Positions 1 through 64,000 of a stretch of 64,000 bases of DNA are shown here, piece after piece (the first letter of the stretch is position 1; each line of letters starts with the position of its first letter). A program made the translations under genes and the position numbers. The DNA is from an uncultured Metabacillus sp. (GTDB taxonomy: Bacteria; Bacillota; Bacilli; Bacillales; Bacillaceae): positions 124,001-188,000 of the forward strand of contig NZ_CANNCR010000002.1 of the NCBI RefSeq assembly GCF_947503125.1, in the 5' to 3' direction. The notes beneath the pieces were generated by a model that worked only from the letters and a program-made list of their open reading frames with translations, searched no databases and was not told the origin of the DNA.

Positions 1-13
1 CTCAAAGGGTAAC

Positions 14-550
14 ATGTCTTATAATGATATGATTGAATACTTTAACTATATAGAATCCTTGCCAATAACTATAGACAGAGATGACAGATACTATAAGTTA
101 AAGTCATATATTCAACGTTATGAATACAACCAACAACAAAAACTAAACAGAGAAAAAGAGCAACAAAACTTATCATTAGAAGGATCACGATTATTAGTGT
201 TCATGAAGGAAAAAGGGTTACAACTTGAAATAAGGGAAGGATGGCAAAGGTACTTATATAAAGGTGAACATGTTTACTCTTTTCATGGATGCAGTGTAGA
301 AAAGTATTATAATGATATGTTAACACTATTTAATACTTATTTTTCAGAGTACGCAAATGAGTATAGTAATTCTAAAGTTTATTATTATAAAGGAAACGAG
401 AATACTATTATAGATAATGATAATTATCCTAAAGGATGGATATCATACAATAATACAACTAAGATTGCAGTCTTTAACCGTCAATTGACTAATGAAGAGA
501 TGACACAATACAATCTTATTTATGAGGATAATATTCAGATATTAGCTTAG
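14..550 (+). CDS. hypothetical protein, 178 aa
   Basis: The ATG follows an AAAGGG ribosome binding site at the very edge of the window. The protein is rich in Tyr and Asn and mostly hydrophilic, with no signal peptide or membrane segment and no motif I recognise. A 510-bp gene-free stretch follows it, so it probably ends a transcription unit that begins outside the window. Confidence 0.75.
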   Translation: MSYNDMIEYFNYIESLPITIDRDDRYYKLKSYIQRYEYNQQQKLNREKEQQNLSLEGSRLLVFMKEKGLQLEIREGWQRYLYKGEHVYSFHGCSVEKYYNDMLTLFNTYFSEYANEYSNSKVYYYKGNENTIIDNDNYPKGWISYNNTTKIAVFNRQLTNEEMTQYNLIYEDNIQILA

Positions 551-1062
551 CAACTTAATAAAAGGGTTATAAGAATAAAATAAATATAAAAACACTTATA
601 ATCCTTTACTTTTCCTTTTACGCTTTATTTTCCATTCTAAACGTTTTTTATCCTTTAGACTGTCTTATTATTATCATTTAATTTTAACCGTCTTACATGC
701 CATTATAAGTGCTTAAAACGTCTACTTTTTACCCTTTATTTTTCGGATTTTTACCTATTTTCTATCCATTCCTCAAAAAATTCAAATTATCATATAACAG
801 GAACCATACCAAAAAGCAGGCAATTTTTCATATAACAGCAGCTTAATAATAAAACGGCCAACATTCGAAACTTTATATAACAGTGACCAGGTTAAAAGCT
901 GTACTTATTCAAATAAACACATAACAGGATCACATATAAATAACTGGCTTTCTTGATCTAATTAACATAAAAACAAATTAATCTTATTTACACTTGCCTA
1001 TATACATTCCAATCAATCAATGTTATACTAGAAGTAACTCTATATAGAAAGAAGGTGATCAA
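551..1062 (+). other. gene-free AT-rich interval with hairpin and ATATAACAG repeats
   Basis: No open frame with a ribosome binding site is visible. Just after the first gene an inverted repeat (AAAGGGTTATAAG at 561-572, CTTATAATCCTTT at 594-606) could act as a terminator. Four copies of (A/C)ATAACAG occur at about 791-800, 829-838, 874-883 and 918-926; the same word is dense in the methyltransferase-helicase gene at 9.7-12.8 kb. A GATC-type inverted repeat (about 928 and 954) follows the last copy. A weak promoter (TATACA at 1001, TATACT at 1024, 17-bp spacer) may serve the next gene. Confidence 0.5.
561..606 (+). terminator. possible terminator hairpin
   Basis: AAAGGGTTATAAG-like and CTTATAATCCTTT-like arms enclose an AT-rich loop of about 21 bases. 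The arms pair with one G/T wobble and the hairpin lies 10 bases after the stop of the first gene. A T-rich stretch follows only loosely, so function is uncertain. Confidence 0.4.
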
Positions 1063-1251
1063 ATGGACGCTAATAATATAAATTTCTTTTACTGTTACTC
1101 TAAGAATCTTTCAGACTATCTCACTAGTCAAAACATTAAACGTGTGACAATAGCAAAGGAACCTAAGACAAACAAGTTATTCTCACTCTATATTATCAAT
1201 GATGATCTTCAACAAGCAATAGATAAGTATAAAACAATCACTAACAAATAA
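1063..1251 (+). CDS. small protein, DUF5659-like
   Basis: The ORF encodes 62 aa after a GAAGGTGATCAA ribosome binding site. The pattern FYxYSKNLSDYL followed by a K-T-x-K-x-F segment and a C-terminal helix resembles the DUF5659 family of small phage and plasmid proteins. It is the first gene of a likely two-gene unit with the helicase 70 bases downstream. Function is unknown; the family call is from memory of the pattern. Confidence 0.7.
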   Translation: MDANNINFFYCYSKNLSDYLTSQNIKRVTIAKEPKTNKLFSLYIINDDLQQAIDKYKTITNK

Positions 1252-1320
1252 TATTCAGTTAATCACTACATAAACATTCTATTACATATTCGATTAACAT
1301 AATCAGGAGGAACTAAATAA

Positions 1321-2796
1321 ATGAGAGTAAGCGAACTAATTACAATTGACCATATCAAGTCATGGAATCCAAGCGATATTGTTACGATCAAAGCTGGAAC
1401 CGGTAGAGGAAAGAGTTACTTTATCAAGAATAATCTACACGCATTGGCCAAGAAAGATAATAAAAAAATTCTATTCCTACTACATAGAACTAACTGTATT
1501 AATCAGTTTCAACAAGAGATAATAAGCGACAATAAACAAGACACAATACATATTAAGTCTTATCAACACATTGAAGCACTAATAAAAAAGAATAAGCAGT
1601 TTGACTTCACACTATATAAATATATTGTATGCGATGAATTCCATTACTTTATGAGTGACGCAGCTTTCAACAAAACTACTGATATGTCACTTAATACTAT
1701 TCTTGAGCAATCAGACAAAATAAGACTGTTTATGTCTGCTACTGGTGACTATATGAAGAAGTATATTAACAACTATAAGAAACTTAACACAATTGATTAT
1801 GAGATACCTTTAGACTATTCATTTATAGATAATCTAACTCTATTCACTAAAGACACAACACTAGATACATTTATGAAAGATGCAATAAGAACCAATCAAA
1901 AGGGAATATTCTTTATTCAATCAGCTAAGAAAGCATATGAACTATATAAAAAGTATGAGAAGCATTGTCTTTTTAATTGCAGTCAAAACAATAAAGAGTA
2001 CTATAAACATGTTAACACTGATAAAATAAATAATATGCTACTGAATGAAAAGTTTGATGAATTAATATTAATTACTACTACATGCTTAGATACTGGTGTA
2101 AATATACACGATAAAGAGTTAAAGCATATTGTTTGTGATGTTAGAGACATAGGAACAATTATACAATGTATAGGAAGGAAACGACTAAGTAAGGACGATA
2201 ATAAACTGAATGTATATATTAAATCCTTAACTAATCAGCAGCTAGGAGGAATAGAAACACAATTAAGAAAGAAAATAGCAATGGCTATGTATCTAAGACA
2301 AAATGGAATTGAAGCCTATGTAAAGAAGTATCAAAGAGAATTAGATCACTCTAATATAATCTATGATGATATTATAAATGGTCAACTCACTAAGAAAATA
2401 AATGATCTAATATATTTTAAATGTTTAATAGATATTAATGATATAGATTGCATGAAGAAGGATAAATTCGGATATTCTAACGCAGTATCCAAACATTTAA
2501 ATAAATATAATATTAGATGGTTAGAGGAGGATAATGAAAGAATGGAATTGAATGAATATCTAGAAAGCGTAATAGGTAAACGCATATTAAAAGATGGTCA
2601 AAAAGAATTGATAAATAAAATATCTCTTAAAGATTCTAGAGGAAGACTCCAAAAAGGCATTAATACACTTAACGCATATTTAAAGGATAATAAATTTAAC
2701 TATCTTATTGTATCTAAGCGAACAAGTGAAAGAGAAGGAGAGAAAACAAAAACGGTTAGATATTGGGAAATTATTAATAATATAGAAATAAATTAA
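1321..2796 (+). CDS. phage superfamily 2 DEAD-like helicase
   Basis: This 491-aa protein should be an ATP-dependent nucleic acid helicase or translocase. Visible motifs in order are Walker A AGTGRGKS (residues 25-32), motif II DEFH (105-108), motif III SAT (139-141), a second RecA-like domain with TTTCLDTGVNI, and a motif VI-like IGRKRL. The C-terminal 150 residues are lysine-rich and unrecognised. An AGGAGGAAC ribosome binding site precedes the ATG. It lies outside the compact replication block at 57-64 kb, so a role in origin unwinding, recombination or late replication is open. Confident on family, not on exact role. Confidence 0.9.
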   Translation: MRVSELITIDHIKSWNPSDIVTIKAGTGRGKSYFIKNNLHALAKKDNKKILFLLHRTNCINQFQQEIISDNKQDTIHIKSYQHIEALIKKNKQFDFTLYKYIVCDEFHYFMSDAAFNKTTDMSLNTILEQSDKIRLFMSATGDYMKKYINNYKKLNTIDYEIPLDYSFIDNLTLFTKDTTLDTFMKDAIRTNQKGIFFIQSAKKAYELYKKYEKHCLFNCSQNNKEYYKHVNTDKINNMLLNEKFDELILITTTCLDTGVNIHDKELKHIVCDVRDIGTIIQCIGRKRLSKDDNKLNVYIKSLTNQQLGGIETQLRKKIAMAMYLRQNGIEAYVKKYQRELDHSNIIYDDIINGQLTKKINDLIYFKCLIDINDIDCMKKDKFGYSNAVSKHLNKYNIRWLEEDNERMELNEYLESVIGKRILKDGQKELINKISLKDSRGRLQKGINTLNAYLKDNKFNYLIVSKRTSEREGEKTKTVRYWEIINNIEIN

Positions 2797-2870
2797 ATGT
2801 ATGTCATAAAGTGGAGTAAGCTCAATATAAAGCTTTATCCAACAAAACGCATACAAACAAATTTTACTGG

Positions 2871-2908
2871 TACTGGTTTATATATTCTTTGAGAGAATCG
2901 GAACCAGT
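2871..2908 (+). repeat. intergenic hairpin
   Basis: TACTGGTT and AACCAGTA arms enclose a second inner pairing (ATTCT with AGAAT). The structure sits 75 bases after the helicase stop and is followed by an A-rich stretch rather than a T-run, so it may be an RNA-stability or regulatory hairpin. Confidence 0.5.
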
Positions 2909-2945
2909 AAAATAAATTAATCATACATATCATCCATAATTAGCA

Positions 2946-2982
2946 GCCTTTCACCCTAACCAGTGGAAGGCCTTTTATTTTA
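2946..2982 (+). terminator. rho-independent terminator after the helicase
   Basis: GCCTTTCAC pairs with GTGGAAGGC (one G/T wobble) around an 8-base loop and is followed by CTTTTATTTT. This is a canonical terminator for the helicase unit. Confidence 0.8.
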
Positions 2983-2995
2983 CTCTTTACCATTC

Positions 2996-3018
2996 AGACT
3001 ACAAACAAGTTGTAGTCT
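2996..3018 (+). repeat. perfect 9-bp hairpin
   Basis: AGACTACAA and TTGTAGTCT flank a 5-base loop. It stands directly after the terminator at 2946-2982 and may be a second terminator or a processing site; no T-run follows. Confidence 0.5.
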
Positions 3019-3137
3019 ATTTGTTCGCTGAAGCTCACAAAACTTATATAATTCTCTCACATGTACACGCATAAACTAATCATACTAACATATAATATAC
3101 TATATCAATCCTATTCAAATCAAAAGGAGTGTATCAC

Positions 3138-3293
3138 ATGTCAAACAAAGAACAACTAACCTCTAAACGTGACCTCTTAGAATTCATCCTTTCAGATACT
3201 TCGCACTTAGACAAAAATGATCCATACTATTCCATTTACATTGATGAAACTATGAATGAACTATTTCAGATTGAAAAGGAATTAAAAAAGTAA
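3138..3293 (+). CDS. small hydrophilic protein, 51 aa
   Basis: AAAGGAGTG lies 9 bases before the ATG. The product is charged, predicted helical, ends in KELKK, and has no recognised motif. It stands alone between the terminator at 2.95 kb and the promoter at 3.35 kb. Confidence 0.7.
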   Translation: MSNKEQLTSKRDLLEFILSDTSHLDKNDPYYSIYIDETMNELFQIEKELKK

Positions 3294-3345
3294 GGGAAGT
3301 ATAAAACTTTTTACAAATAAATATAATATATTTTAAAATTATCTA

Positions 3346-3374
3346 TAGACAATTGGTAAATTATTCTGTATAAT
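3346..3374 (+). promoter_or_regulatory. sigma-A-type promoter for the 3446 gene
   Basis: TAGACA (3346-3351) and TATAAT (3369-3374) are 17 bp apart. About 30 bp upstream is TTTACAAATAAATATAAT (3310 on), which resembles the dispersed AT-rich motif found in other promoter spacers of this window. Confidence 0.7.
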
Positions 3375-3445
3375 ACTAAGTATAGAAGCTAATCAAAACG
3401 AATTAATAATAAAACTAAATTAATCAATTATTGGAGGTTTTACAA

Positions 3446-4039
3446 ATGACAACTAAAAATGAAATAATTAACTACTTTACTGAAAAATACAGTGATAACG
3501 AATTTATTCTTGATGCAATTTCTAAATCTACAGAAGAGCAGTTACAGGAAAAATATCAACTTTCTTTATACCGTGATCAAGAAGAAAATAACATCTTAGA
3601 AAATGGCACATATACATATAGACTAAGCTATGAAACTAAAGAAGATGAAGAAGCAATTTTAAATTATATGCGTGATAATAAAATGTATACTTTTGATGAA
3701 GATGGACTGAATTTTAGAATTAGAGTAGGCAATTACTGTATTGTTGGTGTACCGGAAAAATTTATAAATAAACTTAAAGAAAACTTTAATATTACTCATA
3801 TGGATTTAAAAAGAAAGATTATAGGTAAAAAGGATATTGAAGGCTTAAAAGTTGGTGACAAAGTGAAAGTATATATTGATGGTATTTTTGGCCTATCGTC
3901 TGATCAAGGAACAATTTACGAGATAAACGAAAATGAAGTAATTGTAAGAAAATACAGAAGCAGAACAAAAGGATATACAATTCAAATTGGTCATATTGGA
4001 GAAATTGAAAAAGTTAGCAAATTTACAAAAACAGCTTAA
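3446..4039 (+). CDS. hypothetical protein with SH3-like C-terminal segment
   Basis: The ATG at 3446 is 8 bases after TTGGAGG and is preferred over an in-frame ATG at 3431 that lies before that site. The 197-aa product is acidic in its first half. Residues around 135-185 (GLKVGDKVKVYIDGIFG, then alternating hydrophobics) look like a small SH3/KOW-type beta-barrel. No family assigned. Confidence 0.75.
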   Translation: MTTKNEIINYFTEKYSDNEFILDAISKSTEEQLQEKYQLSLYRDQEENNILENGTYTYRLSYETKEDEEAILNYMRDNKMYTFDEDGLNFRIRVGNYCIVGVPEKFINKLKENFNITHMDLKRKIIGKKDIEGLKVGDKVKVYIDGIFGLSSDQGTIYEINENEVIVRKYRSRTKGYTIQIGHIGEIEKVSKFTKTA

Positions 4040-4122
4040 ATAAAACTAAATTAATCATACTTTACTAATCAGAATCATATAATAAAATAAACAGTCCTAA
4101 AGGACAAAAGGAGCTAACCAAA

Positions 4123-4311
4123 ATGAAAAATAAAACTTTATCAATCACATTAAAACTTATCTTATCATCTCTAATCATTCTAACAATTGCAGCATGTTCT
4201 AACGTTCAAGCAATCTCACCAACTCAACAAGAATCTTCACTTGACCCAATCCAACAATATAAAATTTCTAACTCATATAATCCACCAATTGAAAACTATA
4301 TCAGTAAATAA
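4123..4311 (+). CDS. putative small lipoprotein
   Basis: The 62-aa product has a Lys-rich N-terminus, a hydrophobic stretch and a lipobox-like TIAAC at about residues 21-25, so Cys25 could be lipidated after signal peptidase II cleavage. The mature part is short, Gln/Ser-rich and unstructured. AAAGGAGC lies upstream. It could act at the cell surface, for example in exclusion, but nothing in the sequence proves this. Confidence 0.7.
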   Translation: MKNKTLSITLKLILSSLIILTIAACSNVQAISPTQQESSLDPIQQYKISNSYNPPIENYISK

Positions 4312-4345
4312 TCATAATCAACTCTAAAGAAAGGAGGCCTTCACA

Positions 4346-4423
4346 ATGTTACTTACATACCTAGCAATTTTCATTCTTGGCAGCTCATTCATAATGTATA
4401 AAAGTATCAATAAAGTAAATTAA
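4346..4423 (+). CDS. tiny membrane peptide, 25 aa
   Basis: AAAGGAGGCC stands 8 bases before the ATG. The product is essentially one hydrophobic helix (residues 2-17) with a basic tail. It is the first of two consecutive single-helix peptides. Confidence 0.55.
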   Translation: MLLTYLAIFILGSSFIMYKSINKVN

Positions 4424-4456
4424 TCTTAAAATAAATTATAAGGAGTATTAAGCGCT

Positions 4457-4549
4457 ATGATTATTCTAATCGGTGTTATTGTATATCTCATTCTAGTCGC
4501 TTTAATTGTCGGATTCGTTCATGTTGGTAATAAAAATAATAAATTTTAA
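4457..4549 (+). CDS. tiny membrane peptide, 30 aa
   Basis: AAGGAGTATT precedes the ATG. Residues 2-22 form one long Ile/Val/Leu helix, followed by GNKNNKF. With the neighbour at 4346 it forms a pair of single-pass peptides; type I toxin-like and regulatory roles are both possible. Confidence 0.55.
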   Translation: MIILIGVIVYLILVALIVGFVHVGNKNNKF

Positions 4550-4617
4550 TCTTTGCATAAATGAGGAGTTTTATTTAAAAATATTGAAAGAAAATTGATA
4601 AATTTATAAATAAGCAC

Positions 4618-4646
4618 TTGATAAAGATAAACTTATCATATATAAT
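4618..4646 (+). promoter_or_regulatory. promoter with operator-like palindrome in its spacer
   Basis: TTGATA and a perfect TATAAT flank a 17-bp spacer containing GATAAACTTATC, a palindromic version of the GATAAATTTAAT motif seen across the window. It serves the gene at 4703. A repressor bound here would block RNA polymerase directly. Confidence 0.8.
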
Positions 4647-4702
4647 ATAGATATAAAGTTAAGAGTTAAACAAATACAGTTACATAAAGGGGACAGAATA
4701 AA

Positions 4703-4912
4703 ATGAAAAACATTAATGAAACAGTATTTAAATTATTAAATGGTGAAAAAATTAGAATGTCGTTAGAGAATTTAATGGAATTAGAAAACTACATTGATCA
4801 AGAAGCTTCTGAAGAAGTTTATCAGATATTTAAAAGGTTAGCTTCTAAGGATGTAACAATGGGAACAATTAGGGTATTTGAAGTATTTTTGAAAGATTGG
4901 CAACCAATTTAA
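4703..4912 (+). CDS. hypothetical protein, 69 aa
   Basis: AAGGGGACAG precedes the ATG. The acidic, helical product has no recognisable motif. It is driven by the strong motif-bearing promoter at 4618 and is probably an early gene under repressor control. Confidence 0.75.
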   Translation: MKNINETVFKLLNGEKIRMSLENLMELENYIDQEASEEVYQIFKRLASKDVTMGTIRVFEVFLKDWQPI

Positions 4913-4936
4913 TAAAGATAAATTTAATATTTGTTA

Positions 4937-4969
4937 GCACTTCATTAATAAATTTAATTAGTGGAGTGC
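4937..4969 (+). repeat. 13-bp intergenic hairpin
   Basis: GCACTTCATTAAT pairs with ATTAGTGGAGTGC (two G/T wobbles) around AAATTTA. No T-run follows on the + strand. The loop side includes AATAAATTTAATTA, a copy of the dispersed motif. Confidence 0.6.
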
Positions 4970-5011
4970 AATAGAAATATTAAATCTTACATATAAAGGG
5001 GAAATGTTAAA

Positions 5012-5416
5012 ATGACAGTTAAAACTAGAAAAAACAAAGGTTACATTTCAATTTTGTTAGATGAAGTATCTGAACAGTCATTCAAAGAAGCTAAAAACAC
5101 ATATGATTCAATTGATGGAACAAAAGTGATTAAACCTAGTAAGAAAGCATGGGAATCATTTGTGAAATTACACAGCTTAACATTAGACAAAGTAAAAGCA
5201 GGTGAAGAATATAAAGTATTAGGAACTAAATTTACAGTAATTCGTAATTTAGATCATAGTCGAACTGGTAGCAATGAATGGTATCCTATTGTACGATATT
5301 TTGACCGAAGTAAGAATGAGTATGAAGAGTTTGGAATTGTTTCTACTGATAATTTTGCGGTAGGTGTTCATGAAACATGTTTCAAAAATCAAACAGGAAT
5401 ACTTCTTTACTTTTAA
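5012..5416 (+). CDS. hypothetical protein, 134 aa
   Basis: AAAGGGG lies before the ATG. The first 60 residues are Lys-rich; residues 65-134 are a probable beta-rich domain (GEEYKVLGTKFTVI, then WYPIVRYF). No family recognised. Confidence 0.75.
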   Translation: MTVKTRKNKGYISILLDEVSEQSFKEAKNTYDSIDGTKVIKPSKKAWESFVKLHSLTLDKVKAGEEYKVLGTKFTVIRNLDHSRTGSNEWYPIVRYFDRSKNEYEEFGIVSTDNFAVGVHETCFKNQTGILLYF

Positions 5417-5486
5417 AAACTGTATATAATATTGATTGTATCTAAACTATATTATAAACAAATTAAACTAATTGGAGTGATTTAAA

Positions 5487-5738
5487 ATGTCAAACATTAA
5501 AACAACTAGCGAATATTTTGGATTAAGTCATGAGGAGCTACTACAAACAAAAGATCATAGCTACACTAAAGAAGAAAATTTACTATATGATGAAGGTTTA
5601 AACGTAACATTTTTTGATGATTTAAAAGAATGCGAACAAGAAAAAGAGACTTTTCAAAACTGGATTAATGAGCGTAATTTTGAAGTTAAAACAGTATTAG
5701 AAACAATTAACGGAAGAATAGCATTTGTATTAATCTAA
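5487..5738 (+). CDS. hypothetical acidic protein, 83 aa
   Basis: TTGGAGTG precedes the ATG. The product is rich in Glu and Asp and predicted largely helical, with a beta-like end (GRIAFVLI). A terminator follows directly. No family recognised. Confidence 0.75.
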   Translation: MSNIKTTSEYFGLSHEELLQTKDHSYTKEENLLYDEGLNVTFFDDLKECEQEKETFQNWINERNFEVKTVLETINGRIAFVLI

Positions 5739-5739
5739 T

Positions 5740-5762
5740 CAGCCTTAAAGGGCTGTTTTTTA
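5740..5762 (+). terminator. rho-independent terminator
   Basis: CAGCC pairs with GGCTG around TTAAAG, followed by seven T residues. It lies one base after the stop codon of the 5487 gene. Confidence 0.85.
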
Positions 5763-5842
5763 TTTCTCGATCAAATTCACTTTTTATGTTAATCCTTGTC
5801 AAAAATAAAGTATATAATTTAATAAATATATGATTATTTTAC

Positions 5843-5871
5843 TTGTATTAGTTCCGGTATCATGTTATAAT
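5843..5871 (+). promoter_or_regulatory. sigma-A-type promoter for the 5920 operon
   Basis: TTGTAT and TATAAT are separated by exactly 17 bp. Unlike many promoters here the spacer has no GATAAATTTAAT-like motif, so this operon may escape that control. Confidence 0.75.
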
Positions 5872-5919
5872 TTACTTAAGTTAAAGAAATGAATTATACA
5901 ATTCCTGGAGGTTGTTAAT

Positions 5920-6750
5920 ATGATCAAATTAAACAATACATATTTAGGATTTACTAATAATTTAAAGCCAATACAGAAAGCTAAACAAGAAAATACACTT
6001 GATAATTTAATCAGATTCGAAAACGATGTAATGAAAGAAAAAGAATTTATCTATACATTATTACAAAAAGGATATACACCAACAATTGAAGAAAATTATT
6101 CATATTATAGCAGACGTTTAGACGGTATGACTAAACCTAAAACGGATTACAGGTTATACAACAATGAAGAAGATTCTTTTTCATCAGTTACAAAAACAGC
6201 TTATAATTTTGCGGTATATGTTATTGAAAATGATTTCCTAAATGAAGATAAACTAAACAATTATATTATTAATGAGAAAGACGAAAAGGAAGCAAGGGAA
6301 AAAGCAGAACAAGAAAGAATTCGGTTAGAAAAAGAAAATCAACAAATAGAACGTGAAGAAATGGAAGCTAAAAGAGAAATAGAAAGAATGAATAAAGTTG
6401 CAGCATGGGAAAGTAAAGGCAATCAATTCATGAATGAAGAAATAAAAACGTTAATCGAAAACACTGTTAAAGATAATTTTATTAAACATGAAGTAGAAGC
6501 AGACGAACAAGAAAAACAAAGCTTTATTAATGGTTTTATTAGTGAAATGCCTCAAAAATTAGGGAATGAAGGTTTTATAATCCATACTTTGCAATATCAC
6601 AATGAAGAAGGACACAAAAAAGATTATTTTCATCCAATGACGATTGAAGCTGAAATTTTAATGACTATCTTTAATATTGATAAAGATGATTCTAGTAGAA
6701 TAATCAGTAATAAAGTTAAAAAATATTATCAAGAAAAACAAACAGCTTAA
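5920..6750 (+). CDS. hypothetical coiled-coil protein, 276 aa
   Basis: CTGGAGG precedes the ATG. Residues about 118-165 (Glu/Lys/Arg-rich heptads) form a clear coiled coil that splits two less charged domains. The first domain has many Tyr residues (IEENYSYYSRR). No enzyme motif is visible; a scaffold or DNA-associated role is possible but not shown. Confidence 0.8.
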   Translation: MIKLNNTYLGFTNNLKPIQKAKQENTLDNLIRFENDVMKEKEFIYTLLQKGYTPTIEENYSYYSRRLDGMTKPKTDYRLYNNEEDSFSSVTKTAYNFAVYVIENDFLNEDKLNNYIINEKDEKEAREKAEQERIRLEKENQQIEREEMEAKREIERMNKVAAWESKGNQFMNEEIKTLIENTVKDNFIKHEVEADEQEKQSFINGFISEMPQKLGNEGFIIHTLQYHNEEGHKKDYFHPMTIEAEILMTIFNIDKDDSSRIISNKVKKYYQEKQTA

Positions 6751-6780
6751 AATTATAAACGAAAAAGGAGTGGTAACATT

Positions 6781-6945
6781 ATGAAATTTGTAGTAATTTA
6801 TGAAATTCCTCCAATGAGAGGATACTTCCAAACTGTAATAAATGCAGTAAACAAAATAGAAGCAAAAGAAAAATTTCAATTAATTGATGAAGGCAACGAG
6901 TACCAAATAAAAGAAATTAAGGAACTTGCAAACTTAAATAAATAG
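6781..6945 (+). CDS. small protein, 54 aa
   Basis: AAAAGGAGTGG precedes the ATG. The beta-beta-alpha pattern (KFVVIYEIPP, then a Glu/Lys helix) suggests a small compact fold. It belongs to the 5920-7312 operon and ends 31 bases before the next gene. Confidence 0.7.
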   Translation: MKFVVIYEIPPMRGYFQTVINAVNKIEAKEKFQLIDEGNEYQIKEIKELANLNK

Positions 6946-6976
6946 AAACAAATTAAATTTAAAAGGAGTTTTTGAA

Positions 6977-7312
6977 ATGAAGAAAATTTCTAAAAAAGAC
7001 ATGTACATATTCAATAATGATGTTTTGGGGTTAATTAAATTATTCGGAGCTGTAGAAAGTGATTATTACATTTCGGGAGGCTATGAGCTTAACACGGAAC
7101 TAGGAAAATATTATCTAAAAATCGATGACGATTTATCCTCAGTGTATTCAATCTTTGGACGGTTTGAAAATGTAGAAAAGGCCTCAAAGATGCTACCATG
7201 TAACCCATACAACGGAAAATATAACTTTCATTCATTTAATAGAGAAGAATGTATTAGAGGCTTAGAAACAATGTTAGAACGCTTTGCATATGAGTTAGAG
7301 CCAGCTTTTTAA
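6977..7312 (+). CDS. hypothetical protein, 111 aa
   Basis: AAAAGGAGTT precedes the ATG. The product is a mixed alpha/beta protein with the segment SGGYELNTELGKYYLKIDDD and no cysteine or metal motif beyond a single CNPYNGKYNF. It is the last gene before a strong terminator. Unknown function. Confidence 0.75.
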   Translation: MKKISKKDMYIFNNDVLGLIKLFGAVESDYYISGGYELNTELGKYYLKIDDDLSSVYSIFGRFENVEKASKMLPCNPYNGKYNFHSFNREECIRGLETMLERFAYELEPAF

Positions 7313-7322
7313 AAATTATACG

Positions 7323-7376
7323 ATCCAACAATCGGAACTAAACACAAACTAGTGCCGTTTGTTGGATTTTTTTTTG
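7323..7376 (+). terminator. strong rho-independent terminator
   Basis: ATCCAACAA pairs with TTGTTGGAT; an inner stem (CGGAACTA with TAGTGCCG, one mismatch) extends it. Eight T residues follow at 7368-7375. It closes the 5920-7312 operon. Confidence 0.9.
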
Positions 7377-7439
7377 CGATAAAATCAGGTTTTTATTTAA
7401 ATTGAACAAATAATATTTAATAATATATGATAAATTTAC

Positions 7440-7468
7440 TTGTAATAAAGATAAATTTAATGTATAAT
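7440..7468 (+). promoter_or_regulatory. promoter with GATAAATTTAAT in its spacer
   Basis: TTGTAA and TATAAT are 17 bp apart and the spacer carries AAGATAAATTTAATG, one of the cleanest copies of the dispersed motif. It drives the 7518 gene and probably the methyltransferase-helicase behind it. Confidence 0.85.
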
Positions 7469-7517
7469 ATAGACATAAGATAAGTTAATAAAACAACTTA
7501 AAAAGGAGCGGATCACA

Positions 7518-9665
7518 ATGACATATTATGATAACCAGGAAAGCGTAGCAAACATTTATGTAGGATTAGTAGAAAGAGGCTGGAAATGTTACGGATATAA
7601 ACCAGATGAAAGCGATTCTTACACGGACTACTGGAGTCCAGCACGTTGGGACGGCATAGCAGAAAAAGACGGATACATATTATTGATTGATGTTTACGGA
7701 ACTCATGACAGCGGAAGACAAATAACAAAAAGTACATATTCTCCAGATTGGGCAAAAATTGAAAAGTTACAAGCAACTATTAACGATAAAGCAGCTTCAG
7801 AAAATGAAAAGGAAATGTCTCAAAAGGCCATTGATCGCATGATGGAAAAAGAGCATAAAAGCAAAACTATCATTGAAGAGTATCCAACATATAAAAATGC
7901 TAATCCTAAAGGCTGCAACTGGCATATTGAAAAGGACGGAAATATAATAGCGAAGGGAAAAGGCGCTTTTCAATGTGACGGTTATCTGTTCGGAGGATAC
8001 GAAAAAGAAACAATGAAAAAAGTAAATGCTTTTGTTGACAGAATCGAAAAACATATTGCAGATAATACACAATTAGTTCCGGTTATTAAAAAAGTAGTTA
8101 AAAAAGTTATTAAGCCGGTAGAAGTTACAGATAGAAAAACATTACAAGTTGGAGACGTTTTATCTTTTGATTATCACGGCCATTACTGGAAAGTTTATAA
8201 CTTAACAGATAAAACATACTCTTATCAATTATTAGGATCGGAAAAAAGAGGATACCAGGAAACTAAAAACGGAAAACGCTACTATGATTTTTTAAATAAA
8301 TTTGAAAAGAATCTTGCAGAAGGCAAAATTAAAATTTACACATTACAAGAAGTTGAAGAAGTAACAGAAAAAATCGTATATAAGAAAGCAAAAAGAGAGA
8401 ATGCACAAAAGGATAATTTATTACAAGGTGAAACAGTAGAAGAGAATACAACAAGTCAAGAAGCAGCACCAGAAGGCACAGAAGCGACTCAAAATAAAGA
8501 TAAAGTAAATAACACTATTACATATAAAACTGGCACAGGAAGCAAAGAAAACGGAATAGAAATAACATTCACTAGTAAACCAGATGAAGAAACAAGAAAT
8601 AAAATGAAATCTGTAGGCTTCAGATGGGGAGGAAAGCAGCGATCTTCTATATGGTGGGCAGTGTTGAATGACGAGCGCTTAGAACTGGCTAAACAATTAG
8701 CAAGTGAAAATATCCATGATGAAGAACAAGAAGAAATACAAGCAGAAGAGGAGATTATCTATAACAGCGAAGATACAAACGAACAGGAAGAAATCAAAGT
8801 TGATCCATCTATTATTGAAACTGTAGATAACATGAATGTAGATTTACAATTCTTTGCAAGTCAAGTAGACGTTAACAAAGATGATATATTCTTAGCGTTT
8901 GAAGATATTGACCTTACAAAAGGAAATAACAGCGTTATAAGTGAAGAGGATCAGGAACACGTTAACAACCTAGAAAAACAATTCAAAGAGGTTTTGAGCG
9001 TTTACAATGATACCATAGACCAATTAAAACAACTAAACGAAAATAACAAATATGTAGAAAATTATCACGATTTTAACCCATTAGAAGACAGAATAAAGCA
9101 ACTTACAAAAAGCTTTGTTCATGGCATTGTTGGATATTTCAACAAAAAATATAACATATCAATCGATAGTTACGAACTAGTTAAAAAATATGACTGTAAT
9201 GTAACATCGGATGATCTAATAAGTGAGGTAATAGAAAGCTTGGACGGGTACAACTTCCAAGAAAAAGCGACTCAAGAAATAAAAGAAAATATATCTAATG
9301 TGATTAGCAATAAAGATATAAAGTTAAATAATAATAAAATTAGTATAAATTCATTTTTCTATTGTGATAGTTTTGATATTAAGTATTTCAACGCTTATAG
9401 AATTCATTATAATTACAGAGAAAATTTTACAATGTTATTCAAAGCATTAAGTCACTATATGACAGGTGAAACAGATATATTAAATGAATTAAATGAGCTG
9501 CACAATTCAATTGTAAATAACAGAGACCAGGACATAATGACAACACATGATATTAATTTACACCAGTTAAAAAATATTAAACTATTCAAGAATGGACGTT
9601 TAGACATTCAATTTACTAATAAAAATGATGCAAAGAATTTCATGACTGAGTATTTACAGAGGTAA
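7518..9665 (+). CDS. large multi-domain phage protein, likely DUF4942-like C-terminus
   Basis: The 715-aa protein precedes the methyltransferase-helicase by 64 bases. Residues 1-180 form an unrecognised domain. Residues about 345-390 (EITFTSKPDEETRNKMKSVG, then FRWGGK and WWA) match a small module common in large anti-restriction and polyvalent phage proteins. An acidic linker follows. Residues about 440-715, ending KLFKNGRLDIQFTNKNDAKNF, resemble DUF4942, a domain usually found beside or fused to DNA methyltransferases. I infer a partner role for the 9730 enzyme. Internal NVDLQFFA resembles the start of capsid proteins but lies mid-protein and is ignored. AAAGGAGCGG precedes the ATG. Confidence 0.75.
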   Translation: MTYYDNQESVANIYVGLVERGWKCYGYKPDESDSYTDYWSPARWDGIAEKDGYILLIDVYGTHDSGRQITKSTYSPDWAKIEKLQATINDKAASENEKEMSQKAIDRMMEKEHKSKTIIEEYPTYKNANPKGCNWHIEKDGNIIAKGKGAFQCDGYLFGGYEKETMKKVNAFVDRIEKHIADNTQLVPVIKKVVKKVIKPVEVTDRKTLQVGDVLSFDYHGHYWKVYNLTDKTYSYQLLGSEKRGYQETKNGKRYYDFLNKFEKNLAEGKIKIYTLQEVEEVTEKIVYKKAKRENAQKDNLLQGETVEENTTSQEAAPEGTEATQNKDKVNNTITYKTGTGSKENGIEITFTSKPDEETRNKMKSVGFRWGGKQRSSIWWAVLNDERLELAKQLASENIHDEEQEEIQAEEEIIYNSEDTNEQEEIKVDPSIIETVDNMNVDLQFFASQVDVNKDDIFLAFEDIDLTKGNNSVISEEDQEHVNNLEKQFKEVLSVYNDTIDQLKQLNENNKYVENYHDFNPLEDRIKQLTKSFVHGIVGYFNKKYNISIDSYELVKKYDCNVTSDDLISEVIESLDGYNFQEKATQEIKENISNVISNKDIKLNNNKISINSFFYCDSFDIKYFNAYRIHYNYRENFTMLFKALSHYMTGETDILNELNELHNSIVNNRDQDIMTTHDINLHQLKNIKLFKNGRLDIQFTNKNDAKNFMTEYLQR

Positions 9666-9678
9666 AATAAACATATAA

Positions 9679-9708
9679 CAGGAAGTTGGTATAAAGTCTG
9701 GCTTCCTG
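9679..9708 (+). repeat. hairpin joined to an ATATAACAG copy
   Basis: ACATATAACAG at 9671-9681 leads into CAGGAAG, which pairs with CTTCCTG at 9702-9708. The 16-base loop ends in CTGG, just as in the similar hairpin at 12770. It lies in the leader of the methyltransferase-helicase gene. Confidence 0.6.
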
Positions 9709-9729
9709 TAAATAACGGAGGTTTTAGGA

Positions 9730-12700
9730 ATGTATCCAGATTTAAAAATGGCAGTACCACAAGAGAAACGAAAAGAAATAAATACTAAAATACTCCATAT
9801 AGTTGACAATAATATTGATCATCCACAAATAACAAAACCGGTAATATTTAATATGTTTAGCGGTGAAGGTGCCTTGCATGGTTTGAATTATAACGATTTT
9901 AACAATTATCATGAATTCAGTAATAAAAAGAAAGAGCTTGAACACGGCCAATTTTTTACACCTTTGAAGCTATCAAAATTTTTAACTTTAATGTTAAGGC
10001 CTAGTAAAAATGATTATATAACAGACATGACAGCAGGACACGGCAGCTTGATAAACTGGATGCCTAACTATAATAATGTTTACGTTAATGAGTGGGAACT
10101 AAAGGCATATAAAGTTTTAAAATATTTATTTCCTAGTGTAAATGTAACTAATAATGATATACGCACATATGAACCTGAAGTAAGTTTTGACTTAGTCTTA
10201 GGAAATCCTCCATATAATTTAAAATGGGAATATAATAAAAATACATATAACAGTCAAATTTTTTATATGTTGAAAGCTGCAGAACTTCTTAAGCCTGCTG
10301 GAGTTATGGCTTTAATAGTTCCTGAATCATTTCTAATAGATGATTTTACAGACAAAGGAAATATAAATCTAGTCAATGAACATTTTAACTTTATAGAATC
10401 TTTCAAACTTCATAGAGATACATTTAAAGATACAGGGGCAGATATAACAACTAAAATTATGATATTCCAGAAGAAAAGCGAACACCTGGAGAACAAACCA
10501 TATTCAGCTAAACATATGTCATTAGAATTAGATAGTATTGATCCTAGAACGGCCGGAGAACTTCATAAACTGTACATTAAACCATTATACGAACAGAAGG
10601 AAACAATCAAACAAAAGTTAATTCTAGAGGCCATGAGAAGCGATAAACAGGATCAAGAATTTGAATTCAAAGTTAAAAAGATGTTGCATCATATCAGAGT
10701 AGGGAAGAACACCAAAAAACACTATAACAGAGCCGAAGAGTATTTACTGAAGTTTAGAACACAAAAGAAACCTAATGACATGGATTATAAGGAATGGCAA
10801 AAGAAAGTTATAACAAAAAATAAAGTCATTTCCTACCTTAAGAAGATACTGAAAGAACAGCATAAAATTGAAAAAGATGAAATAAAACTAGTTAAAAATA
10901 GATACGGTTTATCCATGAAAACATATAACAGAAAGTCATTGCTAAGACTGGGCAAAATGGATGTAGTAAAAGAAATGTCTTTCAATGATATGTTGTTAAA
11001 TGATACTTATCCTTTTCAGGATGAAACGTATAAAAAGTTGTTCAATAAAAAGAAAAGTTTATATAACAGTCAAGCTAAATCATTTCAGGATATTTCACAT
11101 AACAGCAAGGTTGTAGAGTACCTGGACAATTTAGTTATTACAGATAAAGAAAACAATCAAGAAATAAAATTAAATGAAATACAGAAGCAAGACACCATGA
11201 AAATGCTATCTAAGAACTATGGTTATCTACAATGGGGCACAGGATCAGGAAAGAGTATTTCAGCTATTGCGCAAATGATGTTCAGATTAACACATAACAA
11301 CATTAAAAATATATTCCTAGTTGCGCCTGCTATAGCGATAAACAATAACTGGAATGACATCTTAAAAGCGTATGGGATGGATTATATAAGAGTCAATAAA
11401 TTAAAAGATATTGAAAACATTAAACAAGGTCAAATTGTTATTATGACTTTTAATATGTTAATTAAGTATAAAAGATTCATAAAGAAATATGTAAGAATGC
11501 AAAGTCAAAAAGTTATGCTAGTTTTAGATGAAGCAGATAGTATCTGTAATCCATCATCAAAACGTACGAAAGCAACGTTAGACTGTTTCAGAAGAGTTAA
11601 ATATAAATTACTTATGAGTGCCACGAGTACCAGAAACAATATACCGGAATCCTTCACAGCATTCGAACTTTTATATAACAATTCATATAACATGATTTGT
11701 GATGTAAATACTATCTTTGTAGAGGATAGAAAGACAAAAGAAATCAAAGAACAGTATAACGAAAAGTATTATAACAAACCATTTCCTGCATACAAGAAAG
11801 GCCATACACTATTCAAACAATGTTTTTCACCTGAAAAGGCAACAGTCTTTGGAGTAGGGAAGCAAAACCAAGATATATATAACAGTGAAGAATTGAAAAG
11901 ACTTATTGACTCTACAATGATTACAAGAACATTCGAAGAAGTTAGCGGAAAGAATATCTATAAAATTATTCAAAATACTACTAGCTTTAATACATCTGAA
12001 AATGAATTGTATAGGGTTATTGTTGAAGAGTTTCATAGATTAACACATATGTACAGATCAACTGGAAATAGTAGAAAAGATAGTTTATTACGTATCATTC
12101 AACAATTGAACAGTCTTTTAAAGGCTTGCGTAACTCCTAATGTATTCAAAGGTTATTATTCAAGTGAAACACCTTCAAAGGCAATTAAAACGCTTGATAT
12201 GCTTTCTAAATGGGATAGTGAAATTGTTGCTATTGGATGCACTCATATAAAAACTGTAAATTTATATGCAAGTTATATTAGACAACAATATCCAGATAGG
12301 CCATTATACATAATAACAGGAGATGGTACATCATTAAACAAGCGTAAAGATATCGTAAAACAACTAAAAGAATCTAGAAATGGTATTCTTATCTGCACTC
12401 AACAATCACTATCAAGCAGTATGAATATTGATTTTGTCAACAAAGTTTTATTGTTAGAATTGCAATGGAATTTCGCAGCAATGCACCAGTTTTTTGCTCG
12501 TTTTGTCCGGTATACTTCAGAAGAACAAAAGGAAATACATTTCTTAACTATTTCAAATTCAATTGAAAGTAATTTATTGAAACTCATTCTTAATAAAGAG
12601 AAATTAAACAACTTTATGAAAAATGAATCAATCGATGACCATGAAATACTAGAGCGATTCGGGGTAGAGTTTGATATATTATCAATGTTAATGACGAAGG

Positions 12701-12756
12701 AAACAGATCAGGAAGGAAAAAGCTATATTAACTGGGGCAATCAAAAGGTCGTTTAA
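9730..12756 (+). CDS. N6-adenine DNA methyltransferase fused to a helicase
   Basis: The N-terminal third is a gamma-type adenine methyltransferase: HGQFFTPLK near residue 72, SAM-binding DMTAGHGS (99-106) and catalytic NPPY (159-162). A Lys-rich linker follows to about 450. The C-terminal half is an SF2 helicase with Walker A GTGSGKS near 503-509, DEAD at about 598-601, MSAT, and a second domain ending FARFVRYTSEEQ. No nuclease motif is visible. The layout resembles DarB-like anti-restriction enzymes and phage methylase-helicases rather than a full restriction enzyme (P1 DarB is about twice as long). ACGGAGG precedes the ATG. The gene and both flanks are dense in ATATAACAG. Confidence 0.9.
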   Translation: MYPDLKMAVPQEKRKEINTKILHIVDNNIDHPQITKPVIFNMFSGEGALHGLNYNDFNNYHEFSNKKKELEHGQFFTPLKLSKFLTLMLRPSKNDYITDMTAGHGSLINWMPNYNNVYVNEWELKAYKVLKYLFPSVNVTNNDIRTYEPEVSFDLVLGNPPYNLKWEYNKNTYNSQIFYMLKAAELLKPAGVMALIVPESFLIDDFTDKGNINLVNEHFNFIESFKLHRDTFKDTGADITTKIMIFQKKSEHLENKPYSAKHMSLELDSIDPRTAGELHKLYIKPLYEQKETIKQKLILEAMRSDKQDQEFEFKVKKMLHHIRVGKNTKKHYNRAEEYLLKFRTQKKPNDMDYKEWQKKVITKNKVISYLKKILKEQHKIEKDEIKLVKNRYGLSMKTYNRKSLLRLGKMDVVKEMSFNDMLLNDTYPFQDETYKKLFNKKKSLYNSQAKSFQDISHNSKVVEYLDNLVITDKENNQEIKLNEIQKQDTMKMLSKNYGYLQWGTGSGKSISAIAQMMFRLTHNNIKNIFLVAPAIAINNNWNDILKAYGMDYIRVNKLKDIENIKQGQIVIMTFNMLIKYKRFIKKYVRMQSQKVMLVLDEADSICNPSSKRTKATLDCFRRVKYKLLMSATSTRNNIPESFTAFELLYNNSYNMICDVNTIFVEDRKTKEIKEQYNEKYYNKPFPAYKKGHTLFKQCFSPEKATVFGVGKQNQDIYNSEELKRLIDSTMITRTFEEVSGKNIYKIIQNTTSFNTSENELYRVIVEEFHRLTHMYRSTGNSRKDSLLRIIQQLNSLLKACVTPNVFKGYYSSETPSKAIKTLDMLSKWDSEIVAIGCTHIKTVNLYASYIRQQYPDRPLYIITGDGTSLNKRKDIVKQLKESRNGILICTQQSLSSSMNIDFVNKVLLLELQWNFAAMHQFFARFVRYTSEEQKEIHFLTISNSIESNLLKLILNKEKLNNFMKNESIDDHEILERFGVEFDILSMLMTKETDQEGKSYINWGNQKVV

Positions 12757-12769
12757 AATTTTATATAAC

Positions 12770-12797
12770 AGTGAGTTAGTTTTATTACTGGCTCACT
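12770..12797 (+). repeat. hairpin joined to an ATATAACAG copy
   Basis: TTATATAACAG at 12761-12771 runs into AGTGAG, which pairs with CTCACT at 12792-12797. The loop again ends in CTGG. A further ATATAACAG follows at about 12806-12816. Together with 9679 this hairpin brackets the methyltransferase-helicase gene. Confidence 0.6.
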
Positions 12798-12862
12798 TGA
12801 GATTTTTATATAACAGAACTTACTAGAAAGAGTGGACAAATAATAGCGAGGAGGAAAATGTC

Positions 12863-13093
12863 TTGTCAAATGAAACTGTAGTATGTGATGTTACAATGTT
12901 AAAAAAGGGTGATGAAGTACACTATTATAATCGTGATGAAGGGGAATTTCTAATTGATAAAGGAGTATTAAAAGAAGATAATCTTTATTCAGACGGTGTA
13001 GAGGTACATGGAGATGGATGGAAACAATATGTTTCTAAATGGTTTATTTGTAAGGTTGAAAGAGTTGGAGAAGTAATTTTTACTTCTAGATAA
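12863..13093 (+). CDS. hypothetical protein, 76 aa, TTG start
   Basis: AGGAGG at 12849-12854 is 8 bases from the TTG. An ATG at 12858 in another frame would give only seven codons. The KKGDEVHYYNRDEGEFLIDKG segment suggests a small SH3-like beta-barrel. Function unknown. Confidence 0.7.
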   Translation: MSNETVVCDVTMLKKGDEVHYYNRDEGEFLIDKGVLKEDNLYSDGVEVHGDGWKQYVSKWFICKVERVGEVIFTSR

Positions 13094-13120
13094 ATTGAGG
13101 GTTTTAATTTAAAGAAAACA

Positions 13121-13149
13121 TTTACAAATAAATTAATCTATTATAAAAT
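13121..13149 (+). promoter_or_regulatory. promoter with the dispersed motif in its spacer
   Basis: TTTACA (13121) and TAAAAT (13144) are 17 bp apart and the spacer reads AATAAATTAATCTATTA. It drives the cluster starting at 13188. Confidence 0.75.
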
Positions 13150-13187
13150 GAAATTAACAAATAAAATTTAAGAAGGATGTGATTTTA

Positions 13188-13391
13188 GTGTTCAGAGAAA
13201 GTTTATTAGATAGTGGTTATGTAACAATGGGATTTGATGAAGAAGGAAAGATTGAAACTTTGTATAAGAAGTTTAAATTGAATAACGGGATGTATGTTTT
13301 TCAGTTTAATAATAGAGGTATAAATACTGGCTGCGTTTTCTTAAGTCAGGATCAAATTGAACAAATAGCAAATGATCAAAAATTTAAATAA
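13188..13391 (+). CDS. hypothetical protein, 67 aa, GTG start
   Basis: The GTG at 13188 is 10 bases from AGAAGGA; an in-frame GTG at 13179 is too close to that site. The sequence is a likely small beta-rich protein without known motif. Confidence 0.65.
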   Translation: MFRESLLDSGYVTMGFDEEGKIETLYKKFKLNNGMYVFQFNNRGINTGCVFLSQDQIEQIANDQKFK

Positions 13392-13422
13392 AGGCACTGT
13401 TGTATCTAGAAAGGAGAAGAAA

Positions 13423-13731
13423 ATGAAACATTTTAAAATAACAAAAGTAAACAAAACAGATGAAGGTGAAGTTATCTCAATTGAAGTTGCAGATAAGGAA
13501 TTCAATGAAACTTCTGTAAGCTTTAAATGGGATGGTTGTATTGATTATAGACGATATTACAATGGATTTAAGGTTGATGACGAGTACTCAGAAGAAAAGG
13601 CTAATAATACTGACTATATCCATATTTGTGAAATAGATGATATGATTGAAAAACTTCAAGAAATTAAAAAGATAGCACAGGAAAATTTTACTGAAGATAA
13701 TTATAAAACTTACTGGAATAAATCTAATTAA
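13423..13731 (+). CDS. hypothetical protein, 102 aa
   Basis: AAAGGAGAAGAAA precedes the ATG at 13423, which I prefer to an upstream in-frame ATG overlapping the previous gene. The product has an N-terminal beta segment (HFKITKVNKTDEGEVISIEV) and a C-terminal helix. No family recognised. Confidence 0.75.
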   Translation: MKHFKITKVNKTDEGEVISIEVADKEFNETSVSFKWDGCIDYRRYYNGFKVDDEYSEEKANNTDYIHICEIDDMIEKLQEIKKIAQENFTEDNYKTYWNKSN

Positions 13732-13782
13732 AACTACTATTGTATCTTGAAGTAAATACATATTAGGAAGGGTGAATTATAA

Positions 13783-14061
13783 ATGAATAAAAAATTAGAC
13801 GCTATTCGAGAAGTTGTTTATGGTGCAAATTTAAATCTAGAAAGAGATGATATTGACTGGTTAATAGAGCAAGCAGAAAAATTTCAAACACAAAAACAAG
13901 AAATTAAAAGACTAAGAGAAGCATTAAAAGAAGTAGTTGAAATGGCAACATCAGGAAGTAGTACTTATAGTTGGGAACTTTATAAATCTATTTTATTGGA
14001 ATTTGATGATTTTGAATATGACGCTTATGAACATGAATATGTTGATAAAAGAGAATATTAA
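13783..14061 (+). CDS. hypothetical helical protein, 92 aa
   Basis: The gene follows a GGAAGGGTG site. Residues 25-60 (EQAEKFQTQKQEIKRLREAL) form a short coiled coil. The C-terminus is very acidic (EFDDFEYDAYEHEYVD). It resembles small phage proteins that precede DUF-type early genes, but I cannot name a family. Confidence 0.75.
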   Translation: MNKKLDAIREVVYGANLNLERDDIDWLIEQAEKFQTQKQEIKRLREALKEVVEMATSGSSTYSWELYKSILLEFDDFEYDAYEHEYVDKREY

Positions 14062-14072
14062 GAGGTGATATA

Positions 14073-14318
14073 ATGCTTAATAATACTGCAAAACAATTTG
14101 ACATTATTGAAATAGTCGAATCACATTATGTTCCGTCTCATCCGATTGGCAATAAATATGTAGTAATTGAAAATGTGGATGGTGCTGACGTAGCAATCAT
14201 TAATGAAAAAGGCGAGTATGACACTGTTTGTTGGGAAGATTACAAAGTTATAGGAAATGTTAATGAAGCCAAGGAAAAGTTCTATGATGAGATTGAAGTT
14301 TATAAAATTTATGAATAA
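14073..14318 (+). CDS. hypothetical protein, 81 aa
   Basis: AGAGGTGATATA precedes the ATG, 11 bases after the previous stop. The pattern KYVVIENVDGADVAIINEKG followed by a W-E-D turn and acidic helix suggests a small beta-barrel plus helix. Unknown. Confidence 0.75.
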   Translation: MLNNTAKQFDIIEIVESHYVPSHPIGNKYVVIENVDGADVAIINEKGEYDTVCWEDYKVIGNVNEAKEKFYDEIEVYKIYE

Positions 14319-14347
14319 TATTTTATTTAAGAGGAAGCGAATAAACA

Positions 14348-14479
14348 ATGACTGAATTAATTAACCGTTATAAAAATGACCAGGAATTCAGATACATAAC
14401 ACTAGGAACAATTGGAACTGCGATAATCATCGTTCCATTACTTTACATTGGAACGCTAATTGGATATCTACATACATAA
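14348..14479 (+). CDS. single-pass membrane peptide, 43 aa
   Basis: AAGAGGAAGCG lies upstream. Residues 17-40 (TLGTIGTAIIIVPLLYIGTL) form one transmembrane helix. The N-terminus is charged and cytoplasmic if the positive-inside rule holds. Confidence 0.65.
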   Translation: MTELINRYKNDQEFRYITLGTIGTAIIIVPLLYIGTLIGYLHT

Positions 14480-14508
14480 ACTAAATATACATAAAAGGTG
14501 TTGATTAG

Positions 14509-14841
14509 ATGAGATATAAACGTAAATCTCATAAAAATAAATTACTCGTTGTATGTCTAATTTTACTTGTTACATTATTTCTAACTATAACTGTTAATTC
14601 GCAGCCTGATAAGCAACCAGAAATGCCATTAAAAGCAGATTCAGAGTATAGAGTATATGAGTATCAAATTGTTAAAATTAAAGGAAACGAGGTATATGGA
14701 GAGTCCACAACCGACAGCAGCAAGATTTATTTTACTAATGATGAGTTAAAAGGAATCAAGGTTAATGATGTTGTAAAAGCATATTTTGAGCCTGAAGACT
14801 TAATACAATTAGTAAAGGTGGAGAAAATAAATGAAAAATAG
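14509..14841 (+). CDS. membrane-anchored or secreted protein, 110 aa
   Basis: AAAAGGTG precedes the ATG. A basic N-terminus (RYKRKSHKNK) and a hydrophobic helix at residues 11-28 form a signal anchor, leaving about 80 residues outside. The outer part (YEYQIVKIKGNEVYGE) looks like an OB-type or SH3-type beta domain. The last 11 bases overlap the next gene. Confidence 0.75.
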   Translation: MRYKRKSHKNKLLVVCLILLVTLFLTITVNSQPDKQPEMPLKADSEYRVYEYQIVKIKGNEVYGESTTDSSKIYFTNDELKGIKVNDVVKAYFEPEDLIQLVKVEKINEK

Positions 14842-15154
14842 AGAAATAGATTACTTGATTGCTACTAAAGTTATGGGCTGGGAAGATAACGGAACTCCTT
14901 TTTACGGTGTAGATGGTGAAAGAGTGGCGAGCAAGGAATACTTTAACCCTAGTGACAATATACAAGATGCTTGGAAAGTTGTAGAGAAATTAAGAAAGCA
15001 AATGATTATGATAGACGTAACAACTTCGGAAAGCTGCTATTACGCTACAGTAAGGCACCAGGGGAAGGGAATAATTTCACGAGGCGTAAAGTCAGAAACA
15101 GCACCATTGACAATTTGTAAGACAGCTTTAAAAGTACATGGAATAAGTGTCTAG
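14831..15154 (+). CDS. phage ABA-sandwich domain protein
   Basis: The pattern EIDYLIATKVMGW at residues 4-16, followed by SDNIQDAWKVVEKL near residue 44, matches the Phage ABA sandwich family, small proteins frequent in Firmicutes phages with no known activity. The ATG follows AAGGTGG and the gene overlaps its upstream neighbour, so translation is probably coupled. It is the last gene before the small RNA candidate at 15.2 kb. Confidence 0.75.
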   Translation: MKNREIDYLIATKVMGWEDNGTPFYGVDGERVASKEYFNPSDNIQDAWKVVEKLRKQMIMIDVTTSESCYYATVRHQGKGIISRGVKSETAPLTICKTALKVHGISV

Positions 15155-15183
15155 TTAAAATTGCGTTTTTATTTTAATAATTA

Positions 15184-15212
15184 TTGATTAATCACAATAT
15201 CTATGATATTAT
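15184..15212 (+). promoter_or_regulatory. promoter of a candidate small RNA
   Basis: TTGATT and TATTAT are 17 bp apart. No start codon with a ribosome binding site occurs before the terminator 46 bases downstream. Confidence 0.6.
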
Positions 15213-15218
15213 AACTGT

Positions 15219-15290
15219 TAATCTGCCTATGGGTAGACCCAATTAGTTATAGAAATTGGAGTCGGGATATTGTATCTCGGCTCCTTTTTT
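15219..15290 (+). ncRNA. candidate small RNA, about 72 nt
   Basis: The region lies between the promoter at 15184 and a terminator ending at 15290 and holds no usable ORF. A TGGGT/ACCCA hairpin (15230-15241) sits inside an ATAACT/AGTTAT pair (15211-15250), followed by the terminator stem. Start is inferred from the promoter. It could instead be only a leader. Confidence 0.5.
15258..15290 (+). terminator. rho-independent terminator
   Basis: GGAGTCGGGAT pairs with ATCTCGGCTCC (two G/T wobbles) around ATTGT and is followed by TTTTTT. Confidence 0.85.
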
Positions 15291-15341
15291 GTTGTAGAAA
15301 TAAATAATTAATTAATTTTTAAAAAACTTCAAATAAAGTAG

Positions 15342-15370
15342 TTTACAAAGTAATCACAAAGTAGTATACT
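15342..15370 (+). promoter_or_regulatory. promoter of the coiled-coil gene
   Basis: TTTACA and TATACT are 17 bp apart. The spacer has AAGTAATCACAAAGTAG, lacking the usual dispersed motif. Confidence 0.7.
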
Positions 15371-15424
15371 TCTAAATGTGGAAAAGATAACCACTACTAA
15401 ATAACTAATTGGGAGATGAGTAAA

Positions 15425-16138
15425 ATGGGTTTGTTTACGTCTAAGATTGCTGTAGGTGTATTAGCAGGAGGATTTACTTTAGCAGGTGCAGGACTATTAT
15501 TTAGTGGTAGTGCTACATTAGAGAATGCTTCAAACTTTGTTAAAGAAGCAGGAGATAAAATTACTCAGTATGAGCAAAATGAAGGTAGTTTACTAGAGAA
15601 AATCGGCCTAATCAAAGAAGATGCATCTAGTAAACTTGCAAGCGCAAATGCTAACATTGAAGATCTAAAAGGTCAAATTGTTACATTGAATGGGGAAATT
15701 ACAACTTTAACTGATCAAAAAGCAGCATTAGAGGTAACTGTTGCAAATTTAAATACACAAATTGAAGGACTACAAGCAGATATTTCTGGTTTACAAGCAA
15801 GTTTAGAAACTGAGCAAGCAAACCATGCTGAAACTCAAGCACAATTAGAAGCTAAAAAAGCAGAATATGATACCAAAGTAGCAGAGTTGGCAACAGTTCA
15901 AGGAAACTTAGATGCAGCTAATGCAGAGATTTCCGATTTAGAAGCTACTTTAAGATGGGCTGAAGAAAAAGTTGCTGAAGCAGATGGTCATGTAGCACAG
16001 CTAGAATTAGAACTTGAAAAAGCTAATACAGAAGTAGAAGCTCATGGTGAGGTTGTAGAAACTGTTGAAACTGAAACAGAAGGATCTGAGCCAATGAGTC
16101 AAGAAGAAATAGATGCCGTTGAAACAACAGTTGAATAA
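15425..16138 (+). CDS. membrane-anchored long coiled-coil protein
   Basis: I start at the ATG at 15425, 9 bases from GGGAG; an ATG at 15416 touches that site. A hydrophobic Gly/Ala-rich helix at about residues 8-30 anchors the 237-aa protein. Residues about 58-205 are a continuous coiled coil with alternating LEDLKGQ-type and Ala-rich heptads, and the last 35 residues are acidic (VETVETETEGSEPMS). The build suggests a membrane spacer or tether. Codon use is richer in GCA/GCT than in neighbours. No close family recognised. Confidence 0.8.
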   Translation: MGLFTSKIAVGVLAGGFTLAGAGLLFSGSATLENASNFVKEAGDKITQYEQNEGSLLEKIGLIKEDASSKLASANANIEDLKGQIVTLNGEITTLTDQKAALEVTVANLNTQIEGLQADISGLQASLETEQANHAETQAQLEAKKAEYDTKVAELATVQGNLDAANAEISDLEATLRWAEEKVAEADGHVAQLELELEKANTEVEAHGEVVETVETETEGSEPMSQEEIDAVETTVE

Positions 16139-16141
16139 TAA

Positions 16142-16168
16142 AAAAGAGATGCTGCGAACATCCCTTTT
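16142..16168 (+). terminator. bidirectional terminator between convergent genes
   Basis: AAAAGAGATG pairs with CATCCCTTTT (one mismatch) around CTGCGAA. It has A- and T-runs on both sides and separates the + strand coiled-coil gene from the minus-strand regulator. Confidence 0.75.
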
Positions 16169-16404
16169 CATAATAAATCTTTCTCTTTAAGATATTGATC
16201 AACGATGCCTTTGACTATCGTCTCAAGATAGTTATTATCAGGTGTCGTTGATTTATTTTTTATTATAATAGTTTTTAGATTGCTGTCAAATTCCATTTCA
16301 ATTGTATCATTAAAAGTAACACCAAGTTCCTTTAAAAAAGAAGATGGAATTCTAACTCCCAAAGAGTTACCGATTTTAACAATTTTTCGTTCTATAGTAA
16401 TCAC
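16168..16404 (-). CDS. AbrB/MazE-type (SpoVT-AbrB) DNA-binding regulator
   Basis: Residues 3-45 contain the swapped-hairpin signature KIGNSLGVRIPSSFLKELGV with a following DTIEMEF strand, typical of MazE antitoxins and AbrB-like regulators. No MazF-like toxin is adjacent, so a stand-alone transcription regulator is more likely than half of a toxin-antitoxin pair. The gene opposes its neighbours. On its own strand TATAAT lies upstream, next to a 12-bp perfect palindrome (16428-16439), which suggests self-regulation. Confidence 0.85.
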   Translation of the reverse strand: MITIERKIVKIGNSLGVRIPSSFLKELGVTFNDTIEMEFDSNLKTIIIKNKSTTPDNNYLETIVKGIVDQYLKEKDLL

Positions 16405-16427
16405 CTACCTTAATGAAATTATATCAT

Positions 16428-16439
16428 ATGTAATTACAT
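16428..16439. promoter_or_regulatory. perfect palindrome ATGTAATTACAT
   Basis: It lies upstream of the AbrB/MazE-like gene, beside its probable -10 region. The core TGTAATTA recurs inside an inverted repeat at 16817-16832. A dimeric regulator binding here would control its own gene. Confidence 0.55.
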
Positions 16440-16451
16440 TTTATTAACATG

Positions 16452-16479
16452 AAAAAGAAGGGAATTAACCCTTCTTTTT
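16452..16479 (-). terminator. terminator of the SASP gene
   Basis: AAAAAGAAGGG and CCCTTCTTTTT form a perfect hairpin with loop AATTAA. Read on the minus strand it lies just after the sspC-like stop codon; it would also function on the + strand. Confidence 0.85.
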
Positions 16480-16480
16480 A

Positions 16481-16717
16481 TCAATGTAACATATTATTTT
16501 TATTCATAAGTTGCTGTTTACCCATTTGAATTAGTCTTCTTGTAAGTTCTCCACCAACACGGCCATTCTCTCTACTTGTTGTATCTGCTCCAAGTACAAT
16601 TCCCATCTCTTCAGCAATTTCCATTTTCATTTGTTCTAATATTTGTTCTGATCCAGGAACTAAAAGTTTATTTGTACTGTTATTTTCACCTTGAATAGTT
16701 TGGTTAATGTTTAACAT
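16481..16717 (-). CDS. sspC: alpha/beta-type small acid-soluble spore protein
   Basis: The 78-aa product carries the full SASP signature: a GPR-site-like [13 protein letters not shown] and the core [20 protein letters not shown]. Such proteins coat DNA in forespores and protect it from UV and heat. SPbeta carries sspC, so this is a good counterpart. AGGAGCTGATAGCGT precedes the ATG on the minus strand. I could not identify a confident sigma-G promoter. The gene implies a sporulating Bacillus host and expression from the prophage during sporulation. Confidence 0.92.
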
Positions 16718-16816
16718 ACGCTATCAGCTCCTAATCATTTATTCAGAAGGCTTGCTGTTCTTCTGTGATTACATCTTACCACGGATTGAATCACATAATC
16801 AAAGGTGAAAATTATC

Positions 16817-16832
16817 CATAATTGTAATTATG
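16817..16832. repeat. inverted repeat CATAATT-GT-AATTATG
   Basis: The two 7-bp arms are perfect. It lies between the divergent sspC-like gene and the 16915 gene and contains TGTAATTA, the core of the palindrome upstream of the AbrB-like gene. It could be a second site for the same regulator. Confidence 0.5.
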
Positions 16833-16914
16833 ATAAATTTTTTTATGTCGTACATGCATTAAGTTTAACTTTCAGTAATAGAATACAATATAAAGACTAC
16901 GGAGGTGATGAATA

Positions 16915-17160
16915 GTGAAGGATAAAATTATTATTGTAAGTGAGAAAAGGGATAAATTTTATGACCTATCTGATTTAATTTCTGAGATGATGGAAATAGA
17001 AAAAGTATCAGAAGAATTCGCAATAAGATACTTCATGGATGGACTTGAAGGTGATAGATATATGAAGTTTCCGTTTACAACTTCTAAAAGTGTAATTTTA
17101 AACTGGATAACTCAAGATATGGGGATTAATTTTGATAACAAAGAAACTGAAATACATTGA
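16915..17160 (+). CDS. hypothetical protein, 81 aa, GTG start
   Basis: ACGGAGGTGATG precedes the GTG. The acidic, helical product has no known motif. It is divergent from the sspC-like gene. Confidence 0.7.
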   Translation: MKDKIIIVSEKRDKFYDLSDLISEMMEIEKVSEEFAIRYFMDGLEGDRYMKFPFTTSKSVILNWITQDMGINFDNKETEIH

Positions 17161-17172
17161 AAGGTAAGTATG

Positions 17173-17201
17173 TATACAAATAAATTAAACATAAATAAAA
17201 T
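17173..17201 (+). promoter_or_regulatory. promoter with the dispersed motif in its spacer
   Basis: TATACA and TAAAAT are 17 bp apart and the spacer is AATAAATTAAACATAAA. The 17227 gene starts 26 bases downstream. Confidence 0.6.
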
Positions 17202-17226
17202 TATACTTATTAAGGAGGAAGATAAA

Positions 17227-17418
17227 ATGAATGTATTAAAAACTGGTGAATACTTAATAATTGGAATGGATTTGGAGTTTGACTGTGGATTAACCTTAAA
17301 TGAAGGAACAAGATTAGAGAAGGCTAATTATCATTTGCAGCATGAAGGATTTGTAACAGTAATTATAGATAATGATATTAGTTGGTTATCTCAAGAGTGT
17401 TTCCAAGAATTTCAATAA
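17227..17418 (+). CDS. hypothetical protein, 63 aa
   Basis: AAGGAGG precedes the ATG at 17227. The product has a beta-rich pattern with the segment FDCGLTLNEGTRLE; the 22074 gene has a similar FKYDCEINNCMMIPEGTKV, so the two may be distant paralogues. Function unknown. Confidence 0.7.
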   Translation: MNVLKTGEYLIIGMDLEFDCGLTLNEGTRLEKANYHLQHEGFVTVIIDNDISWLSQECFQEFQ

Positions 17419-17483
17419 AGGTAAATTAATTAAATGATTGATCAATCGATTCTTTATCTTTATACTTATTATTCACTTATAAA

Positions 17484-17512
17484 TTGAAATTCATCCACAG
17501 ATATGTTATAAA
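17484..17512 (+). promoter_or_regulatory. promoter of candidate small RNA 2
   Basis: TTGAAA and TATAAA are 17 bp apart, with a terminator about 55-95 bases further on and no credible ORF between. Confidence 0.6.
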
Positions 17513-17518
17513 TAAATT

Positions 17519-17606
17519 GTTATCACAAAAATAAGTGATGGCACACTATCTCAAAGATTCTTTTAGTCCACCCTTGTCGGCCAATCAGGGTGGATTATTT
17601 ATTTTA
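17519..17606 (+). ncRNA. candidate small RNA, about 85 nt
   Basis: It runs from the predicted start after TATAAA to the terminator. A TCAC/GTGA hairpin lies near the 5' end, then an unpaired stretch, then the terminator stem. An ATG at 17538 opens 29 codons that run through the terminator and lack a good ribosome binding site, so I reject a protein. Confidence 0.5.
17567..17606 (+). terminator. rho-independent terminator
   Basis: TCCACCCT pairs perfectly with AGGGTGGA around a 12-base loop and is followed by TTATTTATTTT. Confidence 0.85.
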
Positions 17607-17610
17607 AGAA

Positions 17611-17639
17611 TTGTACGAATTATCTAGACATGTTATAAT
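17611..17639 (+). promoter_or_regulatory. strong promoter of candidate small RNA 3
   Basis: TTGTAC and a perfect TATAAT are 17 bp apart. Transcription should start near 17646. Confidence 0.75.
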
Positions 17640-17645
17640 TGTATT

Positions 17646-17779
17646 GCAAGATCGCTATGAGCGATTGGCTTTTATCAGGCAATTACAGAGAGTAGCAACC
17701 CGTTTCCGTCCAAAGAGCAGGGTAAGCTACGGAGCAGTTACCATGTCGCCAAGATGTTTTACGTGGTAACTGCTTTTTA
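17646..17779 (+). ncRNA. structured small RNA candidate, about 135 nt
   Basis: This is more GC-rich than its surroundings and has no ORF. Three elements can be drawn: ATTGC/GCAAT enclosing an ATCGCT/AGCGAT hairpin; GTAGC/GCTAC enclosing an ACCC/GGGT pair; and a 13-bp terminator stem. Own promoter and terminator argue for an independent RNA rather than a riboswitch of the XRE gene 130 bases downstream. I do not recognise the family. Confidence 0.7.
17733..17779 (+). terminator. 13-bp rho-independent terminator
   Basis: AGCAGTTACCATG pairs with CGTGGTAACTGCT (one G/T wobble), followed by TTTTTATTT. Confidence 0.9.
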
Positions 17780-17910
17780 TTTACTTTAAAATTATAGATA
17801 AATTCTCCATTTTAATTAGAAAAAATATTAATAAATTTAATTATTCAGGGTTGATTTAATAACATAATCGTTATATAATAAATTTAAGCACGTTGGGAAG
17901 GAGGGATATA

Positions 17911-18174
17911 ATGGAGAAATGGTCAGAATATAAAAAAGAAATTAAGTCACTGTCAGAAGATGAAAAGATTTATTTAGAATTATTAGCAGATATTGTTACG
18001 GCTAGAGTGGATAAGAATATAACGCAAAGAGAATTAGCTGAATTAACTGGGTTAAAGCAACCAGCAATAGGAAGATTAGAAAGCCCAACCACACATTCTG
18101 CAAACTTGAGAACGGTTATTAAATATTTGGATGCATTAGATATGAAATTGCAAGTTATTCCTAAAAATAACTAG
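17911..18174 (+). CDS. XRE-family HTH protein, HigA-like
   Basis: I start at the ATG at 17911, 6 bases from GGAGGG. After an N-terminal helical segment (EIKSLSEDEKIYLELLADI) comes a helix-turn-helix at about residues 40-75 with NITQRELAELTGLKQPAIGRLE. The layout fits HigA-type antitoxins and phage regulators. No HigB-like toxin is next to it, so it is likely a stand-alone regulator. Confidence 0.85.
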   Translation: MEKWSEYKKEIKSLSEDEKIYLELLADIVTARVDKNITQRELAELTGLKQPAIGRLESPTTHSANLRTVIKYLDALDMKLQVIPKNN

Positions 18175-18245
18175 CCTATAGTTTTCGGATAGTTATAAAA
18201 TTTTAACAAAGATAAATTAATTATAAACAAAAAAGGGATGGTTAA

Positions 18246-18911
18246 ATGGAAAAAGAAATGAAAAAGTGTACAGTATGTGGAGAAAATAAACCTTTAGATG
18301 ATTACTATATGCAAAAGAAAACCTCTAAAAAGAAAGGGACTTTTTATGTTCCAAAAGCAGAATGTAAAGAATGTAGCAAGAAACAAACTTTAAAATGGCA
18401 ATATGATAATTATGATTATTGGAAAACTATAGTGGCTAAAAGAGATGCTACGCCAGAAAAGAAAATGAAAACAAGAGAAGCTGCAAGACTACAACGTGAA
18501 CGAGGAGATCAAAAGAAGTGGAGGAAGAATAATCCAGACAAAACTAGAGAATATTCTTTTTACAAACAAATGAATGGCACACATAATATAAGCAATGAAG
18601 AATGGGTTGCTTGCAAGGAGTACTTTAATAATTCCTGTGCATACTGTGGACTATCTGAGGAAAAGCATAAAAATAAATTTAATCAAAGATTACATAAAGA
18701 ACATGTAGACCATGAAGGAAGCAATGACTTAAACAATTGCGTTCCTGCTTGTAGGTCGTGCAACGGATCTAAATGGATATTCGATTTAGAAGAATGGTAC
18801 AATGAAGAAAATAAAAACTTTACAAAAGAGAGACTTATTAAAATATACAAGTGGATAAACGAAGACTATAAAAAATACATAAAAGTGGAAGAAAATTCTT
18901 TACATAAGTAA
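18246..18911 (+). CDS. HNH endonuclease
   Basis: The 221-aa protein has an N-terminal zinc knuckle (CTVCGENKP, then CKECSKK) and an HNH nuclease core at about residues 135-180: CAYCG, HKEHVDHEGSNDLNNC and CRSCNGSK. The two-Cys-pair HNH with DH at the catalytic position should cut DNA. Free-standing HNH enzymes of this type are common homing nucleases of large Bacillus phages. AAAAGGGATGG precedes the ATG. A motif-bearing promoter for the next gene overlaps its 3' end. Confidence 0.9.
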   Translation: MEKEMKKCTVCGENKPLDDYYMQKKTSKKKGTFYVPKAECKECSKKQTLKWQYDNYDYWKTIVAKRDATPEKKMKTREAARLQRERGDQKKWRKNNPDKTREYSFYKQMNGTHNISNEEWVACKEYFNNSCAYCGLSEEKHKNKFNQRLHKEHVDHEGSNDLNNCVPACRSCNGSKWIFDLEEWYNEENKNFTKERLIKIYKWINEDYKKYIKVEENSLHK

Positions 18912-18927
18912 ATTAAACGTATATAAT
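18899..18927 (+). promoter_or_regulatory. promoter with the dispersed motif in its spacer
   Basis: TTTACA and TATAAT are 17 bp apart; the spacer is TAAGTAAATTAAACGTA. The -35 box lies inside the last codons of the HNH gene. It serves the XRE gene at 19020. Confidence 0.8.
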
Positions 18928-18941
18928 ATAAAATATAGAAA

Positions 18942-18980
18942 AGAGAAATGATAACAATTTAAAACGTTTATCATTTCTCT
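18942..18980 (+). repeat. perfect 13-bp hairpin in a 5' leader
   Basis: AGAGAAATGATAA and TTATCATTTCTCT are perfect arms. The hairpin begins about 10 bases after the predicted start of transcription, so it opens the mRNA of the XRE gene and could be an operator, a stabiliser or an attenuator. Confidence 0.65.
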
Positions 18981-19019
18981 ATGAAAGAAGTATTTTAAGT
19001 GAAAAGGGGAGAGTTTTTG

Positions 19020-19295
19020 GTGCATGCACTTAAATATTTAGCTGAAATAAATAATGTATCCATGAGTCAAATAGCAAAAGAATTAGGTATAACAAGACAA
19101 ACTGTAAATGAGTGGGTAGGGAAACGGAATAAACCCATTCCCGAGAAGCAAATTGAAAAATTACATGATAAATATGGTATTAATAAAAGTATTTTAAGGG
19201 GCGATATTGAATTAACAGAACCAATGATTCTAAAACTTTATGAAGATAAAATTTCTAAAGAAATAGGTAAAAAAATTAAAATAATTATTGAATAA
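19020..19295 (+). CDS. XRE-family HTH regulator
   Basis: I favour the GTG at 19020 (or TTG at 19017), a few bases after GGGGAGA; an in-frame GTG at 18999 has only a weak site. The helix-turn-helix is clear: VSMSQIAKELGITRQTVNEW followed by a basic wing. The gene has its own motif-bearing promoter and a hairpin leader. A role in lysogeny control is likely but its target is unknown. Confidence 0.8.
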   Translation: MHALKYLAEINNVSMSQIAKELGITRQTVNEWVGKRNKPIPEKQIEKLHDKYGINKSILRGDIELTEPMILKLYEDKISKEIGKKIKIIIE

Positions 19296-19328
19296 ATTGA
19301 CAATTCTATCTAGAAAGGATTTAACAAG

Positions 19329-19502
19329 ATGAAAATATTCGGCAAAGAAATCATATTCAACACTAAAAAGAAACAAATTGAGGATGTATTACGAAGTGAA
19401 GGAAAGCGAGCAGCATACAATAAATACCTGGAATTATGCAAAGGTCATAAATTAACAGATGCGATTAAATATGTGGATAGGGTAGCAGCTAAACCAAAAT
19501 GA
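19329..19502 (+). CDS. small basic protein, 57 aa
   Basis: AGAAAGGATTT precedes the ATG. The product is Lys-rich and helical with no known motif. It forms a small unit with the next gene. Confidence 0.65.
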   Translation: MKIFGKEIIFNTKKKQIEDVLRSEGKRAAYNKYLELCKGHKLTDAIKYVDRVAAKPK

Positions 19503-19518
19503 AAGGGTGAGTGAAAAA

Positions 19519-19704
19519 TTGTTTTATTTAAATTTATTTCCAACAAAACCAAAGTTGGAGAAAAACACTATAAAAGAAATATTGAAGTTAAAAGAGCAGA
19601 TATACTATTCAAATGATGAAGAAGAAATTGAGATGTTAGAACAACGAATAAAAATATGCGAAGCCTTACACTGGAAAGATTATAAGCTTTACTCATCACT
19701 ATAA
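19519..19704 (+). CDS. small protein, 61 aa, TTG start
   Basis: AAAGGGTGA lies 8 bases before the TTG at 19519; an in-frame GTG at 19507 overlaps the site. The middle (ILKLKEQIYYSNDEEEIEML) is a short coiled coil. Unknown function. Confidence 0.6.
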   Translation: MFYLNLFPTKPKLEKNTIKEILKLKEQIYYSNDEEEIEMLEQRIKICEALHWKDYKLYSSL

Positions 19705-19817
19705 AATAGGAATTACATTCAGAAATATATCATATAAAAGTAAACTAAACATACATTATACATAGGACTTATTATAGTTCTTTCATATAGATACACTATA
19801 TTAAGGGAGAGATTATA

Positions 19818-20513
19818 TTGAGTATATTTTTTGGATTAATTGGTTTTGTAGGAATTATTGTATTTGGAATTATGGCGATTGTAGCATCAGTTAAAAAGAA
19901 TGGTAAGGCCAAAAAGAACTTTATCATCACTGGAGTATGTTTTGTATTATTTGTAATTGGATTATCTTTACCAAGTCCAACACCACTAGAAGAGGTAACA
20001 GCCGAACCAGAACAAACAGAAGAAGTTGAAAATGAAGTTTCTGAAGAAGTAGAAGAACCGACTCAAGAAGAAATTGATGCAGAAGAGCAAGCCAAGAAAG
20101 AACAAGAAGAACAGGCTAAAAAGGAAGCAGAGGAACAAGCGAAGCTAGAAGCTGAACAGAAGGCAAAAGAGGAAACCGAAGCTAAGAAAAAAGCAGAAGA
20201 AGAGAAAGCTAAAGAACCAGAATTATCTGCCTCACAACAAAATGCTATTCGTCAAGCTGAAAACTATATTTCAATGATGCCATTCTCAAAAACTGGACTG
20301 ATCAAACAATTGGAATTTGAAGGCTATGCGACAGACGAAGCCACTCTTGCAGTTGAAAACATCGAAGTTGATTGGAGAGAGCAGGCAGTAAAACATGCCG
20401 AGCAATACAATAGTACAATGCCTATGTCAAGACAAGGTTTAATTGATCAATTAATATATGAAGGTCACGGTCAAGATGATTCAGCATATGCGGTTGATCA
20501 ACTAGGACTCTAA
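19818..20513 (+). CDS. Ltp-like superinfection-exclusion membrane protein
   Basis: The protein starts with TTG after AAGGGAGAG. Two membrane helices (about residues 3-25 and 36-53) are followed by a Glu/Lys/Ala-rich helical linker. The C-terminus has two copies of a 47-residue module: SASQQNAIRQAENYISMMPF then SKTGLIKQLEFEGY, and a second copy with STMPMSRQGLIDQLIYEG. This module is the repeat of Ltp, a phage TP-J34 lipoprotein that blocks DNA entry of other phages. Here it is anchored by helices, not a lipobox. I infer a superinfection-exclusion role in the lysogen. Confidence 0.85.
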   Translation: MSIFFGLIGFVGIIVFGIMAIVASVKKNGKAKKNFIITGVCFVLFVIGLSLPSPTPLEEVTAEPEQTEEVENEVSEEVEEPTQEEIDAEEQAKKEQEEQAKKEAEEQAKLEAEQKAKEETEAKKKAEEEKAKEPELSASQQNAIRQAENYISMMPFSKTGLIKQLEFEGYATDEATLAVENIEVDWREQAVKHAEQYNSTMPMSRQGLIDQLIYEGHGQDDSAYAVDQLGL

Positions 20514-20529
20514 TATAAACTAACAATTT

Positions 20530-20561
20530 AAAGGTGTAGTAAGGATTCTTATTACACCTTT
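20530..20561 (+). terminator. hairpin after the Ltp-like gene
   Basis: AAAGGTGTAGTAA pairs with TTATTACACCTTT (one G/T wobble). The T-run after it is short, so termination may be partial. Confidence 0.6.
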
Positions 20562-20584
20562 ATGACTTATGGGAGGGAATGTAA

Positions 20585-20713
20585 ATGTATTTAATTGAGT
20601 GGTATGAGGATGGAGAACTTAAGTCAATAGTCGTTGAAGGATGGATCGAGCGTGACTGCAAAGTTGAAGAGTTGAAAGAGAAGAAACTGGATCACAAAGT
20701 AACAATTTTATAA
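20585..20713 (+). CDS. small protein, 42 aa
   Basis: GGGAGGGAA precedes the ATG. The product (YLIEWYEDGELKSIVVEG) looks like a small beta hairpin plus helix. No family recognised. Confidence 0.6.
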   Translation: MYLIEWYEDGELKSIVVEGWIERDCKVEELKEKKLDHKVTIL

Positions 20714-20731
20714 ATAAATTAAATATAAATA

Positions 20732-20760
20732 TATACAAATAGATTAAAGGATGGTAAAAT
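20732..20760 (+). promoter_or_regulatory. probable promoter of the 20794 operon
   Basis: TATACA and TAAAAT are 17 bp apart, with AATAGATTAAAGGATGG between. Just upstream is TAAATAAATTAAATAT, a copy of the dispersed motif. Confidence 0.55.
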
Positions 20761-20793
20761 ATAATTAAATAAGAGAAAAGGAGAGGGTTACAT

Positions 20794-20937
20794 ATGAATA
20801 GCTATTTAGTTAGAGATGTTAACTTAGCAACTGGTAAATTTCTTGAACAGGAATTAACAAAGGATGGATTGAATTACTTGAAGAGAGATCATATCCAAGT
20901 GTTAGATATTATGGAGGTTAAGGAGAGAGTAAAATGA
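20794..20937 (+). CDS. small protein, 47 aa
   Basis: AAAAGGAGAGGG precedes the ATG. The last bases overlap the next start (ATGA), so the two are translationally coupled. No motif recognised. Confidence 0.65.
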   Translation: MNSYLVRDVNLATGKFLEQELTKDGLNYLKRDHIQVLDIMEVKERVK

Positions 20938-21296
20938 GTAAGGATAAAATAATTGTTGGTCAAAAAGTTTATCTTAAACCAGTAAATAACGCTGCTAGAT
21001 ATGGAAATAAAGAAATAAGGGAACAGGAAATTGTAAAAGTTGGGAGAAAGTATTTCTTTGTAGGAAGTAAAGGAGAAGCAAGGGAAAGATGGATGATAAA
21101 ATTCAGCATCGAAGATTTACGACAAGTTACCGAATATGCAAATGATTGGGAGCTATACTTTTCTGAACAAGAAATATTAGATGAAGAAGAAACAGAAGAG
21201 ATATGGAATGATCTTAGGTTGATTTTCGGTAGCTATGGAAGACCAACATTATCACTTGATAAATTAAGAAGAATTAAAGAAATTGTTTCTGAATGA
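20934..21296 (+). CDS. hypothetical phage protein, 120 aa
   Basis: The N-terminal half (IIVGQKVYLKPVNNAARYGN, then VKVGRKYFFVG) is a likely beta-barrel of a kind common in small Gram-positive phage proteins. The C-terminal half is helical. Start overlaps the previous gene by ATGA. Confidence 0.75.
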   Translation: MSKDKIIVGQKVYLKPVNNAARYGNKEIREQEIVKVGRKYFFVGSKGEARERWMIKFSIEDLRQVTEYANDWELYFSEQEILDEEETEEIWNDLRLIFGSYGRPTLSLDKLRRIKEIVSE

Positions 21297-21325
21297 TAAA
21301 TATCTTTTATAAGGAGTTGGAAAGA

Positions 21326-21367
21326 ATGTTGAATGCAAAATTTGAACCGGAATTTAAATCTGAATAA
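21326..21367 (+). CDS. very short ORF, 13 aa
   Basis: AAGGAGTTGGAAAGA stands before ATG and the frame is only 14 codons, just upstream of the 21383 gene. It could be a leader peptide or a remnant; existence is uncertain. Confidence 0.3.
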   Translation: MLNAKFEPEFKSE

Positions 21368-21382
21368 TTAGGAGAGATTATA

Positions 21383-21715
21383 ATGGAAAAATTCTATGAA
21401 AGAACTTACAGAGGGGATCTTAAATTAGAGGGAGCAATTGAGCATTTTTCAGAAGGAGATATGAAAATGAATATTGATTTATTTAATGAAGTTAAAAGAC
21501 TGAAAGAGGAGTTATTGGAATGGGAAACTGGTCAACGTCAAACGTCCGAGCATTATAATGCATATAGAGCTAGAGGTGTTGAGCTTTTTGAAAAAGACCA
21601 ACGTATAAAAGAGCTTAATGATGCAATCGCCTTTGCAATCAATTACCTTTCATCAAGTGACATAGGGCAAGTTCAGACGGTTGTTAAGTCATTGAAAACT
21701 GTTTGGGAAAAATAG
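21383..21715 (+). CDS. hypothetical helical protein, 110 aa
   Basis: TTAGGAGAG precedes the ATG. Residues 30-50 (NEVKRLKEELLEWETG) look like a coiled coil. The rest is helical. No family recognised. Confidence 0.75.
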   Translation: MEKFYERTYRGDLKLEGAIEHFSEGDMKMNIDLFNEVKRLKEELLEWETGQRQTSEHYNAYRARGVELFEKDQRIKELNDAIAFAINYLSSSDIGQVQTVVKSLKTVWEK

Positions 21716-21760
21716 AAACTTTGAATGAAATCCAACTTTTACTTAAAGGAGGTAAATTAA

Positions 21761-21964
21761 ATGTTTGCTAAAGAATATAGAGTAAAAGGTGAATTAGTCA
21801 AAGGGCAAATTGTTGCTAATTGGTCAGTGAAAAGTCAATATGCATTCAAGGTTGACAGTATGGAGCCTTTCACATTTGATGAAGAAAGTTTAGGTAAATA
21901 TATCAAAGAATTACAAAGTGTGTATGAATTAGTAAAGACATCTAACAAAGAATATAAAGGTTAA
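21761..21964 (+). CDS. hypothetical protein, 67 aa
   Basis: AAAGGAGGTAAATTAA precedes the ATG. The N-terminal half is beta-rich, the C-terminal half helical. Unknown. Confidence 0.7.
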   Translation: MFAKEYRVKGELVKGQIVANWSVKSQYAFKVDSMEPFTFDEESLGKYIKELQSVYELVKTSNKEYKG

Positions 21965-22073
21965 CAATTCACAACTTTTTCAAAAATAAATTGTCATTAT
22001 ACAACTTAACCAAGCACTCCAGCATAAAAGCAGCATAGAATATATTAACAAGAACAAAGGGAGATGCTTACAA

Positions 22074-22253
22074 ATGAATTTAACATTTAAATACGATTGT
22101 GAAATCAATAATTGCATGATGATTCCAGAAGGAACAAAAGTAAAACAGTTTGAATCCTGGAGCGAATACGAGGGATTTACAGCCTTTGAGTATAAAGGTG
22201 AGAAGTATTATGTATCAGATCATTACTTTGTAGAAGTAAGATGTCCGGCATAA
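22074..22253 (+). CDS. hypothetical protein, 59 aa
   Basis: AAAGGGAGATG precedes the ATG. It has four cysteines, two in FKYDCEINNC and one near the end, and a beta-rich pattern. The PEGTKV turn resembles NEGTRL of the 17227 product, suggesting distant kinship. Confidence 0.65.
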   Translation: MNLTFKYDCEINNCMMIPEGTKVKQFESWSEYEGFTAFEYKGEKYYVSDHYFVEVRCPA

Positions 22254-22258
22254 ATAAA

Positions 22259-22289
22259 AGACCACACTGATTGGAGGTCAGAGTGGTCT
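22259..22289 (+). repeat. 12-bp hairpin
   Basis: AGACCACACTGA and TCAGAGTGGTCT pair with one A/A mismatch. An A-run precedes it and no T-run follows, so it would terminate better on the opposite strand. Confidence 0.5.
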
Positions 22290-22485
22290 AGGTGGACATA
22301 AACGTACAGCAACATTTATGTAGGGATATTATAAAATTTCTATATAAAAATGTCAATCTAATTTAAGGAGGTGATTACTTCCAAATAGAATGACAAAATA
22401 ACTACAATTATTACAAACTTTTTACACACAAAAATGGGCTAATATGGTAAAATTACTTTTGTAAAAATTTGAGGAGGAAAAATTT

Positions 22486-23022
22486 ATGAAAAAACTATTA
22501 GTATTATCATCTGCATTATCATTATTCTTACTTGGAGCTTGTGGAAATTCAGACGTTTCTACCGGAGGAGAAGGAAATTCAACTGAAGTTAAGGAAGAAA
22601 GAACCGAGACAAAAGAAGCGCCGAAAGAAGAATCAGGTAAAACAATCGATGCATCTGCTCAAATTGTAGAAGCAGCAGGAATGAAAGTGGGATTAGGTGA
22701 AGTAAAAATAGCAGAAGATAAAATTTCAGTGGGTATCAACTTAGAAAACACAACTCAAGAAGCATTAAGTTTCTATCCTGATCAAGGAAGTGCTGTTGTA
22801 GGAGATATGCAACTACAAGCCAATTTATTTTTAACAACTGGAACATTGGGTGGAGACGTTCAAGGAGGAGTAAAACAAGAAGGCGTAATTGAATTTTTAC
22901 CGCCTGAAGGAAAAACAATTGATACTAACGCAATCACAGAAATTAAACTAATTTTTGGTGATGTTACTACAGCAGACTTCATGACTAGCAAAGCTGTTGA
23001 ATTCACGGTTCCTGTTAAATAA
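22486..23022 (+). CDS. lipoprotein, 178 aa
   Basis: A signal peptide with lipobox LGAC (Cys19) is followed by a Glu/Lys-rich linker to about residue 50 and then a beta-sandwich-like domain (KVGLGEVKIAEDKISVGINL) of the kind found in DUF4352/DUF5067-type Bacillus lipoproteins. AGGAGG precedes the ATG. It forms a two-gene unit with the DUF4064-like gene 11 bases downstream. It could modify the lysogen surface. Confidence 0.85.
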   Translation: MKKLLVLSSALSLFLLGACGNSDVSTGGEGNSTEVKEERTETKEAPKEESGKTIDASAQIVEAAGMKVGLGEVKIAEDKISVGINLENTTQEALSFYPDQGSAVVGDMQLQANLFLTTGTLGGDVQGGVKQEGVIEFLPPEGKTIDTNAITEIKLIFGDVTTADFMTSKAVEFTVPVK

Positions 23023-23033
23023 GGAGGATACAA

Positions 23034-23375
23034 ATGAAAAGAACAACTGAATTTGTATTAGGTTTAATTGGAGGTATTTTCGGTCTTATTGGTGCAGTTA
23101 TGGCACTTTTTGTTGGAGTAGTAGATGAAGCATTTAGTGGAAGTACTGAGATTAGTGGGTTAGGTTGGTCAGCAGTATTATTATCAATCTTAGGTATTGT
23201 TGGATCAATTGTTGTAAAACGTAAGCCTAAACTAGGTGGAGCATTTATGACGATTGCAGCGATTGGTGGAGTAATTTCTATATCGATGTTTTACATTATT
23301 CCTGGAGTGTTGTTGATTATTGGTGGCCTAATGGGATTAATCAGAAAAGATAAAATAAATAGCATAGAAGCGTAG
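23034..23375 (+). CDS. DUF4064-like membrane protein
   Basis: The start MKRTTEFVLGLIGGIFGLIG and three hydrophobic helices (about residues 8-28, 43-60, 70-105) match the DUF4064 family of small Bacillus and Staphylococcus membrane proteins. Function of the family is unknown. AAGGAGG precedes the ATG and the gene lies directly behind the lipoprotein, so the two probably act together in the membrane. Confidence 0.8.
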   Translation: MKRTTEFVLGLIGGIFGLIGAVMALFVGVVDEAFSGSTEISGLGWSAVLLSILGIVGSIVVKRKPKLGGAFMTIAAIGGVISISMFYIIPGVLLIIGGLMGLIRKDKINSIEA

Positions 23376-23381
23376 AAATAA

Positions 23382-23415
23382 ACTAAGGTAACTGTTATAA
23401 TTAAGTTACCTTAGT
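23382..23415 (+). terminator. perfect 12-bp hairpin after the lipoprotein operon
   Basis: ACTAAGGTAACT and AGTTACCTTAGT are perfect arms with a 10-base loop. There is no long T-run, so it may be a weak terminator or an mRNA 3' stabiliser. Confidence 0.6.
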
Positions 23416-23457
23416 AATACATATATAAATAAATTAAACTTTAAAGGGTGATACTAA

Positions 23458-23877
23458 ATGAGAATACCTATAAAAGGAGTTAAGACATTTCACAATGAAG
23501 AATCAGAAAGTGTATATTTTTACAACGAGGAAATGTTGGATAATGGCATCCTAATTGAAGAAAGTACTTTGTTGTTGCATGACAGTGTAGAGACTATGAT
23601 CACCGTTTATTATATAAATAAAGTAGCTGACATTGAATTAGATGCTGCCAGTTATATCATGTATTGGGGAGAATTATTAGAACCTATTCAAACCTATGGA
23701 ATTATTAAAAATATTTATGAATTATACAATGAAAATTCTTCCAAAGATTTTGTGGAAATCATGTATAATATGAGTAGTCAAAGTACATCGTCTTCAATGC
23801 AATCTTTAGAAAAGAACGGTAGGGAAATATTTAATCACATTAAACAAAATTTTGAAATTGTAAAAAGTAATATTTAA
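23458..23877 (+). CDS. hypothetical protein, 139 aa
   Basis: AAAGGGTG precedes the ATG. The first 50 residues are beta-rich, the rest mostly helical with a Ser-rich stretch (SSQSTSSSMQS). No family recognised. Confidence 0.75.
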   Translation: MRIPIKGVKTFHNEESESVYFYNEEMLDNGILIEESTLLLHDSVETMITVYYINKVADIELDAASYIMYWGELLEPIQTYGIIKNIYELYNENSSKDFVEIMYNMSSQSTSSSMQSLEKNGREIFNHIKQNFEIVKSNI

Positions 23878-23917
23878 AGAAAATAATCATTTTAATTTAA
23901 AAAAGGAGGAATTATAA

Positions 23918-24094
23918 ATGACTGAAAAATTTAAAAAAGGTGACAGAGTTGAACATAAAAACAGAGGTAAAGGAACTTTTATTGAATATGACATCTTAGA
24001 AGATGATGTATATGTTGAATTTGATTTAGATAGTGATGGAGAAGGGGATACATTGCTAGTCAGTGCTTCGCTATTACGAAAGATAGAAAATTAG
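23918..24094 (+). CDS. small Tudor/KOW-like protein, 58 aa
   Basis: AAAGGAGG precedes the ATG. The sequence FKKGDRVEHKNRGKGTFIEY followed by VYVEFD resembles the small beta-barrel at the C-terminus of PcrA/UvrD helicases and CarD-type RNA polymerase binders. A contact with RNA polymerase or a helicase is possible but inferred. Confidence 0.65.
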   Translation: MTEKFKKGDRVEHKNRGKGTFIEYDILEDDVYVEFDLDSDGEGDTLLVSASLLRKIEN

Positions 24095-24120
24095 GTATTA
24101 TGGGAAAGGGATAAATAATA

Positions 24121-24531
24121 ATGACAAATGAATCAAAGACACTAAAAGAGAAAATTGTAAGCTTTTTAATGAAAACCTCAGTACCTAGAATTCTTGAAGA
24201 AAAGGGAATGATAGATATGGATATTACTGAAAGTAGATTATTTAAAGAATATCCAAGAGTTGCACCGACTGCACATTCATATGGATTATCAGTTGAAGAC
24301 GTTGAATTTTTACTGAATAAAATGGAAAATGATTTATCGGCTTCTGCTTACTTTAAGACAACAGAGCAAAGGCAGAATGCATTAAAAGCAATTCTAATGA
24401 GAGTAGACCAGAATAGAAATGATTTCTTCAATCATATTAATGATCGTTTTAATAATGTAGTACCTGATGAAAAGTTAGAAAAAGATTGTGGAAAATACTT
24501 TATAAAAGCTTATAAGGCTATTTTGAAATGA
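24121..24531 (+). CDS. hypothetical helical protein, 136 aa
   Basis: The gene follows GGGAAAGGG. The product is mostly helical and charged with no known motif. Confidence 0.75.
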   Translation: MTNESKTLKEKIVSFLMKTSVPRILEEKGMIDMDITESRLFKEYPRVAPTAHSYGLSVEDVEFLLNKMENDLSASAYFKTTEQRQNALKAILMRVDQNRNDFFNHINDRFNNVVPDEKLEKDCGKYFIKAYKAILK

Positions 24532-24566
24532 AATTTTAGATTTATTGAAAGGAGGATGAAAACAGT

Positions 24567-24911
24567 TTGCTAATTGTTATTATTGGATTTATAATCTTAT
24601 CTTTTGGGTTGTTTTATATCCCTATAAAAGAAGCAGAATTAACTATTCTTAAATCTAAGACACCTAGGTGGTTTACTTTTTTAGTAGGAGCTTGGGCGTT
24701 AACTACAATGGCTTATATTCCATTTATTTGCAATATTTTCTTAGAAGGATTAGTTAGAAGTGGATATCTTATTTATAGTGCGGGAGAAGGAGCTTTCTAT
24801 TTTTTATCAATCAGTAGTATGATTTTATATGTTATCGGGTTTAAAACTTATACATCAAGATTAGAAACACAAAAAGAAAAATTAATCCAAGAAAATTCCA
24901 ATGTTCTATAA
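24567..24911 (+). CDS. multi-pass membrane protein, TTG start
   Basis: AAAGGAGG lies 11 bases before the TTG; an ATG at 24556 gives only five codons. Three hydrophobic helices (about residues 1-18, 34-58, 72-94) are followed by a short basic coiled tail. Unknown function. Confidence 0.7.
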   Translation: MLIVIIGFIILSFGLFYIPIKEAELTILKSKTPRWFTFLVGAWALTTMAYIPFICNIFLEGLVRSGYLIYSAGEGAFYFLSISSMILYVIGFKTYTSRLETQKEKLIQENSNVL

Positions 24912-24937
24912 AAATTCACATTCAAGGAGCATACATC

Positions 24938-25195
24938 ATGAAAGAACTTACTCCAATGCAGAAAGCATTTTTTGAACTTTGGTTTAGTGGACATAGATTT
25001 TTAACTGATGAAGAAATAAAAAGTAAAGGTAATGGAATGTATAGGGAATCAGAAGGATATGTTGAAGGCTACACAATTGAAGGTTTAAAAAATCTCGCTA
25101 GGAATAAGAAAATGAATTTTGAAGGAATGAAACTGACAGAAGAAGAAGTTGAAATAATGTTTAGTTTTATAAAATTTATGAGACAGTTTAAATAA
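24938..25195 (+). CDS. hypothetical protein, 85 aa
   Basis: CAAGGAGCA precedes the ATG. The product is mixed helical with Tyr/Glu-rich middle. Its stop is followed at once by the leader of the next gene. Confidence 0.7.
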   Translation: MKELTPMQKAFFELWFSGHRFLTDEEIKSKGNGMYRESEGYVEGYTIEGLKNLARNKKMNFEGMKLTEEEVEIMFSFIKFMRQFK

Positions 25196-25222
25196 ATGAT
25201 TGATTTTAAGGAGTGTTTAAAT

Positions 25223-25468
25223 ATGGGAAAATGGTTTTCAATAAATGATAGTAGTTCAGGAGGTAAATCTAAAACAAAATATTGGAGTATTTATGTACAT
25301 GGTAAGAATGAAGATGAAGCATGGGGTAAATTTGAAGATGAAACAGGGTTTGACAGATACCAGATCACTTGTAAATGCTGTGGGGAAGATTTTTGGATAT
25401 CAGAAGTAGAAGATTTAGAGGAAATGAATAAAGAGATTTCAGAAAGAGATTGCCTAATAATCGAATAA
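25223..25468 (+). CDS. small protein with a CxCC motif
   Basis: AAGGAGTG precedes the ATG at 25223, preferred to an in-frame ATG at 25196. The 81-aa product has ITCKCCGEDFW in its middle and an acidic C-terminal helix. The cysteines could bind zinc but only one knuckle is present. No family recognised. Confidence 0.7.
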   Translation: MGKWFSINDSSSGGKSKTKYWSIYVHGKNEDEAWGKFEDETGFDRYQITCKCCGEDFWISEVEDLEEMNKEISERDCLIIE

Positions 25469-25488
25469 AAGTCTAATTTAAATAAGGA

Positions 25489-25605
25489 GTCCCTCAACTC
25501 TGGTTCTATTATTAATTTTTATCAAAACACAGAGCTAATGAGGGACAATTAATACTTTACTGCCAATAAAGTATTTCATTAATAATATTGGCTAAGCAAA
25601 TGCTT
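25489..25605 (+). other. structured intergenic RNA region
   Basis: Between two genes lie four inverted repeats: GTCCCTCA/TGAGGGAC (25489, 25539), with CTCTG/CAGAG inside; AATACTTT/AAAGTATT (25551, 25568); GCCAATA/TATTGGC (25562, 25586); and AGCA/TGCT (25595). The second and third overlap, so they are alternative or form a pseudoknot. AAGGAG sits right before the first arm, and the 25642 gene follows. Confidence 0.6.
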
Positions 25606-25641
25606 ATTATTCAAATTAAATTGAAATTATGCCTTTAAGGA

Positions 25642-25875
25642 GTGATCATCATCAATCCAAATATACCGTTCATTTTATTTTATGACTTAGAACAAGAAGA
25701 TTTAATGGATGTTGTAAACTTAACAAACAATTTAATTATGTTTAATAGCCAGCTAAAGGAATTGGAAAGTAAATACTCCTTAGATTTATATAATAAAAGT
25801 TATATAGAGGTATTGGAAACAATTCAAAACCTGGATAATAAATTATTTGAGTTAATTGAATCAAAGAGTGCGTAA
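25642..25875 (+). CDS. hypothetical protein, 77 aa, uncertain start
   Basis: The frame opens with GTG at 25642, but this touches AAGGAG. The well-spaced position (25648-25651) holds ATC codons, so either a rare ATC start is used or an ATG was lost. The product is helical and acidic with no known motif. The unusual start and the structured leader upstream suggest controlled translation. Confidence 0.55.
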   Translation: MIIINPNIPFILFYDLEQEDLMDVVNLTNNLIMFNSQLKELESKYSLDLYNKSYIEVLETIQNLDNKLFELIESKSA

Positions 25876-25923
25876 GCAGCACTCATACATAATATAGATA
25901 AATATAATGAGGGAGAGGGTATT

Positions 25924-26103
25924 ATGAGAATGAAATTATCTTTATTTGAGAGTGAGAAGTTGGCAAGGGTTGAAACAGTGACATTTCGCTCATTCAAAGA
26001 GAAGGAACATATTGTAAAACAGTTAAGAAAGAAGTATAATGAGGTTAAGATGACATTCTTGGACAACACGATAATCTATCAGTATGTTGAAGAAGAATAT
26101 TAA
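25924..26103 (+). CDS. small basic protein, 59 aa
   Basis: GAGGGAGAGGG precedes the ATG. The product is a charged beta-alpha protein (RVETVTFRSF, then a Lys-rich helix). It ends just before the aimR promoter. Confidence 0.65.
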   Translation: MRMKLSLFESEKLARVETVTFRSFKEKEHIVKQLRKKYNEVKMTFLDNTIIYQYVEEEY

Positions 26104-26133
26104 AAAATAATATAAATAAATTTAATATACATA

Positions 26134-26162
26134 TTGCATTCCCGTCCAATATATAGTACACT
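26134..26162 (+). promoter_or_regulatory. aimR promoter region
   Basis: TTGCAT and TACACT are 17 bp apart. The 16 bases CAATATATAGTACACT (26147-26162) are repeated exactly in front of the comX-like operon at 39957-39972. A TAAATAAATTTAAT copy of the dispersed motif lies about 20 bp upstream (26114 on). Confidence 0.65.
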
Positions 26163-26207
26163 AAATACATACCAAATAATTACCATTATACAAAGCAGGT
26201 GAAACTC

Positions 26208-27374
26208 ATGTCAGATCTAAAACAGATGATGAAAAATAAGTTTGATGAAAACAGAGGCTTACTTAAAGAAGTTGCAATTGCAGTAGGATTAGATAGCTCT
26301 TCAACATTATCTAAATGGTTGGATGATCCTAGGAAAGAATTGGCAGACTTCAATGTGTTAGTTTCTACTGTAAAGTATCTATACCCTGACAAAGAGTATG
26401 ACCTAATAAGCGAACACAGTTTAACGTTAGATCCTAAGAAACAGGCATCCAGACAGGCTTTAGAGTATGCAGATGTCAATCATCTTGGAGAATTAGCAGA
26501 CAGATTAATTATTCGTTTAAAGGAAGCGAAAAATGCTACGAGTAACGAATGGGCAGCCGTGTATGAATTACATAGAAAACTTTCAACTGGTGAATACAGT
26601 GTACTTCAAGCAAATGATAGGTTGTGTGGAATATCAATTAAATCTGATGAAATGAAAGTATTTAGCAAAGTAATGTTTTTATATCAATATCTAAATAAAA
26701 GAGAATTTAACAGATTAGATGAGACTATTTCTTATATTAACATGGATTTAGTGGAAGGTTTCTCAAGTGAATACGTTAAAAACTCATACAGAGCAAGAAT
26801 ACTGATGTTAAAAGCGAATGCTTGTTTGTTTGATAGGAAGTTAGAAGAAACAAGAAAATATGTTAATGAATGCTTAGAAATTACTGATACAGTTAGATTT
26901 TTAGCATTTGGTTATATGAACATGGGCAACACTTATATGTTTGAAAGCTATGATAAAGCTAAAGAATTCTTTTTAAAGGGGTTGGAATCATGTCAACATA
27001 GGGATATTTATAAATATGAGCTAAAATTAAGTTTGTCTTTCTTGGCCAATTACTGGGGAAAGGAAAACAAGTATCTAGCCGAATATTCAGATGATGCAGA
27101 TGATTTACAAGAAATTGCTTTTTGGAATATTAAAAATGGTAACAAGGAAAAGGCATTAGAGATACTAAATAGCACCAATAAAGATGATTTAGACAATTTT
27201 CAATTGGCCTTTGATAGTTACTTTAGAGGATTGATCACCCTAGAGAAAGATCACTTCTATGACTCAATTGAGTATTTCATATTAGCTGGTGATAAGTTCT
27301 ATAGAACTGCGCCACTAATTGAATTAAAAAAACTAGGGGAGAGTGAAAGATCATTGAAGATATTCGCTATGTAA
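26208..27374 (+). CDS. aimR: arbitrium receptor and transcription regulator AimR
   Basis: The 388-aa protein matches AimR in length and layout: an N-terminal helix-turn-helix (about residues 1-50, AIAVGLDSSSTLSKWLDDP) followed by TPR repeats. Family-typical segments include ALEYADVNHLGELADRLI and, near the end, YDSIEYFILAGDKFYRTAPL. In SPbeta-group phages AimR promotes lysis until it binds the AimP-derived peptide. I choose the ATG at 26208, 5 bases after AGGTGA; a GTG at 26199 lies inside that site. The gene is followed by aimP after 37 bases, with the aimP ribosome binding site in a hairpin next to the aimR stop. Confidence 0.95.
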   Translation: MSDLKQMMKNKFDENRGLLKEVAIAVGLDSSSTLSKWLDDPRKELADFNVLVSTVKYLYPDKEYDLISEHSLTLDPKKQASRQALEYADVNHLGELADRLIIRLKEAKNATSNEWAAVYELHRKLSTGEYSVLQANDRLCGISIKSDEMKVFSKVMFLYQYLNKREFNRLDETISYINMDLVEGFSSEYVKNSYRARILMLKANACLFDRKLEETRKYVNECLEITDTVRFLAFGYMNMGNTYMFESYDKAKEFFLKGLESCQHRDIYKYELKLSLSFLANYWGKENKYLAEYSDDADDLQEIAFWNIKNGNKEKALEILNSTNKDDLDNFQLAFDSYFRGLITLEKDHFYDSIEYFILAGDKFYRTAPLIELKKLGESERSLKIFAM

Positions 27375-27376
27375 TT

Positions 27377-27400
27377 ACCTCCTTCTATTTGAAAGGAGGT
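27377..27400 (+). promoter_or_regulatory. hairpin masking the aimP ribosome binding site
   Basis: ACCTCCTT (27377-27384) pairs perfectly with AAGGAGGT (27393-27400), which is the aimP ribosome binding site. The hairpin begins two bases after the aimR stop, so a ribosome ending aimR would open it. This predicts that aimP is translated only when aimR is. Confidence 0.7.
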
Positions 27401-27411
27401 GACAATATACC

Positions 27412-27540
27412 ATGAAAAAAGGAATTATCGTAACATTGGTAGCTGTAGCATTATTTGCTGCTGGTTTTGGACTTGGAGTATCTGTTAAGACAGTTGAAGA
27501 AAAACCACAAATCACATATCGTCCAGGAGTAGGAGCATAA
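27412..27540 (+). CDS. aimP: arbitrium peptide precursor AimP
   Basis: The 42-aa product has a Lys-Lys start, a hydrophobic secretion helix at about residues 5-24 (IIVTLVAVALFAAGFGLG), a polar pro-region and the C-terminus ITYRPGVGA. By analogy with SAIRGA and GMPRGA, the mature signal should be the last six residues, RPGVGA, which keep the Gly-Ala end but lack the usual Arg before it. The gene lies directly after aimR. Exact cleavage is inferred. Confidence 0.9.
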   Translation: MKKGIIVTLVAVALFAAGFGLGVSVKTVEEKPQITYRPGVGA

Positions 27541-27567
27541 GTAAATTAAATATTAGCAGTACATATG
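27541..27567 (+). promoter_or_regulatory. possible AimR operator between aimP and its terminator
   Basis: In characterised arbitrium phages AimR acts just downstream of aimP, before a terminator and aimX. Here this interval holds AGTAAATTAAATATTAG, also similar to the dispersed motif. Assignment is by position only. Confidence 0.35.
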
Positions 27568-27604
27568 AAATGGTGTTTAGTTCTTCAGAACTGAGCACCA
27601 TTTT
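27568..27604 (+). terminator. terminator after aimP
   Basis: AAATGGTGTTTAGTTCT pairs with AGAACTGAGCACCATTT through G/T wobbles, loop TC, then TTTTG. It separates aimP from the gene in the aimX position. Confidence 0.85.
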
Positions 27605-27679
27605 GTAATTTAAAGAGAAAATTCCAGAATTTCAAAAATGAAAAATTGGAATAATTGAGAGACAAGGGGAGAGATAATA

Positions 27680-27883
27680 TTGAAAACTTATTCACTATCA
27701 AAATTACAGAGAGAATATTTCAAAGCGCAGCAAGAAAGATTGCATAAGGATCATGAAGGAATTGTGTGCAACACTTGCTGGACTCCACTACCTGATAGTT
27801 ATTGTTATAAATGTGATCAGCAAGTAGATACTGAACAAGACAGTTTTTTAAATTTAACTGCTGAAGAGTTTAAAGCAGTATAA
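27680..27883 (+). CDS. small zinc-ribbon protein in the aimX position
   Basis: The gene starts with TTG after AGGGGAGAG. Residues 30-45 contain CNTCW and CYKC, two knuckles that can bind one zinc. It occupies the place of aimX, the AimR-controlled locus that promotes lysis, but it is a different-looking protein and the function is not shown. A terminator follows. Confidence 0.75.
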   Translation: MKTYSLSKLQREYFKAQQERLHKDHEGIVCNTCWTPLPDSYCYKCDQQVDTEQDSFLNLTAEEFKAV

Positions 27884-27906
27884 ATGACAAAAATACATAG
27901 TTCTTT

Positions 27907-27930
27907 AAGGCTAGAAACTCTAGTCTTATT
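27907..27930 (+). terminator. terminator hairpin
   Basis: AAGGCTAGA pairs with TCTAGTCTT (one G/T wobble) around a 3-base loop, followed by ATTTG. Confidence 0.65.
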
Positions 27931-27966
27931 TGAACATGTTTTTATAAATAAATTTAATGATTTTAG

Positions 27967-27995
27967 TTGTAATTTAATCCGTTAGCGTATATAAT
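27967..27995 (+). promoter_or_regulatory. promoter of the 28032 operon
   Basis: TTGTAA and TATAAT are 17 bp apart. TATAAATAAATTTAATG, a copy of the dispersed motif, lies about 20 bp upstream (27942 on). Confidence 0.75.
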
Positions 27996-28031
27996 GAAAT
28001 TAAGAAATGAAACTAACGGAGGGATTGAATT

Positions 28032-28211
28032 ATGGAACTTAAAAAGGTGGTGGGTTCTAATGTAACTCATATAGCTGAGGCAAGATATAAAAACTTTAAT
28101 GGAGTTAATTTAAACACAAGTGAAGTTATTGCTAAAGCAGCTAAAAAAAGAACACCAGAGGAAATCAAACGTGAGATGATTAAAGGTTATATGGCATTGC
28201 TAAGTAAGTAA
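28032..28211 (+). CDS. small basic protein, 59 aa
   Basis: ACGGAGGG precedes the ATG. The product has a helical C-terminal half rich in Lys (AAKKRTPEEIKREMIKGYM). It leads a long run of small early-type genes between aimP and the YopP module. Confidence 0.65.
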   Translation: MELKKVVGSNVTHIAEARYKNFNGVNLNTSEVIAKAAKKRTPEEIKREMIKGYMALLSK

Positions 28212-28245
28212 AATAAACTTATCGTATCTGTATGGAGGTGTATTC

Positions 28246-28578
28246 GTGGTGATCTATCAAGATGCAATCGATTATTACGATATAGATAAAAAGTCAATGG
28301 AAGAGCATTTTCAAACTATAGTAAATTTTAAAGAAGATGAATTTAATAAAATTAAAAAAGTTATTGATAATAATATTGGAACAGCTCCTTATGAGAAATT
28401 CGAAGCATTACATACATACGTGATAAATAACATAGATAATGATTTAATTGATATGGGACTAGATGATTTAATTATACATAACAGTGGAATTGAAAATGAT
28501 ATTAGAAACTATTTATTAAATTATAAAGTTAGAATTGAAGAATTGTTCAGCAACATACTTTATTGTGAAATAAATTAA
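28246..28578 (+). CDS. hypothetical protein, 110 aa, GTG start
   Basis: TGGAGGTG precedes two GTG codons (28246, 28249). The acidic helical product ends in NYKVRIEELFSNI, similar to SYRERILELFQ at the end of the 32665 product, so the two may be paralogues. Confidence 0.7.
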   Translation: MVIYQDAIDYYDIDKKSMEEHFQTIVNFKEDEFNKIKKVIDNNIGTAPYEKFEALHTYVINNIDNDLIDMGLDDLIIHNSGIENDIRNYLLNYKVRIEELFSNILYCEIN

Positions 28579-28640
28579 TAAGTAAATTTAATGTAAAATA
28601 AGGATTTGAAACAAATTTATATAACAGAGAGGGTATTGAA

Positions 28641-29075
28641 ATGTCAAATATTGAAGAGTTACTTAACAGAAGACCTAAAAGATGGGTAAATTTGTCCATC
28701 AAAGAATTTGAAAGGGATATAGAGCATTTACAGAATGAGATAAAAGATTTGAGGGAAAGTGAAGATTGGTTAGTTAAAATACGTGAAGACTTATCAGATA
28801 TTGAATTTACACCTAATACATTAACTTTTGCCGTTGCTAAACCGGAAGGCATTTATGAAATGGTTATGGAATTAAAACAGTTACATAAAGAAACTGAAAC
28901 TAATTTAATGGCTGCATATGCTTCTGCTAATTGGCAAAAGGAATTAAGGAAGAAAGCAGAGGACAGAGAAATGTTGTTAGAGAAGGAAAATAAACTTCTT
29001 CGCAAGTTTATAGAAGTCAATGAATTAGATTTATTGATGGAGTTTAAAGATTACTTTCCGAATGGATTAAAATAA
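28641..29075 (+). CDS. coiled-coil protein, 144 aa
   Basis: An ATATAACAG copy (about 28615-28623) and GAGAGGG precede the ATG. Residues 20-40 and 105-130 (KKAEDREMLLEKENKLLRKF) are coiled coil. No family recognised. Confidence 0.75.
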   Translation: MSNIEELLNRRPKRWVNLSIKEFERDIEHLQNEIKDLRESEDWLVKIREDLSDIEFTPNTLTFAVAKPEGIYEMVMELKQLHKETETNLMAAYASANWQKELRKKAEDREMLLEKENKLLRKFIEVNELDLLMEFKDYFPNGLK

Positions 29076-29101
29076 AACAGAAATTTTAAGGAGTGATTAC
29101 A

Positions 29102-29497
29102 GTGGAAAACTGGGAAAAGCAAGAACTTATAAAAGAAAGATTAAATGATTTTTACTATGAAAAACTAAAATTTTGTGGATGTGGTAATCCAGGGGACACT
29201 TTGAAGCTAATCAAAGAATTACTGAATGCAATTAACGATAAATACGTCAATGAAGTTCCTTATGAAGTGCATAAAAATAGAATTCATTCACTATTTGAAT
29301 TTGAAGATAAATCTAAGCCGAAATTGAAGTTTACCGATATTCAAAACGGAATTATTCAATTTGTTATGTATCAATTAGATTTAATCGAGGTATTAGAACA
29401 TGGTGGGTCAATCGGAGGATCTTGGTTAACATCGTATGGTAAACAGATAATGGAGTATTTAAATGAATGTGAGGATATTGACACAGTATTAATCTAA
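29102..29497 (+). CDS. hypothetical protein, 131 aa, GTG start
   Basis: The GTG at 29102 is 9 bases from AAGGAG; the in-frame GTG at 29093 touches it. The product has FCGCGNPGDTLKLIKELL in the first third, a pattern seen in small phage proteins of unknown function. The rest is helical. Confidence 0.75.
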   Translation: MENWEKQELIKERLNDFYYEKLKFCGCGNPGDTLKLIKELLNAINDKYVNEVPYEVHKNRIHSLFEFEDKSKPKLKFTDIQNGIIQFVMYQLDLIEVLEHGGSIGGSWLTSYGKQIMEYLNECEDIDTVLI

Positions 29498-29515
29498 TAA
29501 AAGGAGGTTTTTAAT

Positions 29516-29674
29516 GTGATTGAGAGTTATGTTTATGTAGTTCTTTGGAAATATGATGGGCGTAAAGGAGTAGAAATAGTCTTTAAAGAATACTCCGAAG
29601 CCGAAAACTTTATAGCCACTAAAAGTAATAAAGACTACACAAGTTATGAAATACAAAGAAGTAAAATTCAATAA
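29516..29674 (+). CDS. small protein, 52 aa, GTG start
   Basis: AAAGGAGG lies 8 bases before the GTG. An overlapping ATG gives only ATG-TGA. The beta-rich product has an aromatic core (YVYVVLWKYDG). No family recognised. Confidence 0.65.
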   Translation: MIESYVYVVLWKYDGRKGVEIVFKEYSEAENFIATKSNKDYTSYEIQRSKIQ

Positions 29675-29719
29675 AAGTTTAGTCGTATATAGATATTTAC
29701 ATAACAGGGAGGAATAAAA

Positions 29720-29899
29720 ATGAAAAGTAAATTTATAATAGAAAGTCCATCAGGCTTAGATCGCCTTACTGTAACTGGTGAAGATACAGATTTGTATCCT
29801 GATAAGTATATAACATTGCGAGTCAATGATGGAGAAGATAGTGTAGAAGTAAAATGCTCTGAATTATTAAGAGCACTTAATGCAATTATAGGAGGATGA
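29720..29899 (+). CDS. small protein, 59 aa
   Basis: CATAACAGGGAGG precedes the ATG. The product is a beta-rich acidic protein. Its last bases (GGAGGATGA) serve as ribosome binding site for the next gene. Confidence 0.65.
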   Translation: MKSKFIIESPSGLDRLTVTGEDTDLYPDKYITLRVNDGEDSVEVKCSELLRALNAIIGG

Positions 29900-29903
29900 T
29901 TAA

Positions 29904-30008
29904 ATGGGCTTGATCGCTGGTTTATATTTCGGTTTTATCATCGGTTATATATTTAGATCATGTGTTTATTATAGAAGATGGAAAATCAAGGGCAAGGAAT
30001 TCCTTTAA
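29904..30008 (+). CDS. tiny membrane peptide, 34 aa
   Basis: AGGAGG overlaps the previous gene's end. Residues 2-17 form a hydrophobic helix and the C-terminus is basic (YYRRWKIKGK). Confidence 0.6.
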   Translation: MGLIAGLYFGFIIGYIFRSCVYYRRWKIKGKEFL

Positions 30009-30039
30009 TACGTATACTTTATTGAAAGGGGAAATTTAA

Positions 30040-30252
30040 ATGAAATTTAAAGTAAGTGTGGCATCAGAAGATATCAGTAAATATATATTGTTTCTAAATG
30101 AATTTGATTTTGAATTAAGTGAAGAGTATGAAGATGAGGGCTATATAATTATTAATACTTTAGAAGATTTAATTAAATTGAGAACTAATATAGGGCAAAG
30201 TTTAATTTTAGGGCAAAATTCAATTACAATTTATGATGATTGGATGGAGTAA
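30040..30252 (+). CDS. hypothetical protein, 70 aa
   Basis: AAAGGGG precedes the ATG. The beta-alpha product is acidic in its middle (FELSEEYEDEGYIIINTLED). Unknown. Confidence 0.65.
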   Translation: MKFKVSVASEDISKYILFLNEFDFELSEEYEDEGYIIINTLEDLIKLRTNIGQSLILGQNSITIYDDWME

Positions 30253-30297
30253 TAATTAAAATAAATCATCTATTTTATAAGGAGTTGATTATTATAA

Positions 30298-30696
30298 ATG
30301 AGCGAGAAAATAAATAGCTCTTTTCAAGAATTAAAAGAAATTATCCAAAAGTACGGGTACTCAATTACATTTTCCACAGCTTACTTTAATAGGAAAATTC
30401 AAACAGGAAGTGCTGTGGATCATGGTAGGAAAACAGTTATTACAATGCCTAGAATAACTGAGAGAGAAATAATAGGTGTTTGTCACGAGATAGGACATAT
30501 CATTGATAGACAAAAGACAGGTAAGAAAAGAGATAGAAGTAATAAGTTAATAAGAATGTATGAGGAGATAATCGCTTGGTTATATGCTATTCCAATTCTT
30601 ATAAAATTTAAAACACCTTTAAAACTAACAATACATAACATCTTTTTCTCTTTGTTATCACACTTAGAATATAAAAAGAAGAGGTTGAAAAAATGA
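30298..30696 (+). CDS. HExxH zinc peptidase-like protein, possibly ImmA-like
   Basis: The 132-aa protein has a clear HEIGH motif in IIGVCHEIGHIID at about residues 58-70, followed 28 residues later by YEEIIAW, where a Glu could be the third zinc ligand. This is the build of small ImmA/IrrE-type proteases, which cleave phage repressors to induce prophages. It lies between the arbitrium locus and the YopR-type repressor. Substrate and activity are inferred. The AAGGAG site is about 12 bases from the ATG, a long spacing. Confidence 0.75.
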   Translation: MSEKINSSFQELKEIIQKYGYSITFSTAYFNRKIQTGSAVDHGRKTVITMPRITEREIIGVCHEIGHIIDRQKTGKKRDRSNKLIRMYEEIIAWLYAIPILIKFKTPLKLTIHNIFFSLLSHLEYKKKRLKK

Positions 30697-30836
30697 CTTA
30701 CGCTGATTATTTAGCAATTAAAAAAGCAGTGATTGAAGAGGATGCGACAGTAAATTATGTTAAAGAAAAACTAAACATACCTCATATTGTAGCACGATGT
30801 TTAGTGAAGGATTGGAAAACAGAAAATGGCGAATAA
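30693..30836 (+). CDS. small protein, 47 aa
   Basis: It overlaps the stop of the peptidase-like gene (ATGA), so translation is coupled. The product looks helical (NYVKEKLNIPHIVARCLVKD) and could hold a short helix-turn-helix, but no family was recognised. It is a plausible partner of the protease. Confidence 0.65.
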   Translation: MTYADYLAIKKAVIEEDATVNYVKEKLNIPHIVARCLVKDWKTENGE

Positions 30837-30879
30837 ATAAAATGAAGTTTGTATCTAAAATTAGGAGGTAGGGGAAACA

Positions 30880-31113
30880 ATGTTAATAACATTTGTAGTT
30901 TTTATGATTGCAAATATGATTGCTGCTTTAGTATTACTTCAGAGAGTATGTGAAGAGAAATTTATGGAAGATGGTTTTCAAGTTAAACACATTTTTGTAT
31001 TTACGCTATTTCTTCCAGCTGTAATATTAGTGTATCTTCTAATAGGAATAGCGTATGTCATATACTATATTTATGACAAGATATCCTGGATATTTAACAT
31101 TAGATTATTTTAA
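30880..31113 (+). CDS. membrane protein, 77 aa
   Basis: TAGGAGGTAGGGG precedes the ATG. Two helices (residues 1-21 and 37-65) are hydrophobic. It has no recognised family. Confidence 0.7.
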   Translation: MLITFVVFMIANMIAALVLLQRVCEEKFMEDGFQVKHIFVFTLFLPAVILVYLLIGIAYVIYYIYDKISWIFNIRLF

Positions 31114-31147
31114 TGAAATGGAATTTTTATTGAGAGGTGAACCAGGA

Positions 31148-31405
31148 ATGAAATTGATTTTATTAGATATTGGAAAAAGGTTATGCAACATCTTATTCTT
31201 TATTGGTACATTGGCTTTAATGACAATCTTTATGGTAGAAAGCATTATGTTTTTAACAAGTGATCATCCAATGGCTAAAGTCGTAGGTAAAATGCTTGAA
31301 TATGGTACATATGGGATTTGTGTCATCCTTGGAATAACTTTCTTAGCAGCTGGAATTAACTACGTATTTATTGAACCGATAAGAAATAACAAGATTAACA
31401 AATAA
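31148..31405 (+). CDS. membrane protein, 85 aa
   Basis: GAGAGGTGA precedes the ATG at 31148; the frame continues upstream into the previous gene but without a good start. Two helices (about residues 14-34 and 53-73) are evident. It pairs with the membrane protein at 30880. Confidence 0.7.
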   Translation: MKLILLDIGKRLCNILFFIGTLALMTIFMVESIMFLTSDHPMAKVVGKMLEYGTYGICVILGITFLAAGINYVFIEPIRNNKINK

Positions 31406-31430
31406 ATTATACATAACAGGAGTGATAATA

Positions 31431-31631
31431 ATGTACGTTATCAAGACAGACAAAGGATACATAAAAGGAACAGTTAGAGGAGGATTTTCATTTACAACTA
31501 AAGCTCATGCAAGACATTTTGACAGGATTGAGTTGTTAAGTAAATATAGTCATATTGCTGCTGATTTAAAGGATCATTATGGATGCGAGGATGTTGAAGC
31601 TGAGAAACATGGAGAAGAGGTGGAAGTGTGA
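31431..31631 (+). CDS. hypothetical protein, 66 aa
   Basis: CATAACAGGAGTG precedes the ATG, chosen over a GTG at 31422 that overlaps it. The product (YVIKTDKGYIKGTVRGGFSF) is a small beta-rich protein typical of phage early genes. Its stop overlaps the next start by one base. Confidence 0.7.
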   Translation: MYVIKTDKGYIKGTVRGGFSFTTKAHARHFDRIELLSKYSHIAADLKDHYGCEDVEAEKHGEEVEV

Positions 31632-31783
31632 TGAAAAATCTAACAAAAGAAGATATTGAGAATCTTGAAAATACAACGGTTTTTCAATTAGCACAACAAT
31701 TAGAAGATGGTTTGTTACATTCATGTAATCTTGATGAAGAAATGACTGTCTTAGAATTTATTAAGTACTATCTACATAAATAG
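31631..31783 (+). CDS. small acidic protein, 50 aa
   Basis: GAGGTGG precedes the ATG. The helical product has no known motif. It is translationally coupled to the previous gene. Confidence 0.65.
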   Translation: MKNLTKEDIENLENTTVFQLAQQLEDGLLHSCNLDEEMTVLEFIKYYLHK

Positions 31784-31804
31784 AAGATTATATATAAATT
31801 AAAG

Positions 31805-31851
31805 GGAGTAATCGAGTTGGATAACTCAACTACTCCGCACCCAATGGGGTG
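31805..31851 (+). repeat. double hairpin in a leader region
   Basis: GGAGTA (31805) pairs with TACTCC (31831), with GAGTT/AACTC nested inside. It is followed directly by CACCC/GGGTG (31838, 31847) and a GTGGT-ACACCAC-type repeat. No T-run follows. The 31932 gene begins 80 bases downstream. Confidence 0.6.
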
Positions 31852-31931
31852 ATTGGGGTGGTTTACACCACAATATAAATTATTCAATTAATGATTATTT
31901 TATGCATGTACAATATAAAAGGAGAAAATTT

Positions 31932-32162
31932 ATGAAACCGTTCGATTCTGAAGAAACAATTTTTTACGACTTATTAGTTTATAATGCTGAAAAAATCGCA
32001 GATGGAACACAGGAACCAATTAAAGCAGGAAGATTTTATGAGGAAAATATGCCGACATTAGAAAAGATTAATGAAGTTGTAAAGGCTAAAGGATTTGATA
32101 CATTTGAAATTGAAACAAATAAAATAATCACTAAAAGGTATTTGGTAAAATATTATGATTAA
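31932..32162 (+). CDS. hypothetical protein, 76 aa
   Basis: AAAAGGAGAAAATTT precedes the ATG at 31932. The product is mixed alpha/beta and unrecognised. Its end overlaps the next gene by 8 bases. Confidence 0.7.
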   Translation: MKPFDSEETIFYDLLVYNAEKIADGTQEPIKAGRFYEENMPTLEKINEVVKAKGFDTFEIETNKIITKRYLVKYYD

Positions 32163-32364
32163 AGAGACTGAAATTAATAATGTTGTTCGTTTTCAGGATG
32201 GAAAATATTTAGGGTTATTCGGTAAAGTTGATAAAATTAGTGATGCAATCAAATTCAATGGTGATTGGGAAACTGAATTACATATGAAAAATAATCCAAT
32301 AAGGCTAAATGAAGAGATATATGAAGTTAAAACAGTTCGTATAGATATTCAGTTAATTGATTAG
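32155..32364 (+). CDS. hypothetical protein, 69 aa
   Basis: The gene overlaps the previous one by 8 bases; its own ribosome binding site is weak (AAAGGTATTTGG), consistent with coupling. A beta-rich product, unknown. Confidence 0.65.
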   Translation: MIKETEINNVVRFQDGKYLGLFGKVDKISDAIKFNGDWETELHMKNNPIRLNEEIYEVKTVRIDIQLID

Positions 32365-32440
32365 TATTAAAATTCAATATATGAACAATTTTAATTAGAG
32401 TTTTAAAGTAAATAGCGAAGTGAAGGAGTGGAGAAAGAAG

Positions 32441-32593
32441 ATGGCTAAGAGTATATTGTGGTTTATAGTTATTTTGGGCTTCTTAGCAATATTTATTAAT
32501 AGTGAGGATATAGGGTTATTCCCTCGAATAGTAACGTTCTCATGTTTAGGCGTATTGGCTTTATGCGAGTCGATTGAAAGAATAAAAAGTTAA
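32441..32593 (+). CDS. small membrane protein, 50 aa
   Basis: GAAGGAGTGG precedes the ATG. Two hydrophobic helices (about residues 4-20 and 27-43) are joined by a short loop (INSEDIGLFPR). Unknown. Confidence 0.65.
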   Translation: MAKSILWFIVILGFLAIFINSEDIGLFPRIVTFSCLGVLALCESIERIKS

Positions 32594-32664
32594 TTCGCGT
32601 TTCACATAAAATACGACACAATAAAATAACTCTTTTAAAGTAAATTATACATAGGAGGATTTAT

Positions 32665-32964
32665 ATGACTAATGAAGAAGTATTAGAAATGCTAAAGGAC
32701 AAAGATATAGATGATCCTGAATTTTTTAAAGCAATCAAATTTCAAATGGAGCAGAATTTATGGAATTTAAGAAAGAAACTTAGTGAGACCAAAATTTCTA
32801 ATAACGAAAAAGAACTGGTTAAGAAAATTACATTGGCAGCATTTGATAATGAAATTAAACAGATGGAATTTATGGATGATTTAATGCCTCCTGATCAAAC
32901 AGAGAAGGATTTTAAAGAATATGTATTATCATACAGAGAAAGAATTTTAGAACTTTTTCAATAA
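32665..32964 (+). CDS. hypothetical protein, 99 aa
   Basis: ATAGGAGG precedes the ATG. The helical product ends in SYRERILELFQ, close to the end of the 28246 product. Probable paralogue; unknown role. Confidence 0.7.
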   Translation: MTNEEVLEMLKDKDIDDPEFFKAIKFQMEQNLWNLRKKLSETKISNNEKELVKKITLAAFDNEIKQMEFMDDLMPPDQTEKDFKEYVLSYRERILELFQ

Positions 32965-32992
32965 ATTTTGCCTTTCATTCAAAATAAAAAGA

Positions 32993-33014
32993 GGTCTAGA
33001 GAATAATCTAGACC
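32993..33014 (-). terminator. perfect hairpin, T-run on the minus strand
   Basis: GGTCTAGA and TCTAGACC are perfect arms. The A-run lies before it on the + strand, so it fits a terminator of minus-strand transcription although no minus-strand gene is nearby. Confidence 0.5.
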
Positions 33015-33078
33015 CAATCCATCCTTCAAGCAGTCACCTTAGATTTACTTTTCCTAATATCATATGATTTATACATTA

Positions 33079-33112
33079 AAAAGACCTGGACAAAAAGGTC
33101 TTTTATTTTTTT
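33079..33112 (+). terminator. strong rho-independent terminator
   Basis: AAAAGACCT pairs with AGGTCTTTT, followed by ATTTTTTTT. It ends the long early operon before the homing endonuclease block. Confidence 0.85.
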
Positions 33113-33136
33113 TGTAAATAAATTAAACATATTGTG

Positions 33137-33165
33137 TTTACATGCATAATATAATATGGTATACT
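33137..33165 (+). promoter_or_regulatory. promoter of the 33214 gene
   Basis: TTTACA and TATACT are 17 bp apart. A copy of the dispersed motif, GTAAATAAATTAAAC, lies immediately upstream (33114 on). Confidence 0.75.
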
Positions 33166-33213
33166 TTGAATAACAAGAAATCGGAAATATAAAGGGAAGG
33201 AGATTGAGCAAAT

Positions 33214-33342
33214 ATGTTACTTGTAGATGTCTTCGGATATTTTAAGCGTAATCTAAATAACATGAAACCTTATGAAAAGAAGAAAATGAAAGCAGAGCTA
33301 CAAAGAATTATTGATCTAATTAATCAAGATTTATCATCATAA
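33214..33342 (+). CDS. small basic protein, 42 aa
   Basis: GGGAAGGAGATT precedes the ATG. The product is a Lys-rich helix with no recognised family. Confidence 0.65.
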   Translation: MLLVDVFGYFKRNLNNMKPYEKKKMKAELQRIIDLINQDLSS

Positions 33343-33385
33343 ATAAAATAAATATATAAATATATATAGAGAGGAGATTTTTATT

Positions 33386-35146
33386 TTGGCTATTTTAGAA
33401 AAAGAGGTTGTAACTACTGTAGTTGGCACTAATGCAACACATTATAAGAGTAAAGGATACAAACTAGATACATATAGAGATAATCAAGGGATTGAGAGGA
33501 TAAGGCATGGAACAAAGATATGCGTAAGACTTGAAGACCTTCCCGTAAGTAGCACCACTTTAGTAAAGTTTATTTGTGATTACTGTAATGGTGAAAATCA
33601 AATTGAGGAAAAAGATAAATTCAGACCGTATTATAAACTCATAAATGGAAGAAAAAATATAAATAAAGACTGTTGTCTTAATAGTACATGTGTTAACAAA
33701 AAAGTAGTTGAATCGAGAAAGTCCAAACCAATTCCAAAAGGAAAATCTCTAGGTGAAAGATATCCCCATCTAATCAATGAATGGAGTGAGAGAAATGAAA
33801 AATCACCTTTTGAACATATGCATGGATCAGAAGATGTTGTTTGGTGGAATTGTCCTGATTGCAAAAGCGAATATGATATGATGATAAAAAATAGAGGTTA
33901 CTATAAGTGTAATTGTCCTTATTGTAGTGGATTTAGAGTAAATCATACAAATTGTCTTTGGACTACACATCCTGAAGCAGCTAAATTGTTAAAGGATAAA
34001 AAGCGTGGATATGAGATAACTGCTGGAATGAATGGTAAAGAGGAATTTAAATGTCCTAATTGCAATTACAGCGAACCTAAAATAATACAAAGTGTGGTTA
34101 AAAAAGGTTTTTCGTGTCCTATGTGTTCTGATGGGTATAGCTATCCAGAAAAATTTGTGTATAATATGTTAAAACAACTTAATATCAAAACTGAAAGACA
34201 AAAGGTGTTTGATTGGTCTAAAAATGTTGACCACGAAAATAAAAAGTTATGCGGATTAAAAAGATATGATTTTTATTTACCTGATTTAAACTGCATTATC
34301 GAAGCGCATGGAGAACAACATTACTACACTAAAAGAAGACAGTTTAAAAGAAACAATGAAGAAGAGAGAGAAAATGATAAGTTAAAAAAAGATGTTGCAC
34401 TAAAAAATAACATTGGTCACTATATAGCTATAGATTGTTCAAAATCTAATCCTGAATTTATAAAGGAAAATATAATAAATAGTAATATTGATAAATTAAT
34501 AGACATTAAACATGTGAACTGGGGCGAATGCCATTCTTTTGCAATATCATCACTAGTAGAAGTTGCATGTTCATTGTGGAGTAAGTATAAAAGTACAGTT
34601 GAAATATCTAAAGTAGTAGATGTGGATAAGGCTACTGTTAGAAGATATTTAATTCAAGGTAGCAAGATTGGGTTATGTGACTACAATGGAAAAGAGGAGG
34701 GAGATAGAATACGTAGAGAAAATTTAAAGAAAAGCATCCAAACAAGAAAAGTCAAGGTGATACAATTAACAAATGAAGGAGAGTATGTTAGAGAGTGGAA
34801 TAGTGTTCAAGAAGCTCAAAAGTATTACAACATAAATAATATCTCAACAGTGTGTCAAGGTAGACAGAATACAGCAGGTGGATACAGATGGATGTATAAA
34901 GAAGATTATGATGTTAATAAAGATAATATAGAACCATACATTGATCCACGTTTGAGAAAAATTGTTCAATTATCAATTAATGGAGAATATATTAAAGAAT
35001 GGGAAAGTATTAGAGAAGCAAGCAAACATATGGGTGTTTTCGAAGCAGTGATTGGAAATGCTGTTAGAGGAATAAACCGAACATCTTGTGGATTTAAATG
35101 GATGTACAAAGAAGAATATGATAAAGATCTAGTATCTGTAGATTGA
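33386..35146 (+). CDS. homing endonuclease with zinc fingers and NUMOD repeats
   Basis: The 586-aa protein starts with TTG after GAGAGGAG. In order it has an N-terminal region with CDYC, a treble-clef zinc finger (LINEWSERNEKSPFEHMHGS, then WWNCPDC and CNCPYCSG), a second CPNC/CPMC pair, a PD-(D/E)xK/Vsr-like nuclease core (RYDFYLPDLNCIIEAHGEQH, about residues 300-320), a helix-turn-helix (DVDKATVRRYL) and two NUMOD1-type repeats of about 50 residues ending GGYRWMYKEDY and CGFKWMYKEEY. This modular build marks a free-standing homing endonuclease that spreads its own gene. Confidence 0.85.
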   Translation: MAILEKEVVTTVVGTNATHYKSKGYKLDTYRDNQGIERIRHGTKICVRLEDLPVSSTTLVKFICDYCNGENQIEEKDKFRPYYKLINGRKNINKDCCLNSTCVNKKVVESRKSKPIPKGKSLGERYPHLINEWSERNEKSPFEHMHGSEDVVWWNCPDCKSEYDMMIKNRGYYKCNCPYCSGFRVNHTNCLWTTHPEAAKLLKDKKRGYEITAGMNGKEEFKCPNCNYSEPKIIQSVVKKGFSCPMCSDGYSYPEKFVYNMLKQLNIKTERQKVFDWSKNVDHENKKLCGLKRYDFYLPDLNCIIEAHGEQHYYTKRRQFKRNNEEERENDKLKKDVALKNNIGHYIAIDCSKSNPEFIKENIINSNIDKLIDIKHVNWGECHSFAISSLVEVACSLWSKYKSTVEISKVVDVDKATVRRYLIQGSKIGLCDYNGKEEGDRIRRENLKKSIQTRKVKVIQLTNEGEYVREWNSVQEAQKYYNINNISTVCQGRQNTAGGYRWMYKEDYDVNKDNIEPYIDPRLRKIVQLSINGEYIKEWESIREASKHMGVFEAVIGNAVRGINRTSCGFKWMYKEEYDKDLVSVD

Positions 35147-35161
35147 TCAACATCTACAGAT
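35134..35161 (+). repeat. perfect 10-bp hairpin across the stop codon
   Basis: ATCTGTAGAT and ATCTACAGAT flank TGATCAAC, which includes the stop of the endonuclease gene. No T-run follows; it may stabilise the 3' end. Confidence 0.55.
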
Positions 35162-35246
35162 ACTGAAATTACTTTTACAAATAAATTATATATATATTAC
35201 TTTACTCCGTTTATAAAGTGTAGTAAAATATAGTTACATAAAATAG

Positions 35247-35275
35247 TTATCATAAATAAATTTAATGTGTATAAA
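35247..35275 (+). promoter_or_regulatory. promoter of the yopP-yopQ-yopR module, motif in spacer
   Basis: TTATCA and TATAAA are 17 bp apart with TAAATAAATTTAATGTG between. If the motif is the YopR-type operator, this module is self-regulated. Confidence 0.7.
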
Positions 35276-35301
35276 ATAATAAATGAATGGGAATGATTAT
35301 A

Positions 35302-36348
35302 ATGTTAAACAATAAAGTAGTACCATTTAACGAAAATTCTATTTATAGCGATATTCAAGCGTTCTTCAATGAATTGGAAATGAATACAATTAAAGAAAAA
35401 AAGAACACAAAGATAACTTATGAAAGAAATATAAGACAATTCTTTAAGGAAATGTGTGGCAAAGATATCGAACATCTGACAATTGATGATATTCAATTTA
35501 AAAGAAATGACATAATAAATTACCGTAAGTTATTGTTCGATAAATATGGCTATAGAAATGCGACTATCAATCAAAAGATAGCTTCCGTGAAAAGCTTGTA
35601 CAACAACCTAGAAGCTAATGAATATGAAATAAATGCCTCAATCTTTAATATAAAGAGATTGAAAGAAAATACTCAAGAGTATGAAGTGCTATCTGAAAAT
35701 GAGGCCTACAGATTTGCCAATGCTATATGGGATACTGAAAGAGAAAAGAAGCTAATTAAATACTTGCTTGTTATGTTTGCAATAAGGACTTCTTTTAGAC
35801 TTGAGGAAATACTTAATATTAAATGGGGAGACTTGAAAGTAAATAACGGCGTATGTGAAGTTTACGGATTAGGAAAAGGTGACAAAAACAATGTAACTTC
35901 AATAACGGTTGATTTTTATGAAAAAATTTTAGAATTAAAAGAAGTTAATAATGTTGAATCTGATTGTGTATTTCAAATTTCAATAAAAGCTATATCAGGA
36001 ATGATGAAAAGACTTCGCAATCATTTAAATATTGATCCCAGTCGAAAAATTGTCTTCCACAGCTTTAGAAAAACTGCTGCCGACTGGTTATACGAAAAAA
36101 ATAATGATATCAAAGAAGTTTCAATGCACTTACACCACAGTAATCCTAATGTATCTTTAAGATATTTAAATAAGAAGAAAGATTTAACTCAAACACCAGG
36201 AGTTTTAATGGAACAAGAAATTGATATGAGTTTTCTTGATGATATAAGTGTCGATGATTTCAAAGTGTATTTTAGAAACTCAGATATGAGAGGGAAATTA
36301 AGTATTAAAAAATTCTATGAAGAATTAAATCAAAACGTGTCAAAATAA
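35302..36348 (+). CDS. yopP: tyrosine recombinase-fold protein, YopP-like
   Basis: The protein (348 aa from the ATG at 35302, 9 bases after GGGA; ATGs at 35287 and 35293 are alternatives) has a SAM-like N-terminal domain and a catalytic domain with Arg in SFRLEEI, Lys in GLGKGDK, HSFR, HLHH and Tyr in RYLN. All residues of the R-K-H-R-H-Y set seem present. In SPbeta YopP is encoded with YopQ and the master repressor YopR and takes part in lysogeny management. The gene order is the same here. Confidence 0.88.
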   Translation: MLNNKVVPFNENSIYSDIQAFFNELEMNTIKEKKNTKITYERNIRQFFKEMCGKDIEHLTIDDIQFKRNDIINYRKLLFDKYGYRNATINQKIASVKSLYNNLEANEYEINASIFNIKRLKENTQEYEVLSENEAYRFANAIWDTEREKKLIKYLLVMFAIRTSFRLEEILNIKWGDLKVNNGVCEVYGLGKGDKNNVTSITVDFYEKILELKEVNNVESDCVFQISIKAISGMMKRLRNHLNIDPSRKIVFHSFRKTAADWLYEKNNDIKEVSMHLHHSNPNVSLRYLNKKKDLTQTPGVLMEQEIDMSFLDDISVDDFKVYFRNSDMRGKLSIKKFYEELNQNVSK

Positions 36349-36452
36349 GTCATAACAAATAAATTAATTAGAAAATAAACCAAAAACGTTTACAGGTGTA
36401 AAGATAAATATTATTATAATTATAGACACTATAATGGGTAAGGTGTGATTTT

Positions 36453-37796
36453 ATGAGTACGCAAATTAAAAAAAATAAAAATGAATTTATTAATGATCTT
36501 AGAGAAGTATTTACACAAATTAAAGATGATAAGAAAATTACAGATAAGATTAAAAACAACATGAAAAAGTTTAGAGTTTTACCTGGTAAAGTTCAAGAGT
36601 ATATTAATGGTCAGGTAGAGATGAGGGAAGACGATATTGAACTTATCTCTATATTGGCCGAACAGACTTATATTGTTACTGGAAAGAGTTTATCTAATCC
36701 ACTTAATGCATTGACCGAGAGAGAAATGAAGGAAATTAAATCTAACTTTGAGGGATATCAATCAGAGAAAGTAGGTTTCCCTTATACTTTTAAAAATGTA
36801 GTTAAGATTGCAGATGATGACTTTATTTGTTCTATAGAAGCAAGTGAAATTAATTTCCTTTATTCCAATGGGCTTCTTGAGTATAACCCTGAGACTCAAA
36901 GGGAAGGTCGACAAATCAAGAATAAATCTAATGATGAGATCATAACAGTACCTAAAGTCATTGAAAAGAATGTTAAAGAAATGGTCGAGTTATTAGAAAA
37001 AAATGAAATTATTAGTTCTATGATCACTTTTAACGCAAGATTAGGGACATCAGAGAATGAATTTGGTGAATTAATTTACAATGAAGAGAATAAGACTCTA
37101 ACTATTACAGAAGGTACTTTATTAGACGTATTAGACGGATTCCACAGAATCAACGCAATAAGCCGAGCTTTGAGAAAAGATCCAAGTATTGACGCAATGT
37201 TTAAATTAAATATTCTAAACTATAACAAGAAAAGAGCTATAAAATATTTTGCCCAAATGAATAAAGGACAGTCTGTTTCTGAATCACATTTAAAGAAAAT
37301 GTCTGAAACAAGATACGGTGATTTTGTAGCAAAACAAGTACAAAGCAATAGTCAACTTAGTGGTAAAGTAGCAGCAGGAGATCATATTTCTCCTAATTCT
37401 GATTTATTGGTTACATTTAACACTTTATCAGATGGAATTGATGAGATATTTAATATTGAAAATAGACAAGAAGCATTAAAAGTTTCGGAATATCTGACTG
37501 AATTCTTTGATACTTTATTTGATTTATATCCAGATGAGTTCATTAATAATATTTCAAAGACTAGAGAAGAAACTTTGCTTAATACTAATGTAATGTTTTT
37601 TGGATATTTAACATTAGCAAAAAAGATGAATGAACAAAATGTTAAATTAAATAAATTACCTAAAATTCTAAATGATATTGATTTTTCTAGAGATAATGAG
37701 ATGTGGGAATCTTTTAATATAATCGATGCAAATAAAAGAATAAAGACTACAGCTAAAAAACGTATAATTAATTTCTTTAATTTAATGGAACTGTGA
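36453..37796 (+). CDS. yopQ: YopQ-like protein, DndB/DGQHR-related
   Basis: The 447-aa protein lies between the YopP- and YopR-like genes. Residues about 225-245 contain TLLDVLDGFHRINAI, a variant of the DGQHR motif of DndB-type proteins, and AQMNKGQSVSESHLKKM resembles the N-K-x-Q-x segment of the same family. AAGGTGTG precedes the ATG. In SPbeta the yopP-yopQ-yopR genes are co-transcribed; the biochemical role of YopQ is not established. The gap to yopR is 10 bases. Confidence 0.85.
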   Translation: MSTQIKKNKNEFINDLREVFTQIKDDKKITDKIKNNMKKFRVLPGKVQEYINGQVEMREDDIELISILAEQTYIVTGKSLSNPLNALTEREMKEIKSNFEGYQSEKVGFPYTFKNVVKIADDDFICSIEASEINFLYSNGLLEYNPETQREGRQIKNKSNDEIITVPKVIEKNVKEMVELLEKNEIISSMITFNARLGTSENEFGELIYNEENKTLTITEGTLLDVLDGFHRINAISRALRKDPSIDAMFKLNILNYNKKRAIKYFAQMNKGQSVSESHLKKMSETRYGDFVAKQVQSNSQLSGKVAAGDHISPNSDLLVTFNTLSDGIDEIFNIENRQEALKVSEYLTEFFDTLFDLYPDEFINNISKTREETLLNTNVMFFGYLTLAKKMNEQNVKLNKLPKILNDIDFSRDNEMWESFNIIDANKRIKTTAKKRIINFFNLMEL

Positions 37797-37806
37797 GGTA
37801 GTAACA

Positions 37807-38778
37807 ATGGCTGAATTATATAATCAAGAAATTAAAGAGGATTTTTTAAGTCAATATCCAGAAAATACACGTGAGACTTATAGATATGTATTCATAAGAA
37901 GTAAAGCTACAGAAGAAATTATAGGAAGAGATCTATATACTTTTTCAGCAGACGAAATAATATTAACACTTAAAGACGCAAATCACACAACATTAAACGC
38001 AATTAGACATTCATGGAATATCATTAAATTATATCTAGATTGGTCTGCAAAATATCGTGATACCAGTATTAATCAAGCTAAAAACATTACAATGGATGAG
38101 CTTAGAGAATGTCTTGATAAAAGTAAGAAACTTTATATGACAGAAGAAGAACTTATTGAAATAGAAAATAAAGCTGCAAACGCACAAGATATAGTTGCTT
38201 TACGCTTAATATTTGAAGGTGTTGGAGGAACAAGTTTATCAGAGGTTTGCAATTTAAACTATAATGATATTGATTGGAATAACAATAAACTAAAACTTAA
38301 AGATGATAAACATGGTGAAAGAGAGATAGAAGTAAGCGATAGATGTATGAGTATTATTAAAAGTGCCTATAATCAAGATGTTTATTTAAAGAATAATGGA
38401 GAATCTACAGCAAGAAATCCCGAAGCACCACTTTTAAAATCAGATTATATTTTACAAAACATCCAAACTAACCTTACAAAAAATCTAAATGGTGTAGACA
38501 GGCATACAATATACAGAAGGGTTACTACTTTAAGTGAATCGTATAATCTTCCATATCTGACTCCAAAGGGCGTAGAGAAATCAGGTATGATCAAATATGC
38601 CTACGACTTATATAAAAAAAGTGGAAAGTTAGATAATGAAGAATTAGAAAAAGTTGCAGACAGATTTAGTGTTCGTAAAGTGAAAATAGCCGGAGTATAC
38701 AAATATAACTATCAAACCTTAAGAGAATTTATTAACATGGATAACATTAAAGAATTATATTTGAATGATGAAGAATAA
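37807..38778 (+). CDS. yopR: master lysogeny repressor, YopR/MrpR-like
   Basis: The 323-aa protein has an N-terminal SAM-like domain (NTRETYRYVFIRSKATEEI) and a recombinase-like C-terminal fold (ALRLIFEGVGGTSLSEVCNLNYNDIDW), but the catalytic Arg and HxxR residues of integrases are missing. SPbeta YopR (MrpR) is exactly such an inactive-integrase fold that represses the phage by binding dispersed operators. Position and order match. I infer that it binds the GATAAATTTAAT-like motif. GAGGTAG precedes the ATG. Confidence 0.88.
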   Translation: MAELYNQEIKEDFLSQYPENTRETYRYVFIRSKATEEIIGRDLYTFSADEIILTLKDANHTTLNAIRHSWNIIKLYLDWSAKYRDTSINQAKNITMDELRECLDKSKKLYMTEEELIEIENKAANAQDIVALRLIFEGVGGTSLSEVCNLNYNDIDWNNNKLKLKDDKHGEREIEVSDRCMSIIKSAYNQDVYLKNNGESTARNPEAPLLKSDYILQNIQTNLTKNLNGVDRHTIYRRVTTLSESYNLPYLTPKGVEKSGMIKYAYDLYKKSGKLDNEELEKVADRFSVRKVKIAGVYKYNYQTLREFINMDNIKELYLNDEE

Positions 38779-38790
38779 TTAATAACAGCA

Positions 38791-38814
38791 TTTAATCCCT
38801 TAGTAGGGATTAAA
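38791..38814 (+). repeat. hairpin after yopR
   Basis: TTTAATCCC and GGGATTAAA are perfect arms with a 6-base loop. There is no T-run, so termination is uncertain. Confidence 0.55.
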
Positions 38815-38941
38815 GCTCATACATAAGTAAAATTAATATGTTTTACGTTTTAAATAGTGGGGATTTTATGAGGGTAGTAGAGGGAAAATAGTAATAACGT
38901 CCTTAGTATTTAACACGTAATTTGAATTTTATATTCTTTTC

Positions 38942-38984
38942 GACATAAAATGTCAAAGACAAGACTCATTTTATGTAGTATACT
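38942..38984 (+). promoter_or_regulatory. promoter with a 10-bp inverted repeat, facing an opposing gene
   Basis: AAGACA and TATACT are 17 bp apart (38956-38984). ACATAAAATG (38943) and CATTTTATGT (38968) form an inverted repeat that spans the -35 and spacer, a typical operator position. The transcript would run into the 3' end of the minus-strand XRE gene, so it may be an antisense RNA; no ORF follows. Confidence 0.5.
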
Positions 38985-39030
38985 AGATACATGTGAAGGA
39001 TTTGTTTGCGAAATCGTCAACTTGGAGGTA

Positions 39031-39055
39031 CTATGGGAGGATAAAATACCCATAG
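39031..39055. terminator. hairpin at the 3' end of the XRE gene
   Basis: CTATGGG and CCCATAG are perfect arms around an 11-base loop. It lies 6 bases past the minus-strand stop and also on the path of the + strand transcript from 38984. Confidence 0.5.
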
Positions 39056-39061
39056 CCAATG

Positions 39062-39280
39062 TTACCTTTCCACCTTCCACTCGTAAAGATCATCAATATT
39101 GCACTTTATAACTAGTGCAATCTTCTTAGCATTAGTAAGGCTCATTTTTCTAGTATTGGATATGTACCCACTTAATTGTGATTTATCTATACCAGTTAAG
39201 TCCACTAATTGTTGCTGTGTCATTTTACGTTTATCAAGAAGTTCTTTCAGTAAGCATTGTCCGATTTCTAAATAAATCAT
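39062..39280 (-). CDS. XRE-family HTH regulator
   Basis: The 72-aa protein has a full Cro/CI-type helix-turn-helix (KMTQQQLVDLTGIDKSQLSG, then SLTNAKKIALVI and IDDLYEWK). I start at the ATG whose ribosome binding site GGAG is 9 bases upstream; the frame is open for 16 more codons. It is one of only three minus-strand genes and sits between yopR and the comX-like operon. SPbeta has a comparable small regulator near yopR. Target genes unknown. Confidence 0.88.
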   Translation of the reverse strand: MIYLEIGQCLLKELLDKRKMTQQQLVDLTGIDKSQLSGYISNTRKMSLTNAKKIALVIKCNIDDLYEWKVER

Positions 39281-39466
39281 CGGACTAGTCTCCAAGCATG
39301 TGTAATTGTACCTATTCCATTTTACCATTTTTTTCTTATAATGGAAAGAGTAGATTTACGTATGGCATTGTTACTAGTTTTCGGTTATAATTAAGATACG
39401 AACAAAGGGAACAAATGTTCTTATTTTAGTTTAACATATATAAAATATTATCCAGGGGGAAAACGA

Positions 39467-39754
39467 ATGAAACAACTTTTGCAAGGGGAAGTAAAGTTAG
39501 ATTTCTATTGTGTAATTGGAGGTGGAAATATAGAAGAAGCTGAAAATAAGTTTCATAGTCTAATTGATGTAGACGATTTACAAGTTCAAGGAATGTTGGT
39601 TAGAGGATCTGACGGAAAATTACATATGGTAGGCATTGAAGGAGGATCTGAATTAATCATTAATTCTATTGTAGGGGTAGACGAAGATACACCTAGAAAG
39701 TACTTAGACTACCAAGTTGGGAGATTAGTAGCCTCTAAAAATACTGATTTGTAA
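39467..39754 (+). CDS. hypothetical protein, 95 aa
   Basis: CCAGGGGGAA precedes the ATG. The product looks like an alpha/beta sandwich (KLDFYCVIGGGNIEEAENKF). No family recognised. It is divergent from the XRE gene and followed by a hairpin, so it is separate from the signalling operon. Confidence 0.7.
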   Translation: MKQLLQGEVKLDFYCVIGGGNIEEAENKFHSLIDVDDLQVQGMLVRGSDGKLHMVGIEGGSELIINSIVGVDEDTPRKYLDYQVGRLVASKNTDL

Positions 39755-39770
39755 TTATTTATTGCATTTG

Positions 39771-39803
39771 CATATAAGTTACGTTGGTAGCGAAACTTAT
39801 ATG
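39771..39803 (+). terminator. hairpin separating the 39467 gene from the signalling operon
   Basis: CATATAAGTT and AACTTATATG are perfect 10-bp arms around a 13-base loop. No T-run follows. Confidence 0.5.
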
Positions 39804-39842
39804 TACGTATCATTTGTTAAGTTAATATTAATATATAATGAG

Positions 39843-39937
39843 ACGCAATATCAACGAAAGTGAGTTGCGGTATATCGCAAAATGTACGCAGTTAGTGAAC
39901 TACGGTATACCGCAAAAAATAGGCGAATAAATTGCGA
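39843..39937 (+). promoter_or_regulatory. cluster of ComA-box-like sites
   Basis: The known ComA box is TTGCGG-N4-CCGCAA. Here TTGCGGTATATCGCAA (39865-39880) has one mismatch and CTACGGTATACCGCAA (39900-39915) has two; half-sites ACGCAA (39843) and TTGCGA (39932) flank them. The last half-site lies just upstream of the promoter of the comX-like operon, as in known ComA targets. This implies activation by phosphorylated host ComA. Confidence 0.8.
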
Positions 39938-39943
39938 TATGTA

Positions 39944-39972
39944 TTTTCAAAATGCTCAATATATAGTACACT
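39944..39972 (+). promoter_or_regulatory. promoter of the comX/comP-like operon
   Basis: TTTTCA and TACACT are 17 bp apart; a TATAAT at 39976 is an alternative -10. The stretch CAATATATAGTACACT (39957-39972) is identical to that before aimR. The poor -35 fits an activator-dependent promoter. Confidence 0.6.
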
Positions 39973-40011
39973 GATTATAATGCCATATATTACAAAGAGA
40001 GGAAGATCACT

Positions 40012-40191
40012 TTGCGTATAGGTAGTATCATTGCACATTTAATTAATAAAGACAACGAGGAAGAAAAAAATGCAGTCTTAACAAGCAAAGCAAGTTTGTT
40101 AAATGTAGATGAAATTGAATTAATGTCTATAAAACAAGTATTAATGTTTGATGATAAATCATATATGGAGGATACAGAAGATGAAAGTTGA
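40012..40191 (+). CDS. possible ComX-like paralogue without tryptophan, TTG start
   Basis: The 59-aa ORF starts with TTG, 9 bases after AGAGG, and overlaps the comX-like gene by 11 bases. Its body (NAVLTSKASLLNVDEIELMS then IKQVLMFDDKSY) can be lined up with the next product (GKASPAERLSTKELLEVIK, then TIVSDKSS), suggesting a diverged duplicate. It ends DTEDES and has no Trp, so it cannot be an isoprenylated pheromone. It might be a decoy, a helper or an unrelated small protein. Confidence 0.6.
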   Translation: MRIGSIIAHLINKDNEEEKNAVLTSKASLLNVDEIELMSIKQVLMFDDKSYMEDTEDES

Positions 40192-40351
40192 GAAATTAAT
40201 TAATTACTTACAAAATAACCCACAAGAAGCCCTTGCAATTGTTGAAGGTAAAGCATCTCCAGCCGAACGACTTAGCACCAAAGAACTCTTAGAAGTAATT
40301 AAAACTATTGTATCAGATAAATCATCAAACTTGATGAAGTATTGGGGTTAA
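40181..40351 (+). CDS. comX: ComX-like pheromone precursor
   Basis: The 56-aa product follows TATGGAGG. It resembles ComX: an N-terminal VEKLINYLQNNPQEAL (ComX of B. subtilis 168 starts QDLINYFLNYPEAL), a helical middle, and a C-terminal tail LMKYWG with a single Trp next to the end. In ComX the Trp is isoprenylated by ComQ and the last 5-10 residues are released as pheromone. The gene lies 8 bases before a ComP-like kinase. No ComQ-like gene exists in the window, so modification must come from the host or be absent. Confidence 0.82.
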   Translation: MKVEKLINYLQNNPQEALAIVEGKASPAERLSTKELLEVIKTIVSDKSSNLMKYWG

Positions 40352-40359
40352 TATATAAA

Positions 40360-42642
40360 ATGAAGAAATGGTTCAATCTTTTTACAGTGTTGATAGCGAT
40401 AAGTGTCGCTCTAACACTGTATTTTTCTTATATTGTATTAAAGTATGATTATATTGGCGCTATGGTAGAAATCAAGGGGGATAAGGTTTATATTGCTGAT
40501 GTCGAACCTTTAACATGGGCAGATAAGAATTTAGAAATTGGAGACAGGGTATTATTAGTCAATGGCGAAAATCCTTTAAAATTTAAACCCATAAAAGAAT
40601 GGAATATGTTAGAACAAGCCAAGGTTGTTACTATTGAAAAAAGCAACGGAGAGTTAAAAAATCTTTCAGTAGAAGCAAATTTCGATAGTCAAATTGTGTT
40701 TATGTGGATCATACCATTGATAGTTATAGTGATAAGTATTTATTGTAGCTATTTAATATATAAAAGTTACAAGCGCTCTGAAAATACAAGAGAATCGGCC
40801 TTAATGCTAATTGTATTCTTATTCACCTTTTCTCTTGCGTACATGTGTGGAGGAGCATCTGCAAGAGGAGACAACTTTTCAAGAACTATTGTAGTGCTCT
40901 TATTAATTGCAACACCAGGTACCTATCTTCATTTTATGTACACTTATTATAAAGAATTGAATTTAGTTTGGTTTAGTAAAAAATGGATATGGATTTCATA
41001 TTTGATAATTCTAACAAACAGCATACTTGTGGAATTCGATCAAATATTTTTTGTTAACGGTACATTAACCAAAACTATAAACCTAGCAAGCTTTTTAGTA
41101 ATATTTATTATGGTTGCCTCCTTAATTGGAATTGGTTTAAAAAAGATAACATATAAGACACAAAAATATTTAATCCGAATATTAGTTATTTCTAATGCAT
41201 TTGCATTTTTACCGTTTTTACTTTTATACGTCTTACCTTATGTCTTATTTAAGGTGACAATTATTAGTCCAGTTTTTTTAACTGGATTTTTAATGATCAT
41301 CCCATTTTCATTAGTTTATCAATTCTTAGCCACAAAAATATATGATATTGAATTTATTGTCGGCAGGATAAAATATTACAGCCTAATCATTACCGTTCCA
41401 TCCGTTGTAACTGTATTAATGGTAATTAATATTAAATCAGAAAATGTAACAGTATTCTCAATTAGAACATTTATAATTATTTTCCTATTAATGTTTGCCA
41501 CCCTATACCTTAAGGAAGTTTTTGATTTCAAGTTTAAGCTGAATAGATTTTCTGAGAAATTAAACTATCAAGATAGATTAACAGTATACACACAAAAAAT
41601 AAGGATTGCTAAAAATATATATGAGGTATCCAGCATCTTAAAACAAACAATAGTAGATGTCATGTTGATAAATGAGGCTTATTTACTTGAGATTGATAAA
41701 GATGGTCGTCTAGCTGATTCATTGAGCCACAAGAGATGGTTATTTGATAAGTATTTGGATAATATAAATTCCTTAAGGGATGAAATAGGTAGAATAGAAG
41801 AAATAGATAAAGGGTTTCTTTTAAATATTGGAGAAGCTGAGAATAAAACATATATTATTTTAGCATTATCGGATATAAATACTCCAATATTAACTATAGA
41901 TGAAAAGCAGTGGTTAAACAATTTGGCATACTATACAAATGTAACACTAGAAAACTTTGTAAAAATTGAGCATCTAATGGAGAACCTAGAGGAATTAGAA
42001 AATAATCCAACATGGTTAAACAAGATTGTATTTAACTTAGAGGAAAAGCAACGCTCTGAATTAGCAAAGGATTTACATGACTCTGTGTTACAGGATTTGA
42101 TAAATACAAAAAGGAAAACCGAAGTTTTGTATTCCAAATATAAAAACATGGACGAAGAAGATATTGAGAAAGAGTTTCATGACCTAATAGACGGCATGAG
42201 TAAATCAATTGAGATTACTAGGAAAACCTGTCATGAATTGAGACCACAATTCTTATATGACTTAGGATTGGATAATGCCTTAAAGAAACTTGTTAATCAG
42301 CATCAAAATAACAGATATAGAATAACAATTGCAACAAGTAATTTAGATCAGTCAATCTCAGAAGATGTACAATTAAACTTGTACCGAATTACTCAAGAGT
42401 TATTGAACAATGCAAAGAAACATTCAGAAGCAAAAAATGTCAGATTAATTGTGGTAAAAACTAAAGATAAAATTGTGCTACATTATGAAGATGATGGACT
42501 TGGTGAAGATTTAGACTTTGTTCTAAACAAAGAGGGTAGTATGGGACTGTCCGGTATAAGAGAGCGTGTAAGAGTGCTCGATGGAACAATTGACATACAG
42601 ACTGAACCAGGTCAAGGATTTAAGGTTGTAATTGAGGTATAA
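40360..42642 (+). CDS. comP: ComP-like membrane sensor histidine kinase
   Basis: The 760-aa protein (B. subtilis ComP is about 770) has a first helix at residues 7-28, an extracytoplasmic PDZ-like loop at about 30-110 (IGDRVLLVNGENP), then roughly nine more helices to about residue 385. The cytoplasmic part has a HisKA_3 phosphorylation site LAKDLHDSVLQ (His573), N-box ELLNNAKKH, and G-boxes DDGLGED and GLSGIRERV. ComP senses ComX and phosphorylates ComA. No response regulator is encoded nearby, so the probable partner is host ComA. Confidence 0.92.
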   Translation: MKKWFNLFTVLIAISVALTLYFSYIVLKYDYIGAMVEIKGDKVYIADVEPLTWADKNLEIGDRVLLVNGENPLKFKPIKEWNMLEQAKVVTIEKSNGELKNLSVEANFDSQIVFMWIIPLIVIVISIYCSYLIYKSYKRSENTRESALMLIVFLFTFSLAYMCGGASARGDNFSRTIVVLLLIATPGTYLHFMYTYYKELNLVWFSKKWIWISYLIILTNSILVEFDQIFFVNGTLTKTINLASFLVIFIMVASLIGIGLKKITYKTQKYLIRILVISNAFAFLPFLLLYVLPYVLFKVTIISPVFLTGFLMIIPFSLVYQFLATKIYDIEFIVGRIKYYSLIITVPSVVTVLMVINIKSENVTVFSIRTFIIIFLLMFATLYLKEVFDFKFKLNRFSEKLNYQDRLTVYTQKIRIAKNIYEVSSILKQTIVDVMLINEAYLLEIDKDGRLADSLSHKRWLFDKYLDNINSLRDEIGRIEEIDKGFLLNIGEAENKTYIILALSDINTPILTIDEKQWLNNLAYYTNVTLENFVKIEHLMENLEELENNPTWLNKIVFNLEEKQRSELAKDLHDSVLQDLINTKRKTEVLYSKYKNMDEEDIEKEFHDLIDGMSKSIEITRKTCHELRPQFLYDLGLDNALKKLVNQHQNNRYRITIATSNLDQSISEDVQLNLYRITQELLNNAKKHSEAKNVRLIVVKTKDKIVLHYEDDGLGEDLDFVLNKEGSMGLSGIRERVRVLDGTIDIQTEPGQGFKVVIEV

Positions 42643-42671
42643 GAGCTGCTAAATGTAGCTCTTATTTTTTT
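42641..42671 (+). terminator. terminator of the comX/comP-like operon
   Basis: AAGAGCT and AGCTCTT are perfect arms, then ATTTTTTT. The stem begins inside the comP-like stop codon. Confidence 0.9.
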
Positions 42672-42692
42672 AGAAATAATTAGAAAAAAGTA

Positions 42693-42721
42693 TTTACATA
42701 AGTAAATTAATCGTGTAATAT
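42693..42721 (+). promoter_or_regulatory. promoter with the dispersed motif in its spacer
   Basis: TTTACA and TAATAT are 17 bp apart; the spacer is TAAGTAAATTAATCGTG. It drives the genes from 42771. Confidence 0.8.
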
Positions 42722-42770
42722 GTAGTTAAGGAATAGAAATAAGACGGAGAACAGAGAGGAGGGTTAGAAA

Positions 42771-43049
42771 TTGAGTACATTTACAGGGCATAGAAAGACA
42801 AATGATATTGATTTTGGTGATTATGTATTAATCGAACAATTAAGATATGGCGCACCTAATGAAATGTATATACACAAAGTTATTGGCGCTTTAGAATCTA
42901 ACACTTGGGTTGATGTACCAGTTAGATGGGATAAGGAAGAAAAAATACACAACAAGATGGAAAAAGTTATAAATGTCATTTGTTGTGGAGTGGATGAAAC
43001 GAAGGTTTTTAAAGTAAGACAAAAAGATTGCGTAAAGACTGAATTTTAA
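42771..43049 (+). CDS. hypothetical protein, 92 aa, TTG start
   Basis: GAGGAGGG precedes the TTG. The beta-rich product (DIDFGDYVLIEQLRYGAPNE) contains ICCGVDE near its end. Unknown. Confidence 0.7.
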   Translation: MSTFTGHRKTNDIDFGDYVLIEQLRYGAPNEMYIHKVIGALESNTWVDVPVRWDKEEKIHNKMEKVINVICCGVDETKVFKVRQKDCVKTEF

Positions 43050-43065
43050 AGAGAGGAGATAGAGT

Positions 43066-43248
43066 ATGAAATTTCCAATTGGTTTTAGTTTTGTTCATGG
43101 ATTCTTTACTTATGAAGTTATTAGCTATGATGAAAAGGCAGAAAGACCATATACAGTTAGATTTGGATTCTCAAAAGATGATAACGAATGCGATGAAATT
43201 GAAATGACTGAAGGTGAATTAGAAGTATCTAGCAGCAGAGGAGTTTAA
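43066..43248 (+). CDS. hypothetical protein, 60 aa
   Basis: GAGAGGAG precedes the ATG. The product (FPIGFSFVHGFFTYEVISYD) is a small SH3-like beta protein typical of phage accessory genes. Unknown. Confidence 0.65.
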   Translation: MKFPIGFSFVHGFFTYEVISYDEKAERPYTVRFGFSKDDNECDEIEMTEGELEVSSSRGV

Positions 43249-43300
43249 ATGAAATCTAAGATTTATTCAAATAAATTATATGTAAATGGAGGGAAAATAT

Positions 43301-43870
43301 ATGGCAGCACTTGATGAAAATACAGGTGGAGTTCAGTTTGGTCAATTTGATAATGGAGAGGATTTACATAAGTCAATTAATAAATACATTAAAGCAAAAA
43401 CAGAAGATATCTTCATTGTCTGTATAGGCACAGATAGATCAACCGGAGATAGTTTAGCTCCTTTAATTGGTACGATGTTGACTGAAAAAGGATATAAGAA
43501 TGTGATTGGAACACTCGATGAGCCGGTTCATGCTCAAAATTTAGATGAAAGGCTAAAGGAAGTTCCAGAAGGGAAAATAGTTGTGGCAATTGATGCTGCC
43601 TTAGGAAGACTGCGAAACGTTGGGAATATAGGTTTTAATAAAGGAAGCCTTTCTCCAGGATTAGGGGTAGGAAAAGAACTAACACCTGTAGGAGACTACA
43701 ACATTCAAGGAACAGTTAATATAAGTGGATACAAGGAGTTTTTAGTACTACAATGCACAAGGTTAAGTTTAGTAATGAAAATGGCAAAAGAAATTACATA
43801 TGCATTAGAAAATGCTTTTCCTTTAGTTAGTTCCAAAGATAACAATAAGCCAGTTTATTCAATGAGATGA
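43301..43870 (+). CDS. yyaC: YyaC-like (DUF1256) protein
   Basis: The ATG at 43301 follows TGGAGGG. The 189-aa product carries the DUF1256 pattern: IFIVCIGTDRSTGDSLAPLI, a GTLDEPVHAQNL segment and VVAIDAALGR. YyaC is a sporulation protein related in fold to the spore protease Gpr; its substrate is not established. With the sspC-like gene this is the second spore-linked gene of the window, supporting a role of the element in sporulating lysogens. Confidence 0.88.
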   Translation: MAALDENTGGVQFGQFDNGEDLHKSINKYIKAKTEDIFIVCIGTDRSTGDSLAPLIGTMLTEKGYKNVIGTLDEPVHAQNLDERLKEVPEGKIVVAIDAALGRLRNVGNIGFNKGSLSPGLGVGKELTPVGDYNIQGTVNISGYKEFLVLQCTRLSLVMKMAKEITYALENAFPLVSSKDNNKPVYSMR

Positions 43871-43905
43871 GATGAGAGCAAATATTCCTATATAACAATA
43901 TTAAT

Positions 43906-43927
43906 CGAACGTATTTTCGTGTATAAT
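43906..43927 (+). promoter_or_regulatory. LexA-like (SOS) box in the yolD promoter
   Basis: CGAACGTATTTTCG (43906-43919) differs from the Bacillus SOS palindrome CGAAC-N4-GTTCG by one base and sits 2 bases before TATAAT (43922-43927). DNA damage should relieve repression of the gene at 43951. Confidence 0.75.
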
Positions 43928-43950
43928 AGTCATAAGGAAGGTGATTTCTT

Positions 43951-44280
43951 GTGATTAATGATCGAGGAACAATGAAATGGACAGCATTTATTATGCCTGA
44001 GCATAAACAATCAGTGAAGAAATATTTTAATGATGATTTAAAAATTGAAAAACCAGAATTAGATGAGCAGCAGATTGAAGAAATAAATCTAAAGATTGCG
44101 GATGCAATGGAATTTAATCAAGAGTTAGTTTTCTATTACTACAGATCCGGTGAAATTAGATTTATCATTGGTCGAGTGCACCATGTTGATACTTTGAAGA
44201 GAGAATTTAGGATTATGGATGAGCACCAATATGTAAATATTATTAAGTATGATGATTTAGTGGATGTGAAGAATAAATAA
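43951..44280 (+). CDS. yolD: YolD-like protein
   Basis: The 109-aa product starts with GTG after GGAAGGTGA. It shows the YolD family pattern: RGTMKWTAFIMPEH near the start, a Glu-rich helix (DEQQIEEINLKIADAMEFNQ), then a beta domain ending with an FRIMDEHQYVNIIKYDDL segment. YolD-type genes are usually SOS-induced and paired with Y-family DNA polymerases such as UvrX. No polymerase follows here. The LexA-like box upstream agrees with the family. Confidence 0.88.
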   Translation: MINDRGTMKWTAFIMPEHKQSVKKYFNDDLKIEKPELDEQQIEEINLKIADAMEFNQELVFYYYRSGEIRFIIGRVHHVDTLKREFRIMDEHQYVNIIKYDDLVDVKNK

Positions 44281-44299
44281 ACCTACAATAGAGTAGGTT
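44280..44299 (+). repeat. 7-bp hairpin after yolD
   Basis: AACCTAC and GTAGGTT flank a 6-base loop. The right arm overlaps the -35 box of the next promoter, so it may be a dual element rather than a terminator. Confidence 0.45.
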
Positions 44300-44326
44300 G
44301 GTAAAGATAAATTAAACTTATATAAT
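44298..44326 (+). promoter_or_regulatory. promoter with the dispersed motif in its spacer
   Basis: TTGGTA and TATAAT are 17 bp apart; the spacer is AAGATAAATTAAACTTA. It drives the GH15-like gene. Confidence 0.8.
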
Positions 44327-44342
44327 GAAGGGGATGGGAGAA

Positions 44343-45428
44343 ATGAATAAGCTAAATAGACAATATGAAATTATAAAAAGTTTAGAAACTGAAAATGGAG
44401 CTTTCTATGCTAGTGCTTCCTCTGACTACAGCAAGGTGTGGCTCCGTGACTCAATGTATATTGCCTTAGCTTACATAGATAAAACATGTAACACTTTTGA
44501 AAGAGCTATTCAGGCACATCTAGATTACTTTAGGCAGTATGAATGGAAGCTAGATATACATTTAAAACAAAAGCCACATGCATGGTTCGAATTTATGCAT
44601 ATTAGATATTCTGCTCATGATATGAAAGAGATTGAAGATCAGGAGTGGGCGCATGTGCAGCTAGATGCTTATTCATCATTCCTATGGGCAATAGGTATGG
44701 GTGTTAAAAAAGGTAAGAAGATGTTACGAGATGAGAAGGATAAAGAAATTATCCAAAAGTTAGTTTGGTATCTGAATACATTAGAGTACTGGAGATTAGA
44801 GGAAAGTGGAGCATGGGAAGAACAAAGGGAACTGCGTCTAAGTTCATTAGGAGCTTGCGTAGCAGCACTAGAAATTATATCTGATATAGTTTTCGTTCCT
44901 GCTGAATTAATAGCAAGAGGGTTTGAAGCGTTATATTCACTTTTTCCGAATGAAACACCCACTAGAAAAGTGGATTTATTCCAATTGACACTTATATATC
45001 CTTATAACATCCTTCCTCGGCCTATGGCGCAGCTTATTATACATAATGTAGAGAAGGAACTACTTAAGGACAAAGCAGTACTTAGATATTGTGGAGACAG
45101 TTACTTTAGCACATTGGAAAAAGAACACGGCAGGAATCATCCGAAAGAATTCTTCTATGGCAGCGAGGCTCAATGGGTATTCGGCTTAAGTTTTTTAGCA
45201 CTCTCGCATATGACGATGGGAAATTTAGAAAAAGGTAAATATTACATAGAGCGAACTGAGAAATTAATTTTAGATGATGGTAATATTCCAGAGTTATATT
45301 TTGCTGGCGACTATAGAGATGAATATGGTAATAACTACAATGAAAATAATCCACTTTGCTGGTCGGTCTCGATGCACATTCAAGCCGTAGAAATGTATGA
45401 GAAATTAAATAAAAAACAATTGACATAA
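44343..45428 (+). CDS. GH15-like (glucoamylase-fold) protein
   Basis: The ATG at 44343 follows GGGGATGGGAG. The 361-aa protein has the (alpha/alpha)6-barrel marks of glycoside hydrolase family 15: YSKVWLRDSMYIALAYI near residue 30, WAHVQLDAYSSFLWAIG, ESGAWEEQRELRLSSLGACV around the catalytic Glu position, and PLCWSVSMHIQAV near the end. It is shorter than full glucoamylases and has no signal peptide, so it would act inside the cell. Carbohydrate enzymes of this type are unusual in a phage control region; it may use host glycans or storage sugars. Confidence 0.8.
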   Translation: MNKLNRQYEIIKSLETENGAFYASASSDYSKVWLRDSMYIALAYIDKTCNTFERAIQAHLDYFRQYEWKLDIHLKQKPHAWFEFMHIRYSAHDMKEIEDQEWAHVQLDAYSSFLWAIGMGVKKGKKMLRDEKDKEIIQKLVWYLNTLEYWRLEESGAWEEQRELRLSSLGACVAALEIISDIVFVPAELIARGFEALYSLFPNETPTRKVDLFQLTLIYPYNILPRPMAQLIIHNVEKELLKDKAVLRYCGDSYFSTLEKEHGRNHPKEFFYGSEAQWVFGLSFLALSHMTMGNLEKGKYYIERTEKLILDDGNIPELYFAGDYRDEYGNNYNENNPLCWSVSMHIQAVEMYEKLNKKQLT

Positions 45429-45489
45429 GTGAATTATACATATTATACTTAGTTATATAAATAAATTAAACGTAAAAAGAGGTGATACA

Positions 45490-45660
45490 ATGAAAGAGGA
45501 AGATGTAGTTAGATACGCAATTAGAAAGAAAGCTTACTTTGACTTAGGATCACTGAACGAAGAGAATTTACTAAAGGCTGCAACTTACATCGATAGTTTA
45601 AAAGAAAAACAGAATTACGTTGAGAATTACATAGAAAAAGGTTTAAAGGTTGGAGAGTAA
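45490..45660 (+). CDS. small protein, 56 aa
   Basis: AAGAGGTGATAC precedes the ATG. The product is helical and charged. Its end carries the ribosome binding site of the next gene (GGTTGGAGAG). Confidence 0.65.
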   Translation: MKEEDVVRYAIRKKAYFDLGSLNEENLLKAATYIDSLKEKQNYVENYIEKGLKVGE

Positions 45661-45661
45661 C

Positions 45662-45841
45662 GTGTCACCAGAAGAAAAAATTATTAAAATAATGGACTCG
45701 TGTTTGAGAGCTTTAGAGAATATTAATCAAGGAAATAAAAAACTGGCTATAGGAGATCTTCACCATGCTATGCATAAATTAACTGCTGCGGAAAGTTTAC
45801 TGTGGGCTGAAATTGAAGAAGAGGAAAATAATACAAGTTAA
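45662..45841 (+). CDS. small helical protein, 59 aa, GTG start
   Basis: GGAG lies 8 bases before the GTG at 45662, favoured over a TTG at 45650 that precedes it. The helical product ends in EIEEEENNTS. Unknown. Confidence 0.6.
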   Translation: MSPEEKIIKIMDSCLRALENINQGNKKLAIGDLHHAMHKLTAAESLLWAEIEEEENNTS

Positions 45842-45875
45842 TTAATCACTAAATTAAGCAAAAGGGTGTTGATTA

Positions 45876-46070
45876 ATGAAGACATTTAAAACTATAGGGT
45901 GCTGGTTGTTAGTCAACACTACAATCTTGCTATACACCGGATTCTTTGCTGCACTTGTATGGGTATTGTTCAACAAAGGTGATTATGAAGTGTCTGCAAT
46001 GTTTACGCTGATTTGGTTGGTTACAGTAGTAGGATTTATGATTGTTTATGAAAAGGAAAGAAAAAAGTAA
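45876..46070 (+). CDS. small membrane protein, 64 aa
   Basis: AAAGGGTGTTG precedes the ATG. Two helices (about residues 8-31 and 40-58) and a basic C-terminus (YEKERKK) fit a two-pass protein with the tail inside. Confidence 0.7.
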   Translation: MKTFKTIGCWLLVNTTILLYTGFFAALVWVLFNKGDYEVSAMFTLIWLVTVVGFMIVYEKERKK

Positions 46071-46112
46071 TGAGGAATTGACGTAAATTGCGAATTAAAA
46101 GGAGTGTAGAAA

Positions 46113-46406
46113 ATGGAAGAATTAAATAAGTTTCTTGAAGATTGGGATGATGGAGAAATTGTCCTTAGTGATATTCGTAATTTCAAGGATGAAAATGATT
46201 TCTTAGAACAAGCAGAAAAATATGTAAAAGAAACAAGAGGTTACAAAGTGCCTTTATTTAAACCTCTTTTAATGGAAATTGTATATAACGGTGATGTATA
46301 CGATGAGTGTTGGCAAAGTAAATCATACGCTCAAAAAACTGGATTTAAAGGTGAAGTAATTACCGTTTATAAATCAACCTTAGATTATGACAATGCAGAA
46401 GGTTGA
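46113..46406 (+). CDS. hypothetical protein, 97 aa
   Basis: AAAAGGAGTG precedes the ATG. An acidic N-terminal half is followed by a mixed domain. No family recognised. Confidence 0.7.
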   Translation: MEELNKFLEDWDDGEIVLSDIRNFKDENDFLEQAEKYVKETRGYKVPLFKPLLMEIVYNGDVYDECWQSKSYAQKTGFKGEVITVYKSTLDYDNAEG

Positions 46407-46547
46407 TGCACAATCCGCATAAATAGTGCAACTATTTAAAAGTTATGTTTTATATAAATAAATTTAATGAAATGAGTTTATATTTTAGGATTTTACTAAT
46501 TCGTAATACTCTTATAGTCCGAAAAATTATTACAGGAGAGTGACATA

Positions 46548-47300
46548 TTGATTGAATTGAACAAAATTTATAATGAAGACTGTTTGATAGGAATGAAAAG
46601 AATTAAAGATAGATCGATTGATATGATTCTTTGCGATTTGCCTTACGGAGTTACAGCAAGGAATAAGTGGGATCAAATTATTCCCTTTGATGAGCTATGG
46701 GAACACTATAATAGAATTATAAAAGATGATGGAGCTATTGTATTGTTTGCGAATGGAATGTTTACTGCTGACTTAATGCAAAGTAACCGTAAAAATTGGA
46801 AATATAATTTAGTTTGGGGAAAGGTTTTGCCTAGTGGTCATCTCAATGCTAAAAAACAACCAATGAGAGAACATGAAGATATATGCGTGTTTTATAAAAA
46901 ACAACCGACTTACAATCCTCAAATGGTGAAAGGTAAGCCTAGTCATAGCGTTGGTAAAGCAGAAGGAATCAGTCAGGAAGATCATTCACGTAACACTAAT
47001 TACGGAGAATTTAAAAAGGTTCAAACAGAAGGCGACATGAAATATCCTAAATCAATTTTAACATTTCAAAAACCACATCCTTCAACTACAATTCATCCGA
47101 CTCAGAAACCCGTTGAATTATGTGAATGGTTAATAAAAACTTATACGAACGAAGGTGAGACCGTTTTAGATAATTGTGCCGGATCAGGGACTACTTTAAT
47201 TGCAGCATTAAACACGAATAGAAATTTTATAGGTTTTGAATTAGAAGAAGAATACTATAATGGTGCGTTAGAACGAATTGAAAATACATATAAAAAATAA
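46548..47300 (+). CDS. beta-class DNA methyltransferase, DLPYG type
   Basis: The gene starts with TTG after AGGAGAG. Catalytic motif DLPYG (about residues 30-34) comes before the SAM-binding motif NCAGSGTT (about residues 210-217), the order of beta-group amino-methyltransferases, which modify adenine-N6 or cytosine-N4. A target-recognition region lies between. The IHPTQKP motif is present. No restriction nuclease is adjacent, so the enzyme likely protects phage DNA. The second methyltransferase follows after 26 bases. Confidence 0.92.
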   Translation: MIELNKIYNEDCLIGMKRIKDRSIDMILCDLPYGVTARNKWDQIIPFDELWEHYNRIIKDDGAIVLFANGMFTADLMQSNRKNWKYNLVWGKVLPSGHLNAKKQPMREHEDICVFYKKQPTYNPQMVKGKPSHSVGKAEGISQEDHSRNTNYGEFKKVQTEGDMKYPKSILTFQKPHPSTTIHPTQKPVELCEWLIKTYTNEGETVLDNCAGSGTTLIAALNTNRNFIGFELEEEYYNGALERIENTYKK

Positions 47301-47326
47301 ATTAATACAGTAAAGGAGATGTTTAT

Positions 47327-48055
47327 TTGATAGAATTAAATAAAATACATAAAGAAGACTGTCTAGAAGGCATGAAAAAGATTGAGGACAATAGTATTAA
47401 TTTAGTCATCACCGACCCTCCTTTTAAAATAGTGCAAGGTGGAGCTAAAACAAAAGGTAAAAATGCAATGGGTGGAACATTGGCACAGGGTAAAAGTGAA
47501 GTAAGCAGTGGGACATTGTTCAAACATAATGATATTAAGTTAAGTGATTGGATTCCAGAAGTTTATCGAGTATTAGAAGATGGCGGATTCTTCTATTGTT
47601 TCATTAATAGTTTAAACCTGAATGAGCTGTTAACTGTAGCTAAACAATCAAAATTTAAATTAAATAATGTATTGGTTATGATCAAGGATAACTGTGTTGT
47701 TAATCAATGGTATATGAAGAATGTTGAATATGTAGCATTCTTTAGAAAAGGAAAGGCTAAACCGTTAAATAACAGAGGAATTAAAACCGCAACTAATGCT
47801 ACTATGCCAAGTAAATCTGAAAAGATTCATCCTACACAGAAACCATTAGATTACGTGCAAATGCTTATTGAAAACTCATCACAGGAAAATGAGATTGTAT
47901 TTGATCCTTTTATGGGAAGTGCTACTACTGCTATTGCTGCGATCAATGCGAACAGGCAATATTTAGGATTTGAATTAGACGATGAGTATTACATATTGGG
48001 CAATGAAAGAATTAATAATACATATAAAAATAAATTAATATCACACAATATATAG
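47327..48055 (+). CDS. beta-class DNA methyltransferase, DPPF type
   Basis: The gene starts with TTG after AAGGAGATG. It shares layout with its neighbour: TDPPFKI (about residues 28-34), IHPTQKP and DPFMGSATT (about 201-209). The two starts (IELNKIYNEDCLIGMKRI and IELNKIHKEDCLEGMKKI) are alike, so they arose by duplication, but the target regions differ, implying two recognition sites. A CAATATATAGTA sequence, part of the aimR/comX promoter word, overlaps its end. Confidence 0.92.
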   Translation: MIELNKIHKEDCLEGMKKIEDNSINLVITDPPFKIVQGGAKTKGKNAMGGTLAQGKSEVSSGTLFKHNDIKLSDWIPEVYRVLEDGGFFYCFINSLNLNELLTVAKQSKFKLNNVLVMIKDNCVVNQWYMKNVEYVAFFRKGKAKPLNNRGIKTATNATMPSKSEKIHPTQKPLDYVQMLIENSSQENEIVFDPFMGSATTAIAAINANRQYLGFELDDEYYILGNERINNTYKNKLISHNI

Positions 48056-48135
48056 TATTATAATTAAATAATACATACTAAATATAGATATAATTTACTA
48101 TAAAATAATTCTTGTATCGAAAGGATGGACTACAA

Positions 48136-48276
48136 ATGAAGCATCAAGTTTATGATAGTAGAACAAATGAAGTGTTATTTGAAGATGACGAACAAATTAA
48201 ATGCGTAAACTATATTTTGGACAACGTGGATGAAGATTCAGATGATTTTGATCATATTTGGATAAAAACTGTATAA
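48136..48276 (+). CDS. small acidic protein, 46 aa
   Basis: GAAAGGATGG precedes the ATG. The product is very acidic (DNVDEDSDDFDH). Unknown. Confidence 0.65.
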   Translation: MKHQVYDSRTNEVLFEDDEQIKCVNYILDNVDEDSDDFDHIWIKTV

Positions 48277-48294
48277 ATATATTGAGGTGACAAT

Positions 48295-48867
48295 TTGAAA
48301 ACATATTTTACAAGTGACACTCACTATTGGCATAAAAATATATTAAACTTTGAAAATAGACCATATGAATCTGTTGAAGAAATGACGTTTGATATGATTC
48401 AGAAATGGAATGAGCAAGTAAATAATGAAGATACTGTTTATCACTTAGGTGATTTATGTTTAGGGAATTTAGAACAAACAGTAGATGTTTTGCAACAACT
48501 AAAAGGAAAGATCATTTTAATCAAAGGGAATCACGATTTCTCAAAACATTACAAGAAAATTAATCAAATGGGATTGTTGCATGGGTATCATGAAATTGGA
48601 ATTACACTTAATTATCAAAAGCAGCAAATGTGGCTAACTCATTATCCTTTTGAAATTGGATTAAGGCCTAGAAAGTGGTCAATACATGGTCACATACATG
48701 GAAATGAATCATCTTATGATAATCAAATTAATGTTGGAGTAGATAGTCCACATTTTAAACATAAGCCTTTTGGTGAATTAATTACAATTGATGAATTATA
48801 TGAGGAAATGATGAAACGATTACCTGGAATTGAAGAGAGATATCTTAAACAGAAGATGAATAGATAA
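48295..48867 (+). CDS. metallophosphoesterase
   Basis: The gene starts with TTG after TTGAGGTGAC. The calcineurin-type metal motifs are complete: FTSDTHYWH (residues 6-14), HLGDL, KGNHD, THYPF and HGHIHG. The 190-aa size and the WHKNIL, LRPRKW segments match a phage/bacterial group of small phosphoesterases acting on nucleotides or unknown substrates. It may recycle signalling or damaged nucleotides during infection. Confidence 0.9.
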   Translation: MKTYFTSDTHYWHKNILNFENRPYESVEEMTFDMIQKWNEQVNNEDTVYHLGDLCLGNLEQTVDVLQQLKGKIILIKGNHDFSKHYKKINQMGLLHGYHEIGITLNYQKQQMWLTHYPFEIGLRPRKWSIHGHIHGNESSYDNQINVGVDSPHFKHKPFGELITIDELYEEMMKRLPGIEERYLKQKMNR

Positions 48868-48890
48868 TATAGATTGTGAGGTGAAAACAA

Positions 48891-49292
48891 ATGGGATTTA
48901 AAATACCAGAAGATAAATTAAAACCTAAACTAGAGCCTTTTGCTTCATTTAATGGTGAGCAAGTTAATCTAGACGAGTTAGAAAATCAATCATTAACTTT
49001 AGACTTCTACACAAATACAGACATCAGAGCAAACACTCCAGGACAAAATGAACTCATCAAGAAATACACCAATGAAGTTTTGGTCTATAAGTTAAATAAA
49101 CATATCCTTCCTAACTGTTCAAGTAGAGATGATATCACATATGACGGGGCTTTGCAGCTTAGATACGTACCAGAACTAATTAAAAGAATTCAAGAGTTAG
49201 AGAATGAACTATCTAAAGTGAGAGTTACATCTAGAGACAATGAACGTCAAGTAAACTACTGGCAGAATCAATATTTCAATAAGGAGTATTAA
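48891..49292 (+). CDS. hypothetical protein, 133 aa
   Basis: TGAGGTGA precedes the ATG. The C-terminal third (IKRIQELENELSKVRVTSRD) is a short coiled coil. No family recognised. Confidence 0.75.
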   Translation: MGFKIPEDKLKPKLEPFASFNGEQVNLDELENQSLTLDFYTNTDIRANTPGQNELIKKYTNEVLVYKLNKHILPNCSSRDDITYDGALQLRYVPELIKRIQELENELSKVRVTSRDNERQVNYWQNQYFNKEY

Positions 49293-49293
49293 A

Positions 49294-49443
49294 ATGAAAA
49301 CTGTTGAAGAAACTATGACATCATGTAAACAATCACTTAAGGATCATATTGAAAAACTCCAGGAGCAAAATTTTCGTGCTGCTAATATAGAGATTGAACT
49401 TCTACATTATATAAAGAAATTAATCTATGAGGAGAGACATTAA
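49294..49443 (+). CDS. small helical protein, 49 aa
   Basis: AAGGAGTATT precedes the ATG, one base after the previous stop. The product is a helix-rich peptide. Its end supplies GAGGAGAG to the next gene, which starts directly after its stop. Confidence 0.65.
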   Translation: MKTVEETMTSCKQSLKDHIEKLQEQNFRAANIEIELLHYIKKLIYEERH

Positions 49444-49656
49444 ATGGATTATAAAATAACTGATGACATCACTAAAGCAAGTCACTGGTTAGCAAAAGTG
49501 GATGAAAATAATCATCTGTCAGATGTTAGAGTAGGAGTGTTCTATCCTCTAGAATATGATCAAATTGAAGATGAATATTTCATTGTAGATGATAAAGGAG
49601 TTGCTTCTTTGATCTTTTTAGGGCATGAGGGCGATTATGTATATTTTGAAGGATAA
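49444..49656 (+). CDS. hypothetical protein, 70 aa
   Basis: GAGGAGAG in the preceding gene serves as its ribosome binding site. The beta-rich acidic product is unrecognised. Confidence 0.65.
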   Translation: MDYKITDDITKASHWLAKVDENNHLSDVRVGVFYPLEYDQIEDEYFIVDDKGVASLIFLGHEGDYVYFEG

Positions 49657-49668
49657 AGATTCTATTTT

Positions 49669-49887
49669 ATGAGTGGCAAAATGGGTGAATTAGAAATTGC
49701 AATTGAACAATTAAAATCAGAAGGTTTTAAATCAGAGGATATTAAAAAGGCACTTAACCTAATAACCAAAGAAACAATAATGCAAAAGGCAACCACTAAG
49801 AGTCTAGATGAACTTCTCGATGGATTAACCGAAGATAATCATCATGAAGAGCAAATATCAGATGTTCAAGGTGAAGAATTAATTTAA
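49669..49887 (+). CDS. small helical protein, 72 aa
   Basis: There is no good ribosome binding site; an ATG at 49681 is an alternative start. The acidic helical product may be expressed by coupling to the gene 12 bases upstream. Confidence 0.55.
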   Translation: MSGKMGELEIAIEQLKSEGFKSEDIKKALNLITKETIMQKATTKSLDELLDGLTEDNHHEEQISDVQGEELI

Positions 49888-49968
49888 ATAAAATTCCCAT
49901 TTTACCTTAATTATAAGCTAGAAAAACAGAGAATGAGTGAGTAAATGGAAGGAAAACGGAGGTTGAAA

Positions 49969-50112
49969 ATGTTTAAATACATAAAGTATGTTTACGACAC
50001 TGTTGGTTTTAACATATATTATAAGCAGTGGCCAGGATCAGATATTAGTATTTGGGATAACTGTAGTTGGGCTGCTTATAAGAGGAATATAAATAAATTT
50101 AATAAGGAGTGA
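49969..50112 (+). CDS. small protein, 47 aa
   Basis: ACGGAGGTTG precedes the ATG. The product is aromatic-rich (YYKQWPGS, then WDNCSWAAYKRN). Its last codons are formed by a copy of the dispersed motif (ATAAATAAATTTAAT), so the element overlaps coding DNA. Confidence 0.6.
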   Translation: MFKYIKYVYDTVGFNIYYKQWPGSDISIWDNCSWAAYKRNINKFNKE

Positions 50113-50116
50113 TAAT

Positions 50117-50443
50117 GTGTATTTATCAAAACATCCTGTAATTAGTAAAGAAGGAAATGAATACAGAGTTGATGTTGCAGAAATTGAATTTGGCTACATA
50201 GGTGTTGCAATTTATAAATATGTCGGATTATCTAAGTTTAGGAAAAGAGAAAAGTTTAAAGTTCTTTATGGCGGAAGTATATGGGATAGACATTACGATC
50301 CAAGTAAATATAATTATGATTATGTGAAAATGGCTAAAACACAAGTAGAACATTATGAAGGCTTATTAAAGACAGAAGAGAAGAATACGAGGGCTCATAG
50401 CGATGGAATTGAAAAATTTAATTCCTGGAACGGCAAGTGTTAA
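50117..50443 (+). CDS. hypothetical protein, 108 aa, GTG start
   Basis: TAAGGAGTG precedes the GTG and overlaps the end of the previous gene. Aromatic, basic product without recognised family. Confidence 0.7.
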   Translation: MYLSKHPVISKEGNEYRVDVAEIEFGYIGVAIYKYVGLSKFRKREKFKVLYGGSIWDRHYDPSKYNYDYVKMAKTQVEHYEGLLKTEEKNTRAHSDGIEKFNSWNGKC

Positions 50444-50531
50444 TTTCAATAAAATAAAGATTTTATTCTAAATATAAGAATGGAAAATGGAGCATTTGCG
50501 AGAAAAACGGAGAATGAGAGAGGTGTGAATA

Positions 50532-50897
50532 TTGACCAAAGAAGAAAGTTTGATTACATGGGGAAAGATAAAGGATGAATATGGTGTAGGTAGAACTGAA
50601 GAGATATTTGGTATAAATGATCCTGTAGAATACCAATGTGATTTTATAACTAAAATCAAAGATAGAGTAGGCAGCATAGAAGTAGAAGCTGATGTAAAAA
50701 GACGAGATGAGGATGATTTAGAGGTATTAAGTGATAAGTTACATTCAATTAGATATGAAGTTTACGGTCTTGAAGATGATATTGAAAAGATCAGAGGTGC
50801 AATTGAAGATGTTAGAGAATGGGGTACTCAATGGAAAGAGTTATGTAAAAAGATAATACTGGATCATAAAATAGATATTAATGAAATTGAATTATAA
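50532..50897 (+). CDS. hypothetical protein, 121 aa, TTG start
   Basis: GAGAGGTG precedes the TTG. Its leader (GAAAAACGGAGAATGAG at about 50503) repeats that of the 49969 gene (about 49921), suggesting local duplication of a promoter-leader segment. The product is helical and acidic with coiled-coil potential at residues 70-95. Confidence 0.7.
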   Translation: MTKEESLITWGKIKDEYGVGRTEEIFGINDPVEYQCDFITKIKDRVGSIEVEADVKRRDEDDLEVLSDKLHSIRYEVYGLEDDIEKIRGAIEDVREWGTQWKELCKKIILDHKIDINEIEL

Positions 50898-50924
50898 GTT
50901 TTATAAATAAATTTAATTATTATA

Positions 50925-50953
50925 TTGATTAATAAGGATAAATTTAATATAAT
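50925..50953 (+). promoter_or_regulatory. promoter with GATAAATTTAATAT at its -10 side
   Basis: TTGATT and TATAAT are 17 bp apart; GATAAATTTAAT is shifted so that it overlaps the -10 box. A second copy (TAAATAAATTTAAT) lies about 35 bp upstream (50903 on). Confidence 0.75.
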
Positions 50954-50972
50954 GAAATCAAGGAGGTAGAAA

Positions 50973-51635
50973 ATGAACAAGGATAAATACTCATTAAACG
51001 AACCAACTTCAAATTACACCAAGTTGAGACAGTTGGATAATTACATGACAGGTCACAAAGGATATATTGCCGGTGGAGTTTTCAAGAATATCTTCAACAA
51101 TGAGAACTTTAAAGATGTAGATATTTTCTTTGAGAGTGAAAGAGATTATCTTGAAGCTGTTGAACTATTTAAGAAAGATGACAAGTACAAATCAAGTTAT
51201 AAAAATAATAAGGTAACAGCATATAGAAATATTGAAACCGGAGTTACAGTTGAGCTAATTAAACATAAATTTAAATCACCTTTAGATATGATTGATGAAT
51301 TTGATTTTACTATTACACAGTTTGTTTGCTATAAGGTTGATGTACATGGTGAAAAGAATGAGTTTTTCGGAGTAGATGAAGTTGGATATGTTGAATGGAA
51401 AGTAGCATATCATAAGAAATTCTTTGAACATTTACATATGAAACGGTTAGTTATTGATCAAGAAATGCAAAATATTATTCTACCAGTTAACACGTTTAAT
51501 AGGATGTTCCGTTATGCGAGATACGGATATTTCCCTTGTAGAGAAACGAAAGCTAAGATTATTGAAGCATTGAGAAATGTTCCAAGTTTTTCGGATGAAA
51601 TGTTAGCTATGGAACTGTATAACGGATTGGATTAA
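50973..51635 (+). CDS. nucleotidyltransferase-like protein
   Basis: AGGAGG precedes the ATG. Residues about 28-52 hold GYIAGGVFKNIF followed by FKDVDIFFES, matching the GG-x8-12-DxD core of the DNA polymerase beta-type nucleotidyltransferase fold, as in poly(A) polymerases and phage relatives. The rest is a helical domain. Substrate unknown. Confidence 0.75.
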   Translation: MNKDKYSLNEPTSNYTKLRQLDNYMTGHKGYIAGGVFKNIFNNENFKDVDIFFESERDYLEAVELFKKDDKYKSSYKNNKVTAYRNIETGVTVELIKHKFKSPLDMIDEFDFTITQFVCYKVDVHGEKNEFFGVDEVGYVEWKVAYHKKFFEHLHMKRLVIDQEMQNIILPVNTFNRMFRYARYGYFPCRETKAKIIEALRNVPSFSDEMLAMELYNGLD

Positions 51636-51694
51636 TTCTGTATCAAAACGATATTTTAAACAAATAAATTTAATATAAAAATGGAGGAATACAT

Positions 51695-52072
51695 ATGGAG
51701 TACGGTGATTTAAAGGATTTAAACAAGCATTTACTTTACAAACGCATTGTAGAATGGAATAAAGATAAACTCATATTAGATGATGGAACAGTTATTACTC
51801 TTGAAATGAGTGAGAGCGATTGTTGTGCTTACGCAGGAGGGAATTTTAGCAATGTTGAATTAGATGCGGTAATTACAAACGTAGAAGTCGGAGAACAAGT
51901 TAATATTCCTGACTTTGATACAACTGTAAACGAAGTTAAAGTAACATTGTTTCATAACCAAAATCCAATTGCTTTAGCTGAAATGACAGCAGATGCAGGT
52001 AACGGAGGGTATTATTATTCTGTAGGATCATTTGTTGTAAACGGAATACACTTCCCAATTGTAGATGCTTAA
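51695..52072 (+). CDS. hypothetical phage protein, perhaps DUF7448-like
   Basis: TGGAGG precedes the ATG. The beta-rich 125-aa product has DDGTVITLEMSESDCCAYAG in its middle; this SDCCA pattern recurs in small phage proteins that I associate, without certainty, with DUF7448. Function unknown. Confidence 0.7.
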   Translation: MEYGDLKDLNKHLLYKRIVEWNKDKLILDDGTVITLEMSESDCCAYAGGNFSNVELDAVITNVEVGEQVNIPDFDTTVNEVKVTLFHNQNPIALAEMTADAGNGGYYYSVGSFVVNGIHFPIVDA

Positions 52073-52104
52073 ATTGTTTAAAAGTAATTTTTTAAGGAGT
52101 GTTA

Positions 52105-52275
52105 ATGATGGACTTAACTTTAGGAATGATGCTCGGTATTGGAATATTTGGATTAGGTATAGCAATTGGATGGCACATGAGAAAAGGTGTTATTGAAGAA
52201 TTGGATTATAAACTAAGGGGAATTCATGAAAATCTAGATATTACAAAGGAATGGGTAAGAAAATCAACTAAATAA
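52105..52275 (+). CDS. small membrane protein, 56 aa
   Basis: TTAAGGAGTG precedes the ATG pair at 52105 and 52108. Residues 4-24 (LTLGMMLGIGIFGLGIAIGW) form one membrane helix, followed by a charged cytoplasmic tail. Confidence 0.65.
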   Translation: MMDLTLGMMLGIGIFGLGIAIGWHMRKGVIEELDYKLRGIHENLDITKEWVRKSTK

Positions 52276-52308
52276 AAGCAATCTTTCATGGAGAAATGAG
52301 GTGATTAT

Positions 52309-52452
52309 GTGGAATTAAATGAAATAATTGAACAGCACATATCTAATGGCGGAATTGTTGAGAGAAACATTGAACATACATATTATTATAAGCTGATTGA
52401 TGGCGAAGTCGAAAAGATTTATGGAGATTATGAGGTTATCAGGTTTAAATAA
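52309..52452 (+). CDS. small protein, 47 aa, GTG start
   Basis: TGAGGTGA precedes the GTG; an overlapping ATG at 52307 gives only three codons. Beta-alpha product without known family. Confidence 0.6.
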   Translation: MELNEIIEQHISNGGIVERNIEHTYYYKLIDGEVEKIYGDYEVIRFK

Positions 52453-52486
52453 AAGGAACATTTTAATGAGAAAGGTGATAAAAATT

Positions 52487-52633
52487 ATGAAAATTGAACT
52501 AAATAAAAATGAATATAAACTCATCAGAAAAGCCCTTGAATCAAGGTATTATTTAGCCAAAGATGAGGGTGATTATGAAGAAATGGATTTAATCACTAAA
52601 TTAGAAGAAAAATTGATAAAAAATTCTAAATAA
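52487..52633 (+). CDS. small helical protein, 48 aa
   Basis: AAAGGTGA lies 9 bases before the ATG at 52487; an in-frame ATG at 52466 with AAAAGGA is an alternative. The product (IELNKNEYKLIRKALESRYY) is a charged helix, a type common in phage early regions. Confidence 0.6.
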   Translation: MKIELNKNEYKLIRKALESRYYLAKDEGDYEEMDLITKLEEKLIKNSK

Positions 52634-52678
52634 AAGACAAGTTTTAATGTAAATAAATTTAATGTGAAAGGAGTAATT

Positions 52679-53764
52679 ATGAATAAACTTACATACTATG
52701 CTGACCCAAAAGACACAAGTATTACAGTGAACGATGGAAAGAAAGACCTTCTTGACAAAGTGTTTGGTCTACTTGAGTCTAGAGGATTTAAAATTCAAAC
52801 AGATCAAAGAATTCTTAAAGAAGCGCCTATTTTGGCAGACAGTTATTGGGAAGGTATCAAAGGAGATTTACAGTTTAAGTCTCATATCTATCCGGCAGGA
52901 TTTGATATAAAGTTTTTTCAAGAAATAGTAACTGAAAATAGACATGGTGGATATTATGACTTTGATAAATTAGAAAAGATGCCTTACCTGGTTAAATGTG
53001 AATTCAAGATTGTGCGAAAACTGATCTGCGAATTAATAGAATCAGAGGGGTTTTCTAATCGAGCAGAACCAGAGTTTAAAGGTTCCTATGACAAAGTAAT
53101 GTACAAAATTAAAAGTTGTTGGCACTACGAAGAAGGTAAGGAGCTTCCTAGTTTTGAATTTCCCTCCTACAATGCTAAAGATAGAGATGATAAGCAATTA
53201 TATAACGGTCAAATGAAGTATTTTCGTGATCGAAAAGGACGTTTGAAGCGAGGGATTATTTATCACAACATCAATAATATGTGGTGGGTTATTCTAAATA
53301 AGAAAGATTACACAAATATTGGTGCATTTCAGTTATTTGATTTAACGACTGAAGAGGATCGAATTCCTAAAATTTATAGTCGAGTAATACCACATAGAGT
53401 CAGAGCAGAAAAGGCTAGAACTCGTTTTAACGAAGAGTTTAGCTATTCAATGATAAATGAAGTACATATGAATCATCTGAGATTACTTGTTTCTAATGAA
53501 TTAGTAAACCATGATAAGGAAATAAATTTGTCTATAAGAGCGCCTCGAAAGAAAGATACTGACATCCTGAAAAGAAAAGGGTTAAGGTATACAGCGATTA
53601 CAGTAAAAGGATCATATTTTGATAGAAGAGAAGGTATTACGTTTAATCAAGATGGCTTCATAGGATTTGCTGGTTGGGCATCTGGATACAATTTAAAACC
53701 TTTTGTAGATGCTTTTGAAAAGTGGATGGATTGGCTAAATGAAGTTGTTGAACGAGCAGCTTAA
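52679..53764 (+). CDS. hypothetical protein, 361 aa
   Basis: GAAAGGAGT precedes the ATG at 52679. The protein is rich in Lys, Tyr and Trp; its C-terminus (GFIGFAGWASGYNLKPFVDA) is distinctive. No catalytic motif could be identified. It is the largest unknown of the 48-56 kb block and is followed at 17 bases by another unknown. Confidence 0.75.
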   Translation: MNKLTYYADPKDTSITVNDGKKDLLDKVFGLLESRGFKIQTDQRILKEAPILADSYWEGIKGDLQFKSHIYPAGFDIKFFQEIVTENRHGGYYDFDKLEKMPYLVKCEFKIVRKLICELIESEGFSNRAEPEFKGSYDKVMYKIKSCWHYEEGKELPSFEFPSYNAKDRDDKQLYNGQMKYFRDRKGRLKRGIIYHNINNMWWVILNKKDYTNIGAFQLFDLTTEEDRIPKIYSRVIPHRVRAEKARTRFNEEFSYSMINEVHMNHLRLLVSNELVNHDKEINLSIRAPRKKDTDILKRKGLRYTAITVKGSYFDRREGITFNQDGFIGFAGWASGYNLKPFVDAFEKWMDWLNEVVERAA

Positions 53765-53781
53765 TAAGGAGGAATAGATAG

Positions 53782-54168
53782 TTGGAAACAGGTAAATGGT
53801 CTTTTAATGAACTCAATAGTGAAATTTGGTGGCACGATCAATACGAAACTATGGAAGAAGCAATTGCAGCAGGAAGAGAATATTTTAAACATGAATATCA
53901 AGAATATGATAAAGATAAATTTAACGTTGGCCAATCTGACGAAGTTCCTGTTGGGGTAAATGTAGACAGAATTCTAGAGGATATAGGTGAAAATGTTTAT
54001 GATGAAGTTGGTGATGTTGCAGAAGACTATCTGCGAGATGTAACAATTTCTCAAGCTAGAGAATTAGAAAAGGAATTAGATGAGGTTTTACATAAGTGGA
54101 TGGACAAACACAAACATAAACCTAACTTTTGGCGAGTTATTAATATTAAAGAAGTGTCTGTACTATAA
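53782..54168 (+). CDS. hypothetical acidic protein, 128 aa, TTG start
   Basis: AAGGAGG precedes the TTG. The acidic, helical product starts with METGKWSFNE (TTG read as Met) and contains EIWWHDQYETMEEAIAAGRE. Unknown; probably co-transcribed with the preceding gene. Confidence 0.7.
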   Translation: METGKWSFNELNSEIWWHDQYETMEEAIAAGREYFKHEYQEYDKDKFNVGQSDEVPVGVNVDRILEDIGENVYDEVGDVAEDYLRDVTISQARELEKELDEVLHKWMDKHKHKPNFWRVINIKEVSVL

Positions 54169-54212
54169 CTAATTTTAGATACAATCAAGTTTTTATAGAG
54201 AGGGGAAATGCT

Positions 54213-54794
54213 ATGACATGTATTGTCGGATTAGTTTATGATGGAATTACATACATAGGTGGAGATTCATTAGGATCAAATGGACATTCAAAAGTCATTA
54301 GAAGAGATAAGAAAGTATTTAAACTTAAAGACACTCCTAACGCAATTTTAGGATATACAAGTTCATTTAGGATGGGTCAGTTACTAATGTATGCAACAGG
54401 ATTAATTGACAACAGAGATGAGCCGAATATTGATCATGAATATTTAGTAACTAGATTTATTCCAAATGTAACAAGTTTATTTGAACGTGGTGGATATTCA
54501 AGGAACAATAGCGGTGAAAAAATAGGAGGAGAATTCTTACTTGGATATACGGATAAATTATACAAAATTTCATCAGACTTCCAAGTAGGTGAATCTTTTG
54601 ATAATTATAGTGCTTGTGGATGTGGTGAAGACTTTGCATTGGGATCATTACATTCGACAGAAGGAACAAACTTAACTCCAGAAGAAAGAATACTTAAAGC
54701 ATTACAGGCAGCGAGCCAATTTAGCACAGGAGTGGCACCACCTTATTACATACTCAATACGAATAATGATAAAGTTGTAGAGTTTAAGAATTAA
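54213..54794 (+). CDS. HslV-like (proteasome-type) Ntn-hydrolase
   Basis: GAGGGGAAATG precedes the ATG. The start MTCIVGLVYDGITYIGGDS matches HslV and proteasome beta subunits. After removal of Met the catalytic set Thr1, Asp17 and Lys33 is in register (Thr2, Asp18, Lys34 in the encoded sequence). The 193-aa length fits HslV. No HslU-like ATPase is in the window. It could act as a compartmental peptidase alone or with host HslU (ClpY); this partner is inferred. Confidence 0.85.
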   Translation: MTCIVGLVYDGITYIGGDSLGSNGHSKVIRRDKKVFKLKDTPNAILGYTSSFRMGQLLMYATGLIDNRDEPNIDHEYLVTRFIPNVTSLFERGGYSRNNSGEKIGGEFLLGYTDKLYKISSDFQVGESFDNYSACGCGEDFALGSLHSTEGTNLTPEERILKALQAASQFSTGVAPPYYILNTNNDKVVEFKN

Positions 54795-54825
54795 TTACTA
54801 TTTTAAAAGGAGAGGAAAATAAACC

Positions 54826-55290
54826 ATGAAAAAGAATAGTGTGAAAAAGAATAAGATTTGGAAAACCTTGAAGACTGGTTTTAAAATCCTGTTTATTCTG
54901 ATTCTGCTGTTCTTGTTAATATCTCTCATAAACGATCTAATGAATACAAACGCAGCCTTAATTGAAAAAGTGACTCAACAAGGAAAACATATCGATATGC
55001 TACAAGGACAGCTTTCAGAATTAACTCAAGTGAATGCAGATTATCAGATTCAATTAAACTTAGCTGAAACAAAAATCGAAACGTTAAAAGAACAAATAAA
55101 AATATCAATCAATAACCAACCTATTAATCAACCTGTTGAAACAGTGGAGTCAGTTGAACCAAGAGTGGTAACAGAAGAGGATTTAAAGGCTGAAATTGAA
55201 CCTCAGTTGAAGTTACCCAATGTTCCAGTACTTCCTGTAGTATTAGTTGGAGTGTTATCGCTTTTTAAAACTTTAATACCTGCTTATTAA
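54826..55290 (+). CDS. membrane-anchored coiled-coil protein, 154 aa
   Basis: AAAAGGAGAGG precedes the ATG. Basic N-terminus, one helix at residues 20-39, a coiled coil at about 45-90 (KHIDMLQGQLSELTQVNADY), a Pro/Val-rich stretch and a second hydrophobic segment at about 134-150. Layout resembles the 15425 product at smaller size. Unknown. Confidence 0.75.
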   Translation: MKKNSVKKNKIWKTLKTGFKILFILILLFLLISLINDLMNTNAALIEKVTQQGKHIDMLQGQLSELTQVNADYQIQLNLAETKIETLKEQIKISINNQPINQPVETVESVEPRVVTEEDLKAEIEPQLKLPNVPVLPVVLVGVLSLFKTLIPAY

Positions 55291-55358
55291 TAAAGATTGA
55301 TTACATACATATATAAATTAAATATATACATAAAATCATCTGAGAAGGAGGAACAACA

Positions 55359-55550
55359 ATGAACTACAGGGAAGAATCCAAAATGGTTTATGAACAATCA
55401 CTTAGAGCTTACGGTTACTCAGATAAAATAATTAATCTCTTATTGATTGGATTTGATACTGGTTATTCTACAGGTCTACTGAATGGATCTGACAGGAATG
55501 AACAGGTTGAAATGCTTAAGAAGTTGTTGAATGAAGAGGTTGTTAATTAA
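55359..55550 (+). CDS. small protein, 63 aa
   Basis: GAAGGAGG precedes the ATG. Helical product with a central hydrophobic stretch (IINLLLIGFDTGYSTGLL). Unknown. Confidence 0.7.
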   Translation: MNYREESKMVYEQSLRAYGYSDKIINLLLIGFDTGYSTGLLNGSDRNEQVEMLKKLLNEEVVN

Positions 55551-55577
55551 AGTAAATTTAATATGAGGTGATTTGAT

Positions 55578-55733
55578 ATGTATTACGTATTATGGGTTAT
55601 GCTGATTTTATCTATATTTGCATTGTTTGTTGTAGATAGCTCTATATATCCAGTTGGAGCACTCGGTAATTTAGGTATCTTTGCAGTATGTTCAATATGC
55701 CTAACTTGGCTGAAAGTTTCGGAAAAAGAATAA
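55578..55733 (+). CDS. small membrane protein, 51 aa
   Basis: TGAGGTGATTTG precedes the ATG. Two hydrophobic helices (residues 3-19 and 28-45). Unknown. Confidence 0.65.
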   Translation: MYYVLWVMLILSIFALFVVDSSIYPVGALGNLGIFAVCSICLTWLKVSEKE

Positions 55734-55772
55734 ATTGATGATTTTAATTAGACTTAATAAGGAGGTAAGTAA

Positions 55773-55943
55773 ATGATTGTTTCAGCATGGATATTATTAA
55801 TTCCGTTTGGCTTGTTATCGGTTTTAACTTGGTTAAGTATATTTTTGCAACCTAAAATGAATAATGTCACAACAAGGGCATGGGTAATTGTATTTGTTTC
55901 AACACTAATTACTGCAATTTCAGCAGGAATTATATTTAGATAA
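55773..55943 (+). CDS. small membrane protein, 56 aa
   Basis: AAGGAGG precedes the ATG. Two hydrophobic helices (about residues 4-24 and 35-54). It follows another two-helix protein, forming a pair. Confidence 0.65.
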   Translation: MIVSAWILLIPFGLLSVLTWLSIFLQPKMNNVTTRAWVIVFVSTLITAISAGIIFR

Positions 55944-55971
55944 AAACAAACTTTTATTGAAAGGAGTTAAT

Positions 55972-56361
55972 ATGGATTCATATAATGAAGCAAAGAAGCG
56001 CATGCCTACTCAACGAGAACAAATATTAAATAAACTAAGGGATGCCGGAGATAAAGGAGTAACTAACACAGAATTATTGGAGATTGCTATTCGTTATACT
56101 GCTCGTCTTCATGAGTTATATCAACAGGGGTATATTATTGAAACAGTATCAATTAATGATGGAGTTTATAATTACATACTTAAAGGTGAGCCAGAGGGAG
56201 AAACAAGTGTATCTGCTGCCGTAGATATATTGGCCGAAAGATTAAATCATGAATACAGTCTTGGTTTAGATCCAGGACAATTAAAGGAACTATTAGTAGA
56301 TAGTGGGTTAAGAGTGTGTAGAAAATCCGGATCATATAAGAGAAGTAAGAGTGCAGTTTAA
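55972..56361 (+). CDS. winged-helix protein, 129 aa
   Basis: GAAAGGAG precedes the ATG at 55972. Residues 12-70 (PTQREQILNKLRDAGDKGVT, then NTELLEIAIRYTARLHELYQ and a beta hairpin) form a winged-helix DNA-binding domain of the kind found in phage early regulators and nuclease accessory proteins. The C-terminal half is an unrecognised helical domain. Confidence 0.75.
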   Translation: MDSYNEAKKRMPTQREQILNKLRDAGDKGVTNTELLEIAIRYTARLHELYQQGYIIETVSINDGVYNYILKGEPEGETSVSAAVDILAERLNHEYSLGLDPGQLKELLVDSGLRVCRKSGSYKRSKSAV

Positions 56362-56407
56362 CGAAAAAAGAAAATATAAATAAATTAAATTTATTTATAA
56401 AAAACTA

Positions 56408-56436
56408 TTTACAAAGATAAATTAATCATATATACT
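56408..56436 (+). promoter_or_regulatory. promoter with the dispersed motif in its spacer
   Basis: TTTACA and TATACT are 17 bp apart; spacer AAGATAAATTAATCATA. It probably drives the gene at 56470 and, with a second site at about 56925, the replication operon. Confidence 0.85.
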
Positions 56437-56469
56437 AAAAGTACCCCATAAGGAAAGGAGATGAAAAAA

Positions 56470-56847
56470 ATGAAGATTCTAAAGCTCAGTAAGAAGGCCT
56501 ATAAACAGTATACCACTTCAGTTAAGGGAAATGAAACAACAGATATGGATCAGGCATCAAGGAAGCTTACAAGAAATATCCAGATTGTCAAAGAGAAGGT
56601 TGAGCGACATAAATGGATGAAAGAAAAACTGATTCATGAATCAATGTTTGGTACTACATACTTTTACGGTAACTTACATATTAAAGTCTGGAATGGAAAA
56701 GTTATAGGAGTGAAAAACTTTCAAGGTGAACAAGAATTTGAATTCTTTGTTCCAAGAAGAAGATATGAGCAGCTTAGTAAGCAACTTAGAATAGAAGGTT
56801 ACGAGAAGAAGTTTGGTAGAAAAAAGAATAATAGAAAATTTGCTTAA
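56470..56847 (+). CDS. hypothetical basic protein, 125 aa
   Basis: The ATG at 56470 is 9 bases from AAAGGAG; an ATG at 56461 touches it. The product is very basic (FGRKKNNRKF at its end) and could bind nucleic acid. It stands just before the replication block. Confidence 0.7.
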   Translation: MKILKLSKKAYKQYTTSVKGNETTDMDQASRKLTRNIQIVKEKVERHKWMKEKLIHESMFGTTYFYGNLHIKVWNGKVIGVKNFQGEQEFEFFVPRRRYEQLSKQLRIEGYEKKFGRKKNNRKFA

Positions 56848-56974
56848 AAGGTGGTGAGGGTTATAGAATATAACAGAGGTTCACCATAGGTTAGAATAAA
56901 TTAAACCTTTTATTTAAAATAATATTTATAGGTAAATTAATTATATATTAAAACAATATTGGAGGAATATACAT
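56848..56974 (+). other. leader of the replication block
   Basis: A TGGTGA/TTCACCA inverted repeat (about 56854 and 56880) holds ATATAACAG in its loop. Downstream lies TTTATAGGTAAATTAATTAT, a weak copy of the motif-bearing promoter type, and GGAGG for the next gene. Confidence 0.5.
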
Positions 56975-57910
56975 ATGTCAGAAAATCAAACAGTTTTACG
57001 TGAAGCAGAAAACAAGGTTATTATCGAAGGAACTCTTTTAGAAAAGAGATTGGAAGAAAAAGAGTTTAATGGCCAAAATGGAAAACGAAATGCAATTACT
57101 GGAGAACTTGACATTGAAACAGCAGAAAATGAAGTACATACAGTAAGAGTATTCTCATTCGAAAAGAAAGTAGATGGGTCAGATAACGGTATCTTCAAAG
57201 GATTAAAAACAGTAGACAATGAATATAAATCAGTTGCAGAAAACGGACGAGAAGAGGCTGATAAAGTTCGAATTACACAAGGTCAAATTGGACTAAATGA
57301 ATACTATGGTCAAGATGGAATGTTACGTTCATTCCCTCAGATTTCAGCTAACTTTATTAATCGAGTCCAAGCAGGAGAAGAGTTCGAACCAAAAGCAGAG
57401 TTTGAAATTGAAGCATTTATTAAGTCTGTTAGCCCTGAAGTTAAAAACGAAGAAGAAACTGGTCGAGTTAAAGTTGAGGCTATCATTCCAGCGTATGGCG
57501 GTAAAGTGTTACCATTCAGTTTAATGGCTCCTGTTGAAGCTGCTGAATATATTGAAGATAACTACGAGCCAGGTAGCACAGTTAAAATTTACGGTGATAT
57601 CATTAACTTCAAAGAAAAGAAAGTTGTCCTTGAAGATGTTGCATTCGGTAAACCAAAAGAGAAAGTTACATACAATACAGTACGTGAATACTTAATCACA
57701 GGTGGATCTGAACCATATGAAGAAGAAAATAACAAAGCATACGATGTAGAGCTAATTAAGAAAGCATTAACTGAACGTGAAATTTACTTAGCTGAATTAA
57801 AAGCTAAAAAAGATCAACCAAAACAAGAAGAGAAAAAAGCTGGATTTAACACCAAATCTAATAAAACAACTGAGAAAAAAGAGAAAAAGAAAATTGATTT
57901 ACCATTCTAA
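56975..57910 (+). CDS. putative single-stranded DNA-binding-like protein
   Basis: TTGGAGG precedes the ATG. The 311-aa protein has two regions that look like OB-type beta domains (KVIIEGTLLEKRLEEKEFNG near the start; GSTVKIYGDIINFKEKKVVL near residue 205), a Lys-rich linker and the tail KKKIDLPF. Such an acidic-hydrophobic tip is the partner-binding end of SSB proteins. It leads the YorG-K-like replication block, which fits an SSB role. Not proven. Confidence 0.7.
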   Translation: MSENQTVLREAENKVIIEGTLLEKRLEEKEFNGQNGKRNAITGELDIETAENEVHTVRVFSFEKKVDGSDNGIFKGLKTVDNEYKSVAENGREEADKVRITQGQIGLNEYYGQDGMLRSFPQISANFINRVQAGEEFEPKAEFEIEAFIKSVSPEVKNEEETGRVKVEAIIPAYGGKVLPFSLMAPVEAAEYIEDNYEPGSTVKIYGDIINFKEKKVVLEDVAFGKPKEKVTYNTVREYLITGGSEPYEEENNKAYDVELIKKALTEREIYLAELKAKKDQPKQEEKKAGFNTKSNKTTEKKEKKKIDLPF

Positions 57911-57949
57911 CATATAAATAAAATAAATGTACAAAACAAAATAAAAAAC

Positions 57950-57970
57950 GAGTGGGTGAAACTCCCACTC
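57950..57970 (-). terminator. perfect hairpin, T-run on the minus strand
   Basis: GAGTGGG and CCCACTC flank TGAAACT. AAAAAAC precedes it on the + strand, so it is best suited to stop antisense transcripts; on the + strand it may protect the mRNA end. Confidence 0.5.
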
Positions 57971-57998
57971 AATACATAACAATGGAGGAAATTATTAT

Positions 57999-58982
57999 AT
58001 GTCATTAGATATTTTTAACCCACAGATTTCAGTTGTAGCAAAAGGATTAGAAGGTAAAGTTATTACAATCGTAGGTGGAAACAACTTAGGTAAAACAAAA
58101 CAGGCAACTAGAATGAAAAAACCACTTTATCTTGCATTTGAAAAAGGTTTAAATGCCATTGCTGGAGTACCTTTTATGGCCATTAATAAATGGTCTGACT
58201 TTAAAAAAGTAGTAAGACAATTAGAAAAAAACACAGAAAAAGCAAAAGAGATGTATCAAACTATTATCTTTGACCAAGTAGGAGACTCTGCAAAGTTTTG
58301 TTCAAGACATATTTGTAATGTTTACGGAGTTGATCGTATTAAAGATGGCAATGATGGTTTCGGTCTTTGGAACGAGTATGAAACAGAATACTGGGAACAA
58401 ATCAGTAAATTGTTAGGCCCTGGATTCACAGTGGTATTCATTGCCCATGCTGAAGCCGATAAGACCGGTAAATTCTACCCTAAAGGCGACAAACGCTCAT
58501 TGGCTCCTGTTATTAACAATAGTGATATTGTTGCATTCTTAAAGCCGAATGGAGTAGACGAGGACGGAAACGTAATTAAATCAAGTGCTTACCTAGCTGA
58601 AACAGATGAGTTTTTTGCACGATCAAGATTTGACTACATTGATACTTATATTGAAGAATACACAGCAGAGAGTTTGGAAGCAGCAATTGTTGAAGCAATT
58701 GAGCGCCAAGAAGAAGAAGAGGGCATTCAGGCAGTTACATTTACAGAGCAAAAATCAACTCAGGAAAGTGAAGAATACGACTTCAATGAAGTTATGGAAA
58801 AAGCAACCAGTATCATTAATGAAATCATGGAAAAAGACGAGGATAATGCTAAGAAGATTACAAAAATTATTGAGAAAAATCTTGGTAAAAACAGCAAGTT
58901 AAGTGAAGCTGAAGAAGAACAAGCAGATATTATTAGTTTAATTGTTGATGAACTTCAAGATTTCCTTGAAGAATTAGAATAA
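57999..58982 (+). CDS. yorG: RecA-like ATPase, YorG-like
   Basis: TGGAGG precedes the ATG. The 327-aa protein has a Walker A-type loop GGNNLGKTKQA (about residues 26-36), a Walker B-like QTIIFDQVGD and a VVFIAHAEAD sensor segment, the layout of Sak4-type phage single-strand annealing or loader ATPases. The C-terminal third is acidic and helical. In SPbeta YorG occupies the same place ahead of YorH, YorI, YorJ and YorK. Confidence 0.85.
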   Translation: MSLDIFNPQISVVAKGLEGKVITIVGGNNLGKTKQATRMKKPLYLAFEKGLNAIAGVPFMAINKWSDFKKVVRQLEKNTEKAKEMYQTIIFDQVGDSAKFCSRHICNVYGVDRIKDGNDGFGLWNEYETEYWEQISKLLGPGFTVVFIAHAEADKTGKFYPKGDKRSLAPVINNSDIVAFLKPNGVDEDGNVIKSSAYLAETDEFFARSRFDYIDTYIEEYTAESLEAAIVEAIERQEEEEGIQAVTFTEQKSTQESEEYDFNEVMEKATSIINEIMEKDEDNAKKITKIIEKNLGKNSKLSEAEEEQADIISLIVDELQDFLEELE

Positions 58983-58990
58983 CAATGCAT

Positions 58991-59021
58991 AGGGATAGTA
59001 TTCTTGCTATCCCTTTTATTT
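58991..59021 (+). terminator. terminator inside the replication operon
   Basis: AGGGATAG and CTATCCCT are perfect arms, followed by TTTTATTTT. It lies between yorG and yorH, so it may tune expression of the downstream genes. Confidence 0.8.
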
Positions 59022-59035
59022 TAAAGAGGTGTGAT

Positions 59036-59509
59036 ATGGGGAGACAAGTAAAATGTCCATATTGTGAATTGAAACTTGATAAAGATGATTCAGTTGAATA
59101 TAAAAAGCGCTATTATCACGAAGAGTGCTTTGAAACATGGAGAATGGAAGCAGAACACAGAAAAGAATTAATTGAATACATATGCAGTCTTTATAAATTA
59201 GATGCTCCAACTGGCATGATGTTAAAACAAATTAAAGAATTTCAAGAAGATTATAAATACAAATTAAAAGGCATTGAACTGGCATTGAGATACTTCCATG
59301 AAACACTCGAAAAACCTGTTCAAAGTGGTACTGGGATAGGCATTGTTCCATTTGTATATGAGGATGCTAAGAAGCACTTCATGATGAAATTAAAAGTTGA
59401 AGAAAGTGTCGAGGATTTAAAAACTGTAGAAAGTAAATCTGTCACTGTTCAATCTCCTCAATTTAATTATGAAAGAAAGTTACAGCAAATTGATATTGGT
59501 TCGTTATAG
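59036..59509 (+). CDS. yorH: zinc-finger protein, YorH-like
   Basis: AAAGAGGTGTG precedes the ATG at 59036. The 157-aa product starts with a LIM-like zinc knuckle (CPYCELKL, then YYHEECF) and continues with helices. Its position between the YorG- and YorI-like genes matches SPbeta; a helicase-loader or adaptor role is plausible but inferred. Confidence 0.8.
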   Translation: MGRQVKCPYCELKLDKDDSVEYKKRYYHEECFETWRMEAEHRKELIEYICSLYKLDAPTGMMLKQIKEFQEDYKYKLKGIELALRYFHETLEKPVQSGTGIGIVPFVYEDAKKHFMMKLKVEESVEDLKTVESKSVTVQSPQFNYERKLQQIDIGSL

Positions 59510-59526
59510 TCATGTGAGGTGAACTT

Positions 59527-61068
59527 ATGAGTTTAATAGATAAAAGAAGCGTATTCCAAATACTAGGCAACTTAATGAAAAAACCATCTTTACTAGATGA
59601 AGAGAAATATAAATTCACTACAGAGGATTTCCATTCAGATGGTGAGTCATCATTCTACACAATTATCTATGCAGCAATTAACAATCTTTATAAACAAGGT
59701 ATTGAAGAATTAGACCTAATGATGATTGACTCTTTTTTAAGCAGCTATGATGTGCAATATAAGATATTTAATGATAACGATGGATTAGAGTATTTACAAA
59801 ATGCAATAGATCAATCACACTTTAGAAATTTTGACTATAGTTATAATCGCTTAAAGAAATTTAGTTTGCTTAGAATGTATAAAAATAATGGCTTCGACAT
59901 TTCAGAGTTGTACGATGAAAATATTATTGTCCCAAGAGAATCGGAAAAGATGATGGCTGAATTTGATGAGTTGACGATTGATAAAATGATTGAACACTAT
60001 GATAAGAAACTTGTTGAAATAGCCAATCAGTTTTCAAGTAACCAGGAAACTAAAACTATACATGCATCAGATAAAGCAAAAGAGTTATTAGCAAAGTTTA
60101 AAAAAGCGCCTGATTATGGTATATCAATGATTGGAAAAATACAAAATACAATTTTCAGAGGTGCTAAATTAAAGTCGTTAGGCTTAAGATCGGCTCCATC
60201 CAACTTAGGTAAAACACGTATTGCACTAGGCGAAGCCACAGATATGGCGATTGATGAAATTTACGATCTAAAAAAGGAAGAATGGGTTTCAAATAATAAT
60301 GGTGAAAATGTTTTGTTTATTAGTACAGAGATTGAAGGAGATGCACTCCAAAGTACTATATTGGCCTACATATCTGGTGTACCTGAGAAAAAAATTAAAG
60401 ATGGTGCTACTAATGAGGATGAAGATGAGAGATTAGCCAAAGCCATCGAAATACTGGAAAGAAGTAATTACTGGATAGAGTACATACCTGATTTCGATAC
60501 ACAATTAATTGAAAATAAAATCAAGCAGCACATTATTGAAAATCAAGCACAGTACATTTATTTTGACTATCTACATATTAGCATGAGTATTCTAGAGGAG
60601 ATTGCTAACTCATCAAAAGGCATGAAACTCAGAGAAGATATGGTCTTATTCATGTTTATGAATAGATTAGATCAAATGAGAAAACGTTACAATGTATACA
60701 TACAAACAGCAACACAGGTAAATGGTGACTGGAAACACACAGAAAATGCAGACAGTACAGTTTTGAGGGGATCAAAGGCCATTGCAGATAAAGCCACAAA
60801 GGGGATTATCGCTTTAACTCCTACAGCAAAGGATTTAGAGTCCATTGAGCCAATTTTAAGAAATGGTTTTTATCCAGAGCCAAACGTTGTTTACCATATT
60901 TATAAAAATCGTGAAACAGAATATAAAGATTGTAAACTATGGCTTTATATTGACTATGACACTATGAGACAACAAGAGCTATTTTTAACAAAAAATAATT
61001 ATGAGTTAATTAATATTGAGCCAACTGAAATTAAAACCGAACCAAAGCAAACGAAATATAGTTTCTAG
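59527..61068 (+). CDS. yorI: replicative DnaB-like helicase, YorI-like
   Basis: TGAGGTGA precedes the ATG. The 513-aa protein has an N-terminal helical domain and a RecA-like core with SAPSNLGKTRIAL (Walker A in which the first Gly is Ala), ISTEIEGDALQ, IYFDYLHISM (Walker B-like) and a QVNGDW/STVLRGSKAIADKA segment. This is the domain order of DnaB-family helicases. It should unwind the phage fork with the primase encoded next. Its stop codon lies in the hairpin that covers the primase ribosome binding site. Confidence 0.88.
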   Translation: MSLIDKRSVFQILGNLMKKPSLLDEEKYKFTTEDFHSDGESSFYTIIYAAINNLYKQGIEELDLMMIDSFLSSYDVQYKIFNDNDGLEYLQNAIDQSHFRNFDYSYNRLKKFSLLRMYKNNGFDISELYDENIIVPRESEKMMAEFDELTIDKMIEHYDKKLVEIANQFSSNQETKTIHASDKAKELLAKFKKAPDYGISMIGKIQNTIFRGAKLKSLGLRSAPSNLGKTRIALGEATDMAIDEIYDLKKEEWVSNNNGENVLFISTEIEGDALQSTILAYISGVPEKKIKDGATNEDEDERLAKAIEILERSNYWIEYIPDFDTQLIENKIKQHIIENQAQYIYFDYLHISMSILEEIANSSKGMKLREDMVLFMFMNRLDQMRKRYNVYIQTATQVNGDWKHTENADSTVLRGSKAIADKATKGIIALTPTAKDLESIEPILRNGFYPEPNVVYHIYKNRETEYKDCKLWLYIDYDTMRQQELFLTKNNYELINIEPTEIKTEPKQTKYSF

Positions 61069-61082
61069 GGAGTGAACCCTAG
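61065..61082 (+). promoter_or_regulatory. hairpin covering the primase ribosome binding site
   Basis: CTAGGG and CCCTAG flank AGTGAA. The stem includes the helicase stop codon and the GGGAG ribosome binding site of the next gene, so primase translation should depend on ribosomes ending the helicase gene, as predicted for aimR-aimP. Confidence 0.65.
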
Positions 61083-62191
61083 TGAGATACGACAAGGATA
61101 AACTTAAAGAATCGCTAACAATAGAAGAAATAAAATTAATTTTATATAACCTAGGAAGCAAAGAACCAAGAGAAGACAATCAAGGAAATCCCATGTTTCA
61201 AACTGTCTGTCATCATGGAGATAGCCATAAGCTTTACTATTATCATGATACGAAGTTGTTTCATTGCTACACACATTGCTCAGAGTCATTTAATATATTC
61301 GATTTAGTAATGAGAAATAAGAAAGTATCATTTCCTCAAGCAGTACGGTATGTTGCAGAAACAACCAATAAAACCTTTGGTTTTGGATCTGTTGTTAAGA
61401 ATAATCAAGAGGAAATAATAACTGACTGGGATTGGATTTCTAGACTGAAGAAAAAGGAAAAGAAAGTCATTGAATTGCCTGAGTACAGTGAAAAGGTTTT
61501 AGATGTATTAATAAAACTTCCACATGAAGATTGGCTATCAGAAGGAATATCTTATGAGACTCAGGAAAAATATGAGGTGGGGTATTATTTTCGAGACGAA
61601 AGAATATCAATAGTTCACCGAGACATTAACAATAGATTTATAGGTTTACGTGGAAGAGCAATGAAACAAGAGGATATTGACGCTGGTAAGAAGTATATGC
61701 CATTAACCATTGGAAATAAATTATACAATCACCAGACAATGTTTAACCTATTTGGACTTAATCACACTCAACATGCAGTAAAAAGACTAAAAAAAATAAT
61801 GATACTTGAAGGTGAAAAATCTATTCTTAAAAGTGAAGACATATATGGAGAAAATAATTTCACTTGTGCAGCTTGTTCAAGTCAGATTACAAATTTCCAT
61901 AGGGATATAATTTTATCGCTTGGAGTTGAAGAAGTTTTTATAGGATTTGATAAGTTTAGAGCAAGAAAAGAAAATGAGTCAGAAGAAAAATATGAAGAGA
62001 TGATCAAAGAATACCAGGAAAACTTGTTGAAGTTTGCAAAGAAATTCACTCCATATGTAAGAACTTATATACTGTGGGATGACTTTGACTTACTCGAACC
62101 CAAAGATTCACCTATTGATAAAGGTAAAGAAATTTTAGAGCAGCTAATGAAAACTAAGTATGAGATTAATACTAGTGGGGTGGAAGAATGA
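61082..62191 (+). CDS. yorJ: DnaG-type primase, YorJ-like, GTG start
   Basis: The 369-aa protein has a CHC2-type zinc finger (CHHGDSHKLYYYH, then FHCYTHC) within the first 70 residues and a TOPRIM core with MILEGEKS, and IGFDK as the acidic metal motif. It should make primers for the YorI-like helicase. Its last codons overlap the next start (ATGA). Confidence 0.88.
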   Translation: MRYDKDKLKESLTIEEIKLILYNLGSKEPREDNQGNPMFQTVCHHGDSHKLYYYHDTKLFHCYTHCSESFNIFDLVMRNKKVSFPQAVRYVAETTNKTFGFGSVVKNNQEEIITDWDWISRLKKKEKKVIELPEYSEKVLDVLIKLPHEDWLSEGISYETQEKYEVGYYFRDERISIVHRDINNRFIGLRGRAMKQEDIDAGKKYMPLTIGNKLYNHQTMFNLFGLNHTQHAVKRLKKIMILEGEKSILKSEDIYGENNFTCAACSSQITNFHRDIILSLGVEEVFIGFDKFRARKENESEEKYEEMIKEYQENLLKFAKKFTPYVRTYILWDDFDLLEPKDSPIDKGKEILEQLMKTKYEINTSGVEE

Positions 62192-63897
62192 AGTATGAGC
62201 TAATTGGAAAGAATGATTATTTCTTAAATCCAATTGAGACAATTTTGAAAAATCGAGGGATTGAAGATATTCAATCCTTTTTAAATATTAGTGAGAAGGA
62301 TGTTATTCATTGGAGTTTATTACGAAATATCGTTCGAGCTGCTGAGTGTTTATTAGAACATGTTAAAAAGGGTAGTTACATATTTGTACAGTATGATAGC
62401 GATATTGATGGCATATGTTCAAGTACGATGATAATCAAGTATCTTAAGAAAGTCTTTCCTGATATTAAACTGCAATGGAGAATACATAACGGTAAAGAGC
62501 ATGGTGTTATTGTAAATGAAGTACCAGATGATGTTGATTTGGTTATTATACCGGATGCAGGGAGTAACCAATACAGAGAGCATAAGCAACTAAAGGATAA
62601 AGGTATTGACGTCATTGTACTAGATCACCATGACTGTGAAAAGGAATCAGATTATGCAATTGTAGTTAATAATCAATTATCTCCTGATTATTTAAATAAG
62701 AATTTCTCAGGGGCTGGAATTGTGTTTAAATTCCTACAGGCTTTAGATGATAAACTACAAATTAATCATGCTAACCATTATCTTGATTTAGTTGCAGTTG
62801 GAAATATTGGAGACATGATGGATAGTAGAGAATTAGAAACTCGTTATTACATGTCTGAAGGATTAAAGAAAATCAACAATAAGTTTTTACAAGCATTGTT
62901 TGATAAACAAGAATTCTCAACTAAAGGGGTAGTCAATTTAATTAATACTGCATTTTATATCGCTCCATTGTGTAATGCTGCTATACGAGTTGGTTCACAT
63001 GAAGAGAAGATGCAAATGATTAATGCTTTTTTAGAATCAGACGAAAAAATTTATTACAAGCGAAAAGATATTTATGAGGATATTCAAACTAATACAGCTA
63101 GATTGCTTGCGAATATTCGTGCAAGACAAAATAGATTAAGAGATAAAGGAGTTGAAGCTATTAACGAACGTATTGAAGAAAAGAATCTGCTTCAAAATAA
63201 GATTTTAATTATCAACGTTACTGATTTATTAGATAAAAATCTTACTGGATTAGTAGCGAATCAGCTTTCAAGGCTATATAAAAGACCTGTTTTACTAATA
63301 CGTCAAAAGGATGATTCAACAGTATTTGGTGGCTCAGCAAGGGGGTATGAGAAAGGATTTATCAAGGATTTAAAAGGGTTTTTATTGGATACAGATAAAT
63401 TTATCTTTTGTGAAGGGCATAAATCAGCCTTTGGGATCGAGATAGAAGGTGAAAATTTAATTAATGTTAATGAAATAGTTAACGAAAAGCTAAGTGAAAT
63501 TGATATTAATATGGACATACATGAAGTAGATTTTATAATTCCTGGAAAACAACTAGCAGATTCCATTATTAAAGACATACATGACTTGAGAGATTACTGG
63601 GGTCAGAGAGTCGAAGAACCTCTTTTAGCTTTCAGTGGCATTGAAGTCAATAAAGAAGATTTAATGCTTTTAGGATCTAATAGAGCAACTTTAAAGTTTA
63701 CATTTAGAGGAATTGAATTTATCAAATTTAAATTTAACGAAAATGAATTTAATGATTTATTTAGCAACAATGGAACTTTTGTCATTGATTTAGTTGGAAG
63801 GTGTGGATTGAACATCTGGGAAGGAAAAGAGAAAGCTCAAGTTATAATTGAGGATTTTGAAGTTATAAAAGTTAAAAAGAAACAATGGGTATTTTAG
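62188..63897 (+). CDS. yorK: RecJ-like DHH single-strand exonuclease, YorK-like
   Basis: The 569-aa protein shows the DHH phosphoesterase motifs in order: FVQYDSDIDGICSS (DxDxDG), IIPDAGSN, LDHHDC and GDMMDSRE, then a DHHA1 segment with FGGSARGYEKG. RecJ degrades single-stranded DNA 5' to 3'. It overlaps the primase gene by four bases and ends the YorG-K run. In SPbeta the DNA polymerase YorL would follow. Confidence 0.9.
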   Translation: MKYELIGKNDYFLNPIETILKNRGIEDIQSFLNISEKDVIHWSLLRNIVRAAECLLEHVKKGSYIFVQYDSDIDGICSSTMIIKYLKKVFPDIKLQWRIHNGKEHGVIVNEVPDDVDLVIIPDAGSNQYREHKQLKDKGIDVIVLDHHDCEKESDYAIVVNNQLSPDYLNKNFSGAGIVFKFLQALDDKLQINHANHYLDLVAVGNIGDMMDSRELETRYYMSEGLKKINNKFLQALFDKQEFSTKGVVNLINTAFYIAPLCNAAIRVGSHEEKMQMINAFLESDEKIYYKRKDIYEDIQTNTARLLANIRARQNRLRDKGVEAINERIEEKNLLQNKILIINVTDLLDKNLTGLVANQLSRLYKRPVLLIRQKDDSTVFGGSARGYEKGFIKDLKGFLLDTDKFIFCEGHKSAFGIEIEGENLINVNEIVNEKLSEIDINMDIHEVDFIIPGKQLADSIIKDIHDLRDYWGQRVEEPLLAFSGIEVNKEDLMLLGSNRATLKFTFRGIEFIKFKFNENEFNDLFSNNGTFVIDLVGRCGLNIWEGKEKAQVIIEDFEVIKVKKKQWVF

Positions 63898-63910
63898 AGG
63901 AGGTAATTGA

Positions 63911-64000
63911 GTGGGTGTACCAAAGCATAGAATGACTGGAACAAGACTTTATAAAATATGGGATGGAATGAAATATAGGTGCTACAAAGAAGATTCTACT
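63911..64000 (+). CDS. partial homing-endonuclease-like gene (AP2/HNH type)
   Basis: GAGGAGG precedes GTG and the frame stays open to the window edge. The visible 30 residues, HRMTGTRLYKIWDGMKYRCY and on, match the start of phage AP2/HNH endonucleases (TRLYxIWxxMKxRCY). It lies between yorK and the expected DNA polymerase gene, a typical landing place for such elements. Only the N-terminus is present. Confidence 0.7.
   Translation, partial: MGVPKHRMTGTRLYKIWDGMKYRCYKEDST

Follow-up and report, generated by a model that had tools for sequence, protein, structure and literature searches.

The window analyzed here, 64,000 nucleotides from an uncultured Metabacillus sp. (contig NZ_CANNCR010000002.1, positions 124,001 to 188,000), carries a tricistronic operon beside the lysogeny module of a temperate prophage. 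The operon consists of ORF59 (40012-40191), comX (40181-40351), and comP (40360-42642), all on the plus strand, and ends in a terminator-like intrinsic hairpin on the same strand (42639..42665, sequence scan). Its GC content of 0.300, against a phage average of 0.303, is neutral as evidence. The initial annotation had described a phage-borne comX-comP pair under apparent ComA boxes, and its coordinates for both genes and for the boxes are exact; it missed ORF59, the first gene, and took in neither the arbitrium system of the same phage nor the chromosomal relatives of the cassette, both of which are described below.

Products of the three genes

The comX gene encodes 56 residues with the C-terminus KYWG and, as first noticed, a single Trp close to the end (position 55, ending ...LMKYWG). 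When a custom profile, built on 48 ComX sequences without any of this phage, was run on the 439 open reading frames of the window, this protein ranked first (E 1.6e-7), followed by ORF59 (E 2.1e-6), with the next frame at E 1.4. Profile searches thus bear out the proposed ComX similarity with the custom profile but not with Pfam PF05952, which gave no match at E<=1. The Pfam model likewise fails to recognize the ComX of genome G110, to which the phage protein is 36% identical (E 2e-10, 15-locus search), and it scores the ComX of genome G079 at 22.4 bits, under the cut-off of 25. Phage ComX is a predicted pheromone precursor, which would be isoprenylated, secreted, and active as a signal.

ORF59, which starts with TTG and overlaps comX by 11 nt, encodes a ComX-family protein of 59 aa without the C-terminal Trp. 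It is 48% identical to its G110 homologue (E 5.5e-9, 15-locus search); PF05952 leaves the phage protein unmatched and gives that homologue 27.0 bits, against a gathering threshold of 25. The Trp is missing from all four aligned sequences (phage and three homologues), and for this reason ORF59 is not filed as a pheromone; probably it handles ComQ or ComX, as a helper or as a decoy. Weak matches to the ORF59 profile appeared in 8 of 80 genomes in one search and 14 of 397 in another, and none was counted as a cassette. Six of the latter 14 were opened: four (L081, L082, L092, L093) proved to be ordinary ComX beside comQ, and in the other two (L080, L084) comX and comP were not seen.

Eight bases after comX, an ATG at 40360 opens the ComP-like kinase, which is full-length (760 aa) and intact to 42642, as had been reported. 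It contains membrane segments, HisKA_3 (1.5e-8) and HATPase_c (3e-9) domains, and intact H-box (LHDSVLQDL), N-box (QELLNNA), and G-boxes. Identity to host ComP is 45% over residues 8-760, rising to 54% in the phospho-acceptor domain as compared with 40% in the sensor half, and around the histidine the phage kinase resembles host ComP, unlike the two other host kinases compared (two of three, L003 being left out). To any relative found, the identity is 44-49%.

Phage setting, host locus, and chromosomal relatives

The phage-borne character of the operon holds and can be stated more precisely as that of an integrated prophage, which is SPbeta-like by its XerC-like protein, its MrpR and AimR, and its gene order xerC-yopQ-yopR-reverse small gene. 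The arbitrium receptor gene aimR (26208..27374, plus strand) matches PF22871 at 4e-83 and its product is 37-39% identical to the AimR of phi3T and Goe14; it is followed on the same strand by a candidate aimP-like arbitrium precursor (27412..27540), assigned on position and sequence and ending ...TYRPGVGA. The mrpR/yopR-like gene for the lysogeny master repressor lies at 37807..38778 (plus strand; PF22823 3e-28, PF22822 7e-24), and a small phage gene at 39467..39754 (plus strand) lies at the left edge of the cassette. A sibling prophage, which has other genes in the slot and no cassette, contains a weak homologue of this small gene (28%, E 0.001) in the equivalent position, and by annotation the cassette is also absent at this place from Goe14 and Geobacillus virus E3, so that it does not belong to the core of this phage group. 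A tblastn search for comP in 50,697 phage records returned 19 records, none covering 80% of the protein: the matches span about a quarter of it, at the kinase end, with at most 34% identity. Scans of viral contigs with ComP found none, a silence that is weak evidence because scanning in the same way also failed to find relatives of the YopQ-like protein or MrpR of the phage. Among the phages searched, the cassette thus occurs in one.

These observations could also mean that the genes are passengers, a chromosomal comXP cassette that the phage acquired without a selected role there, and both the single phage and the different genes in the sibling's slot are in keeping with this. Against it, all three genes are intact despite the 44-49% identity of ComP to its relatives, which points to long evolution under constraint; with the evidence of the boxes given below, we lend the passenger explanation little credence.

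What the phage lacks, its host possesses. The first account placed no comQ or comA in the window, and tblastn of 114 kb of this contig with the host proteins (E<=1) agrees, giving nothing for ComQ and just one 35-aa fragment (E 0.3) for ComA; the phage operon is therefore not a four-gene comQ-comX-comP-comA locus. The host genome has one comQ and, elsewhere, a complete degQ-comQ-comX-comP-comA-yuxO locus, so that both the enzyme and the regulator that the phage lacks are present in trans, and a host without ComA, which would have undone the proposal, is not what was found.

ORF59, ComX, and ComP without an adjacent comQ also occur in five other genomes, of which three were read through (G003, G079, G110) and two are known from search matches alone (G007, G017). 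G079 and G110 have a canonical locus of degQ-comQ-comA that lacks comX and comP, their only comP being the one in the cassette; in G003, comQ stands in a degQ-comQ-comP locus from which comX and comA are missing. The related cassettes lie away from comQ, and those of two genomes lie away from comA as well. A scan of genome contigs with ComP gave nine loci, eight of them ordinary with comQ and the ninth (L070) being the G079 cassette. A plasmid considered as a mobile relative (CP021891.1, 41%) carries degQ-comQXPA-yuxO-mrp and was rejected as such, since it looks like a piece of chromosome entered under the name of a plasmid.

In a ComP tree of 39 rows, a branch with support 100/99 separates the six ORF59-bearing ComPs from all other rows, and a rebuild without G110 (row L063) again gave 100/99; the phage and G110 branches are long. 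This tree is itself a rebuild. In the first one, the three labeled cassette rows were not one clade, and the same fork (94/99) held L045-L047, which likewise have ORF59 (L045 from its locus, L046 and L047 from a genome search); six rows were then relabeled and six distant ones dropped (L048-L051, L066, L067), the relabeling being done after the first tree had been seen, with the ORF59 label itself set from the DNA. We suggest tentatively, at somewhat short of even odds, that ORF59-comX-comP is an undescribed mobile form of a split ComQXPA system, in which a Trp-less ComX paralogue enables the use of unlinked ComQ and ComA, and that an arbitrium-owning temperate phage captured it and placed it under ComA control, adding an autoinducing layer of its own to the competence network of the host. 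The cassettes show that ComX and ComP can travel apart from ComQ and ComA, and the small ComX-like protein at their side is a candidate for what makes this possible.

Putative ComA boxes and the operon promoter

Upstream of the operon, a pattern scan finds two plus-strand inverted repeats matching TTGCGG-N4-CCGCAA with one and two mismatches, just as first annotated: box 1 (TTGCGGtataTCGCAA, 39865..39880) and, 35 bp after it, box 2 (CTACGGtataCCGCAA, 39900..39915). They are accompanied by a putative lone half-site, CGCAA, at 39844..39848 (strand unassigned) and, between box 2 and the -35 element, by a possible degenerate direct repeat noted by eye (AGGCGA-5nt-TTGCGA, 39921..39937, plus strand), an architecture of ComA sites described in PMC4797271. 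The promoter placed at 39944 is present as a sequence (TTTTCA-17-TACACT, 39944..39972, plus strand), but it is weak and was not listed by a scan at 9 of 12 matches.

The two boxes are the only sites with at most two mismatches in 114 kb of this contig (C2:94001-208000), which leaves no evident phage target beyond the operon itself. In 300 dinucleotide shuffles of the window the mean number of such sites was 0.25, and two within 100 bp never occurred (0/300). Genome-wide there are 102, as against 82 for the reversed control pattern; single boxes are hardly above background, and it is the pairing of the two and their position that carry the case. A box of this quality lies upstream of degQ in 12 of 12 genomes, the host included, counting those with sufficient upstream sequence (120 bp or less being excluded, G110 among these, and L026 dropped). 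The three chromosomal cassettes whose promoters were scanned, L046/L047 being left out, have best boxes with 4-5 mismatches, compared with 1 and 2 in the phage; the boxes were thus probably gained in the phage, which speaks further against unselected passengers. We infer that ComA binds these putative boxes and activates the operon.

The palindromes might instead serve a regulator of the phage itself, given that the operon adjoins the lysogeny module and that the 16-mer CAATATATAGTACACT (39957-39972), which holds the 3' part of the promoter, has its only other exact copy within 114 kb at the aimR promoter. Yet that 114 kb contains no further such box, the sibling prophage has none over 71 kb, and the boxes look like those before degQ in the hosts. 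The repeated element of the phage (AATATGTATATTNAATTTATT, minus strand) has 0 mismatches at aimR and is weakly present at the comX promoter; since it is unconvincing there, a reading of the 16-mer as an MrpR site was dropped and MrpR control of the operon is not claimed. Phage-regulator sites are, in our judgment, highly improbable.

Proposed working and known systems

We favor, with a probability of about 0.6, the reading that ORF59-comX-comP is a mobile pheromone-receptor cassette of an SPbeta-like temperate phage, plugged into host ComQ and ComA and subject to ComA-driven feedback. Phosphorylated host ComA would bind the two boxes and switch on the weak promoter; pre-ComX would be isoprenylated on its Trp and matured by host ComQ in trans; the exported pheromone would be sensed by phage ComP on lysogens; and phage ComP would phosphorylate host ComA, raising both the host ComA regulon and expression of the phage operon. 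Besides arbitrium, such a self-amplifying loop would give lysogens a second way of acting on the ComA decision. The initial observation is real, and its interpretation, in which a private or modified signal enters the host network and host ComA closes a positive loop, is largely supported, the comparisons made here lending it weight as a prediction.

The boxes are equally compatible with negative feedback. Unliganded phage ComP might act mainly as a phosphatase of phosphorylated ComA, ORF59 might compete with host ComX for ComQ, or both, damping quorum responses of the host such as competence until the phage pheromone is abundant. Like its three aligned homologues, ORF59 of the phage does resemble a ComX leader that lacks the residue to be modified, and pneumococcus has prophages known to suppress competence (PMC12637031); no sequence feature examined marks ComP as phosphatase-biased, however, and comX is intact although a pure brake could do without it. 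We regard a brake on ComA as unlikely. On the favored reading, the phage may push a group-decision circuit of its host through pheromone and sensor genes of its own, and phage steering of host competence and community behavior through the host's pheromone machinery becomes directly testable.

The cassette shares with Bacillus ComQXPA, as presented in PMC7794433 and PMC4008528, a ComX-like precursor with C-terminal Trp and a ComP of the same domains, adjacent and co-oriented, with ComQ and ComA as partners present in the host. It differs in that the phage lacks comQ and comA, has the added ORF59 overlapping comX, and places the operon itself under apparent ComA boxes. Signal production in B. 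subtilis comQXPA is described in PMC7794433 as proceeding without feedback, so that the proposed loop would close a circuit that is open in the bacterial system. The closest precedent is agrDBC of the Clostridioides difficile phage phiCDHM1, which combines a host-type peptide pheromone and a histidine kinase without the response regulator agrA, and whose authors propose use of the host regulator (PMC3901668). That phage, unlike ours, has an agr system and keeps the processing enzyme AgrB, and target boxes for the regulator of its host are not described in the passages of PMC3901668 consulted. Arbitrium (AimR/AimP/AimX) is likewise peptide communication, in phages of the same SPbeta group, but AimR is an intracellular receptor that acts on phage genes (PMC10516654), whereas ComX and ComP would form a membrane two-component route to a host regulator. 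If the proposal is true, the phage has two peptide communication systems, one of them reaching the master regulator of the host quorum response; AimR and the AimP-like frame do lie in the same phage as ComX and ComP.

The phage operon and its promoter

The phage operon comprises ORF59 (40012-40191), a Trp-less member of the ComX family, comX (40181-40351), which it overlaps by 11 nt, and, after a further 8 bases, comP (40360-42642), with a terminator-like hairpin (42639-42665) at its 3' side. The initial annotation had described a ComX-like precursor followed by a ComP-like kinase, and the kinase half is borne out: comP is intact, and its product has HisKA_3 and HATPase_c domains with complete H, N and G boxes, together with eight hydrophobic segments in a simple scan. 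The ComX similarity divides by method: a profile of 48 ComX sequences encoded beside comP genes at other loci (none from this phage, and some loci being the same species twice) placed comX (E 1.6e-7) and ORF59 (E 2.1e-6) at the head of the 439 window ORFs of at least 30 aa, the next scoring E 1.4, whereas the Pfam ComX family (PF05952) matched neither phage ORF. The Pfam model also left the ComX of G110, a genome of another family, unmatched and put that of G079 below the cut-off (22.4 bits), and it scored host ComX at 35.6 bits and the G110 homologue of ORF59 at 27.0 bits (gathering threshold 25). The C-terminal Trp is absent from ORF59 and its three aligned homologues (4/4 sequences).

Just upstream of the operon lie two matches to TTGCGG-N4-CCGCAA (39865-39880 and 39900-39915), 35 bp apart, and the one and two mismatches previously assigned to these candidate ComA boxes were reproduced. 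They are the only sites of such quality in the 114 kb of C2:94001-208000, and a pair within 100 bp arose in 0/300 shuffled sequences. Single sites of this quality in the whole host genome number 102 against 82 for the reversed pattern, which is near background, so the case for ComA boxes is built on the pairing, the position and the comparison. A box with at most two mismatches precedes degQ in all 12 genomes having enough upstream sequence, the host included, and takes the form TTGCGGTATCACGCA[TC] in eight of these; three chromosomal cassette promoters carry no box in the stretches scanned, the best sites having 5 mismatches in G003 (237 bp), 4 in G079 (308 bp) and 4 in G110 (134 bp). Between the phage boxes and a weak -35, a degenerate direct repeat with a 5-nt spacer can be read by eye (39921-39937), and a direct repeat so spaced ahead of the -35 is the arrangement described for ComA promoters in passages of PMC4797271.

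The prophage and its sibling

The host genome comprises 5.44 Mb in 244 contigs, and the window (C2:124001-188000) is, judged from its sequence, part of an SPbeta-like prophage. The prophage AimR matches PF22871 (4e-83) and is 37-39% identical to those of phi3T and Goe14; MrpR (PF22822/22823), a XerC-like recombinase and a DndB/YopQ-like protein are also present, and the Goe14 order aimR-aimP-...-xerC-yopQ-yopR-reverse gene-yopT is that of the window prophage. Genes of phage DNA metabolism lie to either side, as judged by comparing 20 ORFs with PHROGs, and the operon follows a reverse HTH gene and then a 95-aa ORF. Downstream of the cassette, two adjoining DNA-methyltransferase-like ORFs were noted by eye (46548-48055).

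An arbitrium system, aimR with an AimP-like precursor ending TYRPGVGA (26208-27540; so called by position and sequence), and ComX/ComP occur in one prophage. The 16-mer CAATATATAGTACACT is identical in the aimR promoter (26147-26162) and the comX-operon promoter (39957-39972), with exact copies nowhere else in the 114 kb. A further repeat, AATATGTATATTNAATTTATT, recurs with 0-1 mismatches, mostly on the minus strand, at 26115, 79346, 81984, -3415 and -8054 (some beyond the window), and could serve this phage group as an operator or promoter element.

The SPbeta-like sibling prophage in G079, with MrpR 51% and AimR 66% identical to those of the window prophage, has neither cassette nor boxes in 71 kb. 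Other small genes occupy the slot held here by the cassette (L112/L133, on contig C12).

Searches of open-licence PMC papers, covering titles, the openings of abstracts and passages of PMC8612742 and PMC10075063, gave no report of phage-borne ComX/ComP, though subscription papers may differ. The term "ComX" is absent from two reviews of phage communication (PMC11945551, PMC13389391), as are "phage", "orphan" and "plasmid" from a comQXPA census (PMC4008528). Phage phiCDHM1 carries agrD, agrB and agrC and no response regulator (passages of PMC3901668).

Host partners and proposed working

A host lacking ComA had been named as grounds for rejection; comA is present, in one complete degQ-comQ-comX-comP-comA-yuxO locus, and comQ occurs once at E<=1e-5. 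Host and phage ComP are 45% identical overall (membrane sensor half 40%, phospho-acceptor domain 54%, ATPase domain 52%), and around the histidine two other host kinases are strongly unlike phage ComP. In the genus, all 21 genomes searched matched ComP at E<=1e-60.

Gene content, intactness, predicted boxes, host partner genes and unlinked relatives are direct observations. We infer, as we do for any benefit, that host ComQ would process phage ComX in trans, that phage ComP would sense the pheromone and pass phosphate to host ComA, and that ComA would bind the boxes and close a loop on the operon. Feedback of this kind is absent from B. subtilis ComX production (passages of PMC7794433). The main rival explanation makes the operon a brake on ComA. 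Since the 114 kb hold no second ComA box region, the evident output of the ComA-driven loop would be the operon together with the host ComA regulon, and not a lytic gene of the phage.

The cassette in other genomes

The layout of ORF59, overlapping or adjoining comX, and comP, with no adjacent comQ, recurs in G079, G110 and G003; ORF59 overlaps comX in the first two and precedes it by a short gap in the third. Neighbours, named by eye, are mrp antiporter genes in G079, CoA-binding-protein and topoisomerase genes on either side in G110, and a convergent comA, an NprR-like regulator and a metalloprotease gene in G003. By search matches alone, G007 and G017 have the same ORF59, ComX and ComP with comQ not nearby. 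Strong ORF59 matches (E<1e-20) occur in 5/80 family genomes and, as strong matches, in 2/397 order genomes, the window's own counted in each.

G079 and G110 have a split canonical locus, degQ-comQ-comA without comX and comP (L068, L095); each genome has one comQ, and its sole match to ComP at E<=1e-25 is the cassette copy. The canonical locus of G003 is degQ-comQ-comP without comX and comA (L038). With these genes missing from the canonical loci and comQ elsewhere, the cassette would have to be served by an unlinked comQ in all three genomes, and its comA is likewise unlinked in G079 and G110.

In a 39-row ComP tree the six ORF59-bearing rows fall on one side of a branch with support 100/99, and again do so at 100/99 once G110 is removed (38 rows); in a wider 45-row tree their fork has support 94/99. 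Because the phage and G110 branches are long, we do not rely on their sisterhood.

Other arrangements were also seen. In G004, of the same genus, degQ lies upstream and comA downstream of comP, and the stretch searched gave no match to comQ or comX (L044). G011 and G015 have a second, divergent comX-comP-comA set with no comQ in the stretch searched (L050, L051), its ComX 45-47% and ComA about 36% identical to those of the host; the L050 set adjoins a phosphopantetheinyl-transferase-like ORF (by eye). CP021891.1 (L117), labelled a B. velezensis plasmid, holds degQ-comQXPA-yuxO-mrp and looks like a chromosomal fragment.
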